Assembly (NCBI GenBank): GCA_029222685.1
Contig: JARHVB010000085.1
Location: 62,001 to 126,000 of the forward strand
Origin: Terripilifer ovatus
Lineage (GTDB): Bacteria > Pseudomonadota > Alphaproteobacteria > Rhizobiales > Beijerinckiaceae
Direction of reading: 5' to 3'
Length of the DNA: 64,000 bases
Shown here piece after piece: positions 1 through 64,000 of the stretch. A program made the translations under genes and the position numbers. The first letter of the stretch is position 1, and the number at the start of each line of letters is the position of its first letter. The notes beneath the pieces were generated by a model. It was not told where the DNA came from and did not search any database. It saw only the letters and a list, made by a program, of their open reading frames with translations.

Positions 1-397
1 CCGGCACGACGCCGCCGGATTCGGCGAGCTTGTCCATCACCTGCTTGTGCAGCCACACGTTCATCTCGGCGGAGCCGTCGAGCGCGCCCTTGTAACCGAG
101 TTCCTGGGCCAGCTCCTTGCGGGCGGCGAGGCTGGAGTCGAGGTTGAGGAGTTTCATCAGGTCGACGATCGATGTCTTCCAGTTGTAGTCCGAGTGGCCG
201 GACTTGGCGGCGATGCCCTCGATCATGCCGACGACCTGATCGTGGGTGATCGGGGCCGGCTTGGCGCCTGCGGGAGCTGCCGGGCTGCCTGCGGAGGTGG
301 CCGCCGGCGGAACGGTGCCGGCCGGCGCAGCCGCCGGCGTGTCAGCCGCCTTGGCATGGCCGAAAATGGCCGACGCGATCTTGCCGAAAATGCTCAT
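1..397 (-). CDS. DUF3597 domain protein, C-terminus cut by window edge
   Basis: Reading from the ATG at 397 gives a 132-codon open frame running off the left edge. It begins MSIFGKIASAIFGHAKA, passes an Ala/Pro-rich linker (about residues 20-48), then enters a conserved domain with ITHDQVVGMIEGIA, WKTSIVDLMKLLNLDSS and ARKELAQELGYKG, ending near MNVWLHKQVMDKLAESGG. This order of motifs is that of the DUF3597 family, whose function is unknown; the domain is often found in stress- or envelope-related contexts, but nothing here shows its role. An AAAGGATC ribosome site lies about 6 bases before the ATG. Only a few C-terminal residues are probably missing. Confidence 0.85.
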   Translation of the reverse strand, partial: MSIFGKIASAIFGHAKAADTPAAAPAGTVPPAATSAGSPAAPAGAKPAPITHDQVVGMIEGIAAKSGHSDYNWKTSIVDLMKLLNLDSSLAARKELAQELGYKGALDGSAEMNVWLHKQVMDKLAESGGVVP

Positions 398-437
398 GAT
401 CTGATCCTTTCATAAATAGGCACGGTATGAAACAGGG

Positions 438-1451
438 CTATCTTAGCGGCGGCGCGTAGAGGATGCCACCGTTCGACCAGAGCTGGTTCAACCCGCGCGG
501 CACGCCGAGGCGTGAGCGAGAGCCTATATTGCGTTCGAACATCTCACCGTAATGACCGACGGCGCGCACGGCGCGCACGGCCCAGTCATTGTCGAGCCTG
601 AGCAGGGCGCCGAAGCCGCCCTCCGCGCCGGTGAAACGGCGCACGTCGGGCTTGGTCGATTTCATCGCCTCGTCGAGCGTGTCGGTGCCGATGCCGAGGT
701 CCTCGGCATTGATCAGGGCGAAAACCGTCCATTTCACCAGGTTGAACCAGGCGGTGTCGTCGCCGCGCACGGCAGGGCCGAGCGGCTCCTTCGACACCAC
801 ATCGGGCAGGATCACGGCCGCGTCGGGCTTGGCGAGATTGAGCTTTTCGCCATAGAGCGCCGACTGGTCGGCGGTGAACACGTCGCAGCGGCCGGCTTCC
901 AGCGCCTTGATCGCTTCCGCCGGCGAGGCCACCGCCACCTCGCGATAGGTCATCGAATTGGCCTTGAAGAAATCCGCCAGGTTGAGCCGCGTCGTGGTGC
1001 CTTCCTGGACGCAGATGGACGTGTCGTTGAGTTCGAGCGCCGAGGTCACCTGCGGCTTGCGCAGCACCAGAAAGCCCTGGCCGTCGTAATAGGTTGTGCC
1101 GGCAAACAGCAGGCCCTGGCCGGCTTCGCGCTCGAAGGTCCAGCTCGAATTGCGCGAGAGGACATCGATGCTCTTGTTCTTCAGGGCGTCGAAACGGTCC
1201 GTCGCCGACAGCGGCGTGAAAGTGACCTTGTTCGGATCGTTGAAGATGGCGGCGGCAAGCGCGCGGCAGAAATCGACATCGAAGCCGTTCCATTTGCCGT
1301 CGCTTGCGCGCTCGGAGAAACCGCCGAGCCCATTGCTGACGCCGCACGAGAGCGTGCCGCGCTGCTTGACCTCGTCGAGCGTGCCGGCCAGCGCCGGCAG
1401 CGCCGTGGTCAGGACGAAACCCGCAAGCGCTATTCGGGTAAAACTCAACAT
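438..1451 (-). CDS. aapJ: Amino-acid ABC transporter periplasmic binding protein (AapJ-like)
   Basis: 337 residues, close to the usual length of AapJ/general L-amino-acid binding proteins. A signal peptide (MLSFTRIALAGFVLTTALPALAG) leads into a type 2 periplasmic binding fold with VKQRGTLSCGVSNGLGGFS, WNGFDVDFCRALAAA and the family C-terminus GVPRGLNQLWSNGGILYAPP. GGGAGCG sits 4 bases before the ATG at 1451; an upstream in-frame start at 1754 would bury the signal peptide and overlap the transpeptidase gene, so it was rejected. In rhizobia AapJ works with permeases AapQ and AapM and ATPase AapP; none is next to it here, so this copy is an orphan or serves a transporter encoded elsewhere. Confidence 0.9.
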   Translation of the reverse strand: MLSFTRIALAGFVLTTALPALAGTLDEVKQRGTLSCGVSNGLGGFSERASDGKWNGFDVDFCRALAAAIFNDPNKVTFTPLSATDRFDALKNKSIDVLSRNSSWTFEREAGQGLLFAGTTYYDGQGFLVLRKPQVTSALELNDTSICVQEGTTTRLNLADFFKANSMTYREVAVASPAEAIKALEAGRCDVFTADQSALYGEKLNLAKPDAAVILPDVVSKEPLGPAVRGDDTAWFNLVKWTVFALINAEDLGIGTDTLDEAMKSTKPDVRRFTGAEGGFGALLRLDNDWAVRAVRAVGHYGEMFERNIGSRSRLGVPRGLNQLWSNGGILYAPPLR

Positions 1452-1483
1452 GATCGCTCCCGCGATTGGGCCTTTGGGCCAGA

Positions 1484-2107
1484 TCAAAGCTGCGCCGAGT
1501 GACGAATGACGACTTTGGCGCCCATTGCGGCGCGCGAATAAAGGTCGATGACATCGCCGTTGGCGAGACGGAAACAGCCCGATGAAATCGACTGTCCGAT
1601 CGTCTCCGGCTGGTTGGTGCCATGAATGCGGTAGACGGTGGAGCCCAGATACATGGCCCGCGCGCCCATCGGATTGCCCGGTCCGCCGGCCATGAAGCGC
1701 GGCAGATAGGGCTGGCGCGCGATCATCTCGGGTGGCGGCGTCCAGTCCGGCCATTCCGCCTTGCGGGTGATCTTGACGAGCCCCGACCAGGTGAAGCCTT
1801 CGCGGCCGACGCCGATGCCGTAGCGCAGCGCCCGGTTGTTGGGCATGACGAGATAGAGGAACTTCTCGGAGGTATGGATCACCAGCGTGCCCGGCGGCTC
1901 GTTGGAGCGGAAGAACACAAGCTGGCGCGCGAACGGCCCGCTCTTGATGGTGGCTTCCTCGGTCGAGATGCGGCCGGGCTCGTCACCGATATCCATCGTC
2001 TCGCGCTGCGCCGCGGCCGATGCCGCCTGCGCGTGCACGAGAGATGGCGACAGCAGACCCACAAGCAGCAGCGCCGATGCCGCAGTCGTCTTCATCATGG
2101 TCCGCAT
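1484..2107 (-). CDS. L,D-transpeptidase (YkuD domain), periplasmic
   Basis: 207 residues with an N-terminal signal peptide (hydrophobic stretch ending LVHAQA). The YkuD catalytic segment is clear: HGTNQPETIGQSISSGCFRL, giving the conserved His, Ser-x-Gly-Cys and Arg of the cysteine transpeptidases. Such enzymes make 3-3 peptidoglycan cross-links or attach proteins to the wall. The start lies 3 bases past the stop of the upstream lipoprotein gene (TGAGCGATG), implying translational coupling; the second in-frame ATG, three codons in, is also possible. A second enzyme of this family is at 40889-41503. Confidence 0.9.
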   Translation of the reverse strand: MRTMMKTTAASALLLVGLLSPSLVHAQAASAAAQRETMDIGDEPGRISTEEATIKSGPFARQLVFFRSNEPPGTLVIHTSEKFLYLVMPNNRALRYGIGVGREGFTWSGLVKITRKAEWPDWTPPPEMIARQPYLPRFMAGGPGNPMGARAMYLGSTVYRIHGTNQPETIGQSISSGCFRLANGDVIDLYSRAAMGAKVVIRHSAQL

Positions 2108-2110
2108 CGC

Positions 2111-2566
2111 TCAGCACCGCACATAGATGAAAGTGCCATAACGCGTGTTCGCGTCGGGATCGACGTAGCGCATGATGACTTCCTTATCGGTCATCGAGAC
2201 GATCTCGCGATCCTGCGGATCGCCCGGCGGCGTGGCGAAGCCGAGATAGGTCTTGCCGTCGCGCGAGCGTTTCAGCGCGAGTTCATATTCCTTGGTGTCG
2301 TCGGCGACATGCATCATCACGCCGTCGGTCGGGCCCTTCTTGATGGCATACGGGCTCCTCGTGCAGAAGGAGCGCGCCATCCGCTCGGTGCGGACACGAT
2401 CCTTCTCTTCCCGGTAGGAGGCAATGCCCCATTTGCCGACCAGCGCATCGGCAGGCATTGTGGCGACGGCTGACGGTGCCGGTGTGGGCGCCATGGTCTC
2501 GACCGTCCCGCAGCCCGCAAGGCCCGCGCTCAATACGATCAGGACGCCATACTTGAAATTGTGCAT
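2111..2566 (-). CDS. Small lipoprotein of unknown function
   Basis: 151 residues. The N-terminus MHNFKYGVLIVLSAGLAGCG is a lipoprotein signal with an LAGC lipobox, so the mature protein should start at Cys19 and be lipid-anchored. The rest is soluble: a Pro/Ala linker followed by a compact domain (KWGIASYREEKDRVRTER ... GKTYLGFATPPGDPQDREIV) ending in a Cys. A GAGGGA ribosome site touches the ATG. It is cotranscribed with the L,D-transpeptidase downstream (3-base gap), suggesting a cell-envelope role; I do not recognise a named family. Confidence 0.8.
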   Translation of the reverse strand: MHNFKYGVLIVLSAGLAGCGTVETMAPTPAPSAVATMPADALVGKWGIASYREEKDRVRTERMARSFCTRSPYAIKKGPTDGVMMHVADDTKEYELALKRSRDGKTYLGFATPPGDPQDREIVSMTDKEVIMRYVDPDANTRYGTFIYVRC

Positions 2567-2688
2567 TCCCTCGCCTCACGCCTGCGTACATGTAGCTCAC
2601 TCGGCGTGAAACTTAAGGGGCGATCGCGAGCTTGTCTATCCCCCGATCCTGGCCCGATCCTTTCGTAGTAAATCACGGGATGGCCGTC

Positions 2689-4194
2689 TCAATCGGCTTC
2701 GCTGAACACTTCCTCACGCTTCTGCCGGATGGAAGGAATGATCCCCATGCAAAACACAGCGAGCGCGATCACAAGGAAGGTCAGGCTGATCGGGCGGTCG
2801 AAAAAAATAGCCGCAGAGCCGCGCGACAGGATCATCGAGCGGCGTAGCTGGTCTTCGAGCATCGGGCCAAGCACGAAGCCCAGCAGAAGCGGCACGGGTT
2901 CGCATCCGAGCTTGATCAGCAGGTAGCCCAGGAGGCCGAAGACCGAAATCGAATACAGATCGAACGCGTTCGAATTGACGCTGAACACGCCGATCGTCGA
3001 GAAGGCGACGATGGCTGGAAACAGCACGTAGTAGGGAACGCTGAGCAGCTTCACCCAGATGCCCACCAGCGGCAGGTTGAGCAGCACCAGCATCAGATTG
3101 CCGACCCACATCGAGACGATGACGCCCCAGAACAGCGTTGGCTGCTCGACGACGATGTTTGGCCCCGGCACGATCCCCTGCATGATCATCGCGCCGATCA
3201 TCAGCGCCGAGACGGCATTGATCGGCAGGCCCAGGGTCAGCATCGGAATGAACGATGTCTGCGCTGCGGCATTGTTGGCGCTCTCCGGCGCCGCCACACC
3301 TTCGATCGCGCCTTTGCCGAACCGCTCCGGCGTTTTCGAGACCTTCTTTTCAACCATATAGGCTGCGAACGAGGACAGCACCGCGCCGCCGCCGGGCAGG
3401 ATACCCAGTGCCGAGCCGATCACGGTGCCGCGCAGGATCGGCGCGGTCATGGCGCGGATGTCTTCTCTGGTCGGCATCAGGCCGGTCACGCGGGTGATCA
3501 TCACGTCGCGTGTCTTTTCGTCCTCCAGGTTGCGCATGATTTCCGTCAGGCCGAACATGCCAACCGCAATCGAGATGATTTCGATGCCGTCGGCGAGTTC
3601 GAAGAAGCCCATGGTAAAGCGCGGCGTCGCCGTATAGCGATCGGTTCCGACAAGGCCGAGCAGGATGCCCAGAACCACCATCCCCAGGGCCTTTGATATG
3701 GCTCCCGAAGCGATGATAACCGACGCGACAAGTCCGAGTACCATCAGCGAGAAATACTCCGGCGGTCCGAATTTCAGAGCCACGGCGCTCAATGGCGGCG
3801 CCGCCACGGCGACGATCAGTGTCGCCACGGTTCCGGCAAAGAACGATCCAAGCGCCGCCGTGGCGAGCGCAGGCCCGGCTCGCCCCTGACGGGCCATCTG
3901 ATAGCCGTCAAGCGCAGTCACCGCCGATGACGATTCGCCCGGAAGATTGATCAGGATCGCCGTGATCGATCCGCCATATTGGGCACCGTAATAGATGCCC
4001 GCCATCATGATGAGGGCCGACGTCGGATCGAGCGCAAACGTCAACGGCAGCAGCATGGCGATGGTCGCCGTCGGACCGATGCCGGGCAGCACGCCGATGA
4101 GCGTTCCCACCAGGGTCCCGACGAAGCAGTACAGCAGCTTCGACGGCTGCAGGGCGATGGAAAAGCCGATGCCGAGATTGTTGAGAATATCCAT
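2689..4194 (-). CDS. tctA: Tripartite tricarboxylate transporter large membrane subunit TctA
   Basis: 501 residues, the family's normal size. It is a polytopic inner-membrane protein with the TctA signatures VLPGIGPTATIAMLLPLTF near the N-terminus, YYGAQYGGSITAILINLPGE around residue 70, and a second related half with LGILPGGGAVLSSFAAY and QTSFIPMLTLGLPINAVSA. TctA is the main permease of secondary, ion-driven uptake systems fed by a periplasmic TctC. It lies 4 bases downstream of tctB, with tctC upstream, forming one minus-strand operon tctC-tctB-tctA. The substrate is unknown; the family takes citrate, tartrate, aromatic acids and other carboxylates. Confidence 0.95.
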   Translation of the reverse strand: MDILNNLGIGFSIALQPSKLLYCFVGTLVGTLIGVLPGIGPTATIAMLLPLTFALDPTSALIMMAGIYYGAQYGGSITAILINLPGESSSAVTALDGYQMARQGRAGPALATAALGSFFAGTVATLIVAVAAPPLSAVALKFGPPEYFSLMVLGLVASVIIASGAISKALGMVVLGILLGLVGTDRYTATPRFTMGFFELADGIEIISIAVGMFGLTEIMRNLEDEKTRDVMITRVTGLMPTREDIRAMTAPILRGTVIGSALGILPGGGAVLSSFAAYMVEKKVSKTPERFGKGAIEGVAAPESANNAAAQTSFIPMLTLGLPINAVSALMIGAMIMQGIVPGPNIVVEQPTLFWGVIVSMWVGNLMLVLLNLPLVGIWVKLLSVPYYVLFPAIVAFSTIGVFSVNSNAFDLYSISVFGLLGYLLIKLGCEPVPLLLGFVLGPMLEDQLRRSMILSRGSAAIFFDRPISLTFLVIALAVFCMGIIPSIRQKREEVFSEAD

Positions 4195-4198
4195 TCGC

Positions 4199-4651
4199 TC
4201 AGCCGCCCAACCAAGGACCGATTAACGGGACCGGCAGGCCAAGCCCATAGCTGAACAGAACCACGCAGAAAGCCGCCAGCGACAGGCTGACTACGGCGGC
4301 ACGAAGCACGCTCATGTGCCGGCTCGCCAGCGCCGCACAGAAAACCGTCAGGACCAGCGATGGCGCCAGGCCAAGACCCACGATCGTGCTGCCGAAAATG
4401 ATCGGCGCGGCGCATGTGAAGAGAACCGCGCGCCACGACACGGCGCCGATGGAGTCGGGGCGCACGCCGATGCTGCGCAGTGCGATGAAGGCGCCGAGGA
4501 GAATGAGAATGCCTGCCAGGATCGGCGAAAAGAAGCCGGGCCCCATGCGCGACAGGGTTCCCCGTTCCAGGCCATAGCCTGCGAAGAGGAACCAGGCGCC
4601 GAGCGCGATAAAAATCCCGCCGGTGGCCGTATCTTTCCAGTTGACCAGCAT
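4199..4651 (-). CDS. tctB: Tripartite tricarboxylate transporter small membrane subunit TctB
   Basis: 150 residues with four hydrophobic segments. The start MLVNWKDTATGGIFIALGAWFLFAGYGLE and the RMGPGFFSPILAGILILLGAFIA segment are typical of TctB proteins, whose small subunit partners TctA in the membrane. It sits between tctC (39 bases upstream) and tctA (4 bases downstream). The ATG at 4651 has only a weak purine-rich ribosome site, fitting low expression of a membrane subunit. Confidence 0.92.
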   Translation of the reverse strand: MLVNWKDTATGGIFIALGAWFLFAGYGLERGTLSRMGPGFFSPILAGILILLGAFIALRSIGVRPDSIGAVSWRAVLFTCAAPIIFGSTIVGLGLAPSLVLTVFCAALASRHMSVLRAAVVSLSLAAFCVVLFSYGLGLPVPLIGPWLGG

Positions 4652-4690
4652 GGATCTCTCAATGCCTCCGTGGATACGACAACCGAGTCG

Positions 4691-5674
4691 TCATTTCATC
4701 TGGATCTTGGCGGCTTCTATGACGCCGCTCCAGCTTTTCACTTCCGACCGCATGTGGGCGGCAAGCTGCTCGGGCGTGCTGGCAATCAGTTCGAAGCCGA
4801 ACTTCGTGGCCCTTTCGATAACGTCGGGCTGGGCCAGCCCCTTCGCCACGTCTGCTTGAATCTTGTCGACAAGGGGCTTTGGCATATTGGCGGGTCCATA
4901 GAGCCCATACCAGGCGCCGCTGGTAAACCCCGGCAGTCCTGCCTCATCCATCGTCGGCACGTCCGGCGCATTGCTCAGCCGCTTTTTTGCCGATGTCGCC
5001 AGCGCCCTGACCTTTCCGGCCTTGTACTGTTCGAGCGAGTCGGGGGATTGAAAGCCAAATGCGGCCTCGCCGGTGATGATGGCGGTCAGCGCCTGCGGCG
5101 CCGAATTATACGGAACGTGCACCAGATCAACGCCGGTTCGCATCTTGAAACGCTCGCCGGTGAGATGCGGCATGTTTCCGGTCCCGGTCGAAGAGTAATT
5201 GAGCTGGCCGGGTCTCGCCTTCGCATAGGCGATGAACTCCTGCAGGGTCTTCACCGGAACTTCGGGATTGACGAGCGCGATCGTCGCAACGTTCGACAGA
5301 TGCGAGATCGGCGTCAGGTCCTTCAATGCGTCATAGGGCGGCTTCTCCGGCAGCAGGCTCTGGAAGATGACGATCGGGCTGGCGTGAGACACCAGCAGTG
5401 TATAGCCGTCCGGTGCGGATTTGGTGACAGCCTGCACCGCAAGAACGCCGCCTGCGGCGCCGCGATTATCGACGACCACCTGGTAGCCGACACGCTGCAG
5501 GACTTCAGCCACAAGGCGGGCGTTATAATCAGTCGGGCCGCCGGCAGCGGTGGCGACGATGATGCGAACCGGCTTGCCCGGGAAGTTAGCCTGAGCCGCC
5601 GCGGGCAGCGCCTGCAGGCTCAGCGCAGCGGCCAGCAGGACCGCAAACTGGATCGGCGCACATGGCTTGCGCAT
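4691..5674 (-). CDS. tctC: Tripartite tricarboxylate transporter binding protein TctC (Bug family)
   Basis: 327 residues. A signal peptide (MRKPCAPIQFAVLLAAALSL... AAA) precedes the Bug fold: FPGKPVRIIVATAAGGPTDY, VVDNRGAAGGVLAVQAV, a GYTLLVSHASP strand and YSSTGTGNMPHLTGERF. It delivers its ligand to TctAB, encoded directly downstream. The ATG at 5674 is preceded by a GGGGGAAG ribosome site; a longer frame reaching 5809 has no signal peptide at its start and runs into the divergent promoter region. It is the only one of six Bug proteins in the window next to its own membrane subunits. Confidence 0.93.
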   Translation of the reverse strand: MRKPCAPIQFAVLLAAALSLQALPAAAQANFPGKPVRIIVATAAGGPTDYNARLVAEVLQRVGYQVVVDNRGAAGGVLAVQAVTKSAPDGYTLLVSHASPIVIFQSLLPEKPPYDALKDLTPISHLSNVATIALVNPEVPVKTLQEFIAYAKARPGQLNYSSTGTGNMPHLTGERFKMRTGVDLVHVPYNSAPQALTAIITGEAAFGFQSPDSLEQYKAGKVRALATSAKKRLSNAPDVPTMDEAGLPGFTSGAWYGLYGPANMPKPLVDKIQADVAKGLAQPDVIERATKFGFELIASTPEQLAAHMRSEVKSWSGVIEAAKIQMK

Positions 5675-5728
5675 CGGTGCTTCCCCCCAAATCTCTTCTT
5701 CCGCAAAGTGTCGCACGCGGCTGGGGGG

Positions 5729-5746
5729 CCGTCCATTTCTGGACGG
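5729..5746. promoter_or_regulatory. 18-bp perfect inverted repeat, candidate operator
   Basis: CCGTCCATTTCTGGACGG has 7-base arms around a TTTC centre. It lies in the 154-base divergent gap, 55 bases before the tctC start on one side and 82 bases before the CoA-transferase start on the other, where one regulator could control both units. The nearest regulator is the LysR gene at 8805. Function is inferred from position and symmetry only. Confidence 0.45.
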
Positions 5747-5828
5747 TGAACCGCCTGCTTCTCGTTTGGAACTTGCCACCCGCGCTGGCCGACACCATGG
5801 TCCAGCCATAACAGTCAGGGAGGCCGGA

Positions 5829-7082
5829 ATGGCTCAGTCGACCATGAATTCGACATCCGCCAGCGCAGATACAAAGCAGGCCGCACTGGCCGGCATCAGG
5901 GTTGTCGACTTCACCCAGTTCGAGGCGGGACCGGCCTGCACCGAGACTCTGGCATGGCTCGGCGCCGACGTGATCAAGGTGGAACCGATCAACGGCGAGC
6001 AGAGCCGCAAGGCCTCGGCGGCCAGGGCCAACGAAGACTCGTCCTATTTCATGCTTCTCAATGCCAACAAGCGCAGCGTCACCTGCAATCTGAAGAACCC
6101 CGCCGGGCTCGCCCTGGTGATCGACCTGATCAAACAGTCCGATATCCTGGTCGAGAATTTCGGCCCCGGTGTCATCGAGCGTCTGGGGCTGGGCTATGAA
6201 GAGGTTCGCAAGATCAACCCGCGCATCATCTTCGCGCAGATCAAGGGCTTTGCCCCTGATGGTCGCTGGGCCGACTATCTGGCCTTCGACATGATCGCCC
6301 AGGCTGTCGGCGGCGCCATGTCGATCACCGGCGAGCGCGACGGCCAGCCGATGAAGTCGAGCGCGACGATCGGAGATACCGGCTCGGGTATTCACACCGT
6401 TGTCGGCATTCTCGCGGCGCTCTATCAGCGCGAGAGAACCGGCGTCGGCCAACGGGTCGAAGTGGTGATGCAGGAAGTCGTCGCCAATTTTTGCCGTGTC
6501 TCCTTCGCCAGCAACATGCTGCATGACAAGGCCGCCGAGCGGAACGGCAATCAGAGCGTCCTGGCCTCGACGGCGCCGAGCGGCGCCTATCCCTGCGCCG
6601 GTGGCGGCCTGAACGATTACTGCTTCATCTATTCCACCCGCGCCGGCAGCCGCCACTGGGAACGCATCCTGTCCATGATCGGCCGCGACGACCTGCAGAA
6701 TGACGAGCGCTTCGCCAGCCCGGAGGCCAGGTACAGGAACCGAGCCGTCATCGACGAGATGATCAGCGCCTGGACCAGACAGCATGACAAGTTCGAGGTC
6801 ATGCGCATCTGTGGTGAAAACGGCGTTCCCGCCGGTCCCGTCCTCGACACCAAGGATCTGCAGGAAGATCCCGACATGCTGCGGCGTGGGATGTTCGTCA
6901 CCGTGACGCATCCCTCGCAGGGCGATTTCATCATGCCGGGATTTCCGGTGAAGCTGTCGGAGTCAGAGGTCAAGGTCGTCTGCTCGCCGGTTCTCGGCGC
7001 CGATACGAACGACGTCTATGGCGGTCTCCTCGGGCGCACGCCTGAACAGATCGAAGCCTTGCGGCGTGAGAAAGCGATCTGA
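5829..7082 (+). CDS. CaiB/BaiF-family (class III) CoA-transferase
   Basis: 417 residues, normal for the family that includes formyl-CoA:oxalate and carnitine CoA-transferases. Early motif LAGIRVVDFTQFEAGPACTE, then LGADVIKVEP, VENFGPGVIERLGL and the central IGDTGSGIHTVVGILAALY; Asp183 in that segment aligns with the catalytic aspartate that forms the acyl-anhydride with substrate. The ATG at 5829 was chosen because the conserved domain begins about 20 residues later. It ends 2 bases before the ThDP enzyme gene, so the two are cotranscribed. Together they suggest activation of a 2-hydroxy- or 2-oxo-acid to its CoA ester followed by C-C cleavage; the actual acid is not determined by sequence. 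Confidence 0.92.
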   Translation: MAQSTMNSTSASADTKQAALAGIRVVDFTQFEAGPACTETLAWLGADVIKVEPINGEQSRKASAARANEDSSYFMLLNANKRSVTCNLKNPAGLALVIDLIKQSDILVENFGPGVIERLGLGYEEVRKINPRIIFAQIKGFAPDGRWADYLAFDMIAQAVGGAMSITGERDGQPMKSSATIGDTGSGIHTVVGILAALYQRERTGVGQRVEVVMQEVVANFCRVSFASNMLHDKAAERNGNQSVLASTAPSGAYPCAGGGLNDYCFIYSTRAGSRHWERILSMIGRDDLQNDERFASPEARYRNRAVIDEMISAWTRQHDKFEVMRICGENGVPAGPVLDTKDLQEDPDMLRRGMFVTVTHPSQGDFIMPGFPVKLSESEVKVVCSPVLGADTNDVYGGLLGRTPEQIEALRREKAI

Positions 7083-7084
7083 AC

Positions 7085-8731
7085 ATGAAAATCACCGGTT
7101 CGGCCCTCCTGTCCCGTGCGTTGAAACGCCAGGGCGTCGATGTGATGTTCTTCATCATGGGCGCGCCGACCCACGATGCCGGCCGCAGCATCATCGCCGA
7201 CGGAATCAGGCTTGTGGACGTGCGGCACGAACAGGCCGGCGCGATGATGGCGCATGCCTATGCGCGGTTGCGCGGCAGGCCCGGTGTCTGCATGGGTGCA
7301 TCCGGCCCCGGCACGATCAATCTCACCACGGGCCTTGCCAATGCGCTCGTCGATTGCGCGCCGGTCGTGGCATTGGGCGGCGCGGCGCCGGTCGCTCAAT
7401 ATGCCATGGGCGCGTTCCAGGAGATCGATCAGGTCGCCATCATGAAGCCGGTGACAAAATGGGCCGAGCGCGTCTACGACGCACGCCGCATTCCCCAATA
7501 TGTCGCGACCGCATTCGCCACCGCCATGGCCGGCAAGCCCGGTCCTGTCTATCTCGATCTTCCCGGCGATGTGCTGGCGCAGGAGGTCGAGGAGGACGAC
7601 ATCCGCTGGCCTGTCACGCCCAAAGGTGATCTTTTTTCGCGCCCGGCCGCAGCGCCGGACGATATCGCCAGAATTGTCGCCCTGCTTGGAGAGGCCAAGA
7701 AACCGCTCATTCTGTCGGGATCCGGCATCCTTTATTCCGGCGCTGCCAGCCAGTTGCAGGGCTTGATCGAGAAGGCCGGAATTCCGTTCTATACGACGCC
7801 TCAGGGGCGCGGTGTCGTGCCGGAAGATCATCCGTATTTCTTTGGCGCGGCACGTTCCACCGCGTTGAAGGAGGCCGATCTGGTGCTGGTCGTCGGCACG
7901 AGGCTGAACTACGTCTTCAGCTTCGGCCGTCCGCCCGCCTTCTCGCCATCGGCCAAATTCATCCGCATCGATATCGATGCCGCGGAGATCAACGCCAGTA
8001 CGCGCCTGACCCTCGGAATCGTCGCCGACGCGCGCACCGCACTCGAACAGTTGAGCGCCGCGCTCGACGGCAAGGTCTCGCCGCAGACTTACGAAGCCTG
8101 GCGCACGCACCTGCACGAGCTTGACGAGAAGCGCAAACAGTCGAACGAAAAGCTGCTCGCGACGGACGAGATGCCCATCCATCCGCTGCGCCTGTGCAGG
8201 GAAGTCCGCGATTTCATCCGCCGCGATACGATCCTGGTTGTCGATGGACAGGAAATCCTCAACTACGGTCGTCAGGCTATTCCCTCCTTCACGCCAGGGC
8301 ATCGGCTAAATTCCGGCACGTTCGGCACCATGGGCGTGGGCTTACCTTTCGGCATCGGCGCCAAGGCGGCCAAGCCCCATGCGGATGTCGTGGTCTTGCA
8401 CGGCGACGGCTCTTTCGGCCTGAACGCCATGGAGCTCGATACGTCCATCCGCCATAAACTGCCGGTTCTCGTCGTCATCAGCCTCAACGGCGGCTGGACC
8501 GGCGATCCCGAACGCACCAAGCCTGGTCGGGATCTGGGCTACACCCGTTTCGACAGGATGGCGGAAGCGCTTGGCTGCCATGGCGAATATGTCGAACGCT
8601 CGGACGACATCAGGCCCGCCCTGGAACGCGCAGCCAAAGCCGTCGCCAACGGTCAGACGGCGGTCGTCAATGTCGTGACGGACTGGCGGGCAAGGGCCGA
8701 AATGCGGGCTTTCACCAGCGCCAAAACCTGA
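7085..8731 (+). CDS. Thiamine-diphosphate enzyme, oxalyl-CoA decarboxylase / 2-hydroxyacyl-CoA lyase type
   Basis: 548 residues with the three-domain plan of acetolactate-synthase relatives. The N-terminal PYR domain has the activating glutamate (VRHEQAGAMMAHAYAR, Glu49) and GASGPGTINLTTGLANA. The central domain includes KPLILSGSGILY. The C-terminal PP domain carries the ThDP/metal motif HGDGSFGLNAMELDTS (Gly-Asp-Gly about residues 440-442) continuing to SLNGGW. The pairing with a class III CoA-transferase 2 bases upstream favours an acyl-CoA substrate (oxalyl-CoA decarboxylase or 2-hydroxyacyl-CoA lyase) over branched-chain amino-acid synthesis; no regulatory small subunit is nearby. The exact reaction is inference. 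Confidence 0.88.
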   Translation: MKITGSALLSRALKRQGVDVMFFIMGAPTHDAGRSIIADGIRLVDVRHEQAGAMMAHAYARLRGRPGVCMGASGPGTINLTTGLANALVDCAPVVALGGAAPVAQYAMGAFQEIDQVAIMKPVTKWAERVYDARRIPQYVATAFATAMAGKPGPVYLDLPGDVLAQEVEEDDIRWPVTPKGDLFSRPAAAPDDIARIVALLGEAKKPLILSGSGILYSGAASQLQGLIEKAGIPFYTTPQGRGVVPEDHPYFFGAARSTALKEADLVLVVGTRLNYVFSFGRPPAFSPSAKFIRIDIDAAEINASTRLTLGIVADARTALEQLSAALDGKVSPQTYEAWRTHLHELDEKRKQSNEKLLATDEMPIHPLRLCREVRDFIRRDTILVVDGQEILNYGRQAIPSFTPGHRLNSGTFGTMGVGLPFGIGAKAAKPHADVVVLHGDGSFGLNAMELDTSIRHKLPVLVVISLNGGWTGDPERTKPGRDLGYTRFDRMAEALGCHGEYVERSDDIRPALERAAKAVANGQTAVVNVVTDWRARAEMRAFTSAKT

Positions 8732-8804
8732 GGCTGGTTGCGGACCCATTCACCCATGGTAGTCTCTCCGGGCGACGGCTGAACCGCCGCGAGAGGGAAA
8801 AGGG

Positions 8805-9749
8805 ATGGGGCGCTTCAGTCTTTCGGCCTTGGTGCGGCGTGTCGATCTTCTGACCCTGAAGCTCTTTCTCGCCGTGGCGGAAGAGGGGCAACTCGCCCGC
8901 GCCGCCAGCCGGGAGCATATTGTCCCTTCCGCCGTCACCAAGCGAATCCAGGAACTGGAGGAAACGATCGGCGAACGCCTGTTCGATCGCGGCCCCAAAG
9001 GCACTGTGCTCACCCCCATCGGGCAAGTCGTTGCCCGCTACGTGCGCGAAATGTTCAGCGGCATCGAACGCATGCGCATGGAGATTGACGACACGGCAGA
9101 CATGGCGAGGGGCAGGGTGCGCATCTGCGCCACCGAATCGATCATTGTTGAATTCCTGGCCGACGACATTCACCGCTTTGCCCAGGACAATCCCAGCGTT
9201 TGCGTCGAATTGCTGCCGCAGCAGGCGATCGACCTCACTGAGGATATCGAGATGGGCCAGATGGACATCGGCCTCTTCGCCGCCTACGGAAGTGGCGGCG
9301 CGCCCTGCATCAAGGGCGCGAGCGTGCGCGAATACCGCTGCGATCAACTGGTCGCTGTCGTTCCAAGGGGCCATGCCCTGACCGGGCTCGAACAATGTTC
9401 ACTGATGGATCTTGTCGATGCCGGTCTGATCGGCTTGCGGCCCACATCTCCGCTGATGGTGCATCTGCGCAAGACAGCGGAGGCCGAAGGCTTCACGCTG
9501 CACTTCGTCTCGGAAGTCACGACCAATGAATCGGCGCGTGCCTTGGTCAAGGCCGGTCTCGGGGTCAGCATCCAGCCCAGAGGCGTTCTCGACCTCGAAG
9601 ATTACGAGCGCATCAGCCTGATCCCGTTGACGCACGCATGGGCATGCCGGCGGCTCTATCTTGCCGTCCAGTCCCGTCAACCATTGAACGATGCGGTGCG
9701 GGCGCTTGTGGCGCAGCTTGCCGAAGCCGGCGCCGTGGCTGCACTTTAG
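8805..9749 (+). CDS. LysR-family transcriptional regulator
   Basis: 314 residues. N-terminal winged HTH: LTLKLFLAVAEEGQLARAAS, PSAVTKRIQELEETIGERLF and the linker helix start DRGPKGTVLTPIGQVVARY. A type 2 periplasmic-fold effector domain follows from about residue 95 (GRVRICATESIIVEFLADDI). A GGGAAAAGGG ribosome site precedes the ATG. It lies 73 bases after the ThDP lyase, same strand, so it may control the CoA-transferase/lyase operon, the divergent tct operon through the palindrome at 5729, or the neighbouring binding protein. Its stop codon runs into a palindromic repeat (9750). Confidence 0.93.
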   Translation: MGRFSLSALVRRVDLLTLKLFLAVAEEGQLARAASREHIVPSAVTKRIQELEETIGERLFDRGPKGTVLTPIGQVVARYVREMFSGIERMRMEIDDTADMARGRVRICATESIIVEFLADDIHRFAQDNPSVCVELLPQQAIDLTEDIEMGQMDIGLFAAYGSGGAPCIKGASVREYRCDQLVAVVPRGHALTGLEQCSLMDLVDAGLIGLRPTSPLMVHLRKTAEAEGFTLHFVSEVTTNESARALVKAGLGVSIQPRGVLDLEDYERISLIPLTHAWACRRLYLAVQSRQPLNDAVRALVAQLAEAGAVAAL

Positions 9750-9794
9750 AGCATTTTCGAGCGCAGTGGCTGCCGGTTCGCGTGAAGAAAATGC
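9750..9794 (+). repeat. Intergenic palindromic repeat, copy 1
   Basis: A 45-base element beginning AGCATTTTCGAGCG and ending GTGAAGAAAATGC, with a CCGGTTCGCG core. Its ends (GCATTTTC / GAAAATGC) are complementary, so it folds into a hairpin. The same element occurs at 24047, 44365 and 46678, with a diverged version at 61699. Here it starts directly after the LysR stop codon and lies between two convergent genes, where it may help terminate transcription. Confidence 0.8.
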
Positions 9795-9819
9795 ATCAAA
9801 CGCTTTGGAGCATCGGCGG

Positions 9820-10860
9820 CTACTTTCCCGCGGCGTCTCCATTGGCGATACGCCGCAGGCGTGCAACCACGGCAGCCGGCGTCGCGTAGGCATGGCTGAC
9901 GATCTTCTCGGTCTGCTCGGCCGTGCGAGGCACATTCACGCCGAGCTTGAGCCGATCGGCCTCCTGGAGGAACGCCGGATCGACAAACGTTTCGGCCAGG
10001 GCAGTCCTCATGAGTCTGACGCGATCATCCGCAACACCCGGCGGCATCAGATACGGTCGCCCAAGCGCCAGCGGTGCGATTGCTGCCTGAAGCAGCAACC
10101 TGTCTTCGTCATTCTTCAGGAAGTCTCTGACATTCGGTGTTGCACCAAGCTCTTTTTCGTTCTCGGGGCCGTATTGAACGATGAACTTGATCTTCCGATC
10201 GCGGACCCAGTCCGGCTTGGTCGCCGAAAGCGAGCTCCAGAAGATGCTCGGATATCCGTCGACTTCGCCTCGCTCCATCGCCATGAAGCTCTCGGTCTGT
10301 CCCGGATATCCCAACACCGTTTTCAGTTTGAGACCCAGCAGTTCGTTGAGCAGTCTGGCATAGAAGGCAGGCGTCGAGTTCGCGCCTGAGATTGCCACAG
10401 TCACGGGCTTCTGCCGGAGATCCGCCACCGTGTTGGCGTCGACGCTGTGCCAGACGATCAGGAGACCGGTCTCGTAGCTCGGGCTGCCGAGCCAGTTGAT
10501 CTTCTTCGGATCGTAATCTGCTTCTTTCGTACCGAGCAACGGCTCGAACGGTGTATTGTTCTGCACGCTTCCGATCGTCAGGCCATCTTTAGGCGCAACA
10601 TTGACCAGATAGTTCGTGGCGACGATGCCGCCGGCACCGGGCATATTGCGCACCACGATGGTAGGCGCGCCAGGTATCTGCTTCGGCAGATGGCGAGCAA
10701 TGGTACGGGCCAGAAGATCATATCCACCGCCGGCGCTTGAACTGACAATAAGATTGACGACCTTGCCTTTGTAAAAATCGGCGCCCTGTTGTGCCGGGAC
10801 GGCAGTCGAGCTTGCGACCAGAATGGCCAGTCCCGCAGCGATGACACTCGATCTTAGCAT
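9820..10860 (-). CDS. Bug/TctC-type periplasmic binding protein, orphan
   Basis: 346 residues with signal peptide (MLRSSVIAAGLAILVASSTAVPAQQ). It carries the long-form Bug signatures FYKGKVVNLIVSSSAGGGYD, LLARTIARHLPKQIPGAPT and VVRNMPGAGGIVATNYL, plus a Tyr-Pro-Gly strand region (LGYPGQTESFMAMERGEVDG). This subfamily (also 13627 and 26754 here) differs from the classical TctC by the YDL-A-R and PG-PT motifs. It faces away from the asparaginase-fold gene, sharing a 296-base divergent region. No membrane subunits are adjacent; it may feed the TctAB at 2.7-4.7 kb or act in ligand sensing. Confidence 0.9.
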   Translation of the reverse strand: MLRSSVIAAGLAILVASSTAVPAQQGADFYKGKVVNLIVSSSAGGGYDLLARTIARHLPKQIPGAPTIVVRNMPGAGGIVATNYLVNVAPKDGLTIGSVQNNTPFEPLLGTKEADYDPKKINWLGSPSYETGLLIVWHSVDANTVADLRQKPVTVAISGANSTPAFYARLLNELLGLKLKTVLGYPGQTESFMAMERGEVDGYPSIFWSSLSATKPDWVRDRKIKFIVQYGPENEKELGATPNVRDFLKNDEDRLLLQAAIAPLALGRPYLMPPGVADDRVRLMRTALAETFVDPAFLQEADRLKLGVNVPRTAEQTEKIVSHAYATPAAVVARLRRIANGDAAGK

Positions 10861-11001
10861 GGCTTCATCCCTTTTCGCTCGTAGTTCGATCTAGCAAAGA
10901 CAGATCGCGCCTGCAACGCATGGTCGGCTCGTTCGATCGAAACGAATGCGGTGTTCAATCCAGTCAATTGCAATCCAATCCATTCGATCGATCCGTGATC
11001 C

Positions 11002-11017
11002 TGCGCCATTTGGCGCA
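11002..11017. promoter_or_regulatory. Inverted repeat TGCGCCA-TT-TGGCGCA, candidate operator
   Basis: Seven-base perfect arms with a two-base centre, in the 296-base divergent region between the orphan Bug gene (start 10860) and the asparaginase-fold gene (start 11157). The rest of this region shows GATCGAA/TTCGATC-rich short symmetric runs but no clear coding sequence. Assignment as an operator rests on symmetry and position. Confidence 0.4.
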
Positions 11018-11156
11018 ACGTGCCTGACGGACCGGCCTCCTTCGGTGCTCGCTGTCCGTCGCTCATCATGCAGGTTTCCGACGTCATGGCACAAGCATTG
11101 CCTTCTCCTGATCGGATAAAGCAGCGAACAGCAACATCCAAGGCGGAGAAAATAGC

Positions 11157-12836
11157 GTGAGCAAGCTTCTGAAAATCGCCCATCTGTCCGGCCCCACCGC
11201 GACAATCCAGAATTCGCCGCCACTGGTGACATCGAACAAGGCCCGCAAGAAGCACAATCTTCAACTGCTGACCGACGAATACGATGCCTTGCGTCCGCAA
11301 CGTCTCGCAGCGCCGGTTAAAGTCTACGTCGAACAGTTCTCCGCGCATCCGCTTGAGGAGGATGCGGACGATCTCTATGCCGCACCCGACGGCTATCTCG
11401 ACGGAGCGGGACGGTTTTCCGACACCCGCAGGAGTCCGAACGACCGCCCCGTTTATGAAATCGAACTTCTGCCCGAAGACGGTCTTTATCCCTTGCCGTA
11501 CATGGCGCGCCAGAGCGATGGCTCGCCCTGGGAAGAGGAATGCGCTTTCGCCGGTGCGCCCGCTGAAAAGGCGCGGCAGGGATTTTATCCCGACGGCTCG
11601 CGTGTCTTCGAGGAGATAGACAGGCTCGGCGTCAATGCCGAAGGAAAGGCGTCGACGATCTCGAATATGGCTTCGGTCTCTTTTTTCCGGGTCATGCCGC
11701 CGTCTGGTTTTGTAAAGGGATTGGCGTCGGACAAGCGTCAGGATCAGGGCGAGGGAGATATCGTTCCGGAAACACGCGGGCAGGATTTTTTCCCCTACAA
11801 GCCCCGTCATCTCTCGGCGCAGCCGCCGCGGCCTGCACTGGCGCGGCTCACCAACCGCGTGCATGGCATTCTCGCCCAAGGAGATTTTGATGGTGCGGTC
11901 TGGACGCAAGGCAGCCCGAACATCGAAGACTCGGTCTACTGGTTCAATCTTCTGATCGACACGACCATTCCGATTGCTGGAAACGCCGCCCAGCGACCGC
12001 ACGGCGAAATGAGTGCGGACGGCTCGCGAAACATCATCGACTCGATTTCATATATCAAATCGCGTGCCTGGGCCGACCAGAACGGGCACAACCGCTTCGG
12101 CACGGTGCTGGTTCAGGATCAGCTCATCCATGCCGCCCGGGACGTGGTCAAAGGCGATGCCAGGCCGGGCGGTTATGTCGTCACCGGTGGCATGGGTGGT
12201 ATCATCGGCCAGCTCGGTCATAAAAGCCGATGCTTCGTGAAATATGTTCCCGATTACAAGCACACGTTCCGCTCCGACGTGCGGCTGACCGTGCTGCCCG
12301 AAACGACCCGGGCCGTGACGCGCGAGAACGGGCACCTCTCCCATGTCGAAGTGCCCATCAAAACCGCGGAGGGCCTGCTGCGTGAAGACGCCATTCCATC
12401 GGTGTCCATCGTCAAGGACGGCGGCTACTGCGGTATGGAATGGGACGCGTCGTCCGAACACGAGGTCGATCTCGTCGCGCTGATCGACCACAAGCTGTCC
12501 CTGAAGCGCCTCACCGGCCTGGTGGTCGAGGGAACCGCCCCCAACGGCAACATGACGTCATCCGCGCGCATGCGGCTGATTGCACGAGCCGCTTTTTGCG
12601 GGATTCCCACGGTCCGCGTCGGCCGTGGCACGCCAAATGGCTTTGTCGACGATCATCCCTTCCTGATCGCCGGCTCCAACCTGACATCGACCAAAGCGCG
12701 CCTGCTGCTGATGGCCTGCCTGATGCGGTTCGGCAGCGGGCCGATAGCTGCCGATCCAGCCAATCCGACGGATGCCGAAAAATCCGCGCTGTCTGAATTT
12801 GTCCGCCGGTATCAGGAGGTTTTCGATACACATTGA
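11157..12836 (+). CDS. Divergent asparaginase/glutaminase-fold enzyme with large N-terminal insertion
   Basis: 559 residues against about 330-350 for ordinary type I/II asparaginases. The fold is recognisable from residue 230: LTNRVHGILAQGDFDGAVWT then QGSPNIEDSVYWFNLLID (normally the HGTD..EET segment), IPIAGNAAQRPHGEMSADGS and VLVQDQLIHAARDVVKGD with Lys332 matching the catalytic lysine, and a C-terminal domain with LTGLVVEGTAPNGNM. The first strand (KIAHLSGPTATIQN) probably supplies the N-terminal catalytic Thr. The usual Thr-Asp pair is replaced by Ser253-Pro254. Residues about 30-225 are an insertion unlike any domain I can name, rich in Asp/Glu/Pro. The GTG start has GGCGGAG before it. 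Substrate unknown; an amide or imide hydrolase is plausible but the altered pair could mean another reaction. Confidence 0.75.
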   Translation: MSKLLKIAHLSGPTATIQNSPPLVTSNKARKKHNLQLLTDEYDALRPQRLAAPVKVYVEQFSAHPLEEDADDLYAAPDGYLDGAGRFSDTRRSPNDRPVYEIELLPEDGLYPLPYMARQSDGSPWEEECAFAGAPAEKARQGFYPDGSRVFEEIDRLGVNAEGKASTISNMASVSFFRVMPPSGFVKGLASDKRQDQGEGDIVPETRGQDFFPYKPRHLSAQPPRPALARLTNRVHGILAQGDFDGAVWTQGSPNIEDSVYWFNLLIDTTIPIAGNAAQRPHGEMSADGSRNIIDSISYIKSRAWADQNGHNRFGTVLVQDQLIHAARDVVKGDARPGGYVVTGGMGGIIGQLGHKSRCFVKYVPDYKHTFRSDVRLTVLPETTRAVTRENGHLSHVEVPIKTAEGLLREDAIPSVSIVKDGGYCGMEWDASSEHEVDLVALIDHKLSLKRLTGLVVEGTAPNGNMTSSARMRLIARAAFCGIPTVRVGRGTPNGFVDDHPFLIAGSNLTSTKARLLLMACLMRFGSGPIAADPANPTDAEKSALSEFVRRYQEVFDTH

Positions 12837-12948
12837 GAATCGGGGCAAGCGAGGTCACCCGCAGCGCGAGACATAGCAAAACATAGGATGACCGGCCCGA
12901 TCGGGCGTGCTCCCGACCGGGCCGGTAACCAAACGCCGCGAGGCTGTT

Positions 12949-13596
12949 CTACATATCGTCGAAATAGCTGCGCACGCTCTTATCGGCCGCCTGCACTTCC
13001 GGGCCTTCATACGGCATGCCCACTTCCATGGTCTCGTACCCGGCGGCGAACATATTGACGTAAGGCGCGCCGCAGAAGGCGACGGGTTTCACCTTGTCCC
13101 AGACGAGATAGCCCTTGGCATCGACCAGGCCCTTGTGCACCGACGCGCCCAGGACATTGCCGACGATCATCGCGCGGTTCAGCCACTCCTTGACCCAGAC
13201 GACCTCGCATTCGAAATGACGGGTGCATTCGAGAATGCGCGGCGCCTTGACGAATTGCGACGGCAGTGCCGTCAGGCCGGCCTTCTCCAGCTCGTTGACG
13301 CCTTTGGCGAACGGCAATCCGACGACCCGCACCTTCTCGAGAATATCGCGCTCGAACGACGGCAGGTTCACGACGAACTGGTTGGTCGCCTTGATGTTGG
13401 CGGCCGTCTGTCCCGCCGCTGCCGTCGTAAAGGCGATCTGCACCGGATTGTGGACGATGCGAACCGTGGTCGCATAGGACGCCGCATTGACGCGGCCTTC
13501 CTCGTCAACGGTCGTGATCATCGACGCATGGCCGCCCGGCGCAAACAGGCGGTCCCAATATTTCTCCGGCTGGTAGACGACATCTTCGGCGTTCAT
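12949..13596 (-). CDS. Flavin reductase-like FMN-binding split-barrel protein
   Basis: 215 residues, cytoplasmic, no signal. The N-terminal half carries the split-barrel pattern of the flavin-reductase-like family: GHASMITTVDEEGRVNAASYATTVRIVHNPVQIAF, then IKATNQFVVNLPSFERDIL. Members are FMN-dependent reductases or simply FMN-binding oxidoreductases. GAGGAGAACCC precedes the ATG at 13596. It is on the minus strand 30 bases downstream of a Bug gene (same operon) and convergent with the asparaginase-fold gene. It could supply reduced flavin to an oxygenase, but no flavin-dependent monooxygenase is encoded nearby. Confidence 0.85.
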   Translation of the reverse strand: MNAEDVVYQPEKYWDRLFAPGGHASMITTVDEEGRVNAASYATTVRIVHNPVQIAFTTAAAGQTAANIKATNQFVVNLPSFERDILEKVRVVGLPFAKGVNELEKAGLTALPSQFVKAPRILECTRHFECEVVWVKEWLNRAMIVGNVLGASVHKGLVDAKGYLVWDKVKPVAFCGAPYVNMFAAGYETMEVGMPYEGPEVQAADKSVRSYFDDM

Positions 13597-13626
13597 GGGT
13601 TCTCCTCAACAGATTCGGTATTGGTT

Positions 13627-14661
13627 TCAGTCTTGTCGAACGGCTGCCTTCGCCCGCTCGACGATGGCCGGCGGATAGGCATAGAAGCGGTCGATCAGCT
13701 TCTGCACGTCTTCGCCGGCCGTGGGTTTGAGATCGAGCTGCAGTTTCTCGGCTTCGGCGACGAACTGCGGATCCTTGATCGTCTCGGCGAAGCCCCTGCG
13801 CAGGGCGGCGACGCGCTCTGGCGGCGTGCCCGGCGGCGCGGCATAGGGGCGTCCGTTCGCCTGCGCGCCGAAGATCAGGTCGAGGACCTGCCGGTCTTCC
13901 GGGGTCTTGGCAAAATCATAGACGTGCGGAACGTCCTTCAGCTCCGGATTCTTGTTCAATCCCAGTTGCAGCAGCGGCTTGATGCGTCCGGAAGTGAAGT
14001 CGTCGCGCCATTCGGTCTTCAGGGTCGAAAGCGGGATGCCGCAGACGCCGTTGACCTCGCCGCGAAGAATGGCGAGCCGCACATCGGCCGAGCCTTTGTA
14101 CCCCTGGACGAGCTTCAACTTCATCCCGAGAAGATTGCGGACACCGCGCGCCGATTGCGACAGCGGCCCGCCGACGCCCGCGCCCGCGGCGCCGACAAGC
14201 ACTTCTTTCGTGTACAGATCCTCGATCTTCTTGATCCCCGCCTCGGGAGAAAACGAGCATGTCCCGGTGACTTCGTCGAGGTTGCCGATCCAGTTGAATT
14301 TCGACGGGTCGAATTTGCCGCCCGACGCGCCGAGCAGCGGGTCGACGGAAGCGGTATGGGCGAAGGTGGCGATCACCGACCCGTCGCGCGGCGCCACATT
14401 TGCAAGCCAGATAGCGCTGGCAAGTCCCGCCGCGCCGACCATGTTCTGCGTGATGACCGTCGGTTGCCCGGGCACGTGTTTGCCTAGATAGCGCGCCACG
14501 GTGCGGGCATAAAGATCGTATCCCGTGCCCACTTCATGGCCGACGACGATGCTGAGCGTGCGGCCGTGGTAGAAAGTTTCGACAGCCTGTTGCGCGGATG
14601 CGCCGGCAGCGGCCAGGATGGTCAGGCTTGTCACGCAAGCAACGGTAATGAATCGGCGCAT
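13627..14661 (-). CDS. Bug/TctC-type periplasmic binding protein, orphan
   Basis: 344 residues with signal peptide ending ASAQQ. Long-form Bug motifs: FYHGRTLSIVVGHEVGTGYD, LYARTVARYLGKHVPGQPT, VITQNMVGAAGLASAIWL, and YAAPPGTPPERVAALRRGFAE near the C-terminus. A GGGAGT site lies upstream of the ATG. It is transcribed just ahead of the flavin-reductase gene and diverges from the Bug/GMC pair across a 187-base gap. No permease is adjacent. Confidence 0.9.
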   Translation of the reverse strand: MRRFITVACVTSLTILAAAGASAQQAVETFYHGRTLSIVVGHEVGTGYDLYARTVARYLGKHVPGQPTVITQNMVGAAGLASAIWLANVAPRDGSVIATFAHTASVDPLLGASGGKFDPSKFNWIGNLDEVTGTCSFSPEAGIKKIEDLYTKEVLVGAAGAGVGGPLSQSARGVRNLLGMKLKLVQGYKGSADVRLAILRGEVNGVCGIPLSTLKTEWRDDFTSGRIKPLLQLGLNKNPELKDVPHVYDFAKTPEDRQVLDLIFGAQANGRPYAAPPGTPPERVAALRRGFAETIKDPQFVAEAEKLQLDLKPTAGEDVQKLIDRFYAYPPAIVERAKAAVRQD

Positions 14662-14848
14662 TCTTAGTCAACTCCCTGGCGGCTCGTCTCGTGCGAACTC
14701 GCGTGCGATCCTAAGTGGTTTACCCGCGCCGATCAAATGATGGGCTGCCGCCCGCGCTCGTTTCTCAAATCCGCGCATTGGCGAAGCACGGCAAGCTTGT
14801 TAGCATGCTCAAAATACGATCGAATAATAATGCATGAGGAGGAAGCAA

Positions 14849-15835
14849 ATGAATCGTCTCCGGAACGTCGCGCGGATCATGTCGCTCGCCGTGGGTCTCC
14901 ACGTCGGCGCGGGCTTGTTCATCAGCAGCGCCAATGCCCAGACGTTTCCATCGGAAGACTTTCATTTCATCGTCGGCTTCCCACCCGGCAGCGGCGCCGA
15001 CGTGCTGACCCGCTTCTTCGCGGCGAAACTGCAGGCCGTCTCCGGCCGCACCGTCATCGTCGAGAACCGGACGGGCGCCGCCGGCAATATCGCGACGGAA
15101 GCGGTCGCCCGCGCCAAGCCCGATGGTCATACGCTGCTGCTTGGCGCCGGCAGCGCCATTGCCGCCGGCATGTATCTGTTCAAGAATCCCACGGTCGATG
15201 TGACGAAAGCCTTCCAGATCGCCGCGACTCTCAATCGCCAGGCCTTCATGCTGACGGTCGACGCCAAATCGCCGTACAAAACCGTGGCGGAATTGACGGC
15301 CGGCATGAAGGCGAAAGGCGACAAGGCGAGCTATGCGACGACGGCAGCGACCGGCATCGTGCTGGGCGAGATGTACAAGAGCATCACCGGCGTGCAGGCG
15401 GTCGAAGTGCGCTACAGGGGCGCGGCTGAGGCGCTGCCGGAACTGGCCGCGGGCAGGCTCGATTACGGCTCGTTCGATCCCGCCTTTACCCTCGCCCAGT
15501 TTCGCGCCGGACGTCTGCGCATTCTCGCGCAATCCTCCGCGCAGCCTCTGAAGGCTCTGGAAGGCATCCCGACCATGGAAGCCGCCGGCGTACCGGGCAT
15601 CGATCTCACATCCTGGTGGGCCATCCACGCGCCGATCGCGACGCCGCGCGCCAACATCGACAAGCTCAATGCCTGGTTCAAGCAGATTTTGACGGACCCG
15701 GAGACGGCGAAATTCCTCGGCGATCTTGGCGGCGATGTCTTCATCAGCACGCCGGACGATGCGCAGGCGCTCTTCATCAGGGAAGAGAAGGCCTGGAAGG
15801 AATATGTGCGGATTGCCAAAATCGATCCGCAATGA
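14849..15835 (+). CDS. Bug/TctC-type periplasmic binding protein coupled to a GMC oxidoreductase
   Basis: 328 residues, classical Bug type: signal peptide ending SSANA, then FPSEDFHFIVGFPPGSGADV, VIVENRTGAAGNIATEAVAR and GHTLLLGAGSA. The ATG at 14849 was chosen over 14834 because GAGGAGG is placed correctly only for the former. Its TGA overlaps the ATG of the next gene in an ATGA junction, so the binding protein and the oxidoreductase are translationally coupled. No permease is adjacent, so either TctAB at 2.7 kb serves it or the ligand is sensed rather than transported. Confidence 0.9.
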   Translation: MNRLRNVARIMSLAVGLHVGAGLFISSANAQTFPSEDFHFIVGFPPGSGADVLTRFFAAKLQAVSGRTVIVENRTGAAGNIATEAVARAKPDGHTLLLGAGSAIAAGMYLFKNPTVDVTKAFQIAATLNRQAFMLTVDAKSPYKTVAELTAGMKAKGDKASYATTAATGIVLGEMYKSITGVQAVEVRYRGAAEALPELAAGRLDYGSFDPAFTLAQFRAGRLRILAQSSAQPLKALEGIPTMEAAGVPGIDLTSWWAIHAPIATPRANIDKLNAWFKQILTDPETAKFLGDLGGDVFISTPDDAQALFIREEKAWKEYVRIAKIDPQ

Positions 15836-17439
15836 GTTCTGATTCCTTGCAGGCTGACTACGTCATCGTCGGCGCGGGTTCGGCCGGCTGCGTGCTGGCC
15901 GAGCGGCTGAGCGCTTCCGGTGCTTCGGTGCTGCTGCTGGAGGCAGGTCCGCGCGACCGCTCGCCACTCATTCATATCCCGGCCGGCGTCGCCAGCCTGA
16001 TGGGGCATCCGCGCTACGACTGGAATTTCGCCTCCGAGCCGGTGCCTGGCGCCGACGGCCGCGTCATCCGCCTGCCGCGCGGCCGCACGCTCGGCGGCAC
16101 CAGCTCGATCAACGGCATGGCTTTCGTGCGTGGCATGCCGGCGGACTTCGATGCCTGGGCACAGGCCGGCTGCAAAGGCTGGGGCTGGGACGATGTCCTG
16201 CCGCACTTCAAGTCGATCGAACACTTCGATGGAGGGGACGGCGCGCGCGGACACGACGGCCCCATGAAGATCGAGCCCTATCGTTCGACCCTGCCGGTTA
16301 CGCACAGTTTTGTCGCTGCGGCGCGCGAGAGCGGATTTCCCTTTCTCGAAGACATCAACGGCCATCCCGGCGAGGGCGTCGGTTATTCGCAGATGTCCCG
16401 GCGCGGCCGCTTTCGCCAGTCGACAGCGAGCAGCTTTCTCAGCAGCGCCCGTGGGCGCCCCAATCTGCGGATCGTCACCAATGCCTTCATCACCTGCCTG
16501 CTGTTTGATGGCCGCCGCTGCACCGGCGTGGCCTGCCGGCTGGATGGCCAGGACGTCGTCGCATCGGCCAATCGCGAAGTCCTGCTGAGCGCCGGCGCCA
16601 TCGGCTCGCCGCATCTTCTGCAAATCTCCGGCATCGGTCCGGCGGAGCGGCTCCGCGCCGCCGGCATCTATGTGATGGCCGATCACCAGGGCGTCGGCCG
16701 CAACCTGGCCGACCATTTCTGCGTGCCGCTGACGTCACGGGTGCAGGGCACGTTGACCATCAACACAATGAAGCGCTGGCCGCGCCTCGGCTGGGAGCTC
16801 TTGCGCTATGTCTTCGCGGGCAACGGCGCGCTGACCTTCGGCGCGACGACGGCCTCCGTCTTCTGCCGCTCGCGTCCCGATGTCGAGGCGCCCGATCTGC
16901 AACTCCTGTTTTTCCCCGGCAGCTTCCAGACGGTCAACGTGCGCGAGTTCGAGCGCGAGCCCGGCGTGCGCATCTCGGCCTCCCTGGCGCGGCCCTACAG
17001 CCGCGGCGAGATCATGGCGCGCTCGCCCGATCCGTCCCAGCCGCCGGCGATCCAGCCGAACTATCTTGCCGACGCCAACGATATCGCCGTGCTCATCGCC
17101 GGCCTTCGCATCGGCCGCGATATCCTTTCTCATGCAGGCATTGCATCGCGCATCGTGCGCGAAGTCGCGCCTGGCCCGCAGGCGCAATCGGATGAAGAGC
17201 TCACGCGCCACATCCGCGCCACCGGAACCACCATTCACCACCTGGCGGGAACCTGCGCCATGGGAGAAACGCCGCAGGCCGTGGTCGATTCGCGCCTGCG
17301 TGTGCACGGCTTCGAAGGGCTGCGCGTCGTCGATGCCTCGATCATGCCGCAGGTCACGACGGGCAATATCAACGCGCCGACGATTATGATCGGTGCCAAG
17401 GCCGCCGCGATGATCCTCGAGGATGCGCATTCCGCATAA
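15832..17439 (+). CDS. GMC-family FAD-dependent alcohol/choline dehydrogenase
   Basis: 535 residues, usual for bacterial choline/alcohol dehydrogenases of the glucose-methanol-choline family. The N-terminal ADP-binding motif DYVIVGAGSAGCVLAERL is followed by VLLLEAG, the GMC signature RGRTLGGTSSINGMAFVRG and the second signature GAIGSPHLLQISGIGP. The C-terminal catalytic region has TTIHHLAGTCAMG (active-site His) and NINAPTIMIGAKAAAMIL. It oxidises an alcohol group with FAD; the electron acceptor and substrate cannot be read from sequence. It starts inside the stop of the upstream Bug gene (ATGA) and is convergent with the AraC gene. Confidence 0.93.
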   Translation: MSSDSLQADYVIVGAGSAGCVLAERLSASGASVLLLEAGPRDRSPLIHIPAGVASLMGHPRYDWNFASEPVPGADGRVIRLPRGRTLGGTSSINGMAFVRGMPADFDAWAQAGCKGWGWDDVLPHFKSIEHFDGGDGARGHDGPMKIEPYRSTLPVTHSFVAAARESGFPFLEDINGHPGEGVGYSQMSRRGRFRQSTASSFLSSARGRPNLRIVTNAFITCLLFDGRRCTGVACRLDGQDVVASANREVLLSAGAIGSPHLLQISGIGPAERLRAAGIYVMADHQGVGRNLADHFCVPLTSRVQGTLTINTMKRWPRLGWELLRYVFAGNGALTFGATTASVFCRSRPDVEAPDLQLLFFPGSFQTVNVREFEREPGVRISASLARPYSRGEIMARSPDPSQPPAIQPNYLADANDIAVLIAGLRIGRDILSHAGIASRIVREVAPGPQAQSDEELTRHIRATGTTIHHLAGTCAMGETPQAVVDSRLRVHGFEGLRVVDASIMPQVTTGNINAPTIMIGAKAAAMILEDAHSA

Positions 17440-17451
17440 GCAGTTACTCGA

Positions 17452-18426
17452 TCACCCTGCCACCGGCGCGAGCCGGTCAGCGCGCGGGGCGTCAGCTTCT
17501 TCATCGGAGGACAAAGCCGGCGCTCTGCTCCGGCCATATTGCCGTGGCGAACAACCCATCACCCGTTTGAACGCCGTGCTGAAGGCGCTTTCGGACTCAT
17601 AGCCGAGCGACAGCGCGATGACCGAAACCGGATCGCTCGAATGCATCAGCCTGTCGCCGGCGAGCAGCATGCGCCAGCGCGTCAGGTAGTCCATCGGCGA
17701 TTTGCCGACCGTCTCCTTGAATTTCAGCGCGAAGCTCGATCGCGACATGCCGGCGCGTTCGGCCAGGTTCTGCAAGGTCCAGGAATGCGCCGGTTCGGCG
17801 TGCATGGCGGTGATGGCGGCGGCCATCTGCTTGTCGGCCAGGGCGAAGAGCCAGCCGACGCCGGCTTTGCCGTCTTCAAGATGCAGCCGCAGCGCTTGAA
17901 CCAGCATCATATGGGCGAGATGCTGGATGACCAGAAAGCCGCCCGGTTGAGCGGCATGCAACTCGTGCATCATCCGCTCCACCGACCAGCGCAGCACTGC
18001 CCCATCCGCTTCTTCGCGGATATGCACGATGGGCGGCAACATCGCCAGCAGGATGCTGGCATGATTGCCGGTCAGGGCGAAGCGGCTGCTGATCAGAAAG
18101 AAATCGCCGCCGCCATTGTGCGAGACGATGCCGCCGTGCCGCGCAGCTGAGAAAACCGCGACGGCCTCCATGGGCTTGACCGCCATATCGCTCGCCATGC
18201 GGAACGGACGCCCGCCCGGCAGCAGGAAACAATCTCCGGTCTCCAGCCGCACCGTTTCCTCGACGCCCTCGACCGACAGCCAGCATGTGCCGTTGACGAC
18301 GGCGCCGCACTTGATGGTGTCCTGCTGGCCGGGGAACTGGACCGACCAGTCGCCGGCCGCATCGAAGCCGGCGGACATGTAGGAGCGCGGCTTCAGCAGC
18401 GAGAGGATGTCTGAGAGCGGATCCAT
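17452..18426 (-). CDS. AraC-family regulator with cupin sensor domain
   Basis: 324 residues from the ATG at 18426 (MDPLSDILSLLKPRSYMSAGFD), a start common in this family; a longer frame begins at 18468. An N-terminal cupin-like domain (LETGDCFLLPGGRPFRM) senses an effector. Two C-terminal helix-turn-helix units follow: WTLQNLAERAGMSRSSFALKF and VIALSLGYESESAFSTAFKR, ending in the AraC signature VMGCSPRQY. Regulators of this type usually control a divergent oxidoreductase, and an SDR gene indeed starts 124 bases away on the other strand. Confidence 0.92.
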   Translation of the reverse strand: MDPLSDILSLLKPRSYMSAGFDAAGDWSVQFPGQQDTIKCGAVVNGTCWLSVEGVEETVRLETGDCFLLPGGRPFRMASDMAVKPMEAVAVFSAARHGGIVSHNGGGDFFLISSRFALTGNHASILLAMLPPIVHIREEADGAVLRWSVERMMHELHAAQPGGFLVIQHLAHMMLVQALRLHLEDGKAGVGWLFALADKQMAAAITAMHAEPAHSWTLQNLAERAGMSRSSFALKFKETVGKSPMDYLTRWRMLLAGDRLMHSSDPVSVIALSLGYESESAFSTAFKRVMGCSPRQYGRSRAPALSSDEEADAPRADRLAPVAG

Positions 18427-18550
18427 GAGCGTTCCGGACGATTGCGAAGATAATGCGGACTTTAGCATATAGATCGTATTACTTCAAACATCTAAGGTCG
18501 CAAGAACAGGCCGCCGAGGCGGTCTGCTGAAAGATATGAAGGAACATGAG

Positions 18551-19447
18551 ATGCGTATTTTCGTCACCGGCGCGTCCGGCTTTGTTGGCTCCGCCGTCGT
18601 TCAGGAGCTGATCGGCGCAGGCCATCAGGTGCTCGGCCTCGTCCGCTCGGAGGCTGGTGCCAGTGCCGTCGCTGCGGCCGGCGCAACACCCCATCGTGGC
18701 GATGTAGAAGACCTCGACAGCCTGCGCAGCGGCGCGGCCGCGGCCGATGCGGTGATCCACACTGCCTTCAACCATGACTTTTCCAAATTTGCAGCGAATT
18801 GCGAGAACGACCGGCGCGCCATCGAGACGCTCGGCTCTGTGCTCACAGGCTCCGCCCGCCCGCTCGTCATCACCTCCGGCATCGGCGTGCTGGTGCCAGG
18901 CCGCGTGACGACTGAAGACGATGCGCCGCCGTCGGGCCCCACTGCCAGTCCGCGTGTCGCCTCGGAACAGGCGGCGGCGTCCGTCGCCGCGCGTGGCGTG
19001 CGCGTGTCGGTGGTCCGGCTGCCGCCCTCGGTCCATGGCGATGGCGATCATGGCTTCGTACCGATGCTGATCGGCATCGCGCGCCAGAACGGCGCCTCGG
19101 TCTATGCGGGCGAGGGTCTCAACCTCTGGCCTGCGGTGCACCGGCTCGATGCCGCGCGTCTCTACCGGCTGGCCGTCGAGAAAGGCGCGGCGGACCAGCG
19201 CTATCATGCAGTTGCCGACGAGGGCGTGCCGTTCCGCGAGATCGCGGCCGTCATCGGCCGCGGCCTGAACGTGCCCGTCGTCAGCCGGACGCCCGAGGAG
19301 GCCGCCGCGCACTTCGGCTGGTTCGCCCATTTCGCGGCGATGGACTGTCCGTCGACAAGCGCACGCACCCGCGACCTGCTCGGCTGGCAGGCGGCGCAGC
19401 CGGGCCTCATCGCCGATCTCGACCGGCCGGGCTATTTCGAAACCTGA
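18551..19447 (+). CDS. Extended short-chain dehydrogenase/NAD-dependent epimerase family protein
   Basis: 298 residues. Rossmann nucleotide motif [20 protein letters not shown] at the very start, then GDVEDLDSL and [11 protein letters not shown]. The normal YxxxK catalytic pair is not clear: the equivalent region reads [15 protein letters not shown], so it may be an atypical (NmrA- or epimerase-like) member. The ATG at 18551 has an AGGAAC site and puts the Rossmann motif at the N-terminus; the frame opens five codons earlier. It diverges from the AraC gene, its probable regulator, and its last 16 bases overlap the end of the convergent LysR gene. Confidence 0.88.
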
Positions 19448-20364
19448 GCGACGTCATGCGCCAGCGCGCGGCGGACCACGCGGCGCAGCCAGATCTGCGC
19501 TGCATCGTAGTCCTGGCGCGCGTGCCAGACCTGCATGAAGACAAGTTCGGGCACCGCGAAAGGCACGGGCACCGGCATTGCCACAAGCGTGCCGACCGGG
19601 CGGAAGAACTCGATCAGCATGCGCCGCGAATGCGCGACGAGATCCGTTCCCGCAACCAGCGACGGCAGGGCCAGATAGTGCGGGACGCTGGAGACGATGC
19701 GCCGGCTCATGCCCATCGATCGCAGGATATCGTCGAGCTGAATGCCGGAATCGCTGTTCGGCGACACGGTGACATGAGGCGAGTCGAGAAACGCCTGCAA
19801 GGTGAGGGTGCCGTTCTTCAACCGCGGATTGGACGCGTCGGCAATGCAGATCAACTCGTCACGATAGAGCTCTTCACTGCGCAGGCCATCGGCAACCGCC
19901 GGGAAAACGCCAAGCGCGAGATCGGCCTTTTCCTCCAGCAGTAGCCGGCATCTATCCATCGGCCCTGCGGTTTCGACGAGGATGTCGGCGTTCGGCGCCT
20001 CGCGCCGCACCAGGCGCAGAATGCCCGGCAGGCCTTCCAGGGTCATCGCGTCGCTCATCGCCAGCCGGAACACGCGGCGGGATGTCTGCGGATCGAAATC
20101 GGCCGCCGACGTCATCAACGCGTGAATGCCCGACATGGCGCGCTCAAGCGGCTCACGCAAGGCAACGGCGGTGGCGCTGGCGCGCATGGTTGCGCCGTCG
20201 CGCACGAGCAGAGGATCGCCGAACAGATCGCGCAGGCGCTTCAGGGCATGGCTGACGGCCGACTGGGTGACGTTGAGCTTCTGCGCCGACTTGGACACGC
20301 TTTCCGTCTTGAGCAGCGCATCGAGCACTTTGAGGAGGTTGAGATCGAGGCTTGCCAGGTTCAA
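19432..20364 (-). CDS. LysR-family transcriptional regulator (NodD/LinR-like branch)
   Basis: 310 residues. The N-terminus [20 protein letters not shown] with [20 protein letters not shown] and [15 protein letters not shown] is the NodD/SyrM/LinR-type start of LysR proteins; the effector domain follows from about residue 95 ([20 protein letters not shown]). It diverges from the DHDPS-like lyase gene, and a symmetric T-N11-A box lies 14 bases before its start codon, so it probably controls itself and the lyase/amidohydrolase/MFS operon. It is convergent with the SDR, overlapping it by 16 bases. Confidence 0.93.
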
Positions 20365-20377
20365 GGGTCACCAATAC

Positions 20378-20392
20378 ATGAATAGTATTCAT
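20378..20392. promoter_or_regulatory. LysR-type operator ATGAATAGTATTCAT
   Basis: A 15-base perfect palindrome (7-base arms, single G centre) containing the LysR consensus T-N11-A. It lies between the divergent LysR gene (start 20364) and the lyase gene (start 20486), the normal place for a LysR recognition site. Confidence 0.6.
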
Positions 20393-20485
20393 GCCTACAT
20401 GACAAATCAGTGGCTTGCAATCATAGTGTGGCGCCTCCCATAGTCGGCCAAAGCAACTCAGCCGATGCACTCAGGGAGCAAACGC

Positions 20486-21472
20486 ATGAAAACCGTCGGT
20501 CATCGCCGCTATGTCGCGGCCCTTCTGCCCATGAACCGCGATATGACCATCGACGAGCAGGCCTATCGCCGCTTCCTGCGCCACTTTGTCGACGACAAGG
20601 AATTCGTGAAGGAAGGCGGCCTGTGCGTGAACCCGGAGGCGGCGGAGATTTTCTATCTCACCCGCGCGGAGAAACGCCGCGTTCTCGAAATCTCGATGGA
20701 AGAGGCGCACGGCAAATTGCCGGTCATCGCCGGAACCTGGGCGATCACCACGGCGGAGACGGTCGAGACCGCGAAGGACTGCAAGGCGCTGGGCGTCGAC
20801 GGCATTTTCGTCACTCCGCCCGGTGGCGCGCAGGATGTCACCTCCTGCTGGGATGCCGACCAGTATCCGGAAATCTGGCTCGATCAGATCAAGGAACAGG
20901 ATCGCGCCGTCGATCTGCCGATCGTCACGCATCCGGTTGGCGGCGCCAAGCCGCCCTTCTATCCGGGCCTGCCGCTCGCCGCGACCCTGCGCATCTGCAA
21001 GGAAGTACCCAACATCGTCGGCTGGAAGATGACCTACACCTATGAGGGCTTTCGGCTGATCGCCAAGGGTCTGCGCGGCCTCGACCGCGATGTCGCCGTC
21101 ATGGGCGCGCTGGCCTCGCGTTTCCACGAATACCGGCTGACCAACATGTTTGACGGCACCCTCAGCGGCTTCTGGAATTTCGCCAAGGAGCCCATGCTCA
21201 CTCATCTCGATGCCTGGGACCGTCGCGACCTCGAGGGCGCCTGCAAGGTCTGGGACCGCGGCCTCGCCGACCTGCAGGACTACATCGCCGACATGGGGCG
21301 CCTGCACATCCGCTACAAGACAGCGACCTGGCTGCGCGGCCTGATTCCAAACCCCTATATGCGTCCGCCCATGCCGAAGCCGATGCAATCCGAGGTCGAT
21401 ACGATCTATCGTCTGTTGAAGAACCTCAATCTTAGCGTTATCCACGCAAGCGAAACCAGGCTCAGCCACTAG
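20486..21472 (+). CDS. Dihydrodipicolinate synthase-family lyase/aldolase
   Basis: 328 residues, a TIM-barrel of the DapA/N-acetylneuraminate lyase superfamily. VNPEAAEIFYLTRAEKRRVLE and LPVIAGTWAITTAETVETAKDCKALGVDGIFVTPP are the conserved early strands; IVGWKMTYTYEG holds the likely Schiff-base lysine. GGGAGC sits ahead of the ATG at 20486 (the frame opens 7 codons earlier). It is not a biosynthetic dapA by context: it leads an operon with an amidohydrolase and an MFS carrier under a LysR gene. A catabolic pyruvate- or oxo-acid aldolase/hydratase role is likely; substrate unknown. Confidence 0.88.
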   Translation: MKTVGHRRYVAALLPMNRDMTIDEQAYRRFLRHFVDDKEFVKEGGLCVNPEAAEIFYLTRAEKRRVLEISMEEAHGKLPVIAGTWAITTAETVETAKDCKALGVDGIFVTPPGGAQDVTSCWDADQYPEIWLDQIKEQDRAVDLPIVTHPVGGAKPPFYPGLPLAATLRICKEVPNIVGWKMTYTYEGFRLIAKGLRGLDRDVAVMGALASRFHEYRLTNMFDGTLSGFWNFAKEPMLTHLDAWDRRDLEGACKVWDRGLADLQDYIADMGRLHIRYKTATWLRGLIPNPYMRPPMPKPMQSEVDTIYRLLKNLNLSVIHASETRLSH

Positions 21473-21589
21473 CAGGCGGGCGGCGTGGCCGGAAAACTCC
21501 GGCTGCGCATCGAGGATAGGGGAGGAGAGGCCGATGGGGGTCTGGAACACAACGCGTGCGCGCGGCCGCGCTTTGGCTGCGGCGCTGAC

Positions 21590-22615
21590 ATGACAGGCGC
21601 CGCTCAGCTGATCATCGACTTCCACGCTCACGTCCTGCATCCGGCCGTCTACGCGCGGACCATCAACAGGAATGTCGTGAGCGGCTTCGGCGCCCGCGCC
21701 ATGGAAGAACGTCCGACGCCGGACTCGCCGCGATGGCCCCTGTTCTCGAAGATGATCATCGCCGAAGTGCAGATCGCCGACATGGACGCCAGGGGTATTT
21801 CCCATGCTGTGATCGCCACCAGCACGGTGTCGCAAAGCACCTTCTTCGCCGATGCCGGCCTTGCGGCGGAGCTCGACCGCCAGGCCAATGAAGGCATAGC
21901 CGGTTGGGTGCGCGCGCATCCCACCCGTTTCACCGGCACCTGCACCTTGCCCCTGCAGGACATGCAACGGGCGCTGGCCGAACTCGATTACGCCACGCGG
22001 ACGCTTGGTTTGCGCATCGTCAACCTGCCGGCTGCAATCGGCGGGAAGTACCTTGGCGAGGCTTATTTCGAGCCGCTCTGGGATGCGATCTCGCGGCTGG
22101 GCCTCGTCGCCATTATCCATCCAGACGGCATCAAGGATCCGGCGTTCCAGGTTCATTCGCTCTGGAACGCCATCGGCCAGGGCATCGAGGAAACCCGCGC
22201 CATGGCTTCGCTGATCTATGAGGGCATGCTCGATCGTCATCCAGACGTCGGCATCGTCATGGCCCATGCCGGCGGCTACCTGCCGACCTATATTGCGCGG
22301 CTCGACCGCAACGCCACCGCGCATCCCGTCAGCATGCGCAACATCAGCCGCAAGCCGAGCGAATACCTGCGCAATTTCTATTACGACACCGTTACCTACG
22401 ATCCGTTCGTCATCGACATCGTGCGCCAACGCATCGGCGCCGACCGCATCGTCTTCGGCAGCGACTATCCGTTCGGCGATGACGATCCGCTCGCGCTGAT
22501 CGGCGCCTGCAACTTCGATCCTGCCACGTATGCGGCCATCACCGGCACGACGGCCGCGCGGCTGATCGCAGGCACAACGCAGAAAATTTCCGGGCAAAAT
22601 CTTGGGGGGGAATGA
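21590..22615 (+). CDS. Amidohydrolase-family protein (ACMSD-like decarboxylase/hydrolase)
   Basis: 341 residues from the ATG at 21590, which places the metal motif DFHAHVLHP near the N-terminus. Later metal-site motifs are IIHPDG, VMAHAGGYLP and FGSDYPFGDDDP (Asp). The pattern matches the ACMSD/gamma-resorcylate decarboxylase branch of metal-dependent TIM-barrel enzymes, which remove a carboxyl group or hydrolyse a ring in aromatic degradation. It follows the DHDPS-like gene by 117 bases and ends in a TGA 5 bases before the MFS gene start, so the three form one operon. Confidence 0.88.
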   Translation: MTGAAQLIIDFHAHVLHPAVYARTINRNVVSGFGARAMEERPTPDSPRWPLFSKMIIAEVQIADMDARGISHAVIATSTVSQSTFFADAGLAAELDRQANEGIAGWVRAHPTRFTGTCTLPLQDMQRALAELDYATRTLGLRIVNLPAAIGGKYLGEAYFEPLWDAISRLGLVAIIHPDGIKDPAFQVHSLWNAIGQGIEETRAMASLIYEGMLDRHPDVGIVMAHAGGYLPTYIARLDRNATAHPVSMRNISRKPSEYLRNFYYDTVTYDPFVIDIVRQRIGADRIVFGSDYPFGDDDPLALIGACNFDPATYAAITGTTAARLIAGTTQKISGQNLGGE

Positions 22616-22619
22616 GCGG

Positions 22620-23993
22620 ATGATAATGCAACAGAGCAATAGCGTCAGCCAGCAGGAGGTCGTTGCCAGGCTCGAACGCCTGCCGCTCTCGTCCTGGCAG
22701 ATCAAGACGCGGGTGATCGTCGGCACGGCGACGTTCTTCGACGCCTTCGATGCCTTGGCCATCGCTTTTATCCTGCCGGCCATCATTCCGCTCTGGCATC
22801 TGAAGCCGGGCGATATCGGCTGGCTCATTTCGATGGGCTATGTCGGCCAGCTTGTCGGCGCACTCGTCGGCGGCTGGCTCGCGGAGCGTTTCGGCCGCAG
22901 GCCGGTGATCGTGGCATCGATCTTCTGGTTCGGCCTGTTCAGCATCGCCTGCGCATTCGCATGGAACTACGAGTCCCTGCTCACCCTGCGCACTTTGCAG
23001 GGGCTTGGCCTCGGTGCCGAAGTGCCTGTTGCCGCCACTTACATCAGCGAGCTGGCGCGGGCACGCGGGCGCGGCCGCTTCGTGCTGCTCTTCGAACTCG
23101 TCTTCCCCGTCGGCATTCTGGCGGCCGCTCTGCTTGGTCGCTGGATCGTGCCGCATCTCGGCTGGCAATATATGTTCTACATCGGCGGCCTGCCGGCGTT
23201 GCTGGCGCTGTTCATGATGCGCCTTATGCCGGAAAGTCCGCGCTGGCTCGCCGGTCGCGGCCAGTTCGGCAAGGCCGAAGCGGCGCTGAGCGACATCGAG
23301 ACGCGTGTCGAGCGCGCCACCGGCGCCAGGCTGCCGCCGCCGCAGGCGACCAGCATCACGCCAAGCAAGATGAACACCGACTGGCGCGATCTTTTCCGGG
23401 GCATTTATCTGCGCCGTACGTTGGTCCTGTGGGTCTGCTGGTTCGCCACTTATCTTGCAAATTACGGCCTCACCACCTGGCTGCCGAGCGTCTACCAGCA
23501 GGTGTTCAAGCTGCCGCTCGAACAGTCACTGTCCTATGGACTGATCTCATCCGCGCTGGGCCTCTGCGGCAGCCTGCTCTGCGCCCTGTTCATCGACAGG
23601 GTCGGCCGGCGGATCTGGTTCGCATGCGCTTTCTTTGGTTCAGCCATCGCGCTGCTGACGCTCTGGTACATCGGCCCGACGACACCCGAGCGCGTGCTCA
23701 TCTGCACGACCTTGAGCTTCATGTGCATCAGCACCCTGTCGCTCGCCATGTATCTCTACACATCGGAGCTCTACCCGACCCGCATGCGCGCGTTGGGCTC
23801 CGGTACCGCGACGGCCTGGCTGCGCATCGCCTCGATCATCGGGCCTGTCACGGTCGGCGCGCTTGTCGGCACCGCCGGCGGCCTCGGCACCGTGTTTCTA
23901 CTCTTCGGCGTTGTCGTGCTGGTGGCCGGGGTCATCGTCGTGGCGTTCGGCATCGAAACCAAGGGCAGGGTCCTGGAAGACGTTTCGCCCTAG
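22620..23993 (+). CDS. MFS transporter, metabolite:H+ symporter type
   Basis: 457 residues with about 12 membrane spans. Family motifs: FFDAFDALAIAFILPAI in helix 1, the loop 2-3 motif GGWLAERFGRRPVI, and PESPRWLAGRGQ plus DRVGRRI between later helices, typical of the sugar/aromatic-acid (AAHS-like) symporters. The ATG at 22620 follows a GGGGGGG run; a TTG start at 22602 overlapping the amidohydrolase is less likely. It should import the compound degraded by the upstream lyase and amidohydrolase or by the downstream Rieske/ADH pair. A hairpin and repeat follow directly. Confidence 0.92.
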   Translation: MIMQQSNSVSQQEVVARLERLPLSSWQIKTRVIVGTATFFDAFDALAIAFILPAIIPLWHLKPGDIGWLISMGYVGQLVGALVGGWLAERFGRRPVIVASIFWFGLFSIACAFAWNYESLLTLRTLQGLGLGAEVPVAATYISELARARGRGRFVLLFELVFPVGILAAALLGRWIVPHLGWQYMFYIGGLPALLALFMMRLMPESPRWLAGRGQFGKAEAALSDIETRVERATGARLPPPQATSITPSKMNTDWRDLFRGIYLRRTLVLWVCWFATYLANYGLTTWLPSVYQQVFKLPLEQSLSYGLISSALGLCGSLLCALFIDRVGRRIWFACAFFGSAIALLTLWYIGPTTPERVLICTTLSFMCISTLSLAMYLYTSELYPTRMRALGSGTATAWLRIASIIGPVTVGALVGTAGGLGTVFLLFGVVVLVAGVIVVAFGIETKGRVLEDVSP

Positions 23994-24036
23994 AGCTTTT
24001 TCGGTTCTGATGGAATCAGAACCGAGCTCTAGGTTT
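23992..24036 (+). terminator. Probable intrinsic terminator after the MFS gene
   Basis: Directly after the MFS stop, AGAGCT...CGGTTCTGAT-GGA-ATCAGAACCG...AGCTCT folds into a long hairpin followed by GGTTTTTGTTTT. It also forms the first half of a composite repeat whose second hairpin is at 24047. Confidence 0.7.
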
Positions 24037-24046
24037 TTGTTTTGAC

Positions 24047-24090
24047 GCATTTTCTTCACGCGAACCGGCATCCACTTCGCTCGAAAATGC
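24047..24090 (-). repeat. Intergenic palindromic repeat, copy 2 (second half of composite element)
   Basis: On the minus strand it reads GCATTTTCGAGCGAAGTGG...GAAGAAAATGC, the same family as 9750. It is joined to the hairpin at 23992-24036 by a T-rich spacer ending GACGC. A similar two-hairpin layout recurs at 61699-61796. Confidence 0.8.
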
Positions 24091-24119
24091 CCTAGTCAGG
24101 TTTGCAGAGGGCGCGCGCC

Positions 24120-25226
24120 TCACTGCAGCGGGCTCACCGTGCAGTGGATCGCGCCCGGCAAGCCCTCGCCGATCAGGCACCGCAAGGCTGTATCCGTTTC
24201 GGCGAGCGGGAACGTGTGCGTGCTCAGCCGGCGCAGATTGTGCCGGTCGGCGGCCAGCATGGCGAGCGCGTGTTCGACGGCCTGATAGCTATGGCCGCGC
24301 ACGCCCCTGACGTTCAGATATTGCGCGACGATGCGGTTGGCGTTGAAGTTCGAGACCGGGTTCTTGAGATGTCCGCCAAGGATGATGCGGCCGTGGCGAC
24401 GCGTCAGATGAAACGAGGCGAGGAATGACGCCTCGACGCCGGCGCAATCGAGAACCAGGTCCACCATTTGGCCGCCGGTGAGTTCGGCGACGGTTTCGAG
24501 CAGATCCTCGTCGCCCAACTCGATCGTATGATCGGCGCCAAGCAGCTTCGCCATCTCAAGGCGCGCGCGGTCGTTGGGCGTGGAGAGACCCGTCACGATG
24601 ACCTTGGCAGCGCCGGCTTCCTTCGCCGCGGCGACGCAGGCGAGGCCCTGCTGGCCCGGCCCCTGAATCAGCACCGTTTCCCCCGGTCCCGCCTTGCCCT
24701 GCAGATAGGTCCATTCGATACCGTTGGCGATCGGCAAAGCCAGCGCGGCATATTTGGGATCGAGACCGTCCGGCACCCGATGGAACACCGTATTCGGGTG
24801 CAGATACTGCGCCTGCGCATAGCCGCCCCAGAGGCGCGGCTCGCGCGCAAGCTCCGTCGCCCCGTAGCGCAGCCCGCCGGAGCGCCATTCGGTTGCCTTG
24901 CACGAGCGGAATTCGCCCGATCGGCACGCCGCGCAATGGGTGCAGGGGATGTATTCTTCGAGCGCGACGAGATCGCCCTCGACAAGGCCCCAGCGCTCGA
25001 GGCTCGAACGGTTGGCGCGGTCGATCCAGCCGACAGTCTCGTGGCCCAGGATCACCGGGCCACGCTGTTTCGGAAACGTCTGGTAGAATTCCCAATCGCT
25101 GCCGCACACGCCGGTGAGCGCGACCTTCAACAGCCCGCCGTCGAGCGTTTCCGGCGGCGGCGCGAACTCCCGCAGTTCAATCGTGCCGGGCGCGGATGTG
25201 ACCGCCGCCAGAATGCCTGCTGACAT
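24120..25226 (-). CDS. Zinc-binding medium-chain alcohol dehydrogenase
   Basis: 368 residues of the MDR/zinc ADH superfamily. Catalytic zinc site: VCGSDWEFY and LGHETVGWID (GHE); structural zinc cysteines CTHCAACRSGEFRSC; NAD(P) motif GETVLIQGPGQQGLACVAAA. Its ATG directly follows the TAA of the Rieske gene (TAAATG), so the two are coupled. It probably oxidises or reduces a hydroxyl/dihydrodiol-type product in the Rieske pathway. Confidence 0.92.
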   Translation of the reverse strand: MSAGILAAVTSAPGTIELREFAPPPETLDGGLLKVALTGVCGSDWEFYQTFPKQRGPVILGHETVGWIDRANRSSLERWGLVEGDLVALEEYIPCTHCAACRSGEFRSCKATEWRSGGLRYGATELAREPRLWGGYAQAQYLHPNTVFHRVPDGLDPKYAALALPIANGIEWTYLQGKAGPGETVLIQGPGQQGLACVAAAKEAGAAKVIVTGLSTPNDRARLEMAKLLGADHTIELGDEDLLETVAELTGGQMVDLVLDCAGVEASFLASFHLTRRHGRIILGGHLKNPVSNFNANRIVAQYLNVRGVRGHSYQAVEHALAMLAADRHNLRRLSTHTFPLAETDTALRCLIGEGLPGAIHCTVSPLQ

Positions 25227-26513
25227 TTAGACCGTGACCTGTGGTTGTCCGAGAACGGCGACGAGCGCTTCTTTCGCCCCGTCCTGGAAGGGCGCATCCT
25301 TCGGCAGCAGGAGTGCGGCGGAACGAATGCGCTGGTGCTGCGGATCGACGCCGGGGGGCAGCGTGCCTTTTTCGGCAAGCTGCTTTGCCGCGCGCATCAG
25401 CCGGTGACGCGCCATGATGATGCCGTTGTCGGTGCCGACCAGGTTTTCCTTGGTGCGATCGCAGATCGCGCCCATGCTTTCCTGCAGGGAGGCGTCCTGC
25501 ATGGCGACGCCTTCGATGCCGCTGAAATAGCGGCCCTCGCGCTGGGCGACCCGATCCATCATGTAGTTGTTGTGCTTGTTGGCGAGAGGCATGAAGGAGC
25601 CGGGAATGTATTTCACATGGATGCCGAGGCCGTCCGTCATCGCCTGCCGCTCGGCATGGGTGAGGTCGCGCGACGGATGATAGTCATAGCTCCAGACCCA
25701 GCAATTCTCGTCGTCGATGGGAATCCAGAAATGGCCGTGCATGGGATGGTCGCCCCGCGGCGGCACGGCGGTGTAGCTCGGCATGACCCACGGCGTGATG
25801 CGCCAGTAGTAATTGTCGTTCTCGGCCTTCCTGCGGGCGCCGATGAACAGCCCGCCGGGGCTTTCGACCACTTCGAAGACCGGCGCAAGGTCGTTGAAGT
25901 TGTATTTGTTGCCGCCGGCGCCCTTGAGCAGCGGGTCATGACCGAAGTCGCCGCGATGCAGCCATGATGAATGGCTGGAATCGATGCCGCCTTCCATGGC
26001 CTGCAGCCAGTTGGTCTCTTGCAGCCGCTTGCTGACGAAGCGCTGGCTGTCCGGCACGATGGCGAATTCGAATTCGGGAAGCTCGGGCTGCCGGTCGGCC
26101 GGGCCCATATAGGTCCACAGGATGCCGCCGCGTTCGACCAGCGGATAGGACTTGAGCTTGATCTTCCGGGCGTAGCCCGATTCCACAGCCTCGGAGGGAA
26201 CGTCGACGCACTGGCCGTTCACGTCATATTTCCAGCCATGATAGGGGCAGCGCAGCCCGCACTCCTCATTGCGGCCGAACCACAGCGAGACGCCGCGATG
26301 GGCGCAGAATTCGTCGATCAGCCCGAGGCGGCCTTCGGAATCGCGGAAGGCAAGAAGCCGTTCCGAGAGAATTTTCACGCGCACCGGCGGGCAGTCCGGT
26401 TCGGACAGTTCGCTCGCCAGAAGCGCCGGAATCCAATAGCAGCGAAACAGATTGCCCATGGGGGTGTCTGGCCCGGTGCGGGTAATGAATTCGTTCTGCT
26501 CGCTCTTCAGCAT
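25227..26513 (-). CDS. Rieske 2Fe-2S ring-hydroxylating oxygenase, large subunit
   Basis: 428 residues. The Rieske cluster site is DEFCAHRGVSLWFGRNEECGLRCPYHGWKYD (Cys-x-His ... Cys-x2-His). The mononuclear-iron region has GIDSSHSSWLHRGDFGHD, i.e. the His-x4-His facial triad region of phthalate 4,5-dioxygenase/vanillate O-demethylase-like enzymes. The ATG at 26513 follows GAGGGTGG; a GTG three codons earlier is possible. It is cotranscribed with the zinc ADH. The required ferredoxin/reductase partner is not encoded in the window. Substrate is likely an aromatic acid or ether, by family only. Confidence 0.93.
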   Translation of the reverse strand: MLKSEQNEFITRTGPDTPMGNLFRCYWIPALLASELSEPDCPPVRVKILSERLLAFRDSEGRLGLIDEFCAHRGVSLWFGRNEECGLRCPYHGWKYDVNGQCVDVPSEAVESGYARKIKLKSYPLVERGGILWTYMGPADRQPELPEFEFAIVPDSQRFVSKRLQETNWLQAMEGGIDSSHSSWLHRGDFGHDPLLKGAGGNKYNFNDLAPVFEVVESPGGLFIGARRKAENDNYYWRITPWVMPSYTAVPPRGDHPMHGHFWIPIDDENCWVWSYDYHPSRDLTHAERQAMTDGLGIHVKYIPGSFMPLANKHNNYMMDRVAQREGRYFSGIEGVAMQDASLQESMGAICDRTKENLVGTDNGIIMARHRLMRAAKQLAEKGTLPPGVDPQHQRIRSAALLLPKDAPFQDGAKEALVAVLGQPQVTV

Positions 26514-26613
26514 TCTGTCCACCCTCAGGTTGTCCTCCCGGTCGGAGGCAATTCCTCCAGGGGTATGGAGTCTGGTCTAGGACCGCTACAATCGGGATAG
26601 TTCAAAATGGAGT

Positions 26614-26630
26614 TATAGCCAAAGGCTATA
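26614..26630. promoter_or_regulatory. LysR-type operator, site 1: TATAGCCAAAGGCTATA
   Basis: A 17-base inverted repeat with 7-base arms and AAA centre; it contains T-N11-A. It lies in the divergent region between the Rieske gene (start 26513) and the Bug gene (start 26754), 55 bases centre-to-centre from the related site at 26669. Confidence 0.65.
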
Positions 26631-26668
26631 CCGCAGGCCGGCACTCTCCCACGCCTCGAATGCTCATG

Positions 26669-26685
26669 TATAGCTATTGGCTATA
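26669..26685. promoter_or_regulatory. LysR-type operator, site 2: TATAGCTATTGGCTATA
   Basis: Near-perfect copy of site 1 with the same TATAGC/GGCTATA arms and T-N11-A. Two spaced sites of one sequence are the usual recognition-plus-activation arrangement for LysR proteins. The LysR gene at 27816-28733 is the best candidate to bind. Confidence 0.65.
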
Positions 26686-26753
26686 GGAACCTATCGGCGA
26701 TCACGGGTTCTCGCCCGCCATATCCCTGTTAAGAGCAGGCGGTTCAACAACCG

Positions 26754-27815
26754 ATGGGGAAGAACGCCGTGGATCGAAGGGCTTTAGCATTTGCCGTAGC
26801 AGCCGTTGCCGCCTCCTGCGGCGTTACCGTCGCGTCGGCCAATGACGATGCTGTCGCCAATTTCTACAAGGGCAAACAGGTCAACATCATTGTCGGTTCG
26901 TCGCCCGGCGGCGGCTATGACCTCTACGGCCGACTGGTTTCCCGCTTCATCGGCAAATACATTCCCGGCAATCCAAGGGTCGTCGTCAATAACATGCCGG
27001 GCGCGGCCAGCGTCGTCGCGCTGCAGAATATCTACAATATCGCTCCGAAGGACGGCACGGTCATCGGTGCCGTCTACCCCGGCGCCATCATGGAGCCTCT
27101 GCTGGGCGATCGCGCCAAAGCCCGTTACGACGTCAACAAGCTCAATTACATCGGCAGCGCCAACAGCGAGCTCTATGTCTGCGTGACGCGCACCGACACG
27201 GGCGTCAAAACCCTCGACGATTTCCTCAACAAGGGCATCATCGTCGGCGCAAGTGCTGCCGGCGGCTCGACGCGGGACTTCCCGAACCTGCTGAAATCCG
27301 TTCTCGGCGCCAAGTTCAATATCGTCAGCGGCTATCCCGGCTCCAACGAAATCGCGCTGGCGATGGAGAAGAACGAGGTCCAGGGCGTCTGCGGCATCGG
27401 CTGGTCCAGCATCGCCTCGACGCGTCCGCAATGGATCGACGGCAGCGATGCCAAGGTGATTGCGCAGGAGGGCCTGAACTCCGCAGCCCTGCTTGACGAC
27501 AAGAAGGTCGAGATGACGATTGCCCGCGCCGCCGACGAGCAGCAGCGCCAGGTCATGAAGATGTTCTATGCCCCGCTGGAATTCGGCCGGCCCTTCGTCA
27601 TGGCGCCCGGCGTGCCGGATGACCGTGTGGCGGCCGTCAGAACAGCCTTCATGGCCAGCCTGAAGGACAGCGACCTTTTGGCCGAAGCCAAGAAGATGAA
27701 TTTCGAGGTTTCCGCTCTTGGCGGTCCCGAAATCCAGAAGCTCGTCGCCGAACTGTTCGCTGCATCTCCGGACGCCGTCGCCAAGGCGCGCCAGATCATC
27801 AGCGCAGGCATGTAA
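26754..27815 (+). CDS. Bug/TctC-type periplasmic binding protein, orphan
   Basis: 353 residues, long-form Bug type: signal peptide ending ASAND, then FYKGKQVNIIVGSSPGGGYD, LYGRLVSRFIGKYIPGNPR, VVVNNMPGAASVVALQNI. A GTG at 26769 with GGGGAAG well placed before it is an alternative start five codons downstream. It diverges from the Rieske-ADH operon over twin LysR-type boxes and its stop abuts the stop of the convergent LysR gene, making a tight regulator/binder/enzyme cluster. It may bind the aromatic or acid substrate of that pathway. Confidence 0.9.
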   Translation: MGKNAVDRRALAFAVAAVAASCGVTVASANDDAVANFYKGKQVNIIVGSSPGGGYDLYGRLVSRFIGKYIPGNPRVVVNNMPGAASVVALQNIYNIAPKDGTVIGAVYPGAIMEPLLGDRAKARYDVNKLNYIGSANSELYVCVTRTDTGVKTLDDFLNKGIIVGASAAGGSTRDFPNLLKSVLGAKFNIVSGYPGSNEIALAMEKNEVQGVCGIGWSSIASTRPQWIDGSDAKVIAQEGLNSAALLDDKKVEMTIARAADEQQRQVMKMFYAPLEFGRPFVMAPGVPDDRVAAVRTAFMASLKDSDLLAEAKKMNFEVSALGGPEIQKLVAELFAASPDAVAKARQIISAGM

Positions 27816-28733
27816 TCAGCCGTCGTACCCCCGCCAGCCGAGATCTCCTGTGTCGATCTCGGCGCGGACAAGCTGCTGCAGCAATGCGCGGAGATGTTCA
27901 AAAGCCCGCTGCTTGACCGACAGGTTGACGACAAGCCCCATCGACATGGTCAGCGTGGGGTCGACGATCCGCCGGCAGTTGAAGAGACCCGAGCGGATGG
28001 CATCGGCATAGAGCGCCTTGGGCACGACGGCGCAAAATCCCTGGCCTTCGATCATCGCGCGCTTGGCGTTGGCCGGCTCGACTTCCAGCTTGATCTCCAA
28101 CTGCAGTTTCCGGCGAAAGGCGACCTCCTCGATGCGCCGCCTCGTGGCGTGGCTTCTCGGATCGAGAACCAGCGGAAAGCGTACGATCTCATCGAAGGGA
28201 ACATCGCCCGCGGCGGAATCGACAACCGCCGGCGCGCCGACCAGGAAGAGATCTTCCGAATACAAAGGCACCGTGACCAGTGTCTCGTTGTTGATGACCC
28301 GGTAGCACAGGGCCGCGTCGAGCCGGCCGCGCGCGACAAGATCGAGCAATTCGTCGCTGGAGCCCTGCTGAACCTGGATGCTCAGCGGCGAACTCGATTG
28401 CGCCGCGATCGTCAGCAATTGAGGCACCAGCGAAACCCCGGGAGACGGCGTGACTCCCAGGGACAGGGCATACCCCGTCTCGCCCAGGACGGCCCGTTCC
28501 GCCCGGTCCATCACCGCGAGGATTTCCCGTGCGTGCGGGACGAGCCTGTCGCCGGCCTCGGTCAGCGCCACGCCGCGGGGCAGGCGCCGGAACAGCGGCT
28601 GGCTTGCCCAGGCTTCGACCTCCTTGATCCGGCTGGAGAGCGACGGCTGCGAAATGCCCAGCGCGCGAGACGCGGCGACGAAGCTGCCGGCCTCTGCCAC
28701 TTTGAGGAAATACTTGAGATGCCGGATGTCCAT
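27816..28733 (-). CDS. LysR-family transcriptional regulator
   Basis: 305 residues. HTH: MDIRHLKYFLKVAEAGSFVAASRALGISQPSLSSRIKEVE, then LFRRLPRGVALTEAGDRLV. The effector domain begins near residue 90 (LSLGVTPSPGVSLVPQLLTI). The N-terminus resembles the Nac/Cbl/BenM-like group that starts directly with the HTH. It ends exactly where the convergent Bug gene ends, and the twin TATAGC boxes at 26.6 kb are its most likely targets. Confidence 0.93.
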   Translation of the reverse strand: MDIRHLKYFLKVAEAGSFVAASRALGISQPSLSSRIKEVEAWASQPLFRRLPRGVALTEAGDRLVPHAREILAVMDRAERAVLGETGYALSLGVTPSPGVSLVPQLLTIAAQSSSPLSIQVQQGSSDELLDLVARGRLDAALCYRVINNETLVTVPLYSEDLFLVGAPAVVDSAAGDVPFDEIVRFPLVLDPRSHATRRRIEEVAFRRKLQLEIKLEVEPANAKRAMIEGQGFCAVVPKALYADAIRSGLFNCRRIVDPTLTMSMGLVVNLSVKQRAFEHLRALLQQLVRAEIDTGDLGWRGYDG

Positions 28734-28779
28734 GGGTTCTTTCTACCCGGATCGCCCGATTTTACAATTTCGGCCACCT

Positions 28780-29349
28780 TCAGATGGGAGCAATGCGCTC
28801 GAATAGGTGCTCATAGCTCAGCACGAGACCTTGGTCGTCGACCGTCAGTTCCGCCTCGAAGCCGGCCGAGAGGCCGCAATCGACATAGCGCAACCGGCGC
28901 GGACCCAGCCGGTCGTAGCGCTGCCGCGACCGCGCTACCGTCGTCGCCGCCGCATCCACGTAACATGTGTCGAGGGTGAGGCTTAGCCCGGCTTCTATCG
29001 GTGTGCGGCGAATGGGGAAGGTGTTGCAGAAGGGGGTGACCGACAGGTCCGGCTCATCGGCGCCGTCAAGGTCAGCCCGGCGCATGCCGTTGACGCTCCA
29101 GCCTCCGTCGCTCCGCGCGAGCTCAAGACCGACATGTCCCGCGGGTCCCCAGCGTTCGACCCTGAGCGAGAGCGCCCGCCAGTCGGGCGTCAGCCGCCAA
29201 TGATGGTCGAGCCGGAACCCGCCGTCTTCCATACACAGGACAGTAGCATCTGCCAGCAACGCATCCGGGGCGATGCTGAGCGCCAAGCGCTCCAGGCCGG
29301 CTATATCGGTGCGCCGCCAGAACACTATCTGCGGTTCGCGCTGCATCAC
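28780..29349 (-). CDS. Putative glycolipid-binding protein (DUF1089 family)
   Basis: 189 residues, cytoplasmic. The pattern VFWRRTDIAGLERLAL, FRLDHHWRLTPDWRALSLRV, GGWSVNGMRRADLDGADEPDLSVTPFCNTFPIRR and YVDCGLSAGFEAELTVDDQGLVLSYEHLFERI is that of the putative glycolipid-binding family, whose biochemical role is poorly known. It is transcribed alone, 47 bases from the LysR start region. DNA beyond its start (29350-29900) is visibly more AT-rich than the rest of the window. Confidence 0.85.
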   Translation of the reverse strand: MMQREPQIVFWRRTDIAGLERLALSIAPDALLADATVLCMEDGGFRLDHHWRLTPDWRALSLRVERWGPAGHVGLELARSDGGWSVNGMRRADLDGADEPDLSVTPFCNTFPIRRTPIEAGLSLTLDTCYVDAAATTVARSRQRYDRLGPRRLRYVDCGLSAGFEAELTVDDQGLVLSYEHLFERIAPI

Positions 29350-29533
29350 GTCAGGTATATGCCAATAAAAAGGGGTTTGCTTCGTAGGAGACGTTTGATT
29401 TTGCGACGCAGGAACAAGGATTTTCAGCTCTGCGTCCCTCTTGCGATTATTGAAATAACCGCCGTTGTGGAGGAGGTTGCTTCAAGGCAAAGCGCAGCGA
29501 GTTGCCGCTTGGCAGTGCGTCGGTGCTGCAGGT
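29350..29533. other. AT-richer gap without a supported gene
   Basis: This stretch and the ground up to 29868 have noticeably lower GC than the flanks, with runs such as AATAAAAAGG and TATATTTTTATGG. No frame here resembles a known protein, apart from the small minus-strand ORF at 29534-29692 listed separately. It borders the toxin-antitoxin pair and may be imported DNA. Confidence 0.4.
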
Positions 29534-29692
29534 TTAGCGCCAGACAACTGCTTCCTTTACAGTGTCGTCAAACCAGCCATTGTCGACTTCTGTTTCGACA
29601 ATGGCTACTTCACACTCCTTCAAGAGCATGGCTAAATCAAAGCGCTGCAGGCTTGTGAGGAATTTCCAAGCGTTGTCGTGTGTGTCGCGCAT
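29534..29692 (-). CDS. Possible 52-residue orphan protein
   Basis: From the ATG at 29692 the frame reads MRDTHDNAWKFLTSLQRFDL... ending DDTVKEAVVWR; a TTG start at 29728 or a GTG at 29710 would add residues. The composition is protein-like (balanced charges, no GC-shadow Arg/Ala bias) and acidic in the second half, but no good ribosome site is seen and I recognise no family. It lies in the AT-rich patch just upstream of the DUF1778-GNAT module, on the other strand. It could be a remnant of a larger accessory gene. Confidence 0.35.
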   Translation of the reverse strand: MRDTHDNAWKFLTSLQRFDLAMLLKECEVAIVETEVDNGWFDDTVKEAVVWR

Positions 29693-29868
29693 GTATATTT
29701 TTATGGACACTCCAGAGCATTTTCGCAATCAGCCGAATTGGCTTATTTGAAACGGCTGTGTAGGATTATTTGCCAAGATGTATTTGGCGTCGCGCCCTGT
29801 CGTCCGCATCACCTCTACGGATCGCTCGGCTGTCTGTGCCTCAATGACTCGGTGCTCACCCTTGCAGG

Positions 29869-29887
29869 ATACGGCATTTTGCCGTAT
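29869..29887. promoter_or_regulatory. 19-bp palindrome upstream of the toxin-antitoxin pair
   Basis: ATACGGCA-TTT-TGCCGTAT, perfect 8-base arms, 21 bases before the antitoxin ATG. Ribbon-helix-helix antitoxins of the TacA type autoregulate by binding such palindromes at their own promoter, so this is the probable operator. Confidence 0.65.
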
Positions 29888-29908
29888 ATCATGCAAAGAG
29901 GATTATCT

Positions 29909-30199
29909 ATGGCCAAACCCCTTGCTGAAACCGACACCGCCCGGCTGGAGGCGCGCATCCCGGTCCAGATCTATGACCAGATGCAGCGTGCCGCACGCCT
30001 GCGCGGCATGACCATGACAGGTTATCTCATCGCCACCGCGGGCGAGGATGCCCGGCGGGTTGTCGAGGAGGCCGAGATCATGCGCCTCGCGCGCGCCGAT
30101 CAAATCCGCTTCGCCGAGGCGCTGATCGATCCGCCCAAGCCGCATGCGCGACTGGCCCGGGCCGCGAAGCGGCATGCCGAACTGATCGAGCGTCGGTGA
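29909..30199 (+). CDS. DUF1778 (TacA-like) antitoxin
   Basis: 96 residues. The N-terminal ribbon-helix-helix is visible in TARLEARIPVQIYDQMQRAARLRGMTMTGYLIATAGEDA, followed by a helical tail ending RLARAAKRHAELIERR that in this family wraps the GNAT toxin. The ATG at 29909 follows AGAGGA. The last codons overlap the GTG start of the toxin (GTGA), the usual coupling of type II toxin-antitoxin genes. A perfect palindrome just upstream is the likely autoregulatory site. Confidence 0.9.
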   Translation: MAKPLAETDTARLEARIPVQIYDQMQRAARLRGMTMTGYLIATAGEDARRVVEEAEIMRLARADQIRFAEALIDPPKPHARLARAAKRHAELIERR

Positions 30200-30702
30200 G
30201 CGTCCGTTTCGTGATCGAGCCGCTGGAGAAGAAACACAGGCGGACGGATTTTTCCTGCGGCAACGATCGGATCGACACCTATTTTCGTGAGGTGGTGTCG
30301 CAGGACGTGAAGCGCAAATATGCGACTTGCTTCGTCGCCAGAGAAATCGCGACGGATCGGGTTGCCGGCTTTTATACACTGTCTTCCAGCAATGTGCCGC
30401 TGACCGAGGTCCCGGAGACGCTCGCGAAGAAGCTGCCGCGTTATCCTTCCGTTCCGGCCGTCCTGATTGGCTGGCTCGGCCGGCATAGCGACTATGCCGG
30501 CCAGGGACTTGGGGAAGCCTTGCTGTTCGATTCGATCAAGACCATCGCAACCTCTCCGATCGGGGCGCATGCAATCTTTGCCGATGCGGTCGACGACAAG
30601 GCCGCATCGTTCTACGCAGCCTTCGGCTTCGTGCCTTTGATCGAGCGGCCACGCATGCTCTATCTGCCGGTGACGACCGCACTGAGCCTCTTGTCAACAT
30701 GA
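30196..30702 (+). CDS. GNAT acetyltransferase toxin (TacT/AtaT-like)
   Basis: 168 residues. GNAT fold with FSCGNDRIDTYF at the start, VAGFYTLSSSNVPL (strand 4), the acetyl-CoA loop YAGQGLGEALLFDSI, and AVDDKAASFYAAFGFVPL near the C-terminus. Toxins of this type acetylate the amino group of charged tRNAs and stop translation; they pair with a DUF1778 antitoxin exactly as here. It starts with GTG inside the antitoxin stop. The whole cassette sits next to AT-richer DNA, consistent with horizontal gain. Confidence 0.9.
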   Translation: MSVRFVIEPLEKKHRRTDFSCGNDRIDTYFREVVSQDVKRKYATCFVAREIATDRVAGFYTLSSSNVPLTEVPETLAKKLPRYPSVPAVLIGWLGRHSDYAGQGLGEALLFDSIKTIATSPIGAHAIFADAVDDKAASFYAAFGFVPLIERPRMLYLPVTTALSLLST

Positions 30703-30801
30703 ACAGGCCATGCCAGACCACGTCCAAATCACATATCGCTGGTCGTCGCAGCGGTTGAATGAACTGTTTGAAGAAGCGCTCGTATTCCGGAGGAGAGAGA
30801 T

Positions 30802-31341
30802 ATGACTGACGGACCGCCCCGTTACGCCGACGTCGATGCAACGACGCATTCGCCGCTGCTCCAGGACGTCCTGAAGCGCGTGGTTGCGGGCCGGGGACGT
30901 GTGCCGACGCCCTTCAAGGTCTGGCTGCACAGCGACAAGCTGTCGGATGCCATCGAGCATCTGGGCACCATGCTGAACACCCAGTCCACGCTGAGCGAAC
31001 GCGAATTCGAACTCGCCATCGTGCTGATCGCCCAGCATTGGGAATCGCCGTTCGTCATCGACGCGCATCTGCGCTTCGTCTCGAAAGCGGGCATGCCGGC
31101 GCCGATCGTCGCCGAGCTGAAGGACCGTCGTGTTCCACATCTGGAGACCGAGCGCGAGAAAGCCATCTACGCGATCTTCAAAGCCTTCGACCGCAAGGAG
31201 ATCGCGTCCGACGACGTCTTCGACCACGCCGTCAAGCACCTCGGCCGCGACGGCCTGGGCGAACTGATCGCCTTTCTGGGTTATTACACGTCCGTCGCGA
31301 TGGCGATGAAATTGCATCGCGAGCCGGTACCCGAAGGCTGA
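30802..31341 (+). CDS. Carboxymuconolactone decarboxylase/AhpD-fold protein
   Basis: 179 residues, all-helical. The CMD-like core is LSEREFELAIVLIAQHWESPFVIDAHLRFVSKAGMPAPIVAEL. The redox Cys-x2-Cys of AhpD peroxidoreductases is absent, so a decarboxylase-like or purely structural role is more likely than peroxide reduction. GGAGGAGAGAG precedes the ATG. It is not in an obvious operon: the toxin gene ends 99 bases upstream. Confidence 0.85.
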   Translation: MTDGPPRYADVDATTHSPLLQDVLKRVVAGRGRVPTPFKVWLHSDKLSDAIEHLGTMLNTQSTLSEREFELAIVLIAQHWESPFVIDAHLRFVSKAGMPAPIVAELKDRRVPHLETEREKAIYAIFKAFDRKEIASDDVFDHAVKHLGRDGLGELIAFLGYYTSVAMAMKLHREPVPEG

Positions 31342-31814
31342 CCCTCCTTCGCTGGAGCTCCGGAGGGCATCTTGCTTCATCCTGCGAAGCGCGCAGCGCG
31401 AAGCAGGACGTTGCCTTTTCGCCAAATCGTGGGCGTTTTTCGCAGCGCCGGATTCCGGCTAGTCGTCGCGCGTGAATACGCCTAAACGCGCGCTCCCGCT
31501 CGCCAAGCGGCGCGGATATCAGCGGATGGAGTTCAAAGCCTCCTCCTGTGCAGGCGGCTCTGCCGTTCTGTATGCGGATGCTGCGCCGAAGGTCGGAACG
31601 CGGATATAGCTCAAGGGGAGAGCGCCGGCATAGCCGGAGGTTGTGGGTTCGATTCCCGATATTTCATTTCAGTTTGCCGAAATTTTTCGGCGAATGTCGG
31701 CGAACAACGTAAAGCTGCCTTAACCGCGCTTTCATGATTGGTTTTACCGTAGTAGCTTGGAATGCCCGAGTCCATTTATCGATGCGTTAAGCAACGCGCT
31801 TCGACTAGGTGGCA
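31342..31814. other. 473-base gap: hairpin, tRNA-like remnant, no gene
   Basis: No supported coding sequence. Near 31374-31405 an imperfect TCCTGC...GCAGGA hairpin could end the CMD-family transcript. The tRNA-like sequence at 31600-31666 is listed separately. Bases 31667-31814 are AT-richer and probably hold the promoter of the TadE/G-like gene. Confidence 0.5.
31600..31666 (+). pseudogene. tRNA-like remnant with collapsed anticodon loop
   Basis: The strand reads like a tRNA: acceptor GCGGATA, TA, D-arm GCTC-AAGGGGA-GAGC, then CCGGC-ATA-GCCGG, a variable AGGTT, and T-arm GTGGG-TTCGATT-CCCGA. The anticodon hairpin has a perfect 5-base stem but a loop of only three bases instead of seven, so no readable anticodon exists. 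The acceptor ends TATTTCA, pairing only partly with GCGGATA, and the T-stem has one mismatch; no CCA follows. It is best read as a decayed tRNA gene or tRNA-derived scar. Confidence 0.6.
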
Positions 31815-33146
31815 ATGATGATACTCGGTAAATTAAAAATGTTTGCTTTCACGCGTGACGAGCGCGGTAGCGTGGCGAGCACGCTCGGTCTTGCCATTAT
31901 TCCCATGATGCTGATGGTCGGAACCGCGCTCGATTATTCGCGAGGTCTCGCCGTCGCGGCACGGGCACAGGCAGCCCTCGACGCCGCCGTATTGTCTGCG
32001 ATGTCCCAGGCCGCCGGATCGCGGGCCGCCGCTGCCAGCGAATTTTTCCTCGCTAATCTGAATCCTGGCGACAACACGATCGTCGCTCAGAATTTCGCCG
32101 AGGCGGCGTCCGGCGACGTGACGGCCTCGGCCAGGATTTCCGTGCGCACAAGTGTGATGTCGGCGATCGTACCTTACATGAGCCTCACGCGATTCTCGGG
32201 CGCGGAGCAGGCGACCACCACCACCGACGCGCCATCGACCGGAGAGAACTCCTGCATTCTCACCCTTGGCGAACAACTGACCGTCAGTTCCGACGTCATG
32301 ACATTCAATGGGTCGCCCAGCGTCAATCTGACGGGCTGCAATCTGCGCTCCAACAAGAGCATGGACTGTAACGGGCACAGCACGGGCGCCAACACCTACG
32401 CAGTCGGCTCAATTGTCGGGTGTTCCTTTGCGCATTCGGGACAGCCCGTGGTCCCCGATATCTATTCGAATCTATCGTCGAACATCGTCAAACTGTGCGG
32501 CGCGAGCGCGGGGGGATACACGTGGACCGCCAATGGAACTCTACCCACGGCAGCTGCGAACCAGATCATCCGCGTCAGTCAAAGCGGATATTCCGAGATC
32601 CATGTCTGCGGAGATCTGACACTGTCTGGAACCGGTTCGACCACGCTGACCGGATCGGCGCCGGCAAGCGATACGGTCGTGGTCGTCGAGAATGGCGGGA
32701 TTATCATCGGCGCCGGTGCCAATGTCATCGCGAACCAGGTTACTTTCGTGCTGGCGGGCGGGTCGGGTTCGCCCATCGTCAGTTGGCCAAACGGCAACGG
32801 TGGCAATGCGGCCTCGCTCTCGTTATCGGCTTCGACCGGCTCGTCGAATCCGTGGCGGGGAATGGCGATCTACGAGAACCCCTCCCTCAACTTCGACATG
32901 ACCTGGAGTTCCGGAACGAATTTTTCCCTTGACGGCGTTCTGTATTTTCCGCGCGCATCGTTCACTGTTTCGGGCCAGGTCGTGAGTGGGCCGATGGGAT
33001 GTTCAAAGATCGTGGTTGGCCAATTCACCCTGAACGGTTCGGTCGATATGAAGCAGTCGGATGCGGCATGCGCGGCGATGCAGGTGTCGCAATATGCTTT
33101 CCCCGGCGCGACGACGACAACCTCGACCGTGCGGCTCACCCAATAA
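31815..33146 (+). CDS. TadE/TadG-like pilus-assembly protein with beta-rich extracellular domain
   Basis: 443 residues. The N-terminus (FTRDERGSVASTLGLAIIPMMLMVGTALDYSRGLAVAARAQAALDAAVL) is the TadE/G-like signature with one membrane helix. The remainder is Gly/Ser/Thr-rich, low in charge, with repeated strand-like segments (LTLSGTGSTTLTGSAPASDTVVV, GGIIIGAGANVIANQVTFVL) suggesting a beta-helix or adhesin-like fold and several paired cysteines. An AGGTGG site suits ATG 31815 or 31818; a GTG at 31809 overlaps that site. No other tad genes are nearby. It may belong to a distant Flp-pilus locus or act as a surface protein alone. Confidence 0.8.
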   Translation: MMILGKLKMFAFTRDERGSVASTLGLAIIPMMLMVGTALDYSRGLAVAARAQAALDAAVLSAMSQAAGSRAAAASEFFLANLNPGDNTIVAQNFAEAASGDVTASARISVRTSVMSAIVPYMSLTRFSGAEQATTTTDAPSTGENSCILTLGEQLTVSSDVMTFNGSPSVNLTGCNLRSNKSMDCNGHSTGANTYAVGSIVGCSFAHSGQPVVPDIYSNLSSNIVKLCGASAGGYTWTANGTLPTAAANQIIRVSQSGYSEIHVCGDLTLSGTGSTTLTGSAPASDTVVVVENGGIIIGAGANVIANQVTFVLAGGSGSPIVSWPNGNGGNAASLSLSASTGSSNPWRGMAIYENPSLNFDMTWSSGTNFSLDGVLYFPRASFTVSGQVVSGPMGCSKIVVGQFTLNGSVDMKQSDAACAAMQVSQYAFPGATTTTSTVRLTQ

Positions 33147-33185
33147 CGGACGCCGCGCCAGCCTTCGCGCGCGAACGACAGACGT

Positions 33186-33485
33186 TCAGTAGTCGTAACC
33201 CAGCGGCCGGCCACCGTAATAGGAGTCGCGATAGACGCCGCGCTGCCGATAATAACCGTAAGCCGGCGGCGCATAGTATCCACGCTCCCGGTAGTAGTTG
33301 CGGCGCGGTCGATTGAAGTCGAAACATTGGCCGCTGCCGGTTGCGCAGCACTGCCCATATGGATTGCAGACTGTGCGAACCTGCATAAGGGAACTTGGCG
33401 CGGGGAGCGGCCCCGCGGGCATCGCGGCGGCAGAAGCGGTATAGACAATCGGCGCCGCGGCCGCGGCGATCAGCAGCTTTCTCAT
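33186..33485 (-). CDS. Small secreted Tyr/Gly/Arg-rich protein
   Basis: 99 residues: signal peptide MRKLLIAAAAAPIVYTASAAAMP, a Cys-containing segment (VCNPYGQCCATGSGQCFDF) and a C-terminal half of RNYYRERGYYAPPAYGYY-type repeats. Such small exported proteins are common in Rhizobiales and have no known function. GGAGCAATCTC precedes the ATG at 33485; upstream codons in the frame do not add signal features. It is convergent with the TadE/G-like gene. Confidence 0.75.
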   Translation of the reverse strand: MRKLLIAAAAAPIVYTASAAAMPAGPLPAPSSLMQVRTVCNPYGQCCATGSGQCFDFNRPRRNYYRERGYYAPPAYGYYRQRGVYRDSYYGGRPLGYDY

Positions 33486-33579
33486 GAGATTGCTCCTTCC
33501 GGTTTCAACATCAACCGTCAGGGCCAACCTTGGTTCCCAAGCCGGTTGACCTATTCAGGGTTCCTCGCCGGTTGAGCAA

Positions 33580-33616
33580 TAAAAAACCGAGGGCCGGATT
33601 TCTCCGCCTCGGTTCA
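33580..33616 (-). terminator. Intrinsic terminator, minus strand
   Basis: On the minus strand AACCGAGG...CCTCGGTT is followed by TTTTATT. Eight-base perfect stem with a T-run. No minus-strand gene ends here, so it may end a small RNA or a read-through transcript. Confidence 0.6.
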
Positions 33617-33854
33617 TTCCAACCCGTCCAGGTCGCCAACCCGTCCAGGCCGGAAGGCCCGCCGGTACATCCGCGGTCGAGCTGCTGCAGCTTGTGTGGG
33701 GTATTGCCAGCGCTTTTCCAAGGGTGTCCGACCTGACATGGGTGCCATTTCTTACCGGACACATGGGCCACACTGAGTTGGGAAAAAATAGACATACCAC
33801 ACGGTGCCGGTCTGCCTGCGCGCCTTACGAAGGCGCGGGAGGTCCCTTAAGCAA

Positions 33855-33904
33855 AAAAGTGCCCCTGCCTGGCCGGCCTGGGAGGGCGGCGGCCGGCAGG
33901 GGCG
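33855..33904 (-). terminator. Second minus-strand terminator-like hairpin
   Basis: On the minus strand GCCCCTGCC...GGCAGGGGC, a 9-base perfect stem extended by GGCC/GGCC pairing, is followed by ACTTTTTT. Again there is no recognised minus-strand gene upstream. Confidence 0.6.
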
Positions 33905-34023
33905 GATGGACGATGGCGACAACGCCCATCGCCTGAATGTTCCAGGCCTGCCGCGGTTCCGCGCGATGGAACGAAATCGCGCTTTCGTCGCTTTTATCGC
34001 CGTCCACACTCGGAGGATTTGCA

Positions 34024-34206
34024 ATGGCGACAAACAGGCCCGTCGGCGACAATGCCCGCAAGGGTGCGGTGCGCGGCCGTTCACAGCTTAAAACGAAGGT
34101 CGAAGGCGAAGAGCACTGGACCAAGCGCGGCAAAGACGGCCAATTCATGGATCAGAAAGCTGATCCGGGCGCGGAACCTTACAAAGGCGTCCGCAAAGAG
34201 AAGTAG
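34024..34206 (+). CDS. Small conserved basic protein
   Basis: 60 residues: MATNRPVGDNARKGAVRGRS, then QLKTKVEGEEHWTKRGKDGQ and FMDQKADPGAEPYKGVRKEK. Short, basic proteins with this GDN-RKGAV-RSQ...W-KR...FMD..PFKGV pattern are widespread in proteobacteria; function unknown. GGAGGATTT lies 6 bases before the ATG, a strong ribosome site. It stands alone downstream of the hairpin-rich gap. Confidence 0.75.
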   Translation: MATNRPVGDNARKGAVRGRSQLKTKVEGEEHWTKRGKDGQFMDQKADPGAEPYKGVRKEK

Positions 34207-34380
34207 ATTTTGCGCGCACCCGCGACACGGGCTAACCCCAGACCACATCGGGAGACATCAAAGGCGGTCCTGCCGGCCTTTGTGGAACCGGCTTCGCAAG
34301 CTCGTCGATACGGCGCCATCCGGCTCCCGCCGGGCGCATGAACCCAAGCCAGACGGCTATCGGATGGCGGCGCGGTCCGC

Positions 34381-34396
34381 GGGGGGGGGGGGGGGG
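34381..34396. repeat. Homopolymer of 16 G
   Basis: An uninterrupted run of 16 G between the small basic protein gene (ends 34206) and the 3' end of the small minus-strand operon (34419). Such long tracts are very rare in bacterial chromosomes; it is either a slippage-prone site or a sequencing/assembly artefact. Confidence 0.9.
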
Positions 34397-34418
34397 AGCG
34401 TGCAGCTTCGGAGCCACG

Positions 34419-34661
34419 CTATTCCACCTGGTCGGATATCTCGCCGAAGCGGGCCAGAATTTGGGCGGGCTGGAACTCTCCGATGTTAGGATCTCCAGTG
34501 CGTGAGAAGGCAATGGCTCCGGCGTTGACGGCGGCCATGGAGCGAGCGCCACGGATGGCGGTATTGGCCTGCTGATAGTCGCGTGCCTCACCGGCAACCA
34601 GATCGCCTTCTTCGTTTCGAACGAAGGGAAGCGCCACGTAATAGGTGATGTTCTCCGCCAT
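34419..34661 (-). CDS. Small conserved protein of unknown function
   Basis: 80 residues: MAENITYYVALPFVRNEEGD, then LVAGEARDYQQANTAIRGARSMAAVNAGAIAFSRTGDPNIGEFQPAQILARFGEI. It looks like a compact single-domain cytosolic protein and resembles short conserved hypotheticals of Rhizobiales. It begins 3 bases after the stop of the upstream small gene (34665), so the two are one operon, probably under the LexA-type box at 34989. Confidence 0.7.
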   Translation of the reverse strand: MAENITYYVALPFVRNEEGDLVAGEARDYQQANTAIRGARSMAAVNAGAIAFSRTGDPNIGEFQPAQILARFGEISDQVE

Positions 34662-34664
34662 GGC

Positions 34665-34925
34665 TTAAACCCTTGGCTTTCCCGCTGGCGCAGCCCCGGC
34701 GTCACCCCATCGCATGTGCATGGCCCATTCATCCTTATGCAAGGCCTTGATGGTGGTCTGCAGCACGTCATGAAGGATGCCGAGCACGACGTACAACTGA
34801 TCATCCCGCGGACAATCCGCCATGAAGGCGAGGACATCGCGTTCGAACGGCTTCACCCGTTGAAGCATTTCCTCGATTTTGTGCGTCGTAAGCGGGGTGG
34901 CGTCTTTTCGGTGGCGCGTACCCAT
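34665..34925 (-). CDS. Small helical protein, first gene of a likely SOS-regulated pair
   Basis: 86 residues from the ATG at 34925, which follows GGAGTTGATT. The sequence (THKIEEMLQRVKPFERDVLAFMADCPRDDQLYVVLGILHDVLQTTIKALHKDEW) is mostly amphipathic helix, ending with a Gly/Ala/Pro tail. No family recognised. A GAAC-N7-GAAC LexA box lies 64 bases upstream of the start, with no other minus-strand gene between, so DNA damage may induce this gene and the one after it. Confidence 0.65.
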   Translation of the reverse strand: MGTRHRKDATPLTTHKIEEMLQRVKPFERDVLAFMADCPRDDQLYVVLGILHDVLQTTIKALHKDEWAMHMRWGDAGAAPAGKPRV

Positions 34926-34988
34926 AATCAACTCCTTCCGGTCCCCACCGAAGGAAAGAGCCTAGAATCCTGCGAGACAACTCGTCAA

Positions 34989-35003
34989 GAACATAACAGG
35001 AAC
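34989..35003. promoter_or_regulatory. LexA (SOS) box, alphaproteobacterial type
   Basis: GAACATAACAGGAAC is an exact GAAC-N7-GAAC direct repeat, the LexA recognition form known in alphaproteobacteria, and the bases inside (GAACAT....GGAACAT) also fit the extended consensus. It is 64 bases before the minus-strand small operon and about 104 bases before the plus-strand gene at 35107. Confidence 0.65.
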
Positions 35004-35106
35004 ATTCCGCGTCCGGAACGGAGGTGGCGGAGCGGAGAGATCAACATTTGTTAATGGCAGGTCGCCGGCGCTCGCTTACAACGCTCATGGACTTACCGGG
35101 GGCCGC

Positions 35107-35340
35107 ATGCCTGAAGAGTTGGGACGGATCATTAGGGGAACGATAGAGGAGATCTGGACGGCTGAGTTCGACAGCGACGGTCGGCTTCAGGTCAAGTATG
35201 AACAAGTGGAAGTGGCCGGCAGCGCTGAAGCACGGCGCTATTTAAATCCTTACCAGATTTATGCATCTGATGCCCCGCGACCGATAAAAGATAAGTTGCT
35301 CGCAAAGGTGCTGTGGGCGGATGTTCGGCTCGCTGGCTAA
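35107..35340 (+). CDS. Small protein of unknown function
   Basis: 77 residues: MPEELGRIIRGTIEEIWTAE, then FDSDGRLQVKYEQVEVAGSAEARRYLNPYQIYASDAPRPIKDKLLAKVLWADVRLAG. The composition is protein-like and the DNA somewhat AT-richer than neighbours. A GGGGG run precedes the ATG. It lies on the far side of the LexA box, so it could share that control. No family recognised. Confidence 0.5.
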   Translation: MPEELGRIIRGTIEEIWTAEFDSDGRLQVKYEQVEVAGSAEARRYLNPYQIYASDAPRPIKDKLLAKVLWADVRLAG

Positions 35341-35402
35341 TCTGCGCGAACGATAGATCGAGAGCGAAAGAGAACACCTTGCCCAAACCGATCAAGCACA
35401 CG

Positions 35403-35573
35403 ATGAAAACCCATGACGAGCGCTTGCATGAATGCCAAACCGATCTGAAAAAGAAGTTCACCAAGTTCTGGCGCAAGGCGCAGAAAAAGGGATGGACCGA
35501 CGCGGATATTGCCAGCGCCGTCAAGTACCTGACAGAATCGGTGCCGGTCGCTCTGACCGGAAGCTCCAAATAG
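35403..35573 (+). CDS. Possible small basic protein
   Basis: 56 residues from the ATG at 35403: MKTHDERLHECQTDLKKKFT, KFWRKAQKKGWTDADIASAVKYLTES. The frame is open further upstream (a TTG at 35379 would add TLPKPIKH-like residues) but with no good start. The middle reads as a basic helix followed by a possible short helix-turn-helix-like stretch (WTDADIASAVKYL). No family recognised. Confidence 0.45.
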   Translation: MKTHDERLHECQTDLKKKFTKFWRKAQKKGWTDADIASAVKYLTESVPVALTGSSK

Positions 35574-35745
35574 GCTTGGCCGAGCGGTGCTGCTGACGGC
35601 TACTTGCGCCGCGAGGTTTGTCGGTGCCGAACCTCCGCGCGCGGTGTTCGGCCGGCGAAAGGTGCGCCAATTCTCTTGTCCGCCTTGCGTCGAATAGGGT
35701 CTCCTTTTACGCTGCCAATAGCAGCGACTCCGGCGGGAGGCGGAC

Positions 35746-35982
35746 GTGACGGACAGAACCGAACTGATACAGCGCCTGCGCCTGCGCGCAGTTGAGATTC
35801 ATCGCGTCGGCGATGTGGCGCGGGCTCAATTGATCGGCCGAACCATAGAGCTCCTGCTATACGACGAGCATCCGAGCTTTGGCCGTGCCGTTGCATCCGA
35901 ATTGAAGCTGGCTGCGACCGCATTGAAGGACCAGCCGACGCGAGCGCTGATCCACGACGCATTGCGGGAATTGGAGCCGTAG
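35746..35982 (+). CDS. Possible 78-residue helical protein
   Basis: A GTG start at 35746 preceded by GGCGGGAGG. The product is helical throughout (ELIQRLRLRAVEIHRVGDVARAQLIGRTIELLLYDEHPSFGRAVASELKLAATALKDQP) with regular Leu/Ala spacing. Could be a small conserved hypothetical; nothing indicates function. Confidence 0.45.
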   Translation: MTDRTELIQRLRLRAVEIHRVGDVARAQLIGRTIELLLYDEHPSFGRAVASELKLAATALKDQPTRALIHDALRELEP

Positions 35983-36168
35983 GAAGAGGTTCGTGATCCA
36001 AAGGGATCAACCTTCCAGAACGGAAATTCTTGGTCTTCTTGGCATGCCGGCAGCGGAACTGGCCCAGCCTCCAAATCTGGCGTCCTGCGCGGCGTTGCCG
36101 CTTCGGGAGATCACCCTACGCCTTCGGCTTCAGGTGGCCTGCCACCCGAAGCCCGTCAGGGCATAGGC

Positions 36169-36258
36169 TGGCGGAGGGAGCGGGATTCGAACCCGCGATA
36201 CGGTTTCCCGTATACACACTTTCCAGGCGTGCGCCTTCAACCACTCGGCCACCCCTCC
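36169..36258 (-). tRNA. tRNA-Ser, anticodon GGA
   Basis: Minus strand reads GGAGGGGTGGCCGAGTGG... with a CGCCTGGAAAGTGTG anticodon arm (anticodon GGA, serine), a long variable arm TACGGGAAACCGTA typical of class II tRNAs, the T-arm GCGGG-TTCGAAT-CCCGC, and acceptor TCCCTCC-G followed by an encoded CCA. Reads UCC and UCU codons. Confidence 0.97.
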
Positions 36259-36481
36259 GGACTATTGGAGTGCGCACGCATATTACCTGCGTCCCCTTCG
36301 GACAACCCCAAAGACCGCCCTTGGCGGAAATTTCCGCAGCAACACGCTGGAAAAGTCGGAATTTTCCGCCGTTTCCGTCGGATAGGTCCGCAAAACCATG
36401 TTGCCGCCCGGCGTGGACAGCGGCGGCCGGCAGGTTTAATCAGCTTTTGACTGAAATGCTTCGTTTGACGCGGGTCCGCCC

Positions 36482-36805
36482 ATGTTTCGTCTTTTGTTGC
36501 GCACCATCGGCGTGCTGTTGCTCGCCGCCGGCTGCGCCATGCTCATCATCGACGGGACCAGGTCCATTGCCGGCTCGTCGCTGCAGATGACGCCTCTGGG
36601 CGAAACCTGTTTCAAGCTGTTCCCGACCACATTCCCACTGCTGCAGCCGGCGGTCGAGCGGCAGATCCATCCGCTGCTCTGGGATCCGTTCCTGCTCGGC
36701 TTCTTCCTGCTGCCGACCTGGCTGGTGCTGACCCTGTTCGGCCTGCTGTTCTTCTGGGTGGCGCGGCGGCGGGCCGCCGCCATCGGCTATTCCAGCCGCC
36801 CGTGA
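36482..36805 (+). CDS. Small inner-membrane protein of unknown function
   Basis: 107 residues with two membrane helices: FRLLLRTIGVLLLAAGCAML near the N-terminus and LLGFFLLPTWLVLTLFGLLFFW near the C-terminus, ending in a basic tail. Between them is a short periplasmic loop (DGTRSIAGSSLQMTPLGETCFKLF). Conserved hypothetical proteins of this form occur across Rhizobiales; no function known. It is convergent with mepA. Confidence 0.75.
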   Translation: MFRLLLRTIGVLLLAAGCAMLIIDGTRSIAGSSLQMTPLGETCFKLFPTTFPLLQPAVERQIHPLLWDPFLLGFFLLPTWLVLTLFGLLFFWVARRRAAAIGYSSRP

Positions 36806-36828
36806 ACGAATCCGGCCGCTTCCGCGGG

Positions 36829-37785
36829 CTACGGCGCATCGAGCACCTGCCGGCAGGCCGGCGGCAGTTGCGCCATGGTCAGCGGCGGCTTCGGCTTCCA
36901 GTTGGGATTGGGCTTGGGGTGGAGCACCGCATCCGAAAACCACCAGTCGAGCTGATCGCAGCCGTCGCCTGAGGGTGGCGGCTCCTGCGGCGCGCAGCCC
37001 TCGGACCCGGCAGGGCAGGTGATGCGCACATGGAAATGGTAGTTGTGCTCGTAATAGGGGCGCACCTTCGCCAGCCATGAGCGGTTGCCGGTGGCCTGCC
37101 GGCACATCGCCTTCTTGATCGCCGGGTTGACGAAAATCCGCTCCACTTCGCGCTGCTGCGCGGCGATGCGGACCAGGTCCATGTGATTGGTGGTCCAGCG
37201 CGCCGGATCGATGTCGAGCTTGTCGGGCCGCACCATGTCGATGGCCGACATCTCCTCGCGCTCGGCGCGGGTCAGGCTGCGGTTCGGCATCGGCGTCAGC
37301 CAGATGTCGGCGTCGAGGCCGATCTGATGCGAGGCATGGCCGGTGAACATCGGGCCGCCGCGCGGCTGCGACATGTCGCCGACGAGCAGCCCGTTCCAGA
37401 CGCCCTCCTGCCTGGCCTGCCGGGCAATCCGCTCCAGCATGGCGATGAGGGCAGGGTGGCCCCAGTTGCGATTGCGCGACAGGCGCATCACCTGCCAGGC
37501 GTCGCCGTTGACCGGCAGCGCCTCGCCGCCCGCCAGACAGCCCTTCGAATAAAACCCGATCGACCGCGGCGCGGAGTCGGTCGGCTCGGTCTTGCGCCCG
37601 AAGAGCTGCTTGGCCGGTGTCCTTGGATCGTTCGGATGGGCCAGCGGCGGCAGCGGCTTGGGATTGACCGACCCCTTGTCCTGCGACAGCGCGAAAGAGC
37701 CCCCGCCAAGCAGCACGACGGCGACGATCGCGCCGCAAACCGCGGTGGAAGAGAGGCCTTTCAAGGCCCTTTTTGCCGTCATCAT
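36829..37785 (-). CDS. mepA: Penicillin-insensitive murein endopeptidase MepA
   Basis: 318 residues from the second ATG (37785), which puts a membrane/signal helix (AVCGAIVAVVLLGGGSFALSQ) near the N-terminus; a start at 37854 is possible. The M74 zinc-peptidase motifs are complete: GDMSQPRGGPMFTGHASHQIGLDADIW (His and Asp ligands), HMDLVRIAA, and NYHFHVRITCP (His). The enzyme cuts D-Ala-meso-DAP cross-bridges in the periplasm. It fits with the two L,D-transpeptidases and AmgK-MurU recycling genes elsewhere in the window. Confidence 0.93.
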   Translation of the reverse strand: MMTAKRALKGLSSTAVCGAIVAVVLLGGGSFALSQDKGSVNPKPLPPLAHPNDPRTPAKQLFGRKTEPTDSAPRSIGFYSKGCLAGGEALPVNGDAWQVMRLSRNRNWGHPALIAMLERIARQARQEGVWNGLLVGDMSQPRGGPMFTGHASHQIGLDADIWLTPMPNRSLTRAEREEMSAIDMVRPDKLDIDPARWTTNHMDLVRIAAQQREVERIFVNPAIKKAMCRQATGNRSWLAKVRPYYEHNYHFHVRITCPAGSEGCAPQEPPPSGDGCDQLDWWFSDAVLHPKPNPNWKPKPPLTMAQLPPACRQVLDAP

Positions 37786-37932
37786 GCCCGAATCCTGAGC
37801 GTCCCGGAAAGGGACACGATGCGAGGCAAGGTGTTTACGGATGGTTAAGGACATCGGTCGTGCCGGGATTGATTGTTGCCATGGGTCGAATCGGGTTCAA
37901 TGGATTTTTGAAGACGAACGGGGCGGCGCGAC

Positions 37933-38577
37933 GTGCTTGACGACTACCGGCTTTTCACCACGCAGATCGTCATTCTCTGGGCGGTGCTGGACCCGCTCAG
38001 CCATCTGACGCTTTTCATGGGCGCCACAACGTCGCTCGCCGTCGCTGATCGCCGACGCGCCGCCTGGCTGAGCGTGGTGATTGCTTTCGGCATCCTGACG
38101 GGATTTGCCCTGCTCGGCCCGTTGCTGCTGCGGGCGATGGGCGTCTCGCTGCTGTCGTTCCAGATCGCCGGCGGCGTCATCGTCTTCCTGTTTGCCATCA
38201 ACATGGTTCTGGGCGAAGCCCATCAGGGCGAGCCCCATCAGAACGCCTCGCCGGATGCGGGCGAGAATGCAACGTCCATCGCGATCTATCCGCTCGCAAC
38301 GCCGATCATCGCGGGGCCCGGCTCGATGCTGACGATCCTGCTCCTGATGGACAACAATCGCTATTCGGCATTTCAGCAGGCGATAACGATCGCCGCGCTC
38401 GCCGTTATCATGGTCGCATTGCTTGGCATCTTCCTGGCAGGCGAATACATTGGCCGCGTCCTCGGCGTCCACGGCGCAAACCTGATCCGCAGGATCATGG
38501 GCCTGATCCTGGCGGCGCTCGCCGTCAATATGATCCTGAGCGCGCTCGCGCTCTGGCTGCGCCTGCCGGAAATTTGA
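37933..38577 (+). CDS. MarC-family integral membrane protein
   Basis: 214 residues with six hydrophobic helices: IVILWAVLDPLSHLTLFMGAT, LSVVIAFGILTGFALLGPLLL, FQIAGGVIVFLFAINMV, then IAIYPLATPIIAGPGSMLTI, which is the characteristic YPLA-PIIAGPG of the MarC family. Members were once linked to antibiotic resistance but no transport function is proven. The start is GTG. It diverges from mepA and is followed 17 bases later by a GNAT gene. Confidence 0.9.
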   Translation: MLDDYRLFTTQIVILWAVLDPLSHLTLFMGATTSLAVADRRRAAWLSVVIAFGILTGFALLGPLLLRAMGVSLLSFQIAGGVIVFLFAINMVLGEAHQGEPHQNASPDAGENATSIAIYPLATPIIAGPGSMLTILLLMDNNRYSAFQQAITIAALAVIMVALLGIFLAGEYIGRVLGVHGANLIRRIMGLILAALAVNMILSALALWLRLPEI

Positions 38578-38594
38578 AACATCACAGGCGTCAC

Positions 38595-39014
38595 ATGCAG
38601 ACAGACGTGCGCGAGATGCGCGACGAGGACATCGAACAGGTGGTTGCGCTATGGACGGCCGCGGGGATCACGCGGCCGTGGAACGACCCCTATCGCGATA
38701 TAGACTTCGCCCGCGCCGGCGATCATTCGACGGTCCTGGTAGCGGTCACTGCGCAGCGCGTCGTCGCAACCGCCATGGTGGGCGAGGATGGCCATCGCGG
38801 CTGGGTCTACTATGTCGCGGCTGATCCCGACCATCATTCGCAAGGCCTTGGGCGCACCATCATGACCGCCGCCGAACAATGGCTCATCTCGCGCGGCATC
38901 TGGAAGATCCAATTGCTGGTACGCGGCGACAACAAGGCGGTCGTAAGTTTCTACGAACATCTCGGCTATCACGATACCGGAACCGTGTGCATGCAGAAGG
39001 TGCTTCAGGCGTAG
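38595..39014 (+). CDS. GNAT acetyltransferase, YpeA type
   Basis: 139 residues. The pattern VREMRDEDIEQVVALWTAAGITRPWNDPYRDI, GWVYYVAADPDHHSQGLGRTIMTAAE (acetyl-CoA loop) and NKAVVSFYEHLGYHD is that of the YpeA/RimI-like family. The ATG at 38595 was preferred over a TTG seven codons upstream. Downstream of MarC on the same strand; acceptor unknown. Confidence 0.9.
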   Translation: MQTDVREMRDEDIEQVVALWTAAGITRPWNDPYRDIDFARAGDHSTVLVAVTAQRVVATAMVGEDGHRGWVYYVAADPDHHSQGLGRTIMTAAEQWLISRGIWKIQLLVRGDNKAVVSFYEHLGYHDTGTVCMQKVLQA

Positions 39015-39201
39015 GAGCGGTCACCGCCCTCATCCGCCCCTCGCGCTGCCAGGTGGCCCTTGCGCAGCAAGGGTCGGATGAGGGTGCCATATCCGCTCTC
39101 TTCCTTGACTCACGTTCACGCCCCTCCGATCATCTGCATGGGAGAAACGCCGGCCAGCTGTCGCGTCACGCGCGGCTGGACGCACCATGGGGGAGGGGAT
39201 C

Positions 39202-40230
39202 ATGCCGACATGTCCGGGGCTGTTGCACCGAGTGGCCGCTGCTGCGCTGCTTGTTCTGTCGCTTGGTGTCGCGCTGCCGGCCGGCGCGCAATCGGCTCAA
39301 GTTCCTGCCGCCAAAGATCCCGCGCCCGATTATCCTGCCCGCCCGGTCACGCTCATCGTGCCGTTCGCGCCGGGTGGCGGCACCGACATTCTGGCGCGGC
39401 TGATCGCGTTGAAGCTCGAAGAGGCCTGGGGCAAGTCTTTCGTCGTCGAGAACCGGCCCGGCGCCGGCGGCATCGTCGGTGCGCAGGCGACGGCCCGCGC
39501 CGTGCCCGATGGCTATACCCTGCTGCTCGCCTCTGTCACCAATCTAGCCGTCAACGCGACGCTCTACAAGAAACTGCCCTATGATCCTTTGGTCGATTTC
39601 GTGCCGCTGGCGCTGGCTGCCGCGACGCCCTTCGTGCTGGTGGTCAATCCGGCCCTGCCCGTCAAAAGCGTCGCCGAGTTCATCGCCTATGCCAGGGCGC
39701 GGCCGGGCCAGCTCAATTACGCCACCTCCGGCCCCGGCGTGCCGCACCATCTCTATATCGAGATGCTGAGCGCCATGACCGGCCTCAGGATGATCCAGGT
39801 GCCCTATAAGGGCAGCCTGCCGGCGCTTAATGACGTGGCGGCCGGCCATGTGCCGCTGATGATGGTCGATCTCGGCCCGGCGCTCGGGCCTATCCAGGGC
39901 GGCATGGTGCGCCCGCTCGGCGTTTCCATCGCCCGCCGCATCGACATGCTCAAGGACGTGCCGCCGATCGCCGACACCGTGCCGGGCTTCGACGCCGCCG
40001 GCTGGTTCATGGTGGCGGCGCCCGGCGCCACGCCGCGTCCCATCGTCGACAAGCTGCACGATGAACTGGCGCGCCTTCTGGCGACGCCGGAGGCGGCCAA
40101 CCAGCTTCTCAAAGCAGGTCTCTTGCCGATGGAGAGCCGATCGGTCGCCGACCTGCAGACGTTCGTGCGCAGCGAAATCGCCCGCTGGGGCGATATCGTC
40201 CGCAAGGCCGGCATCGAAGGCACATTTTGA
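39202..40230 (+). CDS. Bug/TctC-type periplasmic binding protein, orphan
   Basis: 342 residues, classical Bug: signal peptide ending LPAGAQ, then YPARPVTLIVPFAPGGGTDI, VVENRPGAGGIVGAQATAR, GYTLLLASVTNLAVN and YATSGPGVPHHLYIEMLSA. ATG at 39202 follows GGGGGAGGGG, which itself contains an upstream in-frame ATG (39187). It stands away from the other Bug genes by 11 kb and has no permease or enzyme partner nearby. Confidence 0.9.
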   Translation: MPTCPGLLHRVAAAALLVLSLGVALPAGAQSAQVPAAKDPAPDYPARPVTLIVPFAPGGGTDILARLIALKLEEAWGKSFVVENRPGAGGIVGAQATARAVPDGYTLLLASVTNLAVNATLYKKLPYDPLVDFVPLALAAATPFVLVVNPALPVKSVAEFIAYARARPGQLNYATSGPGVPHHLYIEMLSAMTGLRMIQVPYKGSLPALNDVAAGHVPLMMVDLGPALGPIQGGMVRPLGVSIARRIDMLKDVPPIADTVPGFDAAGWFMVAAPGATPRPIVDKLHDELARLLATPEAANQLLKAGLLPMESRSVADLQTFVRSEIARWGDIVRKAGIEGTF

Positions 40231-40234
40231 CGGC

Positions 40235-40588
40235 TCACATCTCCAGCAAGGTGCTGAAGCCGCCGTAGATCATGCGCTTGGCATCGAACGGAGCATTGGC
40301 CATGCCGTCCTTGAGGCGCGGATCGGCCATCACCTTGGCGTTGATGGCATCGCGTTTTTCGCGGGATTCGTAGGTGATCCACGAAAACACGACGATTTCG
40401 TCTTCTTTCGCCTGCACCGCGCGGGGAAACGAGGTCAGTTCGCCATAGGGGACGTCGTCGGCGACACATTCCACATATTTGAGCGCGCCATGTTCCTTCC
40501 AGACCTCGCCGGCGAGCGTCGCCAGCTTCCTGTAGGCCTCGATATTCTGCTTCGGCACGGCCACCACAAATCCGTCGACATAGGCCAT
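40235..40588 (-). CDS. DUF1428 domain protein
   Basis: 117 residues: MAYVDGFVVAVPKQNIEAYR, KEHGALKYVECVADDVPYGELTSFPRAVQAKEDEIVVFSWITYESREKRDAINAKVMADPRL, then KRMIYGGFSTLLEM. This is the DUF1428 (dimeric alpha-beta barrel, YbaA-like) family of unknown function. AAAGGAGACTT precedes the ATG at 40588. Convergent with the Bug gene, only 4 bases apart. Confidence 0.92.
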   Translation of the reverse strand: MAYVDGFVVAVPKQNIEAYRKLATLAGEVWKEHGALKYVECVADDVPYGELTSFPRAVQAKEDEIVVFSWITYESREKRDAINAKVMADPRLKDGMANAPFDAKRMIYGGFSTLLEM

Positions 40589-40888
40589 GGAAGTCTCCTT
40601 TCTTTGGTACCTTCTCCAGGACGAATGAGCCGATCGCAATCCGACATGAGGCCTGACTGTGCCGCTCTCGCAGGACACGAATGTATCCCGCGGGCCATCG
40701 GTTCGCCTCCGCAACGGCACGGAAGCAAACGTTCGGGATCAGGCTTCGCTAACCCAATCCGTCAACCAATCCGCCGGAATCGCACTTTACGCCGCGACGG
40801 GAAACAGCGATGCTTGCCTTGGATGCGGCCGTATCAAGGCAGTCCGCGCGTCCAGCGCGGCGATCGCCAGAGTTCGGGGGTTTGCGTT

Positions 40889-41503
40889 ATGCGTCATTCA
40901 GCACTGCGTTATTTCGGATTTGCACTGACTTTTGTCTGCGGCCTTTTCGCCGCCAATCGCGCCGCGGAAGCTGCGGTGCGCATCAGCATCGATCTCACAT
41001 CGCAGCGGATGCATGTCACCAACAGCGCCGGCCAGAGCATGACATGGGCGGTGTCGACCGCACGTTCCGGCTACAGCACGCCGCGCGGCACCTTCCGGCC
41101 CTACAGCCTGCAGCGCATGCATTACTCGCGCAAATATCACAATTCGCCGATGCCGCATTCGATCTTCTTCCTCGGCGGCTATGCCATTCACGGCACCGGC
41201 TCGGTCGCCCAGCTCGGCCGCCCGGCCTCGCACGGCTGCATCCGCCTGGCGCCCGGCAATGCGGCGCTGCTCTTCGCCATGGTCCAGCGCGAAGGCGCCG
41301 CCATCTCGATCTCCGGCTCGCCTCCGGGCAACACCATGTATGCCAAGGCCGGCGGCAAGAAGAAGACCTATCTCGCCTCCAACCTTCGCAAGAAGCACAA
41401 GACCTATCTCGCTTCGCGCAAGCACAAGATGCATCCGATGGCTTATGCGCCGATCAAGCGCACGCCCTCGGTGAAGACCTGGCAGCAGAACCCGCTGTGG
41501 TAG
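40889..41503 (+). CDS. L,D-transpeptidase (YkuD domain) with basic C-terminal tail
   Basis: 204 residues: signal peptide (SALRYFGFALTFVCGLFAANRAAEA), a YkuD core starting ISIDLTSQRMHVTNSAGQSM and ending with the catalytic HGTGSVAQLGRPASHGCIRL (His, Ser-His-Gly-Cys-Ile-Arg). The last 60 residues are strongly basic with a doubled K-KTYLAS unit, likely for wall binding. The ATG at 40889 begins just before the signal peptide; the longer open frame upstream is not coding-like. Second L,D-transpeptidase of the window. Confidence 0.92.
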   Translation: MRHSALRYFGFALTFVCGLFAANRAAEAAVRISIDLTSQRMHVTNSAGQSMTWAVSTARSGYSTPRGTFRPYSLQRMHYSRKYHNSPMPHSIFFLGGYAIHGTGSVAQLGRPASHGCIRLAPGNAALLFAMVQREGAAISISGSPPGNTMYAKAGGKKKTYLASNLRKKHKTYLASRKHKMHPMAYAPIKRTPSVKTWQQNPLW

Positions 41504-41542
41504 GATAGCTCTGCAGCGCAGTGGTGTTTAGATAATCCGCAA

Positions 41543-41678
41543 CGTCATGCCCGGCCTTGTGCCGGGCACCCACGCGGTGCAATTGCCACGGCTTTGCAGA
41601 AAGGCAGATAGAGCAGCCTTGTTTCACGAAGGTAGTCGCACCACGGCGTGGGTGCCCGCAACAAGTGCGGGCATGACG
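41543..41678. repeat. 136-bp imperfect long inverted repeat
   Basis: Left arm CGTCATGCCCGGCCTTGTGC... (41543-41574) is mirrored by right arm ...GCACTT-type sequence ending GCGGGCATGACG (41647-41678), with further CACCACG/CGTGGGTG pairing inside. It can form a cruciform between the convergent transpeptidase and purU genes. Intergenic elements of this form with a GTCATGCCCGG end are common in Rhizobiales. Confidence 0.75.
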
Positions 41679-41699
41679 GCGAGGTTGCGGCGCTATATC

Positions 41700-42557
41700 T
41701 TACTCGCCGAACACGATCGTCTTGCGGCCGTTGACCAGTACGCGGTCCTCGAGATGCGAGCGCAGCGCGCGCGACAGCACGCGCCGTTCGATGTCGCGGC
41801 CCTTGCGCACCAGATCGTCGGGCGTGTCGCGATGGGTGATGCGCTCGACGTCCTGCTCGATGATCGGGCCTTCGTCGAGGTCGGCGGTGACGTAATGCGC
41901 CGTCGCGCCGATCAGCTTCACGCCGCGCGTGTGCGCCTGCGTATAGGGGCTGGCGCCCTTGAAGCCCGGCAGGAACGAATGGTGGATGTTGATGCAGCGG
42001 CCTGACAGTTTCGCCGACAGGCCGTCGGAGAGAATCTGCATATAGCGGGCCAGCACCACCACGTCCGTCTTCGTCTCGCGGATCAGGTCCCAGACCTGGG
42101 CTTCCTGCTCCATCTTCGTCTGCTTGGTGACGGGCAGGTAGTGAAACGGCACGCCGGCGAAATCGATATGCTCATAGCTTTCGAGCGGATGGTTGGAGAC
42201 GATGGCGGTCAGCTCCATCGGCAGTTCGCCGATCCGCCAGCGGTAGAGAATGTCGACCAGGCAATGGTCGAACTTCGACACCAGGATCATGACGCGCTTG
42301 TTCTCGGCGCGGGCGCGGATGGTCCAGCTCATCGCATAGCGCTCGGCCGACGGCTTGAAGCCCTCGCGCAGTTTCGCCAGTCCTCCGCCTTCGCCCTCGA
42401 AAACGACACGCATGAAGAAAATGCCGGTGCCGACATCGTAAAACTGCTGCGCATCGAGAATGTTGCAACCGCCATCGAACAGGAAGCTGGAAACCGCCGC
42501 GACAATGCCGGGCTTGTCGGCACAGGAGAGTGTCAGCACATAATGCGCATCGGTCAT
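41700..42557 (-). CDS. purU: Formyltetrahydrofolate deformylase PurU
   Basis: 285 residues. N-terminal ACT domain ([34 protein letters not shown]) then the formyl-transferase domain: [42 protein letters not shown] and [49 protein letters not shown], which includes the catalytic His and Asp. It hydrolyses 10-formyl-THF to formate and THF, balancing one-carbon pools. The ATG at 42557 starts the ACT domain; the frame extends 38 codons upstream without conserved sequence. Confidence 0.96.
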
Positions 42558-42770
42558 TCGATCGGCCCTTGATCTCGATGGCTGCTTGCAAGTCGCGCAC
42601 TTGGAAAGTGGCGCTTGCAAGTCAGGCGTTGGAACGCGCGTTGTTTTATACGCTTCGTCGGCTTCGCTCAACAGCGCTTAAATGCACGGATATGCTTGTT
42701 GTTACGTGTGATTCGGCCCAATGTCGGAGCGGGCTCGCGCCCACGTCAAGCAAGTTGAGGCTGGGCAGAT

Positions 42771-44279
42771 TTGGCAAGGACATTTGATCTTCTGATTGTC
42801 GGCGGTGGCGTTAACGGTTGCGGCATCGCGCGCGATGCGGCCGGCCGCGGCCTCGACGTCTGTCTCATCGAGATGAACGATCTCGCCAGCGCCACGTCCT
42901 CGGCTTCGACCAAGCTGATCCACGGCGGTCTGCGCTATCTGGAGACATATGAATTCGCTCTGGTGCGCGAGGCTCTGGCCGAGCGCGAGGTCCTGCTGAC
43001 GATCGCGCCGCATCTTGTGCGACCGCTGCGGTTCGTCCTGCCCGTGCTGCCCGGCATGCGTCCGGCCTGGCTGCTGCGCCTCGGCCTGCTGCTCTACGAT
43101 TATCTTTACTGGCGGCGAACTCTGCCGGGAACCGCGACGCTCGATCTGCGCCGGGTTGGCGCGGGCAGACCCCTGCGCGAGACCATGAGGCGCGGCTTCG
43201 AATATTCCGATTGCCGCGTCGACGATGCCCGCCTTGTCATCCTCAACGCCCGCGACGCCGCCGACCGCCGCGCCTCGATCCGCCCGCGGACGAAACTGCT
43301 CGATGCGAAACGGCAGGCTGGACTATGGCGCGCGCGGGTCGAGACGCAGCAGGGGGAGATCGAGGAGATTGCCGCCCGCGCCCTGGTCAATGCCGCCGGG
43401 CCATGGGCCGGCAGCCTGCTGGGAAGGATCGAGGGCGTCGACCAGTCCGCCAGGATCCGTCTCGACCAGGGCAGCCATATCGTCGTGCGGCGGATGTTCG
43501 AGGGCGAGCAGGCCTATATCTTCCAGAATGCCGATGGCCGCATCGTCTTCGCCATTCCCTATGAGGGCGATTTCACCCTCATCGGCACAACCGACCGCGA
43601 ATATCGCGCCGATCCCGCCAAGGTCCATGCCGGCGAGGATGACATCGCCTACCTGATCGAGGCCGCCAATCTTTATTTCAGGCAGCAGCTTTCCCGCGAG
43701 GATGTGGTCTGGACCTATGCGGGCGTTCGCGCCTTGCTCGACGACGGCGCCTCGGCCGCGCGGGCGACGCGGGAATACAAGCTCGTGGTCGATGCCGCCG
43801 ATGGGCTGCCGCTGCTGAATGTCTTCGGCGGCAAGATCACCGCTTATCGGCATCTCGCCGAAAAGGCGCTGGATCAACTGAAGCCGTTCTTTCCGCGCAT
43901 GCGCCGCGGTCCCTGGACGGCGGATGAACCGCTGCCGGGTGGCGATCTCCCGGCAGGCGGTCTCGCCGCCCTGGAAACGGCGTTGGCGGCGCGGTTTTCC
44001 TGGCTCGAACCCACGCTCGTTGCCCGCCTGGCGCGCAGTTACGGCACCCGGGTTTGGGCGCTCCTCGGCGAAGCCGCTGGAATCGAAGCGCTCGGCCGCC
44101 ACTTCGGCGCAGGTCTCTATGGGCTGGAGGTCGGCTGGCTGATGCGCGAGGAATGGGCGCAGACGGCGGAGGATGTACTCTGGCGGCGCACCAAGCTCGG
44201 CCTGCGCCTGAGCCCGCAGGAGGCCCAAAACCTGGAACTGTTTATGACCTCGAAATGTTCATACTGCCCAAATAGATGA
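42771..44279 (+). CDS. glpD: Glycerol-3-phosphate dehydrogenase GlpD
   Basis: 502 residues. FAD-binding FDLLIVGGGVNGCGIARDAA, then ATSSASTKLIHGGLRYLETYEFALVREAL, IFQNADGRIVFAIPYEGDFTLIGTTDREY and VFGGKITAYRHLAEKAL, all typical of aerobic membrane-associated GlpD, which feeds electrons from glycerol-3-phosphate to the quinone pool. The start is TTG at 42771, the first codon that gives the FAD motif a normal N-terminus. The rest of a glp operon is not adjacent. Confidence 0.95.
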   Translation: MARTFDLLIVGGGVNGCGIARDAAGRGLDVCLIEMNDLASATSSASTKLIHGGLRYLETYEFALVREALAEREVLLTIAPHLVRPLRFVLPVLPGMRPAWLLRLGLLLYDYLYWRRTLPGTATLDLRRVGAGRPLRETMRRGFEYSDCRVDDARLVILNARDAADRRASIRPRTKLLDAKRQAGLWRARVETQQGEIEEIAARALVNAAGPWAGSLLGRIEGVDQSARIRLDQGSHIVVRRMFEGEQAYIFQNADGRIVFAIPYEGDFTLIGTTDREYRADPAKVHAGEDDIAYLIEAANLYFRQQLSREDVVWTYAGVRALLDDGASAARATREYKLVVDAADGLPLLNVFGGKITAYRHLAEKALDQLKPFFPRMRRGPWTADEPLPGGDLPAGGLAALETALAARFSWLEPTLVARLARSYGTRVWALLGEAAGIEALGRHFGAGLYGLEVGWLMREEWAQTAEDVLWRRTKLGLRLSPQEAQNLELFMTSKCSYCPNR

Positions 44280-44280
44280 A

Positions 44281-44348
44281 GCCCTCCGGCTGGGGAACCG
44301 GAGGGCCCATTTCGGGCCAGCGGGGACGGAAGGTGCCCGCTGTTTTTT
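44281..44348 (+). terminator. Double hairpin terminator after glpD
   Basis: First hairpin GCCCTCCGG-CTGGGGAA-CCGGAGGGC (44281-44306), then CAGCGGG...CCCGCTG followed by TTTTTT (44318-44348). The second has a proper U-run and should end glpD transcription. Confidence 0.8.
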
Positions 44349-44364
44349 AAGCCGCGAAACAAAA

Positions 44365-44408
44365 GCGTTTTCGAGCGAAGTGGATACCGGTTCGCGTGAA
44401 GAAAACGC
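44365..44408 (+). repeat. Intergenic palindromic repeat, copy 3
   Basis: Reads GCGTTTTCGAGCGAAGTGG...GTGAAGAAAACGC, the 9750 family with compensatory changes in both arms (GCGTTTTC/GAAAACGC), which shows that the hairpin is maintained. Lies between two convergent genes. Confidence 0.8.
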
Positions 44409-44424
44409 GTCGAAATAAAAAGTC

Positions 44425-44712
44425 TTAGTAGCAGACGCGGATGCGGCGGAAGCCGATGACGTCGCCGAAGCGGTTGTAGACGGGGCGGCGCTCGAAGCCG
44501 CAGCCGCCGTAGACCGGGGCGGCATAGGTTGGCTGCGAGGCGGCGATGGCGCCACCGACGATGGCCGCACCGAGCAGACCCGCGCCGATGCCGTAGCCGT
44601 AGCCATGGCCGTGCCAGCCGGCGGCGGCCGGGGTGGCGGAAACGGCGAAGGAGGCGGCAATCGCCAGGGCGCCGATGGAAGCGGTCATGGTGGTCTTCGA
44701 AAACTTGGTCAT
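44425..44712 (-). CDS. Small secreted Gly/His/Tyr-rich protein
   Basis: 95 residues: signal peptide (KTTMTASIGALAIAASFAVSATPAAA), a WHGHGYGYGIGAGLLGAAIVGGAIAAS segment (Gly-rich hydrophobic stretch) and a C-terminal RRPVYNRFGDVIGFRRIRVCY. This matches a common Rhizobiales family of small exported proteins with no known role. GAGAGGAGAGAG precedes the ATG at 44712. Divergent from ahcY. Confidence 0.78.
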   Translation of the reverse strand: MTKFSKTTMTASIGALAIAASFAVSATPAAAGWHGHGYGYGIGAGLLGAAIVGGAIAASQPTYAAPVYGGCGFERRPVYNRFGDVIGFRRIRVCY

Positions 44713-44848
44713 GTCTCTCTCCTCTCGAATGTCGGGCCGGTGAACTCTCTCAACCGGCGATGATGTGAGACTAGAGGCGGACGTAGCCGGCCGATGTGCG
44801 CTGGCGCACGAGGCCGACAGCGGATTTCGGGGAATGCCGGATGACAAT

Positions 44849-44873
44849 TTGACATAAAGAATTCTTTATATCG
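44849..44873 (+). promoter_or_regulatory. Promoter -35 and operator palindrome upstream of ahcY
   Basis: TTGACA (44849-44854) matches a -35 box and overlaps by one base the perfect 16-base palindrome ATAAAGAATTCTTTAT (44854-44869). A repressor bound there would block the promoter. The form resembles AAAGA-N-TCTTT operators of the methionine/SAH regulators (SahR type) of alphaproteobacteria; that assignment is from memory and tentative. Confidence 0.5.
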
Positions 44874-44955
44874 GTATTGCGCCCTGGAGCCCTCCCTGCT
44901 ATAGCCGCGTCCGGAGCAATCTGCCGACCCTCCCCTCAAGACAGCCGGATATCCA

Positions 44956-46362
44956 ATGACCGTGAAAGACAACGATTACGCCGTAGCCGACATGAAGCTG
45001 GCCGAATACGGCCGCAAGGAACTCGACATCGCTGAAACCGAAATGCCGGGCCTGATGTCGACCCGCGCCGAATTCGGCGCGTCGAAGCCGCTGAAGGGCG
45101 CCCGCATCGCCGGTTCGCTCCATATGACCATCCAGACCGGCGTGCTGATCGAGACGCTGAAGGCGCTCGGCGCCGATGTCCGCTGGGCCTCCTGCAACAT
45201 CTATTCGACCCAGGATCACGCCGCCGCCGCCATCGTCGCCGCCGGCACGCCGGTGTTCGCCATCAAGGGTGAGAGCCTCAAGGACTACTGGGAATATACC
45301 CACAAGATCTTCGAATGGGCCGATGGCGGCACCCCGAACATGATTCTCGACGACGGCGGCGACGCCACGGCGCTGATCCATCTCGGTGCGCGCGCCGAAG
45401 CCGGCGACACCGCTTTCCTCGACAAGCCCGGCAATGAGGAAGAGGAAGTCCTCTTCGCCGCCATCAAGGCCCGGCTGAAGAGCAAGCCCGGCTGGTATAC
45501 GGCCAATGCCAAGGCCATCAAGGGCGTCTCGGAAGAGACGACCACGGGCGTGCACCGCCTCTACAACATGCAGAAGGACGGCACGCTGCTGTGGCCGGCC
45601 ATCAACGTCAATGATTCCGTCACCAAGTCGAAGTTCGACAACCTCTATGGCTGTAAGGAATCGCTCGTCGACGGCATCCGCCGCGGCACCGACGTGATGA
45701 TGGCCGGCAAGGTCGCCATGGTCGCCGGCTTCGGCGACGTCGGCAAGGGCTCGGCCGCTTCGCTGAAGAATGCCGGCTGCCGCGTGCTCGTCTCCGAAAT
45801 CGATCCGATCTGCGCCCTGCAGGCGGCGATGGAAGGCTACGAGGTCACCACGATGGAAGATGCCTGCGCCCGCGCCGACATTTTCGTCACCGCCACCGGC
45901 AACGTCGACGTCATCACCGTCGATCACATGCGCGCCATGAAGGATCGGGCGATCGTCTGCAACATCGGCCACTTCGACTCGGAGATCCAGGTCGCCGGCC
46001 TGAAGAACTTCAAGTGGAGCAACATCAAGCCGCAGGTCGACGAGATCGAGTTCCCCGATGGCAAGCGCATGATCCTGTTGTCCGAAGGCCGCCTCGTGAA
46101 CCTCGGCAACGCCACCGGCCATCCGTCCTTCGTGATGTCGGCTTCCTTCACCAACCAGACCCTGGCGCAGATCGAACTGTGGACCAAGCAGGGCCAGTAC
46201 AAGAAGGAAGTCTATACGCTGCCCAAGCACCTCGACGAGAAGGTTGCGGCACTGCATCTCGACAAGATCGGCGTCAAGCTGACGAAATTGTCCAAGCAGC
46301 AGGCCGATTATCTCGGACTGCCGCAGCAGGGCCCTTACAAGCCGGATCATTATCGCTACTGA
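44956..46362 (+). CDS. ahcY: Adenosylhomocysteinase (SAH hydrolase)
   Basis: 468 residues. Conserved segments: [79 protein letters not shown] site [20 protein letters not shown], and [17 protein letters not shown], with the C-terminal PDHYRY. It splits S-adenosylhomocysteine into adenosine and homocysteine to keep methylation running. The insert around residues 100-160 is the one usual in bacterial long-form enzymes. It leads the core block and ends with its own strong terminator. Confidence 0.98.
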
Positions 46363-46440
46363 TCCTGCCGTCTGAGTCGGCGCGAAGAGACTCTATTGTG
46401 GGCTGGTTCCGGCCAACCCACTACATTATGTGCCGATCGA

Positions 46441-46476
46441 AACGCCTCCGAATCCGAATGGATTCGGAGGCGTTTT
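46441..46476 (+). terminator. Intrinsic terminator after ahcY
   Basis: ACGCCTCCGAATCC-GAAT-GGATTCGGAGGCGT, a perfect 14-base stem followed by TTTCGTTT. Clear factor-independent terminator separating ahcY from divL. Confidence 0.9.
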
Positions 46477-46593
46477 CGTTTCGTTAACCACATTCTCAGG
46501 GAGTCTGGTTCAAGCTACATTGTTCTGATTCGCGGGGGCGGCAGGGGCCAATATGCCGATACGCGGATAAGCTGATGGAGACGGGACCAAAGC

Positions 46594-49293
46594 ATGATTT
46601 CGCGGCACGGCTTTGGACGCGTTCTTGCGGGGACGCCAATGAGATTGCGCGCCCGCCTCAAGGGTGGCGTTGCTAGCGCATTTTCAAGCGAAGTGGACGC
46701 CGGTTCGCGTGAAGAAAATGCGCTTTTTCGAGAAGCTGGACGCGTCTTTCCGATCCAGGGGATCGGAAAACGCTATGGCCTGGAAAACCTGCGGTGCATC
46801 GCGGGTACTGCGACGCTGTTGTCAGGCGGTTCCGTGTTTTTGCAGAACGCCTTCATACAGAGTGCCTTGGCGCAGAACGTGAGCGCGAGCCGCGGCGATA
46901 TTATCAACGATAGCCAGAGCTTCATCGGCCTGTCGGCCTTCGTCGCCCTGGTGATCTTCTCCGCCAGCACCGCGATCCTTCACCTCACCGGCCGCCGCCG
47001 CTGGACCCAGCGCGAAAGCCGCCTCGTCGCCGATCTGACGGCGAGCCGGGCCGCGCTCGACCGGGCCAATGTCTTTTTATCCGCTGAACCGCAGATCGTC
47101 GTCGCTTGGGGCACGTCGTCGGGCGAGCCCGAGATCGAGGGCGACCTGTCGCTGATCATGGACGTGCCGGTGCCGCGCCGGGCGCTTGGCTTCGGCTCGT
47201 GGCTGGCGCCTGACATCGCCAAGAATGTCGAAGGCTGCGTCGAGCGGCTGCGCGCCCGCGGCGAAGGTTTTCGCCTCTCCGTCGCCAGCCTCGGCGGCCG
47301 CCAGCTTGAGATCGATGGCCGCGCCGTCGGTGGTCGCGCTGTCATCCGCATCCGCGATGTGTCCGGCGACCGGCTGGAACTGGCGCGGCTGCGCGAACGC
47401 CATGTCCAGGCGATGATGCAGATCGACGCTTTTCACGCCATGCTCGACGCATTGCCGAGTGCGGTATGGATGCGTGACAAGGAGGGCAATATCACCTGGG
47501 CGAACACGGCTTATGCGCGCGCCGTCGACAGTGCCGACAGCCGCGATGCCGTCGCCAAAGGCGCCGAACTGCTCGACAGTACGGCCCGCGCCGCCGCCGC
47601 CGAATTGCGCGCCAATGGCGTGATCTGGCGCGCACGCGTGCCGGCCATCGTCGCCGGCCAGCGTCATCTTCTCGAAGTAACGGACGTTCCCTCGCGCGGC
47701 GGCTCCGTCGGCTTTGCCGCCGACCGCACCGAGATCGAGGCGGTGCGCAGCGATCTCGGCCGCCAGATGGAGGCGCACGCCCGCACGCTCGATCAGCTTG
47801 CCACCGCGGTCGCCGTTTTCGATCGCTCCAAGCGACTTGTGTTCTACAATTCCGCCTATCGCCAGCTCTGGTCGCTCGATGCGGCCTGGCTCGATCAGCA
47901 CCCTTCGGATTCGGAAGTGCTCGACAAGCTGCGCGCCGAGCGCAAGCTGCCCGAGCAGGCGGATTTCAGAAGCTGGAAATCGTCGATCCTGGCGGCCTAT
48001 CAATCCAACGAGACGACCCAGCAGATCTGGTATCTGCCGCGCGCCCGCAATCTGCGCGTCGTCATCAATCCCAATGCGCAGGGCGGCGTCACCTATCTGT
48101 TCGACGACGTCACCGAACGCGACCAGCTTGAATCGCAATACAACTCCCTTATCGGCGTGCAGGGCGAAACCCTCGACGCACTCAAGGAAGGCGTCGCCGT
48201 GTTCGGCTCCGATGGCCGCCTGAAACTGTCCAACTCCGCCTTTGCCCGTCTTTGGAATTTCGATCGCGACCAGCTCGACACCTCCGCCGTCAAGCCGGCG
48301 GACGCACGCTCGAAGATGCCGCATATCGACGAGATCATCGCGCGCTGCCGCGATCTGTGCCCCGACACGGAATTGTGGAACAACCTGCGCTCCTCCGTGG
48401 CCGGCCTACATGATGCCCGCACCGGCTTCGAGCTCAGGGTTCAGCGCAAGGACGGCGTGGTGCTCGATTGCGCCTCCGCGCCTTTGCCGGACGGCGCCAC
48501 GCTCATTACGTTCGAGGACGTGTCCGCCAGCGTCAACATCGAGCGGGCGCTGACGGAGCGCAACGATGCCTTGATCGAGGCGCAGCAATTGCGCGACAAT
48601 TTCGTCCATCACGTCTCGTACGAACTGCGTTCGCCGCTGACCAACATCATCGGCTTCGCCGAACTGCTCGGGGACAGCAAGATCGGGCCGCTGAATGCCA
48701 AGCAGACCGAATACACCGGCTACATCCTCAAATCGTCGGCGGCCCTGATCGCCATCATCGACAATATTCTCGATCTGGCGACGATCGACGAGAACACGCT
48801 GGAGCTTTCCATCAGCGATGTCGATGTCGCGAACACCATCAAGGCTGCGGCCGAAGGCGTGCAGGATCGACTGGCCGAGGAATCGATCCAGCTCAACATC
48901 GTCGCTCTCGACGGCGTCGGCAAATTCCAGGCCGATGAGGCGCGCGTCCGCCAGATTCTCTACAATCTGCTGTCCAATGCCATCGGCTTTTCATCGCCCG
49001 GACAGGCTGTTACCCTGGCGGCCTTCCGCCGCGACGACGAGATCGTGTTCAAGGTGTCCGATCAGGGCCGTGGCATACCGCCGGATGTTCTCGACCGCGT
49101 GTTCGCGAGATTCGAGACCAATTCCGTCGGTGCCCGCCATCGCGGCGCAGGCCTGGGCCTGTCCATCGTGCGTGCTTTCGTCGAATTGCACGGCGGCAGA
49201 GTCCAGATCGAATCCGCGCCCGGCGAGGGCACGACGGTGACATGCATATTCCCCGCTGCGCAGACTGCCGCGCGGGCCGCAAAGGTATCTTAA
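46594..49293 (+). CDS. divL: DivL-like PAS-domain tyrosine pseudokinase
   Basis: 899 residues. One membrane helix near residue 115 (FIGLSAFVALVIFSASTAIL), a coiled region, PAS-type segments (AMLDALPSAVWMRDKEGNITWANTAYARAV, TAVAVFDRSKRLVFYNSAYR, GVAVFGSDGRLKLSNSAFARLW), a dimerisation helix FVHHVSYELRSPLTNIIGF and an ATPase domain with ILYNLLSNAIGFS, DQGRGIPPDV and GAGLGLSIV. In the H-box the phospho-accepting His is Tyr676, the hallmark of DivL, which binds DivK and steers CckA in cell-cycle control. Residues about 28-43 are encoded by a palindromic repeat (46678). The next gene, tsaE, is the usual divL neighbour. Confidence 0.93.
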   Translation: MISRHGFGRVLAGTPMRLRARLKGGVASAFSSEVDAGSREENALFREAGRVFPIQGIGKRYGLENLRCIAGTATLLSGGSVFLQNAFIQSALAQNVSASRGDIINDSQSFIGLSAFVALVIFSASTAILHLTGRRRWTQRESRLVADLTASRAALDRANVFLSAEPQIVVAWGTSSGEPEIEGDLSLIMDVPVPRRALGFGSWLAPDIAKNVEGCVERLRARGEGFRLSVASLGGRQLEIDGRAVGGRAVIRIRDVSGDRLELARLRERHVQAMMQIDAFHAMLDALPSAVWMRDKEGNITWANTAYARAVDSADSRDAVAKGAELLDSTARAAAAELRANGVIWRARVPAIVAGQRHLLEVTDVPSRGGSVGFAADRTEIEAVRSDLGRQMEAHARTLDQLATAVAVFDRSKRLVFYNSAYRQLWSLDAAWLDQHPSDSEVLDKLRAERKLPEQADFRSWKSSILAAYQSNETTQQIWYLPRARNLRVVINPNAQGGVTYLFDDVTERDQLESQYNSLIGVQGETLDALKEGVAVFGSDGRLKLSNSAFARLWNFDRDQLDTSAVKPADARSKMPHIDEIIARCRDLCPDTELWNNLRSSVAGLHDARTGFELRVQRKDGVVLDCASAPLPDGATLITFEDVSASVNIERALTERNDALIEAQQLRDNFVHHVSYELRSPLTNIIGFAELLGDSKIGPLNAKQTEYTGYILKSSAALIAIIDNILDLATIDENTLELSISDVDVANTIKAAAEGVQDRLAEESIQLNIVALDGVGKFQADEARVRQILYNLLSNAIGFSSPGQAVTLAAFRRDDEIVFKVSDQGRGIPPDVLDRVFARFETNSVGARHRGAGLGLSIVRAFVELHGGRVQIESAPGEGTTVTCIFPAAQTAARAAKVS
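46678..46721 (+). repeat. Palindromic repeat, copy 4, inside the divL reading frame
   Basis: GCATTTTCAAGCGAAGTGG...GTGAAGAAAATGC, flanked by AGC/GCT so that the arms extend to 46676-46723. It belongs to the family of 9750, 24047 and 44365, but here it is read in frame as SAFSSEVDAGSREENAL near the N-terminus of DivL. No in-frame ATG exists between it and about residue 188. Confidence 0.8.
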
Positions 49294-49297
49294 GGAC

Positions 49298-50833
49298 ATG
49301 GCGGGACAGACCGAACCTGTCGTCTGGCATATGGACCTTGCCGGCGAAAGCGAGACGGCGGCGCTGGCCGGCGAGATCGTCGAGATCATCGGCGCCAACG
49401 ACGTCGTTACATTGTCCGGCGATCTCGGCGCCGGCAAGAGCACGTTCGCGCGCGCGCTGGTGCGGCGCATCGTCGGCGACGACGATATGGAAGTGCCGAG
49501 CCCGACCTTCACACTGATGCAGATCTACGAGGGGCCGAAATTCCCCATCGTCCATGCCGATCTGTATCGCATCAAATCGCCGGGCGAATTGACCGAGCTC
49601 GGCTGGGACGAAGCCGCCGAAGACGCACTGGTTCTCGTCGAATGGCCGGATCGTCTCGGCGATGCCGTTACGCCCGATCGTCTCGACATCGCCTTCTATG
49701 TCGATCCGGAACGACCGCTCGACTTTCGCAAGGTCATCGTCACGGGGCACGGCGCCCTGGCCGAACGGCTGCAGCGCGCCAATGCAATCCGCAATCTGCT
49801 GCAGGTCGCCGACTGGAGCAAGGCCAAGCGGACTTTCATGCTGGGCGACGCCTCGACGCGCGCTTATGAGCGGCTGGTCAAGGAGGACGGCAGCCGGGCG
49901 ATCCTGATGATTTCACCGCCGCGACCGGACGGGCCGCCGGTGCGTTTCGGCAAGCCCTATAGCGCCATCGCGCGCCTGGCCGAGGACATCGTGCCCTTCA
50001 TCGCCATGGCGCGGGCCTTGCGCGAGCAGGGCTTCTCAGCACCGCAGATTTATGCCAGCGACATGGAGAACGGCCTCGCCATTCTCGAGGACTTCGGCTC
50101 CGAACCCGTGATCGACGTGACCGGGCCCATTCCCGACCGCTATCTCGAAGCCGTGCGTGCGCTCGCCAAATTGCACACCAGCGATCTGCCCAGGGAAATT
50201 CCCGTCGACGACAGCCGCACCTATCGCATCCCTCCCTATGATATGGATGCGCTGCTGATCGAGATCGAGCTTCTGACCGAATGGTACGCGCCCCATGTGG
50301 CGAAGGTGAACCTTGCCTCCGGCGCCAAGGCGACCTTCTCCAATCTGTGGAGGAGCGTTTTCCACGAGATCGTCAACGCCCCTTCCACATGGACCCTGCG
50401 CGATTACCATTCGCCCAACCTGATCTGGCTCGACGGCCGCGTCGGCATCGAGCGCGTCGGCATGATCGATTTCCAGGATTGCGTGCTCGGGTCTCCGGCT
50501 TACGACGTCGCATCCCTGTTGCAGGACGCCCGTATGACCGTGCCGGATGATCTCGAACTCAAGCTGCTCAGCCAATATGCCAGAGCCCGCAAGGAGGCCG
50601 CCCCGGCTTTCGACATGGGCGGTTTCGTGCGCGCCTATGCCATCATGGGCGCCCAGCGCGCGACGAAAATACTCGGCATTTTCGCGCGTTTGGACAAGCG
50701 CGACGGCAAGCCGCAATATCTCGCGCATATTCCGCGAATCGAGCATTATTTGGCCAAGGGTCTGAAGCATCCGGCGCTCGCCGACCTGAAAAACTGGTAT
50801 AAGACGCATCTGCCAAATCTTGTCGGCGAATAA
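49298..50833 (+). CDS. tsaE: Bifunctional TsaE (t6A) - aminoglycoside/amino-sugar phosphotransferase AmgK fusion
   Basis: 511 residues in two parts. Residues 1-150: TsaE/YjeE P-loop ATPase with LSGDLGAGKSTFARALVR (Walker A), EVPSPTFTLMQIYEG and ADLYRIKSPGELTELGWDEA, needed with TsaB/TsaD for the threonylcarbamoyl modification of tRNA A37. Residues about 165-511: a phosphotransferase-fold domain with FMLGDASTRAYERLV, LRDYHSPNLIWLDG (catalytic Asp) and GMIDFQDCVLGSPAYDVASLL (metal Asp), like AmgK, which phosphorylates N-acetylmuramic acid in peptidoglycan recycling. It begins 5 bases after divL and is followed by a MurU-like gene, its pathway partner. Confidence 0.95.
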   Translation: MAGQTEPVVWHMDLAGESETAALAGEIVEIIGANDVVTLSGDLGAGKSTFARALVRRIVGDDDMEVPSPTFTLMQIYEGPKFPIVHADLYRIKSPGELTELGWDEAAEDALVLVEWPDRLGDAVTPDRLDIAFYVDPERPLDFRKVIVTGHGALAERLQRANAIRNLLQVADWSKAKRTFMLGDASTRAYERLVKEDGSRAILMISPPRPDGPPVRFGKPYSAIARLAEDIVPFIAMARALREQGFSAPQIYASDMENGLAILEDFGSEPVIDVTGPIPDRYLEAVRALAKLHTSDLPREIPVDDSRTYRIPPYDMDALLIEIELLTEWYAPHVAKVNLASGAKATFSNLWRSVFHEIVNAPSTWTLRDYHSPNLIWLDGRVGIERVGMIDFQDCVLGSPAYDVASLLQDARMTVPDDLELKLLSQYARARKEAAPAFDMGGFVRAYAIMGAQRATKILGIFARLDKRDGKPQYLAHIPRIEHYLAKGLKHPALADLKNWYKTHLPNLVGE

Positions 50834-50873
50834 GTTTGCCGGCGATCGAGACTGAAAGCTTCCGGTTCCGTTT

Positions 50874-51602
50874 ATGCCAATCAAGAACATGCCGCATGCC
50901 GCAATGGTCTTCGCCGCGGGACTGGGAACCCGCATGCGCCCCATCACCGACAAGACGCCCAAGCCGCTCGTCGAGGTCGGCGGCAAGGCGTTGATGGATC
51001 ACATGCTCGACCGCTTCGCCGAAGCGGGTGTCGAACGCGCGGTCGTCAATGTCCATTATCTTGCCGACCAGATCGAAGCGCATCTGGCGCCGCGCAAGAC
51101 GCCGCAGATCATAATTTCCGACGAGCGCGACAAACTGCTCGACCAGGGCGGCGGCATCGTCAAGGCTCTGCCGTTACTGGGCAAGGACCCATTCTTCGTC
51201 TGCAATACGGATTCATTCTGGATCGAGGGCGCCAAGTCCAATCTCGAAAAGCTCGCCGAATTGTGGAACCCCGACGAGATGGATGTATTGCTGCTGGTGG
51301 CGCCGACATCCAACAGCATCGGCGTCGACTGGCCCGGCGATTTTCACATGGACCCGACCGGCCGCCTGATCCGCCGCGACGAACGCGATGTCTCGGCCTT
51401 CGTCTATGCTGGCGTCGGCATCGTCAAGCCGGAACTCTTCGCCCATGAAACCCGCGATGTATTCCGCCTGGCGCCGATCTTCTTCGCAGCCGCCGAAGCC
51501 GGCCGCCTGTTCGGGGCGCGGCTGGAGGGCATCTGGCTTCATGTCGGCACGCCCGAGATGATCGCGGAGGCCGAGAAGACCATCGCACGGTCGGTGCTGT
51601 GA
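50874..51602 (+). CDS. murU: Nucleotidyltransferase MurU-like (N-acetylmuramate-1-phosphate uridylyltransferase)
   Basis: 242 residues. Sugar-nucleotidyltransferase motifs: MVFAAGLGTRMRPITDKTPKPLVEVGGKAL, VVNVHYLADQIEAHL, ISDERDKLLDQGGGIVKAL and CNTDSFW. Together with the AmgK half of the preceding gene this is the MurNAc recycling branch that makes UDP-MurNAc and by-passes fosfomycin-sensitive MurA. It begins 40 bases after the fusion gene and its TGA overlaps the GTG of addB (GTGA). Confidence 0.92.
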   Translation: MPIKNMPHAAMVFAAGLGTRMRPITDKTPKPLVEVGGKALMDHMLDRFAEAGVERAVVNVHYLADQIEAHLAPRKTPQIIISDERDKLLDQGGGIVKALPLLGKDPFFVCNTDSFWIEGAKSNLEKLAELWNPDEMDVLLLVAPTSNSIGVDWPGDFHMDPTGRLIRRDERDVSAFVYAGVGIVKPELFAHETRDVFRLAPIFFAAAEAGRLFGARLEGIWLHVGTPEMIAEAEKTIARSVL

Positions 51603-54600
51603 ACGGCGCGCCTGACGAGAGCGCAAGGAGACATCCGGGACGCAAGCGTCTCTTCACCATCCCGCCCGGGGCGCCGTTTCTGCCGACCTTCGCAACAGCG
51701 TTGATGGCGGGCGAGATCGTGCCGGGCTTTCCCGATGCCGCCGATCCGCTCTCGCTGAGTTCGGCGACGATCTATGTGCCGACGCGCCGCGCCGCGCGCG
51801 GCCTTGCCTCCGAACTGGCGCGCCTTGTGCCGGAAGCGTCTGTCTTCCTGCCACGCATCCTGCCGCTCGGCGGTTTCGAGGAGATCGAGACCGGGCAATT
51901 GTTCGCAGCCGCAGACGACGGCTACGAGCCCGATCTGCCGGAAGCCATCGGCGAACTCGATCGCCGTCTCGTGCTGGCGCAACTGGTGCAACGCTGGAGC
52001 GCCGCCATCAGCCATGCCATCGTCCATTTCGACAAGACGAGCGGCCCGGCCATGCATGCCGACGAGCCGTTTCTCGTCGCCTCGACGCCGGTGCATGCTT
52101 TCGCGCTGGCGCAGGAGCTTGCCGGCCTCATCGATGAATTCGTCATCGAAGGCATCGCGTTCGAGAAGCTCGGCGCGCTGGCGCCGGACAATCTCGACAG
52201 ATATTGGAACATCACCCTCGAATTCCTCAAGATCGCCTTCGACATGTGGCCGCAGTGGCTGCACGAGAACGGCCGCGACGACCGCGTGCATCGCCAGGCG
52301 CTGTTGATCGAGCGGCGCATCGCGCAACTGGATGCGATTGCAGCGCGCGGGCCGCAGATCGTGCTCGGATCGACCGGCACCAACAAGGCCACGGCGCTTC
52401 TCATCAACGCCATCGCCGGGCTCGCCAACGGCGCGGTCGTCTTGCCCGGCCTCGATCTGTCGCTCGATGCGCGTGCCTGGGAGAATGTCGGCATCGCGGC
52501 GGCGGAAGGCCATCCGCAGTCGGCGCTGAAAACCTTGCTGGAGCGTCTCGAGGCTGATCGTGCCGACGTGGAGGCCCTCGGCAGCGTGCAGGCGCCGCTC
52601 GACGGCCGCGCGCGCTTCATCGGCGAGGCCTTGCGGCCGGCCCAGACGACCGACGCCTGGCGCGACTGGCGCGCCGATGCCGGCGACGCGCAGCTCTCGC
52701 GCATGCTGACCGGCATTGCGCTGATCGAGGCCGCCGACGAAGGCGAAGAGGCGCGCGCCATCGCGGCCGGCATGCGCCGCCTGCTCGAAATGCCGGGCCG
52801 CACGGCCGCGCTGGTGACACCCGACCGTTCGATCGCCCAGCGCGTCCGCGCCGAACTGGCCCGCTGGAACATCGAGGTCGACGATTCCGGCGGCGATCCC
52901 CTGGCCAGCATGCCGCATGGCGTCCTGGCGCGCCTGCTGCTCGCCTGCGCCGCGCCCGCGCCTCTGTCGAGCGACTGGATTTCCCTCCTGGCGCATCCGT
53001 TGACGCGACTGTCGCTGTCGGCATCCGACTTGCGCCAGGTGGCCGACGACACCGAGATCGGCGTGTTGCGCGGGCAGGCGTTCGAGATCGGCAAGATCGA
53101 TGACGTCCTGCAGGCCGCCCGCGTGGCGGCGGAGGATTATCACGCCCATCGCGCGATCAAGGCCATCGATGAGAGGCGCTGGATGCAGGTGATGCGTCTG
53201 CTGCAGTGTCTGGGCGAGACCTTCGCACCTTTGCATGCGATTGCGGGAAAGGCGCGCCTTGGCGACTGGGCGAGGGCGCATCGCCGCTCGTTTGAACTGC
53301 TGCGCGAGGAGGCAGATGTTGCGCCCTTCCTCGGCGATGATGGCGAAACCCTGCTGCAATTGTTCGAGGACATGGCGGCAGCCCTGCCGGTCGAACTCGA
53401 TTTCACGTTGGACGACTATGCGGCCTTGTTCGACCGGCTGGCGCGCGAAGCCATCGTGCGCGGCCCGCGTCAGGCGCATCCGCGCCTGAAGATTCTCGGC
53501 CTGCTCGAAGCGCGCCTGATTTCCGCCGATACCATGTTCATTGCCGGCCTCGATGAATCGGTATGGCCGCCGCAGGCGCGCACCGATGCCTTTCTCAACC
53601 GTCCGATGCGCGAACAACTGGGGTTGACGGCGCCGGAGCGGCGCATCGGCCAGACGGCGCATGACTTTGAAATGGTGATCGGCGCGCCAAATGTGTTTCT
53701 CTCCCGCGCCGCCAAGCGTGGCGGTTCGCCTGTCATCGCCTCGCGCTTCCTGCAACGGATGGAAGCTCTAGCGGGCGCCCCGGCCTGGGAGGCGTGCAAG
53801 GCGCTCGGCGAAGAGCTTGTGCATCTCGCCCGGGCGCTCGACGAGCCGCCATCAAAGCCGGAGCCTGTCGACCAGCCGAAGCCGACGCCGCCCGTGGCGC
53901 TGCGCCCCAAGCGGCTCAGCGTCACGCGCATCGAGGCGATGCGCCGCGATCCCTATTCGATCTATGCGGAATTCATCCTTGAACTCAAACCGCTGGACGA
54001 GGCCGACGAAGACGATGGGCCGCGCCAGACCGGCACCTTGACCCATCGCGTGCTGTCGCAGTTCCAGAAGGAGTTTCCCGATCCGTTGCTGCTACCGCAT
54101 GCGGCCGATCGCATCATCGAGATCGCCCGCGAAGAGTTCGCCGACCTGCTACAGAACCCCGGCTTCAAGGGATTCCGCTGGCCGCGCATCGAGGCGGCAT
54201 TGCTCGCTTATCTCGAGTGGGATGCGCGCGGCCGCTCGTCGATCGTGCGTCTGCTGGTCGAAGAGAAAGGCAAGCTGCCGATCACGCTGTCCGACGGCTC
54301 GCAGTTCATCCTCAGCGCTGAGGCAGACCGGATCGAGGAAATCGATGGCGGCTATCGCATCGTCGATTTCAAGACCGGCCAGCCACCAAGCCATGCGACT
54401 ATCGCTGCCGGCTTCTCCGTTCAGGTGACTTTGGAAGCGGCCATGCTGGAAAGAGGCGGCTTCGACACGCCCGCTAATTCCAAGGTGCTCGAAGCGCTCT
54501 ATGTCAAGATCGGCAGCAGCAACGCCGGAGATGAAAGATCAGCCGGTAAGAGCAAGGGCAAAGATGCGAAGACGCTCGAAAGCCTGATTGCCGAGCATTA

Positions 54601-54754
54601 CAGCGGCCTCGTCGAGATGCTGGAAGAATTTAACCGGCTCGAAACGCCCTATCTGTCGCGGCCCTATCCGCAGTTCATCAATAGGTTCGGCGCCTACGAT
54701 CATCTGGCGCGGGTCAATGAATGGTCGCTTGGCGCTGAAGGGGAGGAGGAATGA
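51599..54754 (+). CDS. addB: AddB subunit of the AddAB helicase-nuclease
   Basis: 1051 residues, normal for alphaproteobacterial AddB. Start GTG inside the murU stop. N-terminus ATIYVPTRRAARGLASELARLVP; mid-protein ARIDE-type helicase-like region without an active Walker A; C-terminal RecB-like nuclease domain with LSVTRIEAMRRDPYSIYAEFIL, GTLTHRVLSQF and DGGYRIVDFKTGQPPS (the D..K catalytic motif). With AddA it resects double-strand ends and loads RecA. Its TGA overlaps the addA ATG (ATGA). Confidence 0.96.
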   Translation: MNGAPDESARRHPGRKRLFTIPPGAPFLPTFATALMAGEIVPGFPDAADPLSLSSATIYVPTRRAARGLASELARLVPEASVFLPRILPLGGFEEIETGQLFAAADDGYEPDLPEAIGELDRRLVLAQLVQRWSAAISHAIVHFDKTSGPAMHADEPFLVASTPVHAFALAQELAGLIDEFVIEGIAFEKLGALAPDNLDRYWNITLEFLKIAFDMWPQWLHENGRDDRVHRQALLIERRIAQLDAIAARGPQIVLGSTGTNKATALLINAIAGLANGAVVLPGLDLSLDARAWENVGIAAAEGHPQSALKTLLERLEADRADVEALGSVQAPLDGRARFIGEALRPAQTTDAWRDWRADAGDAQLSRMLTGIALIEAADEGEEARAIAAGMRRLLEMPGRTAALVTPDRSIAQRVRAELARWNIEVDDSGGDPLASMPHGVLARLLLACAAPAPLSSDWISLLAHPLTRLSLSASDLRQVADDTEIGVLRGQAFEIGKIDDVLQAARVAAEDYHAHRAIKAIDERRWMQVMRLLQCLGETFAPLHAIAGKARLGDWARAHRRSFELLREEADVAPFLGDDGETLLQLFEDMAAALPVELDFTLDDYAALFDRLAREAIVRGPRQAHPRLKILGLLEARLISADTMFIAGLDESVWPPQARTDAFLNRPMREQLGLTAPERRIGQTAHDFEMVIGAPNVFLSRAAKRGGSPVIASRFLQRMEALAGAPAWEACKALGEELVHLARALDEPPSKPEPVDQPKPTPPVALRPKRLSVTRIEAMRRDPYSIYAEFILELKPLDEADEDDGPRQTGTLTHRVLSQFQKEFPDPLLLPHAADRIIEIAREEFADLLQNPGFKGFRWPRIEAALLAYLEWDARGRSSIVRLLVEEKGKLPITLSDGSQFILSAEADRIEEIDGGYRIVDFKTGQPPSHATIAAGFSVQVTLEAAMLERGGFDTPANSKVLEALYVKIGSSNAGDERSAGKSKGKDAKTLESLIAEHYSGLVEMLEEFNRLETPYLSRPYPQFINRFGAYDHLARVNEWSLGAEGEEE

Positions 54755-57700
54755 CCGACCTTTTCTCCTATGCGGCAAAACCCAATCCTTCTCCGCTTAA
54801 GTCCTCGCGCGAGCAGAATCTCGCGTCGAACCCGCGTTACTCGTCCTGGGTGTCGGCCAATGCCGGCTCCGGCAAGACGCATGTGCTCGCGCAACGCGTC
54901 ATCCGCCTGCTGCTCAACAGGGTGGCGCCCGGCAAGATCCTCTGCCTCACCTTCACCAAGGCGGCCGCCGCCAACATGGCGCGCCGCGTCTTCGATACGC
55001 TATCGCAATGGACATCGATTGAAGACGACGCGCTGCGCAAGGCCGTGCGCGAGATCGCCGGCGATGATTTCGATGATCTCGATTTCGCCCGCACCTTGTT
55101 TGCCCAGACGATCGAAACGCCGGGCGGCCTGAAAATCCAGACCATTCATGCCTTCTGCGAACGCCTGCTGCATATGTTTCCCTTCGAGGCGAACATCGCC
55201 GCCGGCTTTTCCGTCGCCGAGGGCGATGAGCAGCAGACCCTGCTGCAACGGGCGCGGGAAGACGTGCTCGCGCTGGCGATCGCAAATCCTGCGTCGCAGG
55301 CGGGTGCGGCCCTGCAGCTTATCGCCTCGCTCACCACGCAGGATCGCTTCGACGAATTGTTGCAGGGCGCGCTCGCCATGCGCGGCAAGATCGCCGATGC
55401 CGTGGCGGACCGTCGCGGCGGCGGCTTCGCGCAGCGGTTGGGGGCGCGCTTCGGCCTTGATGCGGACGAGACTCTCGCCGGCATCGAGGCGGAGATTGTC
55501 GAGGGAGGCTTGTCCACGGCGCAATGGGACGAGATGGCGCGCGTCCTTGCCGAGCAGGGCAAGAACGATCGCGATCAGGCTCTGCGCATGCGGGCGTTCA
55601 TCCAGACGGACAATATAGCCGCGAGGATTGCGAGCATTCGGGAGATATTCCTGACGAGTGCGGGAGAGCCGCGCAAGCGTCTCGTCACCGCCAAAACGCC
55701 GCCCGACATTGTCAACGCGCTCGAGAACGAGCGTGTGCGCGTGACGGTGCTTCTGGACAAGCGCAAAGCCGCGTCCTGCATCGCCCGCTCCATGGCGCTG
55801 TTCAAATTGGTCGAGGCGATCTTCAAGCGCTATGCGCAACTCAAGACCGCGCAAGGCCTGCTCGATTTCAACGACCTCATCGAGCGCACAGTCACCTTGC
55901 TCGGCCGTTCCGACGCCTCCTGGGTGCTTTACAAGCTCGACAGCGGTATCGATCACATTCTTGTCGACGAGGCGCAGGATACCTCGCCCGATCAATGGAA
56001 GATCCTCGAAAATCTCACCGGCGAATTCTTCGCCGGCATCGGCGCGCGCGAAGGCCTGCGCCGCACGATCTTCGCGGTGGGTGACGAGAAGCAGTCGATC
56101 TATTCGTTTCAGGGCGCACGTCCCGATCTTTTTGTCGAGATGCGCCGCTATTTCGAGATGAAGGCGGGCGGCAGCGACCATTTCAAATCGGTCGAACTGA
56201 CGCGCTCCTATCGGTCAGCCAAAATGGTGCTCGACCAGGTCGATGCCACGTTTCAGGCCAACGAGAATTTCAAGGGCGTCGTCTCGCAAGGCGAGAACTG
56301 GATGCGCCATGAGGCCAACAAGAGCTTTCTGCCGGGCCTCGTCGAGATTTGGGAGCTCGAAGCGCCGCTAGCCACCGAGACGAGCGAGTCCTGGCTGCTG
56401 CCGGTCGACAGCGTCGGCGAGAATGCGCCGGAAGTGCGCCTCGCGCAGAACATCGCGCGCGTCATCCGCGACTGGCTGAGGCCTGGCTCTGGCCAGTTCG
56501 TCCATGGCAAGGATGGCGCGCCCCGGCCGGTGAATGCCGGCGATGTCATCATCCTGGTGCGCAAGCGCAGCCGCTTCTTCAACGCCATCATCCGCGCGCT
56601 CAAATCGGCCGGCGTACCGGTCGCCGGCGCCGACGTGCTGTCGCTGACCGACCATATCGCCGTCATGGATCTGATGGCGGCGGGACGCACGGCGCTGCTG
56701 CCACGTGATGACCTCTCGCTCGCCTGCGTGCTCAAATCGCCGCTGATCGGCCTGACTGACGAAGACCTGCTCGCCATCGCGCCAAAGCGCGCTGGCAGTG
56801 TCTACGAAGCGCTGTGCGCCTCATCGGCTCCGCAGCATGTACAGGCGGCGCAGCGCATCGATGGCTGGCGCAGGCTTGCCGCGCGCCTCACGCCTTTCGG
56901 TTTCTACGCCCATCTGCTCGGCGTCGAGCGCGGCCGCCACGCCTTGCTGACGCGTCTTGGTGTGGAAGCCAACGATGCCATCGACGAGTTTCTCAACCGC
57001 GCGCTGCAGCATGAGCAGCAGCAGCCACCCTCGCTCTTCACTTTCCTGCATGTGCTGAGCGCGACGGAAGCCTCGGTGAAGCGCGATCTCGAAGCCGCGG
57101 GCGAAGTGGTGCGCGTCATGACCGTGCATGCGGCCAAGGGGCTTGAAGGCAAGATCGTCTTCCTGCCGGATACGACGGGCGCCGCCACCGGCCGCTACGA
57201 TCCCAATATCGTTCTGCTCGATGACGACGGCCATGAAGTGCCGGTCTGGCGCAAGGCCAAGAGGGAAGATCCGCCCCCGGTCAACGAGGCGATCGAAAGG
57301 GCGCGCCTCGACCAGGATCGCGAGTACCGTCGTCTGCTCTATGTGGCGATGACGCGCGCCGAGGAGCGGCTTTATATCTGCGGCTTTCGCGGCAAGACCG
57401 AGCCTCATCCGTCGTCCTGGTACAATATCATCTACCAGGCGCTGGCTGACGGTATGGAAACCGTTCCAGCTCCCTGGGATGCAAGCCGGACCGTGCTGCG
57501 GATTGGCTCGACGGCGCAGGCCGCCGTTGCGGCGAAGGCCGCCATTCCAGTCCCGGCAAAGCCGCCGGCGGATCATTGGCTCTGGCGCCCGGCACCGCGC
57601 GAGGCGCAGCCGGCGCCGCCGCTCAGTCCATCCACCGCGCTGGCCGCCGCCGATCAGCTCGATGCACGGGCCAACACCGCCGGCGTCGCCAGCGGGCTGG

Positions 57701-58203
57701 CGATCGGCGCACTGATGCATGCTTTGCTGCAATATCTGCCCGATGTGGTTGCCGAGGACCGCCCTGCCGCTGCCGCCCGCTATCTGGCCGCCCGCGGCCG
57801 GGCGTTGAGCGAGGTAGAGCGCACCGGCGTCGCGGCGCAAGCGCTGGCGCTTCTGGCCGCGCCCGCGGTCGCGGCCCTCTTCGGGCCGGGGTCACGCGCC
57901 GAAATTGCCATTGCCGGAAAGGTCTCAGGCGCGGCGGGACCGCTGGAAATCGCCGGCCGCATCGACCGGCTGGCCGTTCGGGAGAACGACGTCCTGCTGG
58001 CCGATTTCAAGACCGGGACGCCGCGCCCGGCGGAGGTGGCTCCGGCCGCCTATATCGCCCAGATGGCGCTCTACCGAGCGGCGGTGGAGCCGCTTTATCC
58101 CGGAAAAACAGTGCGTCCGTTCATCGTCTGGACCGCCAATGCCACGGCGGTCGAGCTTCCGGACGCCATGCTCACGGCGGCGTTGGGGCGGATCCTGGGC
58201 TAA
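54751..58203 (+). CDS. addA: AddA subunit of the AddAB helicase-nuclease
   Basis: 1150 residues, UvrD/RecB superfamily. Motifs in order: Q-motif and Walker [38 protein letters not shown] (motif Ia), [26 protein letters not shown] (Walker B), [38 protein letters not shown] and [17 protein letters not shown]-terminal nuclease: [27 protein letters not shown]. It is the translocating helicase and second nuclease of the AddAB complex. Overlaps addB by 4 bases; trxA follows 106 bases later. Confidence 0.97.
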
Positions 58204-58231
58204 ACGACGCAATCTTGATCGGCCGCGCTTC

Positions 58232-58260
58232 TTGACGGGCAAGGGGCACGTTCATACGTT
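58232..58260 (+). promoter_or_regulatory. Promoter upstream of trxA
   Basis: TTGACG (58232-58237), 17-base spacer, TACGTT (58255-58260). It lies in the 106-base gap between addA and trxA, so trxA can be transcribed apart from the long operon. Confidence 0.5.
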
Positions 58261-58309
58261 AAGGGCCGAATGCGGGAATCATCTCGCCCCGAATTATAAG
58301 GAATATCCT

Positions 58310-58633
58310 ATGGCTACCGCAAAAGTGACCGATGCCACCTTTGAAGCTGACGTCCTGAAGTCGAGCGAGCCGGTCGTCGTCGATTTTTGGGCCGAATGGT
58401 GCGGCCCCTGTAAAATGATCGGACCTTCGCTGGAAGAAATTTCAGGCGAGATGGCCGGTAAGGTCAAGATCGTCAAGATGAACGTCGATGAAAATCCGGG
58501 CGTCCCGGGCAAAATGGGCATCCGCTCGATCCCGACCCTGATGTTGTTCAAGAACGGCAAGCTCGCATCCCAGAAGGTCGGCGCATCGCCCAAGGGCGCG
58601 CTCACCAAGTGGATCGAAGACGCCATCGCCTGA
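58310..58633 (+). CDS. trxA: Thioredoxin
   Basis: 107 residues with the standard active site [21 protein letters not shown] (Cys-Gly-Pro-Cys), [15 protein letters not shown] and the cis-Pro loop [13 protein letters not shown]. General cytosolic disulfide reductase. ATG at 58310 preceded by AAGGAATATC. The position after addA and near folC/accD/trpA is conserved in Rhizobiales. Confidence 0.97.
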
Positions 58634-58681
58634 AGCATGGCGCACGGCGTTCCAGCCGCAGTCTCTGACTGAACTTCAGCG

Positions 58682-58717
58682 ACAGCGCGTCCGGCTTCCG
58701 GGCGCGCTGTTTGCGTT
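58682..58717 (+). terminator. Intrinsic terminator after trxA
   Basis: ACAGCGCG...CGCGCTGT, an 8-base perfect stem, followed by TTGCGTTTCC. It separates trxA from the convergent ppa gene. Confidence 0.65.
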
Positions 58718-58741
58718 TCCGGCCAAGTTTGAAGGCAAGTG

Positions 58742-59290
58742 TCAGGCCACGTCGCGAAGCTTCTGGGCCTGGGCGCGCAGCACCGAGGCGGAGACGATGG
58801 CGCGTGCCTCTTCGGCGTCGCCCCAGCGCACCACCTTCACCCATTTGCCGGGCTCGAGATCCTTGTAGTGCGCGAAGAAATGCTCGATCTGCTGCAAGGT
58901 GATTTCCGGCAGATCGCTATAGTTGTGCACGTTCTCAAAGCGGCGCGAAAGTTTGGCTGAAGGTACAGCCAGGATTTTCTCGTCGCCGCCTGCCTCGTCT
59001 TCCATCAGCAACACGCCGATGACGCGGCAGCTCATCACCGCGCCAGGTACGATCGCGCGCGCGTTGGCGACAATGACGTCGCAAGGGTCGCCGTCGTCCG
59101 AAAGCGTGTGAGGAATGAAGCCGTAATTGCCGGGGTAGCGCATCGGCGTATAAAGGAACCGGTCGACGAACAAGGCGCCGGACTCCTTGTCCATTTCATA
59201 TTTGATCGGCTCGCCGCCGACGGGAACTTCGATCACGACATTGACGTCGTGCGGCGCATTCTTGCCGATGGAAATCGCTTCGAGATTCAT
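58742..59290 (-). CDS. ppa: Inorganic pyrophosphatase
   Basis: 182 residues, family I enzyme. Metal/PPi motifs: [37 protein letters not shown] (signature D-G-D-P-C-D-V), [21 protein letters not shown] and [16 protein letters not shown]. Hydrolyses pyrophosphate from biosynthetic reactions. Monocistronic; convergent with trxA. Confidence 0.97.
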
Positions 59291-59416
59291 GACACGCTCC
59301 AGGTAGGTTGGCTGCGATTGCCGCTACTTCTTGGCACCGATGCCGGAGCGCTTTCGTCCGCCCGGCATCCCGCCTTATCGCTGGAGCCAGTCTGAGGCCG
59401 TGTCGGTTAAAATTCC

Positions 59417-59998
59417 TTATGACCGCGAGAGGAACTCGGACGCTTGGTAAAGCGATTTGAAAGGAACATTCTTACTCAAAAAAAACTCTTCCGCGCCGTC
59501 CTGCCGGTCGACAAGCGAAACCACGAGGATGACGTCGGCGCCGGCCTCGCGGCAGGATTCGATGGCCTTGTAGGCGGACTCGCCCGAGGTCGTAACGTCC
59601 TCGACAATGATGATTTTCTTGCCCGAAAGGCTTTCGGTTTTCGTCAGCCCTTCCACCAGCTTCTTCGCGCCATGGCCCTTGGCCTGTTTGCGGACGAAGA
59701 AGCCGCGGATCGGCTTGCCCATTTCGAAGCTGAGCTGGCAGACACCGCCGGTGATCGGCACCGCGCCCATTTCGAGGCCGCCGACATAGTCCGCGCCCGC
59801 ATCGGCAATGGCTGCGAACAGGTGATGGGCGATCAGGCTGGCGCCTTCCGGATCGAGCATGGTCGGCTTCATGTCGAAGTAGAAATTGCTCTCCTTGCCG
59901 GAAGCGAGGGTGATTTTGCCGTATCCGAAGGAGCGCGCGAAAATAATGTCGGCGAGCCGGGCGCGGCTGGCGGCCGAAACTGTCGGGGAAGAGGGCAT
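59417..59998 (-). CDS. pyrE: Orotate phosphoribosyltransferase
   Basis: 193 residues. The PRPP-binding motif [23 protein letters not shown] is complete; orotate-site features are [23 protein letters not shown] and [15 protein letters not shown] with [12 protein letters not shown]. Makes OMP in pyrimidine synthesis. The ATG at 59998 begins the family N-terminus; the open frame upstream to 60109 is not conserved. Confidence 0.97.
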
Positions 59999-60080
59999 GT
60001 CTAGCTCCGTGGGTGTTCGACCCTGTTTACACGCTGCCGCCGGACGCGGAAATCTTGAGGGTTCCGCCCCTGTGGATGAC

Positions 60081-60338
60081 TTATCTGCGGCCAGCCAGCG
60101 CCTCGGCAAGCCAGGTCACGGTTTTCGTTGCTGCCTCCAGCGCGCCGTCCCTGGAGGCATAGACCGCGCCGGAGAAATACTGCACCGGCGTCCAGGCGCC
60201 GGCGTCTTCCACGTCACGGCGGAATTCCTCGAAACCGAAACTGCCGTCGGGCCGCGAGAAAAGGTCGACGCAGCGATCATGTTCCGGGTTTTCGACGCTA
60301 TCGAAGACGGTCCAGGACTTGTCGATGCGTCGGGACAT
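60081..60338 (-). CDS. Small conserved protein of unknown function
   Basis: 85 residues: [81 protein letters not shown]. It starts 5 bases after the folC stop and is clearly in that operon; the sequence is protein-like with a short beta-rich start and helical end, and short proteins like it accompany folC in related genomes. No known function. Confidence 0.75.
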
Positions 60339-60343
60339 CGGCT

Positions 60344-61681
60344 CTATTCCGGCATCGTGCCATTGGCTTTCAGCACTTCGCCCGCCAGATAGAGCGAACC
60401 GGCGATCAGCACCCGCGGCGGCACCGGCCAGGAACGCGCCGCAATGCCGGCGATGGCTTCTTCGAAACTTTCGGCGGTCGAGGCGGGAATATCATTCTCC
60501 CGCGCCGCCTGCGCCACTTCGTAGGCGCTGCGCGCCTGGTGTTCGCCGCCGATCGGCACGGCGATGACTTCGCGCGCCAGCCCGGCGAAGCTCGCCAGGA
60601 AACCGGCCGTATCCTTTGTCGTCAGCGTGCCGCAGATGAGGATCAGCGGCCGCGCCGTCTGCTCCTCGAAATCCGCCATGGCTTCGGCGAGCACCTTGCC
60701 GCCGGCAACATTGTGGCCCCCGTCGAGCCACAGCTCGCCGCCGGCCGGAAGCATGTCGGCGAGCCGGCCTTGCTTCAGCCTTTGCAGGCGCGCCGGCCAA
60801 TCCGCGGTCAGCACACCGGCTTCGAAAGCCTCGGCGGTAAGGCCGGGCAGGAACTGCCGCAGCGCCGCGATGGCGGTAGCGGCGTTTTCAAGCTGGTGAT
60901 GGCCGGGCAATCGCGGCAACGGCAGGTCTATCAGTCCCCTCACATCCTCGTAGACGAGCCGTCCGCGCTCTTCGTAGCAATTGAAATCCTGTCCGGCGAC
61001 GACGAGTGGTGCGCCGACGCGCTCGGCCTCGCGCTCGATGACATCGTAGGCGGCGGCGCTCTGCCAGGACAGCACGGCCGGCGCATTGCGCTTGAGGATG
61101 CCGGCCTTCTCCAGGGCGATGCCTTCGATCGAGGGCCCGAGAAATTCCACATGGTCGATAGAGACCGGCGTGATGACGGTGACGACCGGGCGTTCGATCA
61201 CGTTGGTGGCGTCGTAACGGCCGCCGAGGCCGACTTCGAGCAGCAGCACGTCGGCTGGATGTTCGGCGAAGAGATAGAGCGCCGCCGCCGTGATGATCTC
61301 GAAGATGGTGATCGGCTCGCCCGCATTGACCTTCTCGCAGGTTTCGAGCGCGCCGATCAGGCGGTCTTCGTCGACGAGCCTGCCGCCGCCTGGTTCACCG
61401 AGACGGATGCGCTCGTGGAAATTCACCAGATGCGGCGAGGTATAGACATGCACGCTCTTGCCCGCCGCTTCGAGCATGGCGCGCATGAAGGCGATGGTCG
61501 AGCCCTTGCCGTTGGTGCCGGCGACATGGATGGTCGGCGGCAGCCGGTGCTGCGGATGGCCGAGCTTGGCCAGCAGCTTTTCGATGCGTCCGAGCGACAG
61601 GTCGATCTTGCGCGGATGCAGATCGGCAAGCCGCGCCAGCACGGCGTCGGAGGTGGGTACGGAGGCTTTCGCCGCATCCAT
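60344..61681 (-). CDS. folC: Bifunctional dihydrofolate/folylpolyglutamate synthase
   Basis: 445 residues. P-loop TIHVAGTNGKGSTIAFMRAML, YTSPHLVNFHERIRL, EVGLGGRYDATNVI and DHVEFLG are the FolC/Mur-ligase motifs; C-terminal domain contains LWLDGGHNVAGGKVL. Adds glutamate to dihydropteroate and folates. It follows accD by 114 bases that contain a composite palindromic repeat. Confidence 0.96.
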   Translation of the reverse strand: MDAAKASVPTSDAVLARLADLHPRKIDLSLGRIEKLLAKLGHPQHRLPPTIHVAGTNGKGSTIAFMRAMLEAAGKSVHVYTSPHLVNFHERIRLGEPGGGRLVDEDRLIGALETCEKVNAGEPITIFEIITAAALYLFAEHPADVLLLEVGLGGRYDATNVIERPVVTVITPVSIDHVEFLGPSIEGIALEKAGILKRNAPAVLSWQSAAAYDVIEREAERVGAPLVVAGQDFNCYEERGRLVYEDVRGLIDLPLPRLPGHHQLENAATAIAALRQFLPGLTAEAFEAGVLTADWPARLQRLKQGRLADMLPAGGELWLDGGHNVAGGKVLAEAMADFEEQTARPLILICGTLTTKDTAGFLASFAGLAREVIAVPIGGEHQARSAYEVAQAARENDIPASTAESFEEAIAGIAARSWPVPPRVLIAGSLYLAGEVLKANGTMPE

Positions 61682-61698
61682 GGTTTGGGTCCGTTATA

Positions 61699-61796
61699 GC
61701 ATCGCGCGAAAAAGTGGACGCCGGTTTTTCGCAAAAAGCGACGCGACATCAAACAATCTAAAGCATCGGGCGATTCTGAAAGAACGCACGATGCTC
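61699..61796 (-). repeat. Composite two-hairpin palindromic repeat, copy 5 (diverged)
   Basis: First hairpin 61699-61745 (GCATCGCGCG...AAAAGTGGACGCCGG...CGACGCGA), then a spacer, then AGCATCGGGCGATTC...CACGATGCT at 61762-61795. The core AGTGGACGCCGG is shared with the copy at 46678. The layout mirrors the pair at 23992-24090. It lies in the accD-folC gap. Confidence 0.7.
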
Positions 61797-62683
61797 TAGG
61801 CCGCCTCGGACACGGGTGGCGGCAGAGCCGGTTGCGACGGTTGCTTGGTCAGAAGGCGGCACAGGCGCACCAGCGTATTGCGCAGGTCGGCGCGCGGCAC
61901 CACCATGTCGACCATGCCATGGGCCTTGAGATATTCGGCGCGCTGAAAACCTTCCGGCAGTTTCTCGCGGATCGTCTGCTCGATGACCCGCGCACCGGCA
62001 AAGCCGATCACGGCGCCGGGCTCGGAAATCTGCACGTCGCCTAGCATGGCGTAGGAGGCGGTGACGCCGCCGGTGGTCGGATTGGTCAGCACCACGATAT
62101 AGGGAAGGCGCGCCTCGCGAAGGCGGCGCACCGCGACGGTCGTGCGCGGCATCTGCATCAGCGAGAACATGCCTTCCTGCATGCGCGCGCCGCCCGAGGC
62201 GGTGAACATGATGAACGGCGTCTTGCGCGCCACGGCCGCTTCCATGCCGGTGATGATCGCCTCGCCGGCCGCCATGCCGAGCGAACCGCCGATGAAGTCG
62301 AAATCCTGCACGCCCACCGTCACGTCGAGGCCGCCGAGCTGGCCGGTGGCGAGCGTCACGCAATCGGGCTTGCCTGTCTTGGTGCGATATTCCTTGAGCC
62401 GGTCCGTGTAGCGCTTCATGTCGCGGAATTTCAGCGGATCGGTCGGCACCTCCGGCAGCGGCAGCTCTTCATAGGTGCCGCCGTCGAAGAGGCTCGCGAG
62501 CCGCGCCTTGACCGGGAAGCGCATGTGATAGCCCGAGCCGGGAATGACATAGAGATTGGCTTCGATGTCCTTGTGGAAGACGAGCTGACCGCTTTCCGGG
62601 CATTTCACCCACAGGTTTTCCGGCGTTTCCCGCTTCAGGAACGAGCGGATCCGCGGCGGAACGACATTCGACATCCAGTTCAT
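61796..62683 (-). CDS. accD: Acetyl-CoA carboxylase carboxyltransferase beta subunit, zinc-ribbon cysteines lost
   Basis: 295 residues. Core motifs: [20 protein letters not shown] (acyl-CoA site), [34 protein letters not shown] and [18 protein letters not shown]. Normally an N-terminal CxxC...CxxC zinc ribbon precedes it; here that segment reads [20 protein letters not shown] then [10 protein letters not shown], retaining only Cys28, with Ser31, Ile47 and Ser50 in place of the other cysteines. This matches rhizobial AccD, so it is a lineage trait, not a damaged gene. ATG at 62683 follows AAGGG. It starts 14 bases after trpA. Confidence 0.95.
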
Positions 62684-62697
62684 AGGCAACCCTTACT

Positions 62698-63537
62698 CTA
62701 CTCGGCGGCAGCCTGGCGCGCGGAGCGCACGCCGCCGGCGAGTTCGCTGACCAGTTTCGTCACCGCGGCAACAGTGCCGGCAGTCGGCCGGTCCGACGCA
62801 TCGAGGGAATTCTTCAGGGCGTCGACCAGCGCCGTGCCGACCACTACACCATCCGCATGTGCCGCAATTGCGGCGGCGGACTGCGCGTTCTTGACGCCGA
62901 AACCGACGGCTACCGGCAGATCCGTATGGCGTTTGATGCGCGTCACCGCCTCGGCGACCCTGGAATAGTCCGGGATCGACGCGCCGGTGATGCCGGTAAT
63001 CGAGACGTAATAGACGAACCCGGAGGTGTTGGAGAGCACCGAGGGCAGCCGCTTGTCGTCCGTCGTCGGCGTCGCCAGGCGGATGAAGTTCACGCCGGCC
63101 TTGAGCGCCGGCAGGCACAGTTCCCTGTCTTCCTCCGGCGGCAGGTCGACGATGATCAGGCCGTCGACGCCGATGGCGCGCGCATCGGCCAGAAACTTGT
63201 CGACGCCGTAGATATAGATCGGGTTGTAATAGCCCATCAGCACGATCGGCGTGTTGTTGTCGTGCTTGCGGAAGTCGGCGACGACGCCGAGCGTCTTGCG
63301 CAAGGTGGTGCCGGCCTTCAGCGCCCTGAGCCCTGCCGCCTGGATCGACGGCCCGTCGGCCATCGGATCGGTGAACGGCATGCCGATTTCGATCACATCG
63401 GCGCCGGCAGCCGGCAGGGCCTTGATGATCTCGAGCGAGGAGGCGATGTCCGGGTCGCCGCACATGAGGAATGTGACGAGGGCGGCGCGGCCTTCAGCCT
63501 GGCAATGAGCGAAACGCTGGTCGATACGGGTTGTCAT
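62698..63537 (-). CDS. trpA: Tryptophan synthase alpha chain
   Basis: 279 residues from the ATG at 63537. Catalytic and signature residues: [23 protein letters not shown] (Glu and Asp), [40 protein letters not shown] and [11 protein letters not shown]. Cleaves indole-3-glycerol phosphate to indole. The minus-strand order trpA-accD-folC is the conserved alphaproteobacterial one; trpB/trpF would lie beyond or elsewhere, since a partial SDR gene is next. Confidence 0.96.
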
Positions 63538-63610
63538 GGCCGCAGGGGTTAGCACGGCGCGCCGAAAATCGGAAGTTCACAGACGCGGAGCCACCGGCCG
63601 CAGCCAGTGT

Positions 63611-63724
63611 CATTCCCGATGCGCGCAGCGCGAGCGGGAAACCAGGCATTTCAGCGGTTTGCTGCGGGGCGTTGAACCGCTAGGCCTGGATTCCCGCTCG
63701 CCCGCTGCGCGGTCGTCGGGAATG
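63611..63724. repeat. 114-bp long inverted repeat
   Basis: Left arm CATTCCCGATGCGCGCAGCG...ACCAGGC (63611-63647), right arm GCCTGGATTCCCGCTCGCC...CGGGAATG (63684-63724), and an inner AGCGGTT/AACCGCT hairpin. It lies between trpA and the partial SDR and would form a large cruciform; a second such element of another family is at 41543. Confidence 0.75.
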
Positions 63725-63752
63725 CTTTGCTCAATGGGCGGCGTGCACCGCG

Positions 63753-64000
63753 TCAGGCTGGGGCCGACGACAGAAAAGCGCGCGTCTCGGCAACGACGCG
63801 ATCCTGGAACTCTGGGTCGCGCACAAGCGCGGAGCCGAGCATCGGGTGGCCGCCCTCGTCGTAGTAGACACCAGTCCGACCGGAGGTATCGATCAGGATC
63901 TTGGTGATCACGCGAGCGGCTCGCTTTGGGGTACTCAAGACCTTGATGAAGAGCATGAGTGGCGGCACAAGGAGCGGGATAACAAATCTCTGCAGAACGC
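63753..64000 (-). CDS. Short-chain dehydrogenase, C-terminal end only (runs off window)
   Basis: The frame is open to the right edge and ends KRAARVITKILIDTSGRTGVYYDEGGHPMLGSALVRDPEFQDRVVAETRAFLSSAP. The RTGVYYDE-GHPM-GS pattern is that of the C-terminus of SDR-type retinol-dehydrogenase-like proteins. The visible frame reads about 81 residues with a hydrophobic FVIPLLVPPLMLFIK segment before the conserved tail. The catalytic part lies beyond the window. Confidence 0.7.
   Translation of the reverse strand, partial: VLQRFVIPLLVPPLMLFIKVLSTPKRAARVITKILIDTSGRTGVYYDEGGHPMLGSALVRDPEFQDRVVAETRAFLSSAPA

Follow-up and report, generated by a model that had tools for sequence, protein, structure and literature searches.

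The genome of Terripilifer ovatus encodes a 559-residue protein of a family with a predicted two-domain asparaginase fold in which, as judged from aligned residues, the class-1 catalytic triad Thr-Lys-Asp is Ser-Lys-Pro. The family also carries a conserved extra segment, and about 150–165 of its residues have no counterpart in asparaginases. This combination, with QGSP in place of HGTD, is not an oddity of one genome. We consider the protein to be probably a cytoplasmic amidohydrolase of class-1 fold whose substrate is an imported amide, not asparagine, from which it liberates ammonia or a small amine; the hydrolase activity, the roles of the residues, the place and role of the extra segment, the class of substrate and the location in the cell are all inferred. 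The gene lies in a stretch of 64,000 nucleotides, here called the window.

11157..12836, plus strand: gene for a putative hydrolase of asparaginase fold (559 aa, GTG start), identified by PF00710, phmmer, AlphaFold, Foldseek, a paralog and 80 genome loci

The gene is a single open frame of 559 codons, and its relatives start at about the same position as its GTG codon. Because no signal peptide was seen on inspection by eye, the protein is taken as cytoplasmic. The same genome (G000) holds a paralog of 563 residues that is 59% identical over its whole length.

Several comparisons agree on the fold. Pfam matched PF00710 (Asparaginase) over its cut-off at residues 228-334 (E 7.6e-9), while the NCBIfam asparaginase models stayed far under theirs (60.8 versus 314.3 for TIGR00520, and 45.5 versus 506 bits for another). 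The top sequence match in the PDB was the asparaginase 2wlt (phmmer, E 1.4e-13), and a profile of the family aligned with a profile of 34 canonical asparaginases at a probability of 99.6% (E 9.1e-24). These 34 were aligned from 46 of 47 canonical-type loci retained by a script that required HG[TS]D, so the conservation of HGTD in the canonical set is not independent of this selection. An AlphaFold model calculated with the family alignment reached a pLDDT of 87.2 and a pTM of 0.88; residues 42-46 and 285-288 scored below 50, the latter being part of the conserved SADG stretch. Foldseek gave 251 PDB matches at E ≤0.001, the best being E. coli asparaginase II with an E-value of 5.9e-15 and a target-normalized TM-score of 0.74; the best 50 of them were asparaginase entries from E. 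coli and Erwinia/Dickeya; the 6pae titles among these matches give organism and ligand only. A preliminary description made from the DNA alone had proposed an asparaginase scaffold, which the model and the Foldseek search bear out. The stretch GNAAQRPHGEMSADG, Lys332 and GTAPNGNM, which it had cited as marks of this scaffold, are all present in the protein, although APNGN is atypical of the family, with Tyr at position 463 in 78 of the 84 aligned proteins. That residue lies in the C-terminal part of the protein.

12507..12725, plus strand: C-terminal domain (PF17763 match at residues 451-523, below cut-off), holding Asn463

The residues of the putative active site were counted in an 84-row alignment (82 distinct sequences) of the window protein, three whole-genome loci and 80 genome-contig loci. 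In class-1 asparaginases the nucleophile is Thr12 and the triad is Thr89-Lys162-Asp90 (PMC12951835); Thr12, Tyr25, Thr89, Asp90 and Lys162 are listed in another account (PMC8256714).

11169..11204, plus strand: strand 1 and the GPTAT loop (model strand at residues 5-11)
11202-11204, plus strand: Thr16, likely counterpart of Thr12, the E. coli asparaginase II nucleophile (84/84; profile alignment)
11913..11918, plus strand: Ser253-Pro254, replacing Thr89-Asp90 (Ser 84/84, Pro 83/84; alignment to 2wlt)
12150..12152, plus strand: Lys332, counterpart of Lys162 (84/84 rows; PDB alignment)

In the phmmer alignment to 2wlt, TQGSP faces THGTD and Lys332 faces the catalytic Lys. Ser253, Lys332 and Thr16 are invariant in all 84 rows, as are Arg280 and Asp288, and Pro254 is found in all rows except that of locus L132, which has Ser. 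With no variation at positions 253 and 332 and almost none at 254, the aligned residues indicate that the triad of class 1 is Ser-Lys-Pro in this family. The relatives were found with two peptide patterns, GPTATIQN and YVEQFSAH. Ser253, Pro254 and Lys332 lie outside both patterns; Thr16 lies inside the first, so its conservation is in part selected. The replacement of the Thr-Asp pair of HGTD by Ser253-Pro254, which the preliminary description had noticed, thus recurs in the homologues, and none of the 84 rows has an intact Thr-Asp. The pair that it called altered makes up two of three triad residues, and the usual nucleophile Thr seems to be kept as Thr16. The invariance of Thr16 and the profile alignment, which pairs Thr16-Ile17 with the Thr-Ile of GGTI, make it the likely counterpart of Thr12; a gapless alignment to Thr12 falls two residues before Thr16. 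Position 14 is Thr in 55 of the 84 rows and Asn in 26. Residues 17-53 hold no conserved Tyr, and residue 33 is the only one there to be Tyr in more than 20 of the 84 rows.

The second feature that sets the family apart is the extra segment.

11316..11336, plus strand: probable strand 2, VKVYVEQ, residues 54-60 (model strand 54-59; weak local profile match)
11337..11831, plus strand: conserved extra segment (residues 61-225), including a short stretch that corresponds to a normal loop (148-170 residues in 84 rows)

The segment counts 165 residues in 53 of the 84 rows and 163 in 24. Conservation averages 0.75 over residues 21-225, with 42 of 205 columns invariant, and 0.79 over residues 226-340, with 18 of 115 invariant, so that the segment is conserved nearly as strongly as the core; the conservation of YVEQFSAH, which runs into the segment, is partly selected because this was a search pattern. 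Segment 61-225 of the window protein had no Pfam match at E up to 1, and a segment profile built on 63 of the 84 rows had no match in the PDB better than E = 1, in keeping with the earlier view that the inserted sequence belongs to no known family. Five Pfam families touched one to three of the 63 rows weakly (best E 0.051) and were taken as chance matches.

The position of the extra residues was judged from the model, which has strands at residues 5-11, 54-59 and 246-250 and a helix at 226-240 before the last of these. Asparaginases have the order strand 1, strand 2, helix, strand 3, with a substrate-binding Ser right after strand 2. Because the elements of the model follow this order, the extra residues are probably placed after strand 2, between residues 60 and 225; the short model strands 97-104 and 172-178 are alternative readings as strand 2. 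In a local profile comparison, residues 49-65 matched canonical residues 40-56 weakly (P 0.18), and the statistically weak resemblance there is of VEQF in strand 2 to VEEF of one canonical relative. Placing the insertion from sequence alone was tried and given up: hhalign runs with parts of the profile left out gave close scores, both local (171.4 without residues 62-210, 169.6 without 68-225 and 166.2 without 20-170) and global, where the cut of 20-180 scored best (163.9 versus 162.7 for 62-210). The preliminary description was correct that there is an insertion; it had given it about 195 residues and put it after the first strand, and our estimate is about 150–165 residues, probably after the second.

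The spread of the family is wide yet patchy. A draw of 397 genomes at the level of the order contained a full-length relative in six, the genome of origin included, and any match to the window protein in 75 by an insensitive search; a draw of 398 genomes at the level of the phylum contained a full-length relative in the genome of origin only. A first scan of species-genome contigs with the single protein as query confirmed no relatives, and a scan with a seven-sequence alignment confirmed 166, of which 80 were analyzed in detail. These 80 are mostly from Alphaproteobacteria, with a few labelled Beta-, Gamma- or Deltaproteobacteria, three bins of Rokubacteria and one actinobacterial bin. Four of 72,556 plasmid records contained a relative matched over 80% or more of the length, and none was confirmed in the viral scan. 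Our search of the open-access literature found neither a description of this long-form family nor the name "asparaginase domain-containing protein", and no characterized relative was found.

The gene has no immediate neighbour on its own strand in the window, being flanked by a divergent gene on one side and a convergent one on the other, and co-transcription is therefore not supported there.

9820..10860, minus strand: TctC binding protein, divergent neighbour
12949..13596, minus strand: flavin reductase domain protein, convergent neighbour
13627..14661, minus strand: TctC-like binding protein (below Pfam cut-off)
14834..15835, plus strand: TctC binding protein

Genes for a CoA transferase, a ThDP enzyme and a LysR regulator lie upstream. 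The CoA transferase and the ThDP enzyme together take up 5667-8731. The former resembles formyl-CoA transferase, below cut-off (403.9 versus 442), and the ThDP enzyme resembles oxalyl-CoA decarboxylase or 2-hydroxyacyl-CoA lyase, also below cut-off (387.1 versus 557). An oxalate pathway was considered as a clue to the substrate and rejected: being below the curated cut-offs, and with relatives near none and three of 47 family loci, respectively, the two enzymes were not used to name a substrate. By eye, a tripartite tricarboxylate transporter adjoins them at 2689-5809 on the minus strand; NCBIfam at 1e-10 gave no match for 2692-4194. Elsewhere in the window, ARAGORN and Rfam agree on a tRNA-Ser at 36169-36258, and a weak Rfam tRNA match at 31600-31666 (31.1 bits) was not called by ARAGORN.

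Neighbourhoods of relatives were compared over about 9 kb around the gene in the 47 of 80 loci with at least 8 kb on each side, the 33 with less on a side being left out of these counts, and in 40 random stretches drawn from five carrier genomes (G000, G099, G155, G230 and G278). With close copies among the 47 counted more than once, and with query proteins that come from family loci, several of them inside the 47, each adding a self-match, an importer binding protein of any kind was found near 34 of 47 loci versus 4 of 40 random stretches, leaving 13 loci without one by this test; an amidase was near 19 versus 2, an acetamidase/formamidase near 15 versus 1, urease alpha near 11 versus none, and a flavin monooxygenase of any kind near 8 versus 1. 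TctC genes as a class did not differ significantly (7/47 versus 2/40). None of the 47 loci has a neighbour like the flavin reductase, the CoA transferase or the LysR regulator of the window. The preliminary description had placed the gene in a transporter/reductase cluster. TctC proteins and a flavin reductase do adjoin it, but the reductase is not a conserved neighbour, since no similar reductase lies within about 9 kb of any of the 80 relatives; many have amidases, acetamidase/formamidase or urease in their surroundings instead.

The relatives thus show two main contexts, amidase-urease and flavin monooxygenase, which need not have one substrate in common. The first is seen in Rhizobium tumorigenes pRt932, where three amidases, a peptide-type importer, an acetamidase/formamidase, the family gene and urease lie together; the binding protein, permeases, ATPases, acetamidase/formamidase, family gene (4 bp overlap) and urease genes have the same direction. 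The second is seen in Agrobacterium vitis, with an importer, two flavin-dependent monooxygenases, a small protein and the family gene; a monooxygenase of NtaA/DmoA type is among its neighbours, and a flavin reductase lies at a greater distance. At L072 (7516-17134), the family gene lies between two luciferase-like monooxygenases of the NtaA/DmoA kind, together with a TctC protein and, by the look of the sequence, genes for a short-chain dehydrogenase and a Rieske-type oxygenase; this region is a candidate pathway cluster.

The window copy clusters with L066 and L072 in the tree of the family alignment (support 99), and TctC genes lie close to each of the three. A protein resembling the TctC at 9820-10860 occurs near six of the 80 relatives (L064, L066, L067, L072, L074 and L079) and in one of the 40 random stretches; five of the six fall in a 13-row group with the window copy (support 97), of which L079 is the tree neighbour. 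The window copy differs from the family at 11 columns with a conservation of 90% or higher, for example with Met346 where 80 of 84 rows have His, and Asn463. Since Tyr occupies the latter column in most rows, Asn463 and its APNGN are special to this copy. At least 11 such changes occur in 17 of the 84 rows, the window copy counted. Its substrate may differ from that of the rest of the family.

The retention of the catalytic Ser, Lys and Thr favours an active hydrolase, most likely an amidohydrolase that works by covalent attack as class-1 asparaginases do. Thr16, in the loop that follows strand 1, would attack the carbonyl, with Ser253 in the place of Thr89 and Lys332 in that of Lys162. Asp90 of class-1 asparaginases also binds the amino group of the substrate; Pro254 at this position would remove a triad member and lead to poor binding of free asparagine, while the extra segment, probably right after strand 2, would form a lid or pocket wall and confer a new specificity. 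The loss of the Asp and the conservation of the new segment disfavour asparagine as the substrate, and the importers, amide hydrolases and urease nearby favour the stripping of nitrogen from an imported compound. A bolder proposal, which we advance tentatively, is that the family forms an amidohydrolase class of its own, built on the asparaginase fold: Ser-Lys and residues of the inserted segment would replace Thr-Lys-Asp, and the enzyme would act on an imported amide or ring that is not an amino acid (ureide, imide or lactam), whose nitrogen is removed either jointly with acetamidase/formamidase and urease or once a flavin-dependent oxidation has taken place.

That the protein is still an asparaginase/glutaminase, or acts on an asparagine derivative, with Pro254 tolerated and the amino-group contact given by the insertion, appears unlikely to us. 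Thr16, Ser253 and Lys332 would all fit such an enzyme, as would Asn463 in APNGN of the window copy, an Asn also present in GTGNGS, the canonical consensus. The protein may also have a part in asparagine use, because G000 lacks any canonical class-1, class-2 (PF01112) or class-3 (PF06089) asparaginase at E ≤0.001, its only PF00710 matches being the two long forms; canonical class-1 enzymes are likewise absent from four of five other long-form genomes tested. The absence of canonical enzymes says little, however, because an insensitive search with the window protein matched no more than 75 of the 397 order-level genomes. The triad Asp is missing in 83 of 84 rows, and many relatives adjoin amidase, urease or monooxygenase genes, which argues against an asparaginase. 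A catalytically dead relative serving as a sensor or scaffold is a very improbable reading: the missing Asp and the changes at conserved columns of the window copy, such as Met346 for His, would suit it, whereas the five residues invariant in all 84 rows and the lack of any DNA-binding or signalling domain in the Pfam search speak against it.

The flavin-dependent context raises another reading, a hydrolase of cyclic imides, lactams or ureides whose substrates would be rings made by flavin-dependent or molybdenum oxygenases. The monooxygenases at the Agrobacterium vitis locus and on both sides of the gene in L072, which groups with the window copy, are consistent with it, as is the excess of flavin monooxygenases over the random stretches; a molybdenum hydroxylase lies near four of 80 relatives versus none of 40 stretches, its query having come from one of the four. 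On the other hand, 39 of the 47 loci have no flavin monooxygenase and the window has a flavin reductase alone near the gene, and we know of no asparaginase-fold enzyme that opens such rings. We regard this reading as doubtful, and retain the amidohydrolase acting on an imported amide.

Among known systems, the family is closest to the class-1 (type II) L-asparaginases of the E. coli AnsB type (PF00710, TIGR00520), with which it shares the fold, Lys332 for Lys162, Ser253 at the position of Thr89, the likely equivalence of Thr16 and Thr12, AQRP of the AMRP type and the SADG stretch. It differs from them in Pro for Asp90, in the segment of 148-170 residues, in the low TIGR00520 score of the window protein and in the lack of a conserved Tyr after the GPTAT loop. 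In type I enzymes the active-site Tyr25 comes from another subunit, and short-chain (type s) asparaginases have no C-terminal domain and retain the T-K-D triad (PMC12951835). The family shares the class-1 core with type s, unlike which the window protein has a C-terminal domain match, below cut-off, and has lost the triad Asp. GatD, the Glu-tRNA amidotransferase subunit, has an asparaginase-like core plus added sequence and is matched weakly (1zq1, E 0.033), whereas the extra segment of our family gave nothing in the PDB below E = 1. By match, the RefSeq/GenBank proteins named "asparaginase domain-containing protein" (e.g. WP_278332718.1) are the same family; this is a domain-level name with no function attached, and the label may mislead. 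The nucleophile of class-1 asparaginases, which are used as drugs, was for a long time a matter of dispute (PMC12951835). A natural family without the triad Asp may reveal the purpose of that residue, and the genes that accompany it in operons indicate an uncharted pathway by which organic nitrogen is taken up.
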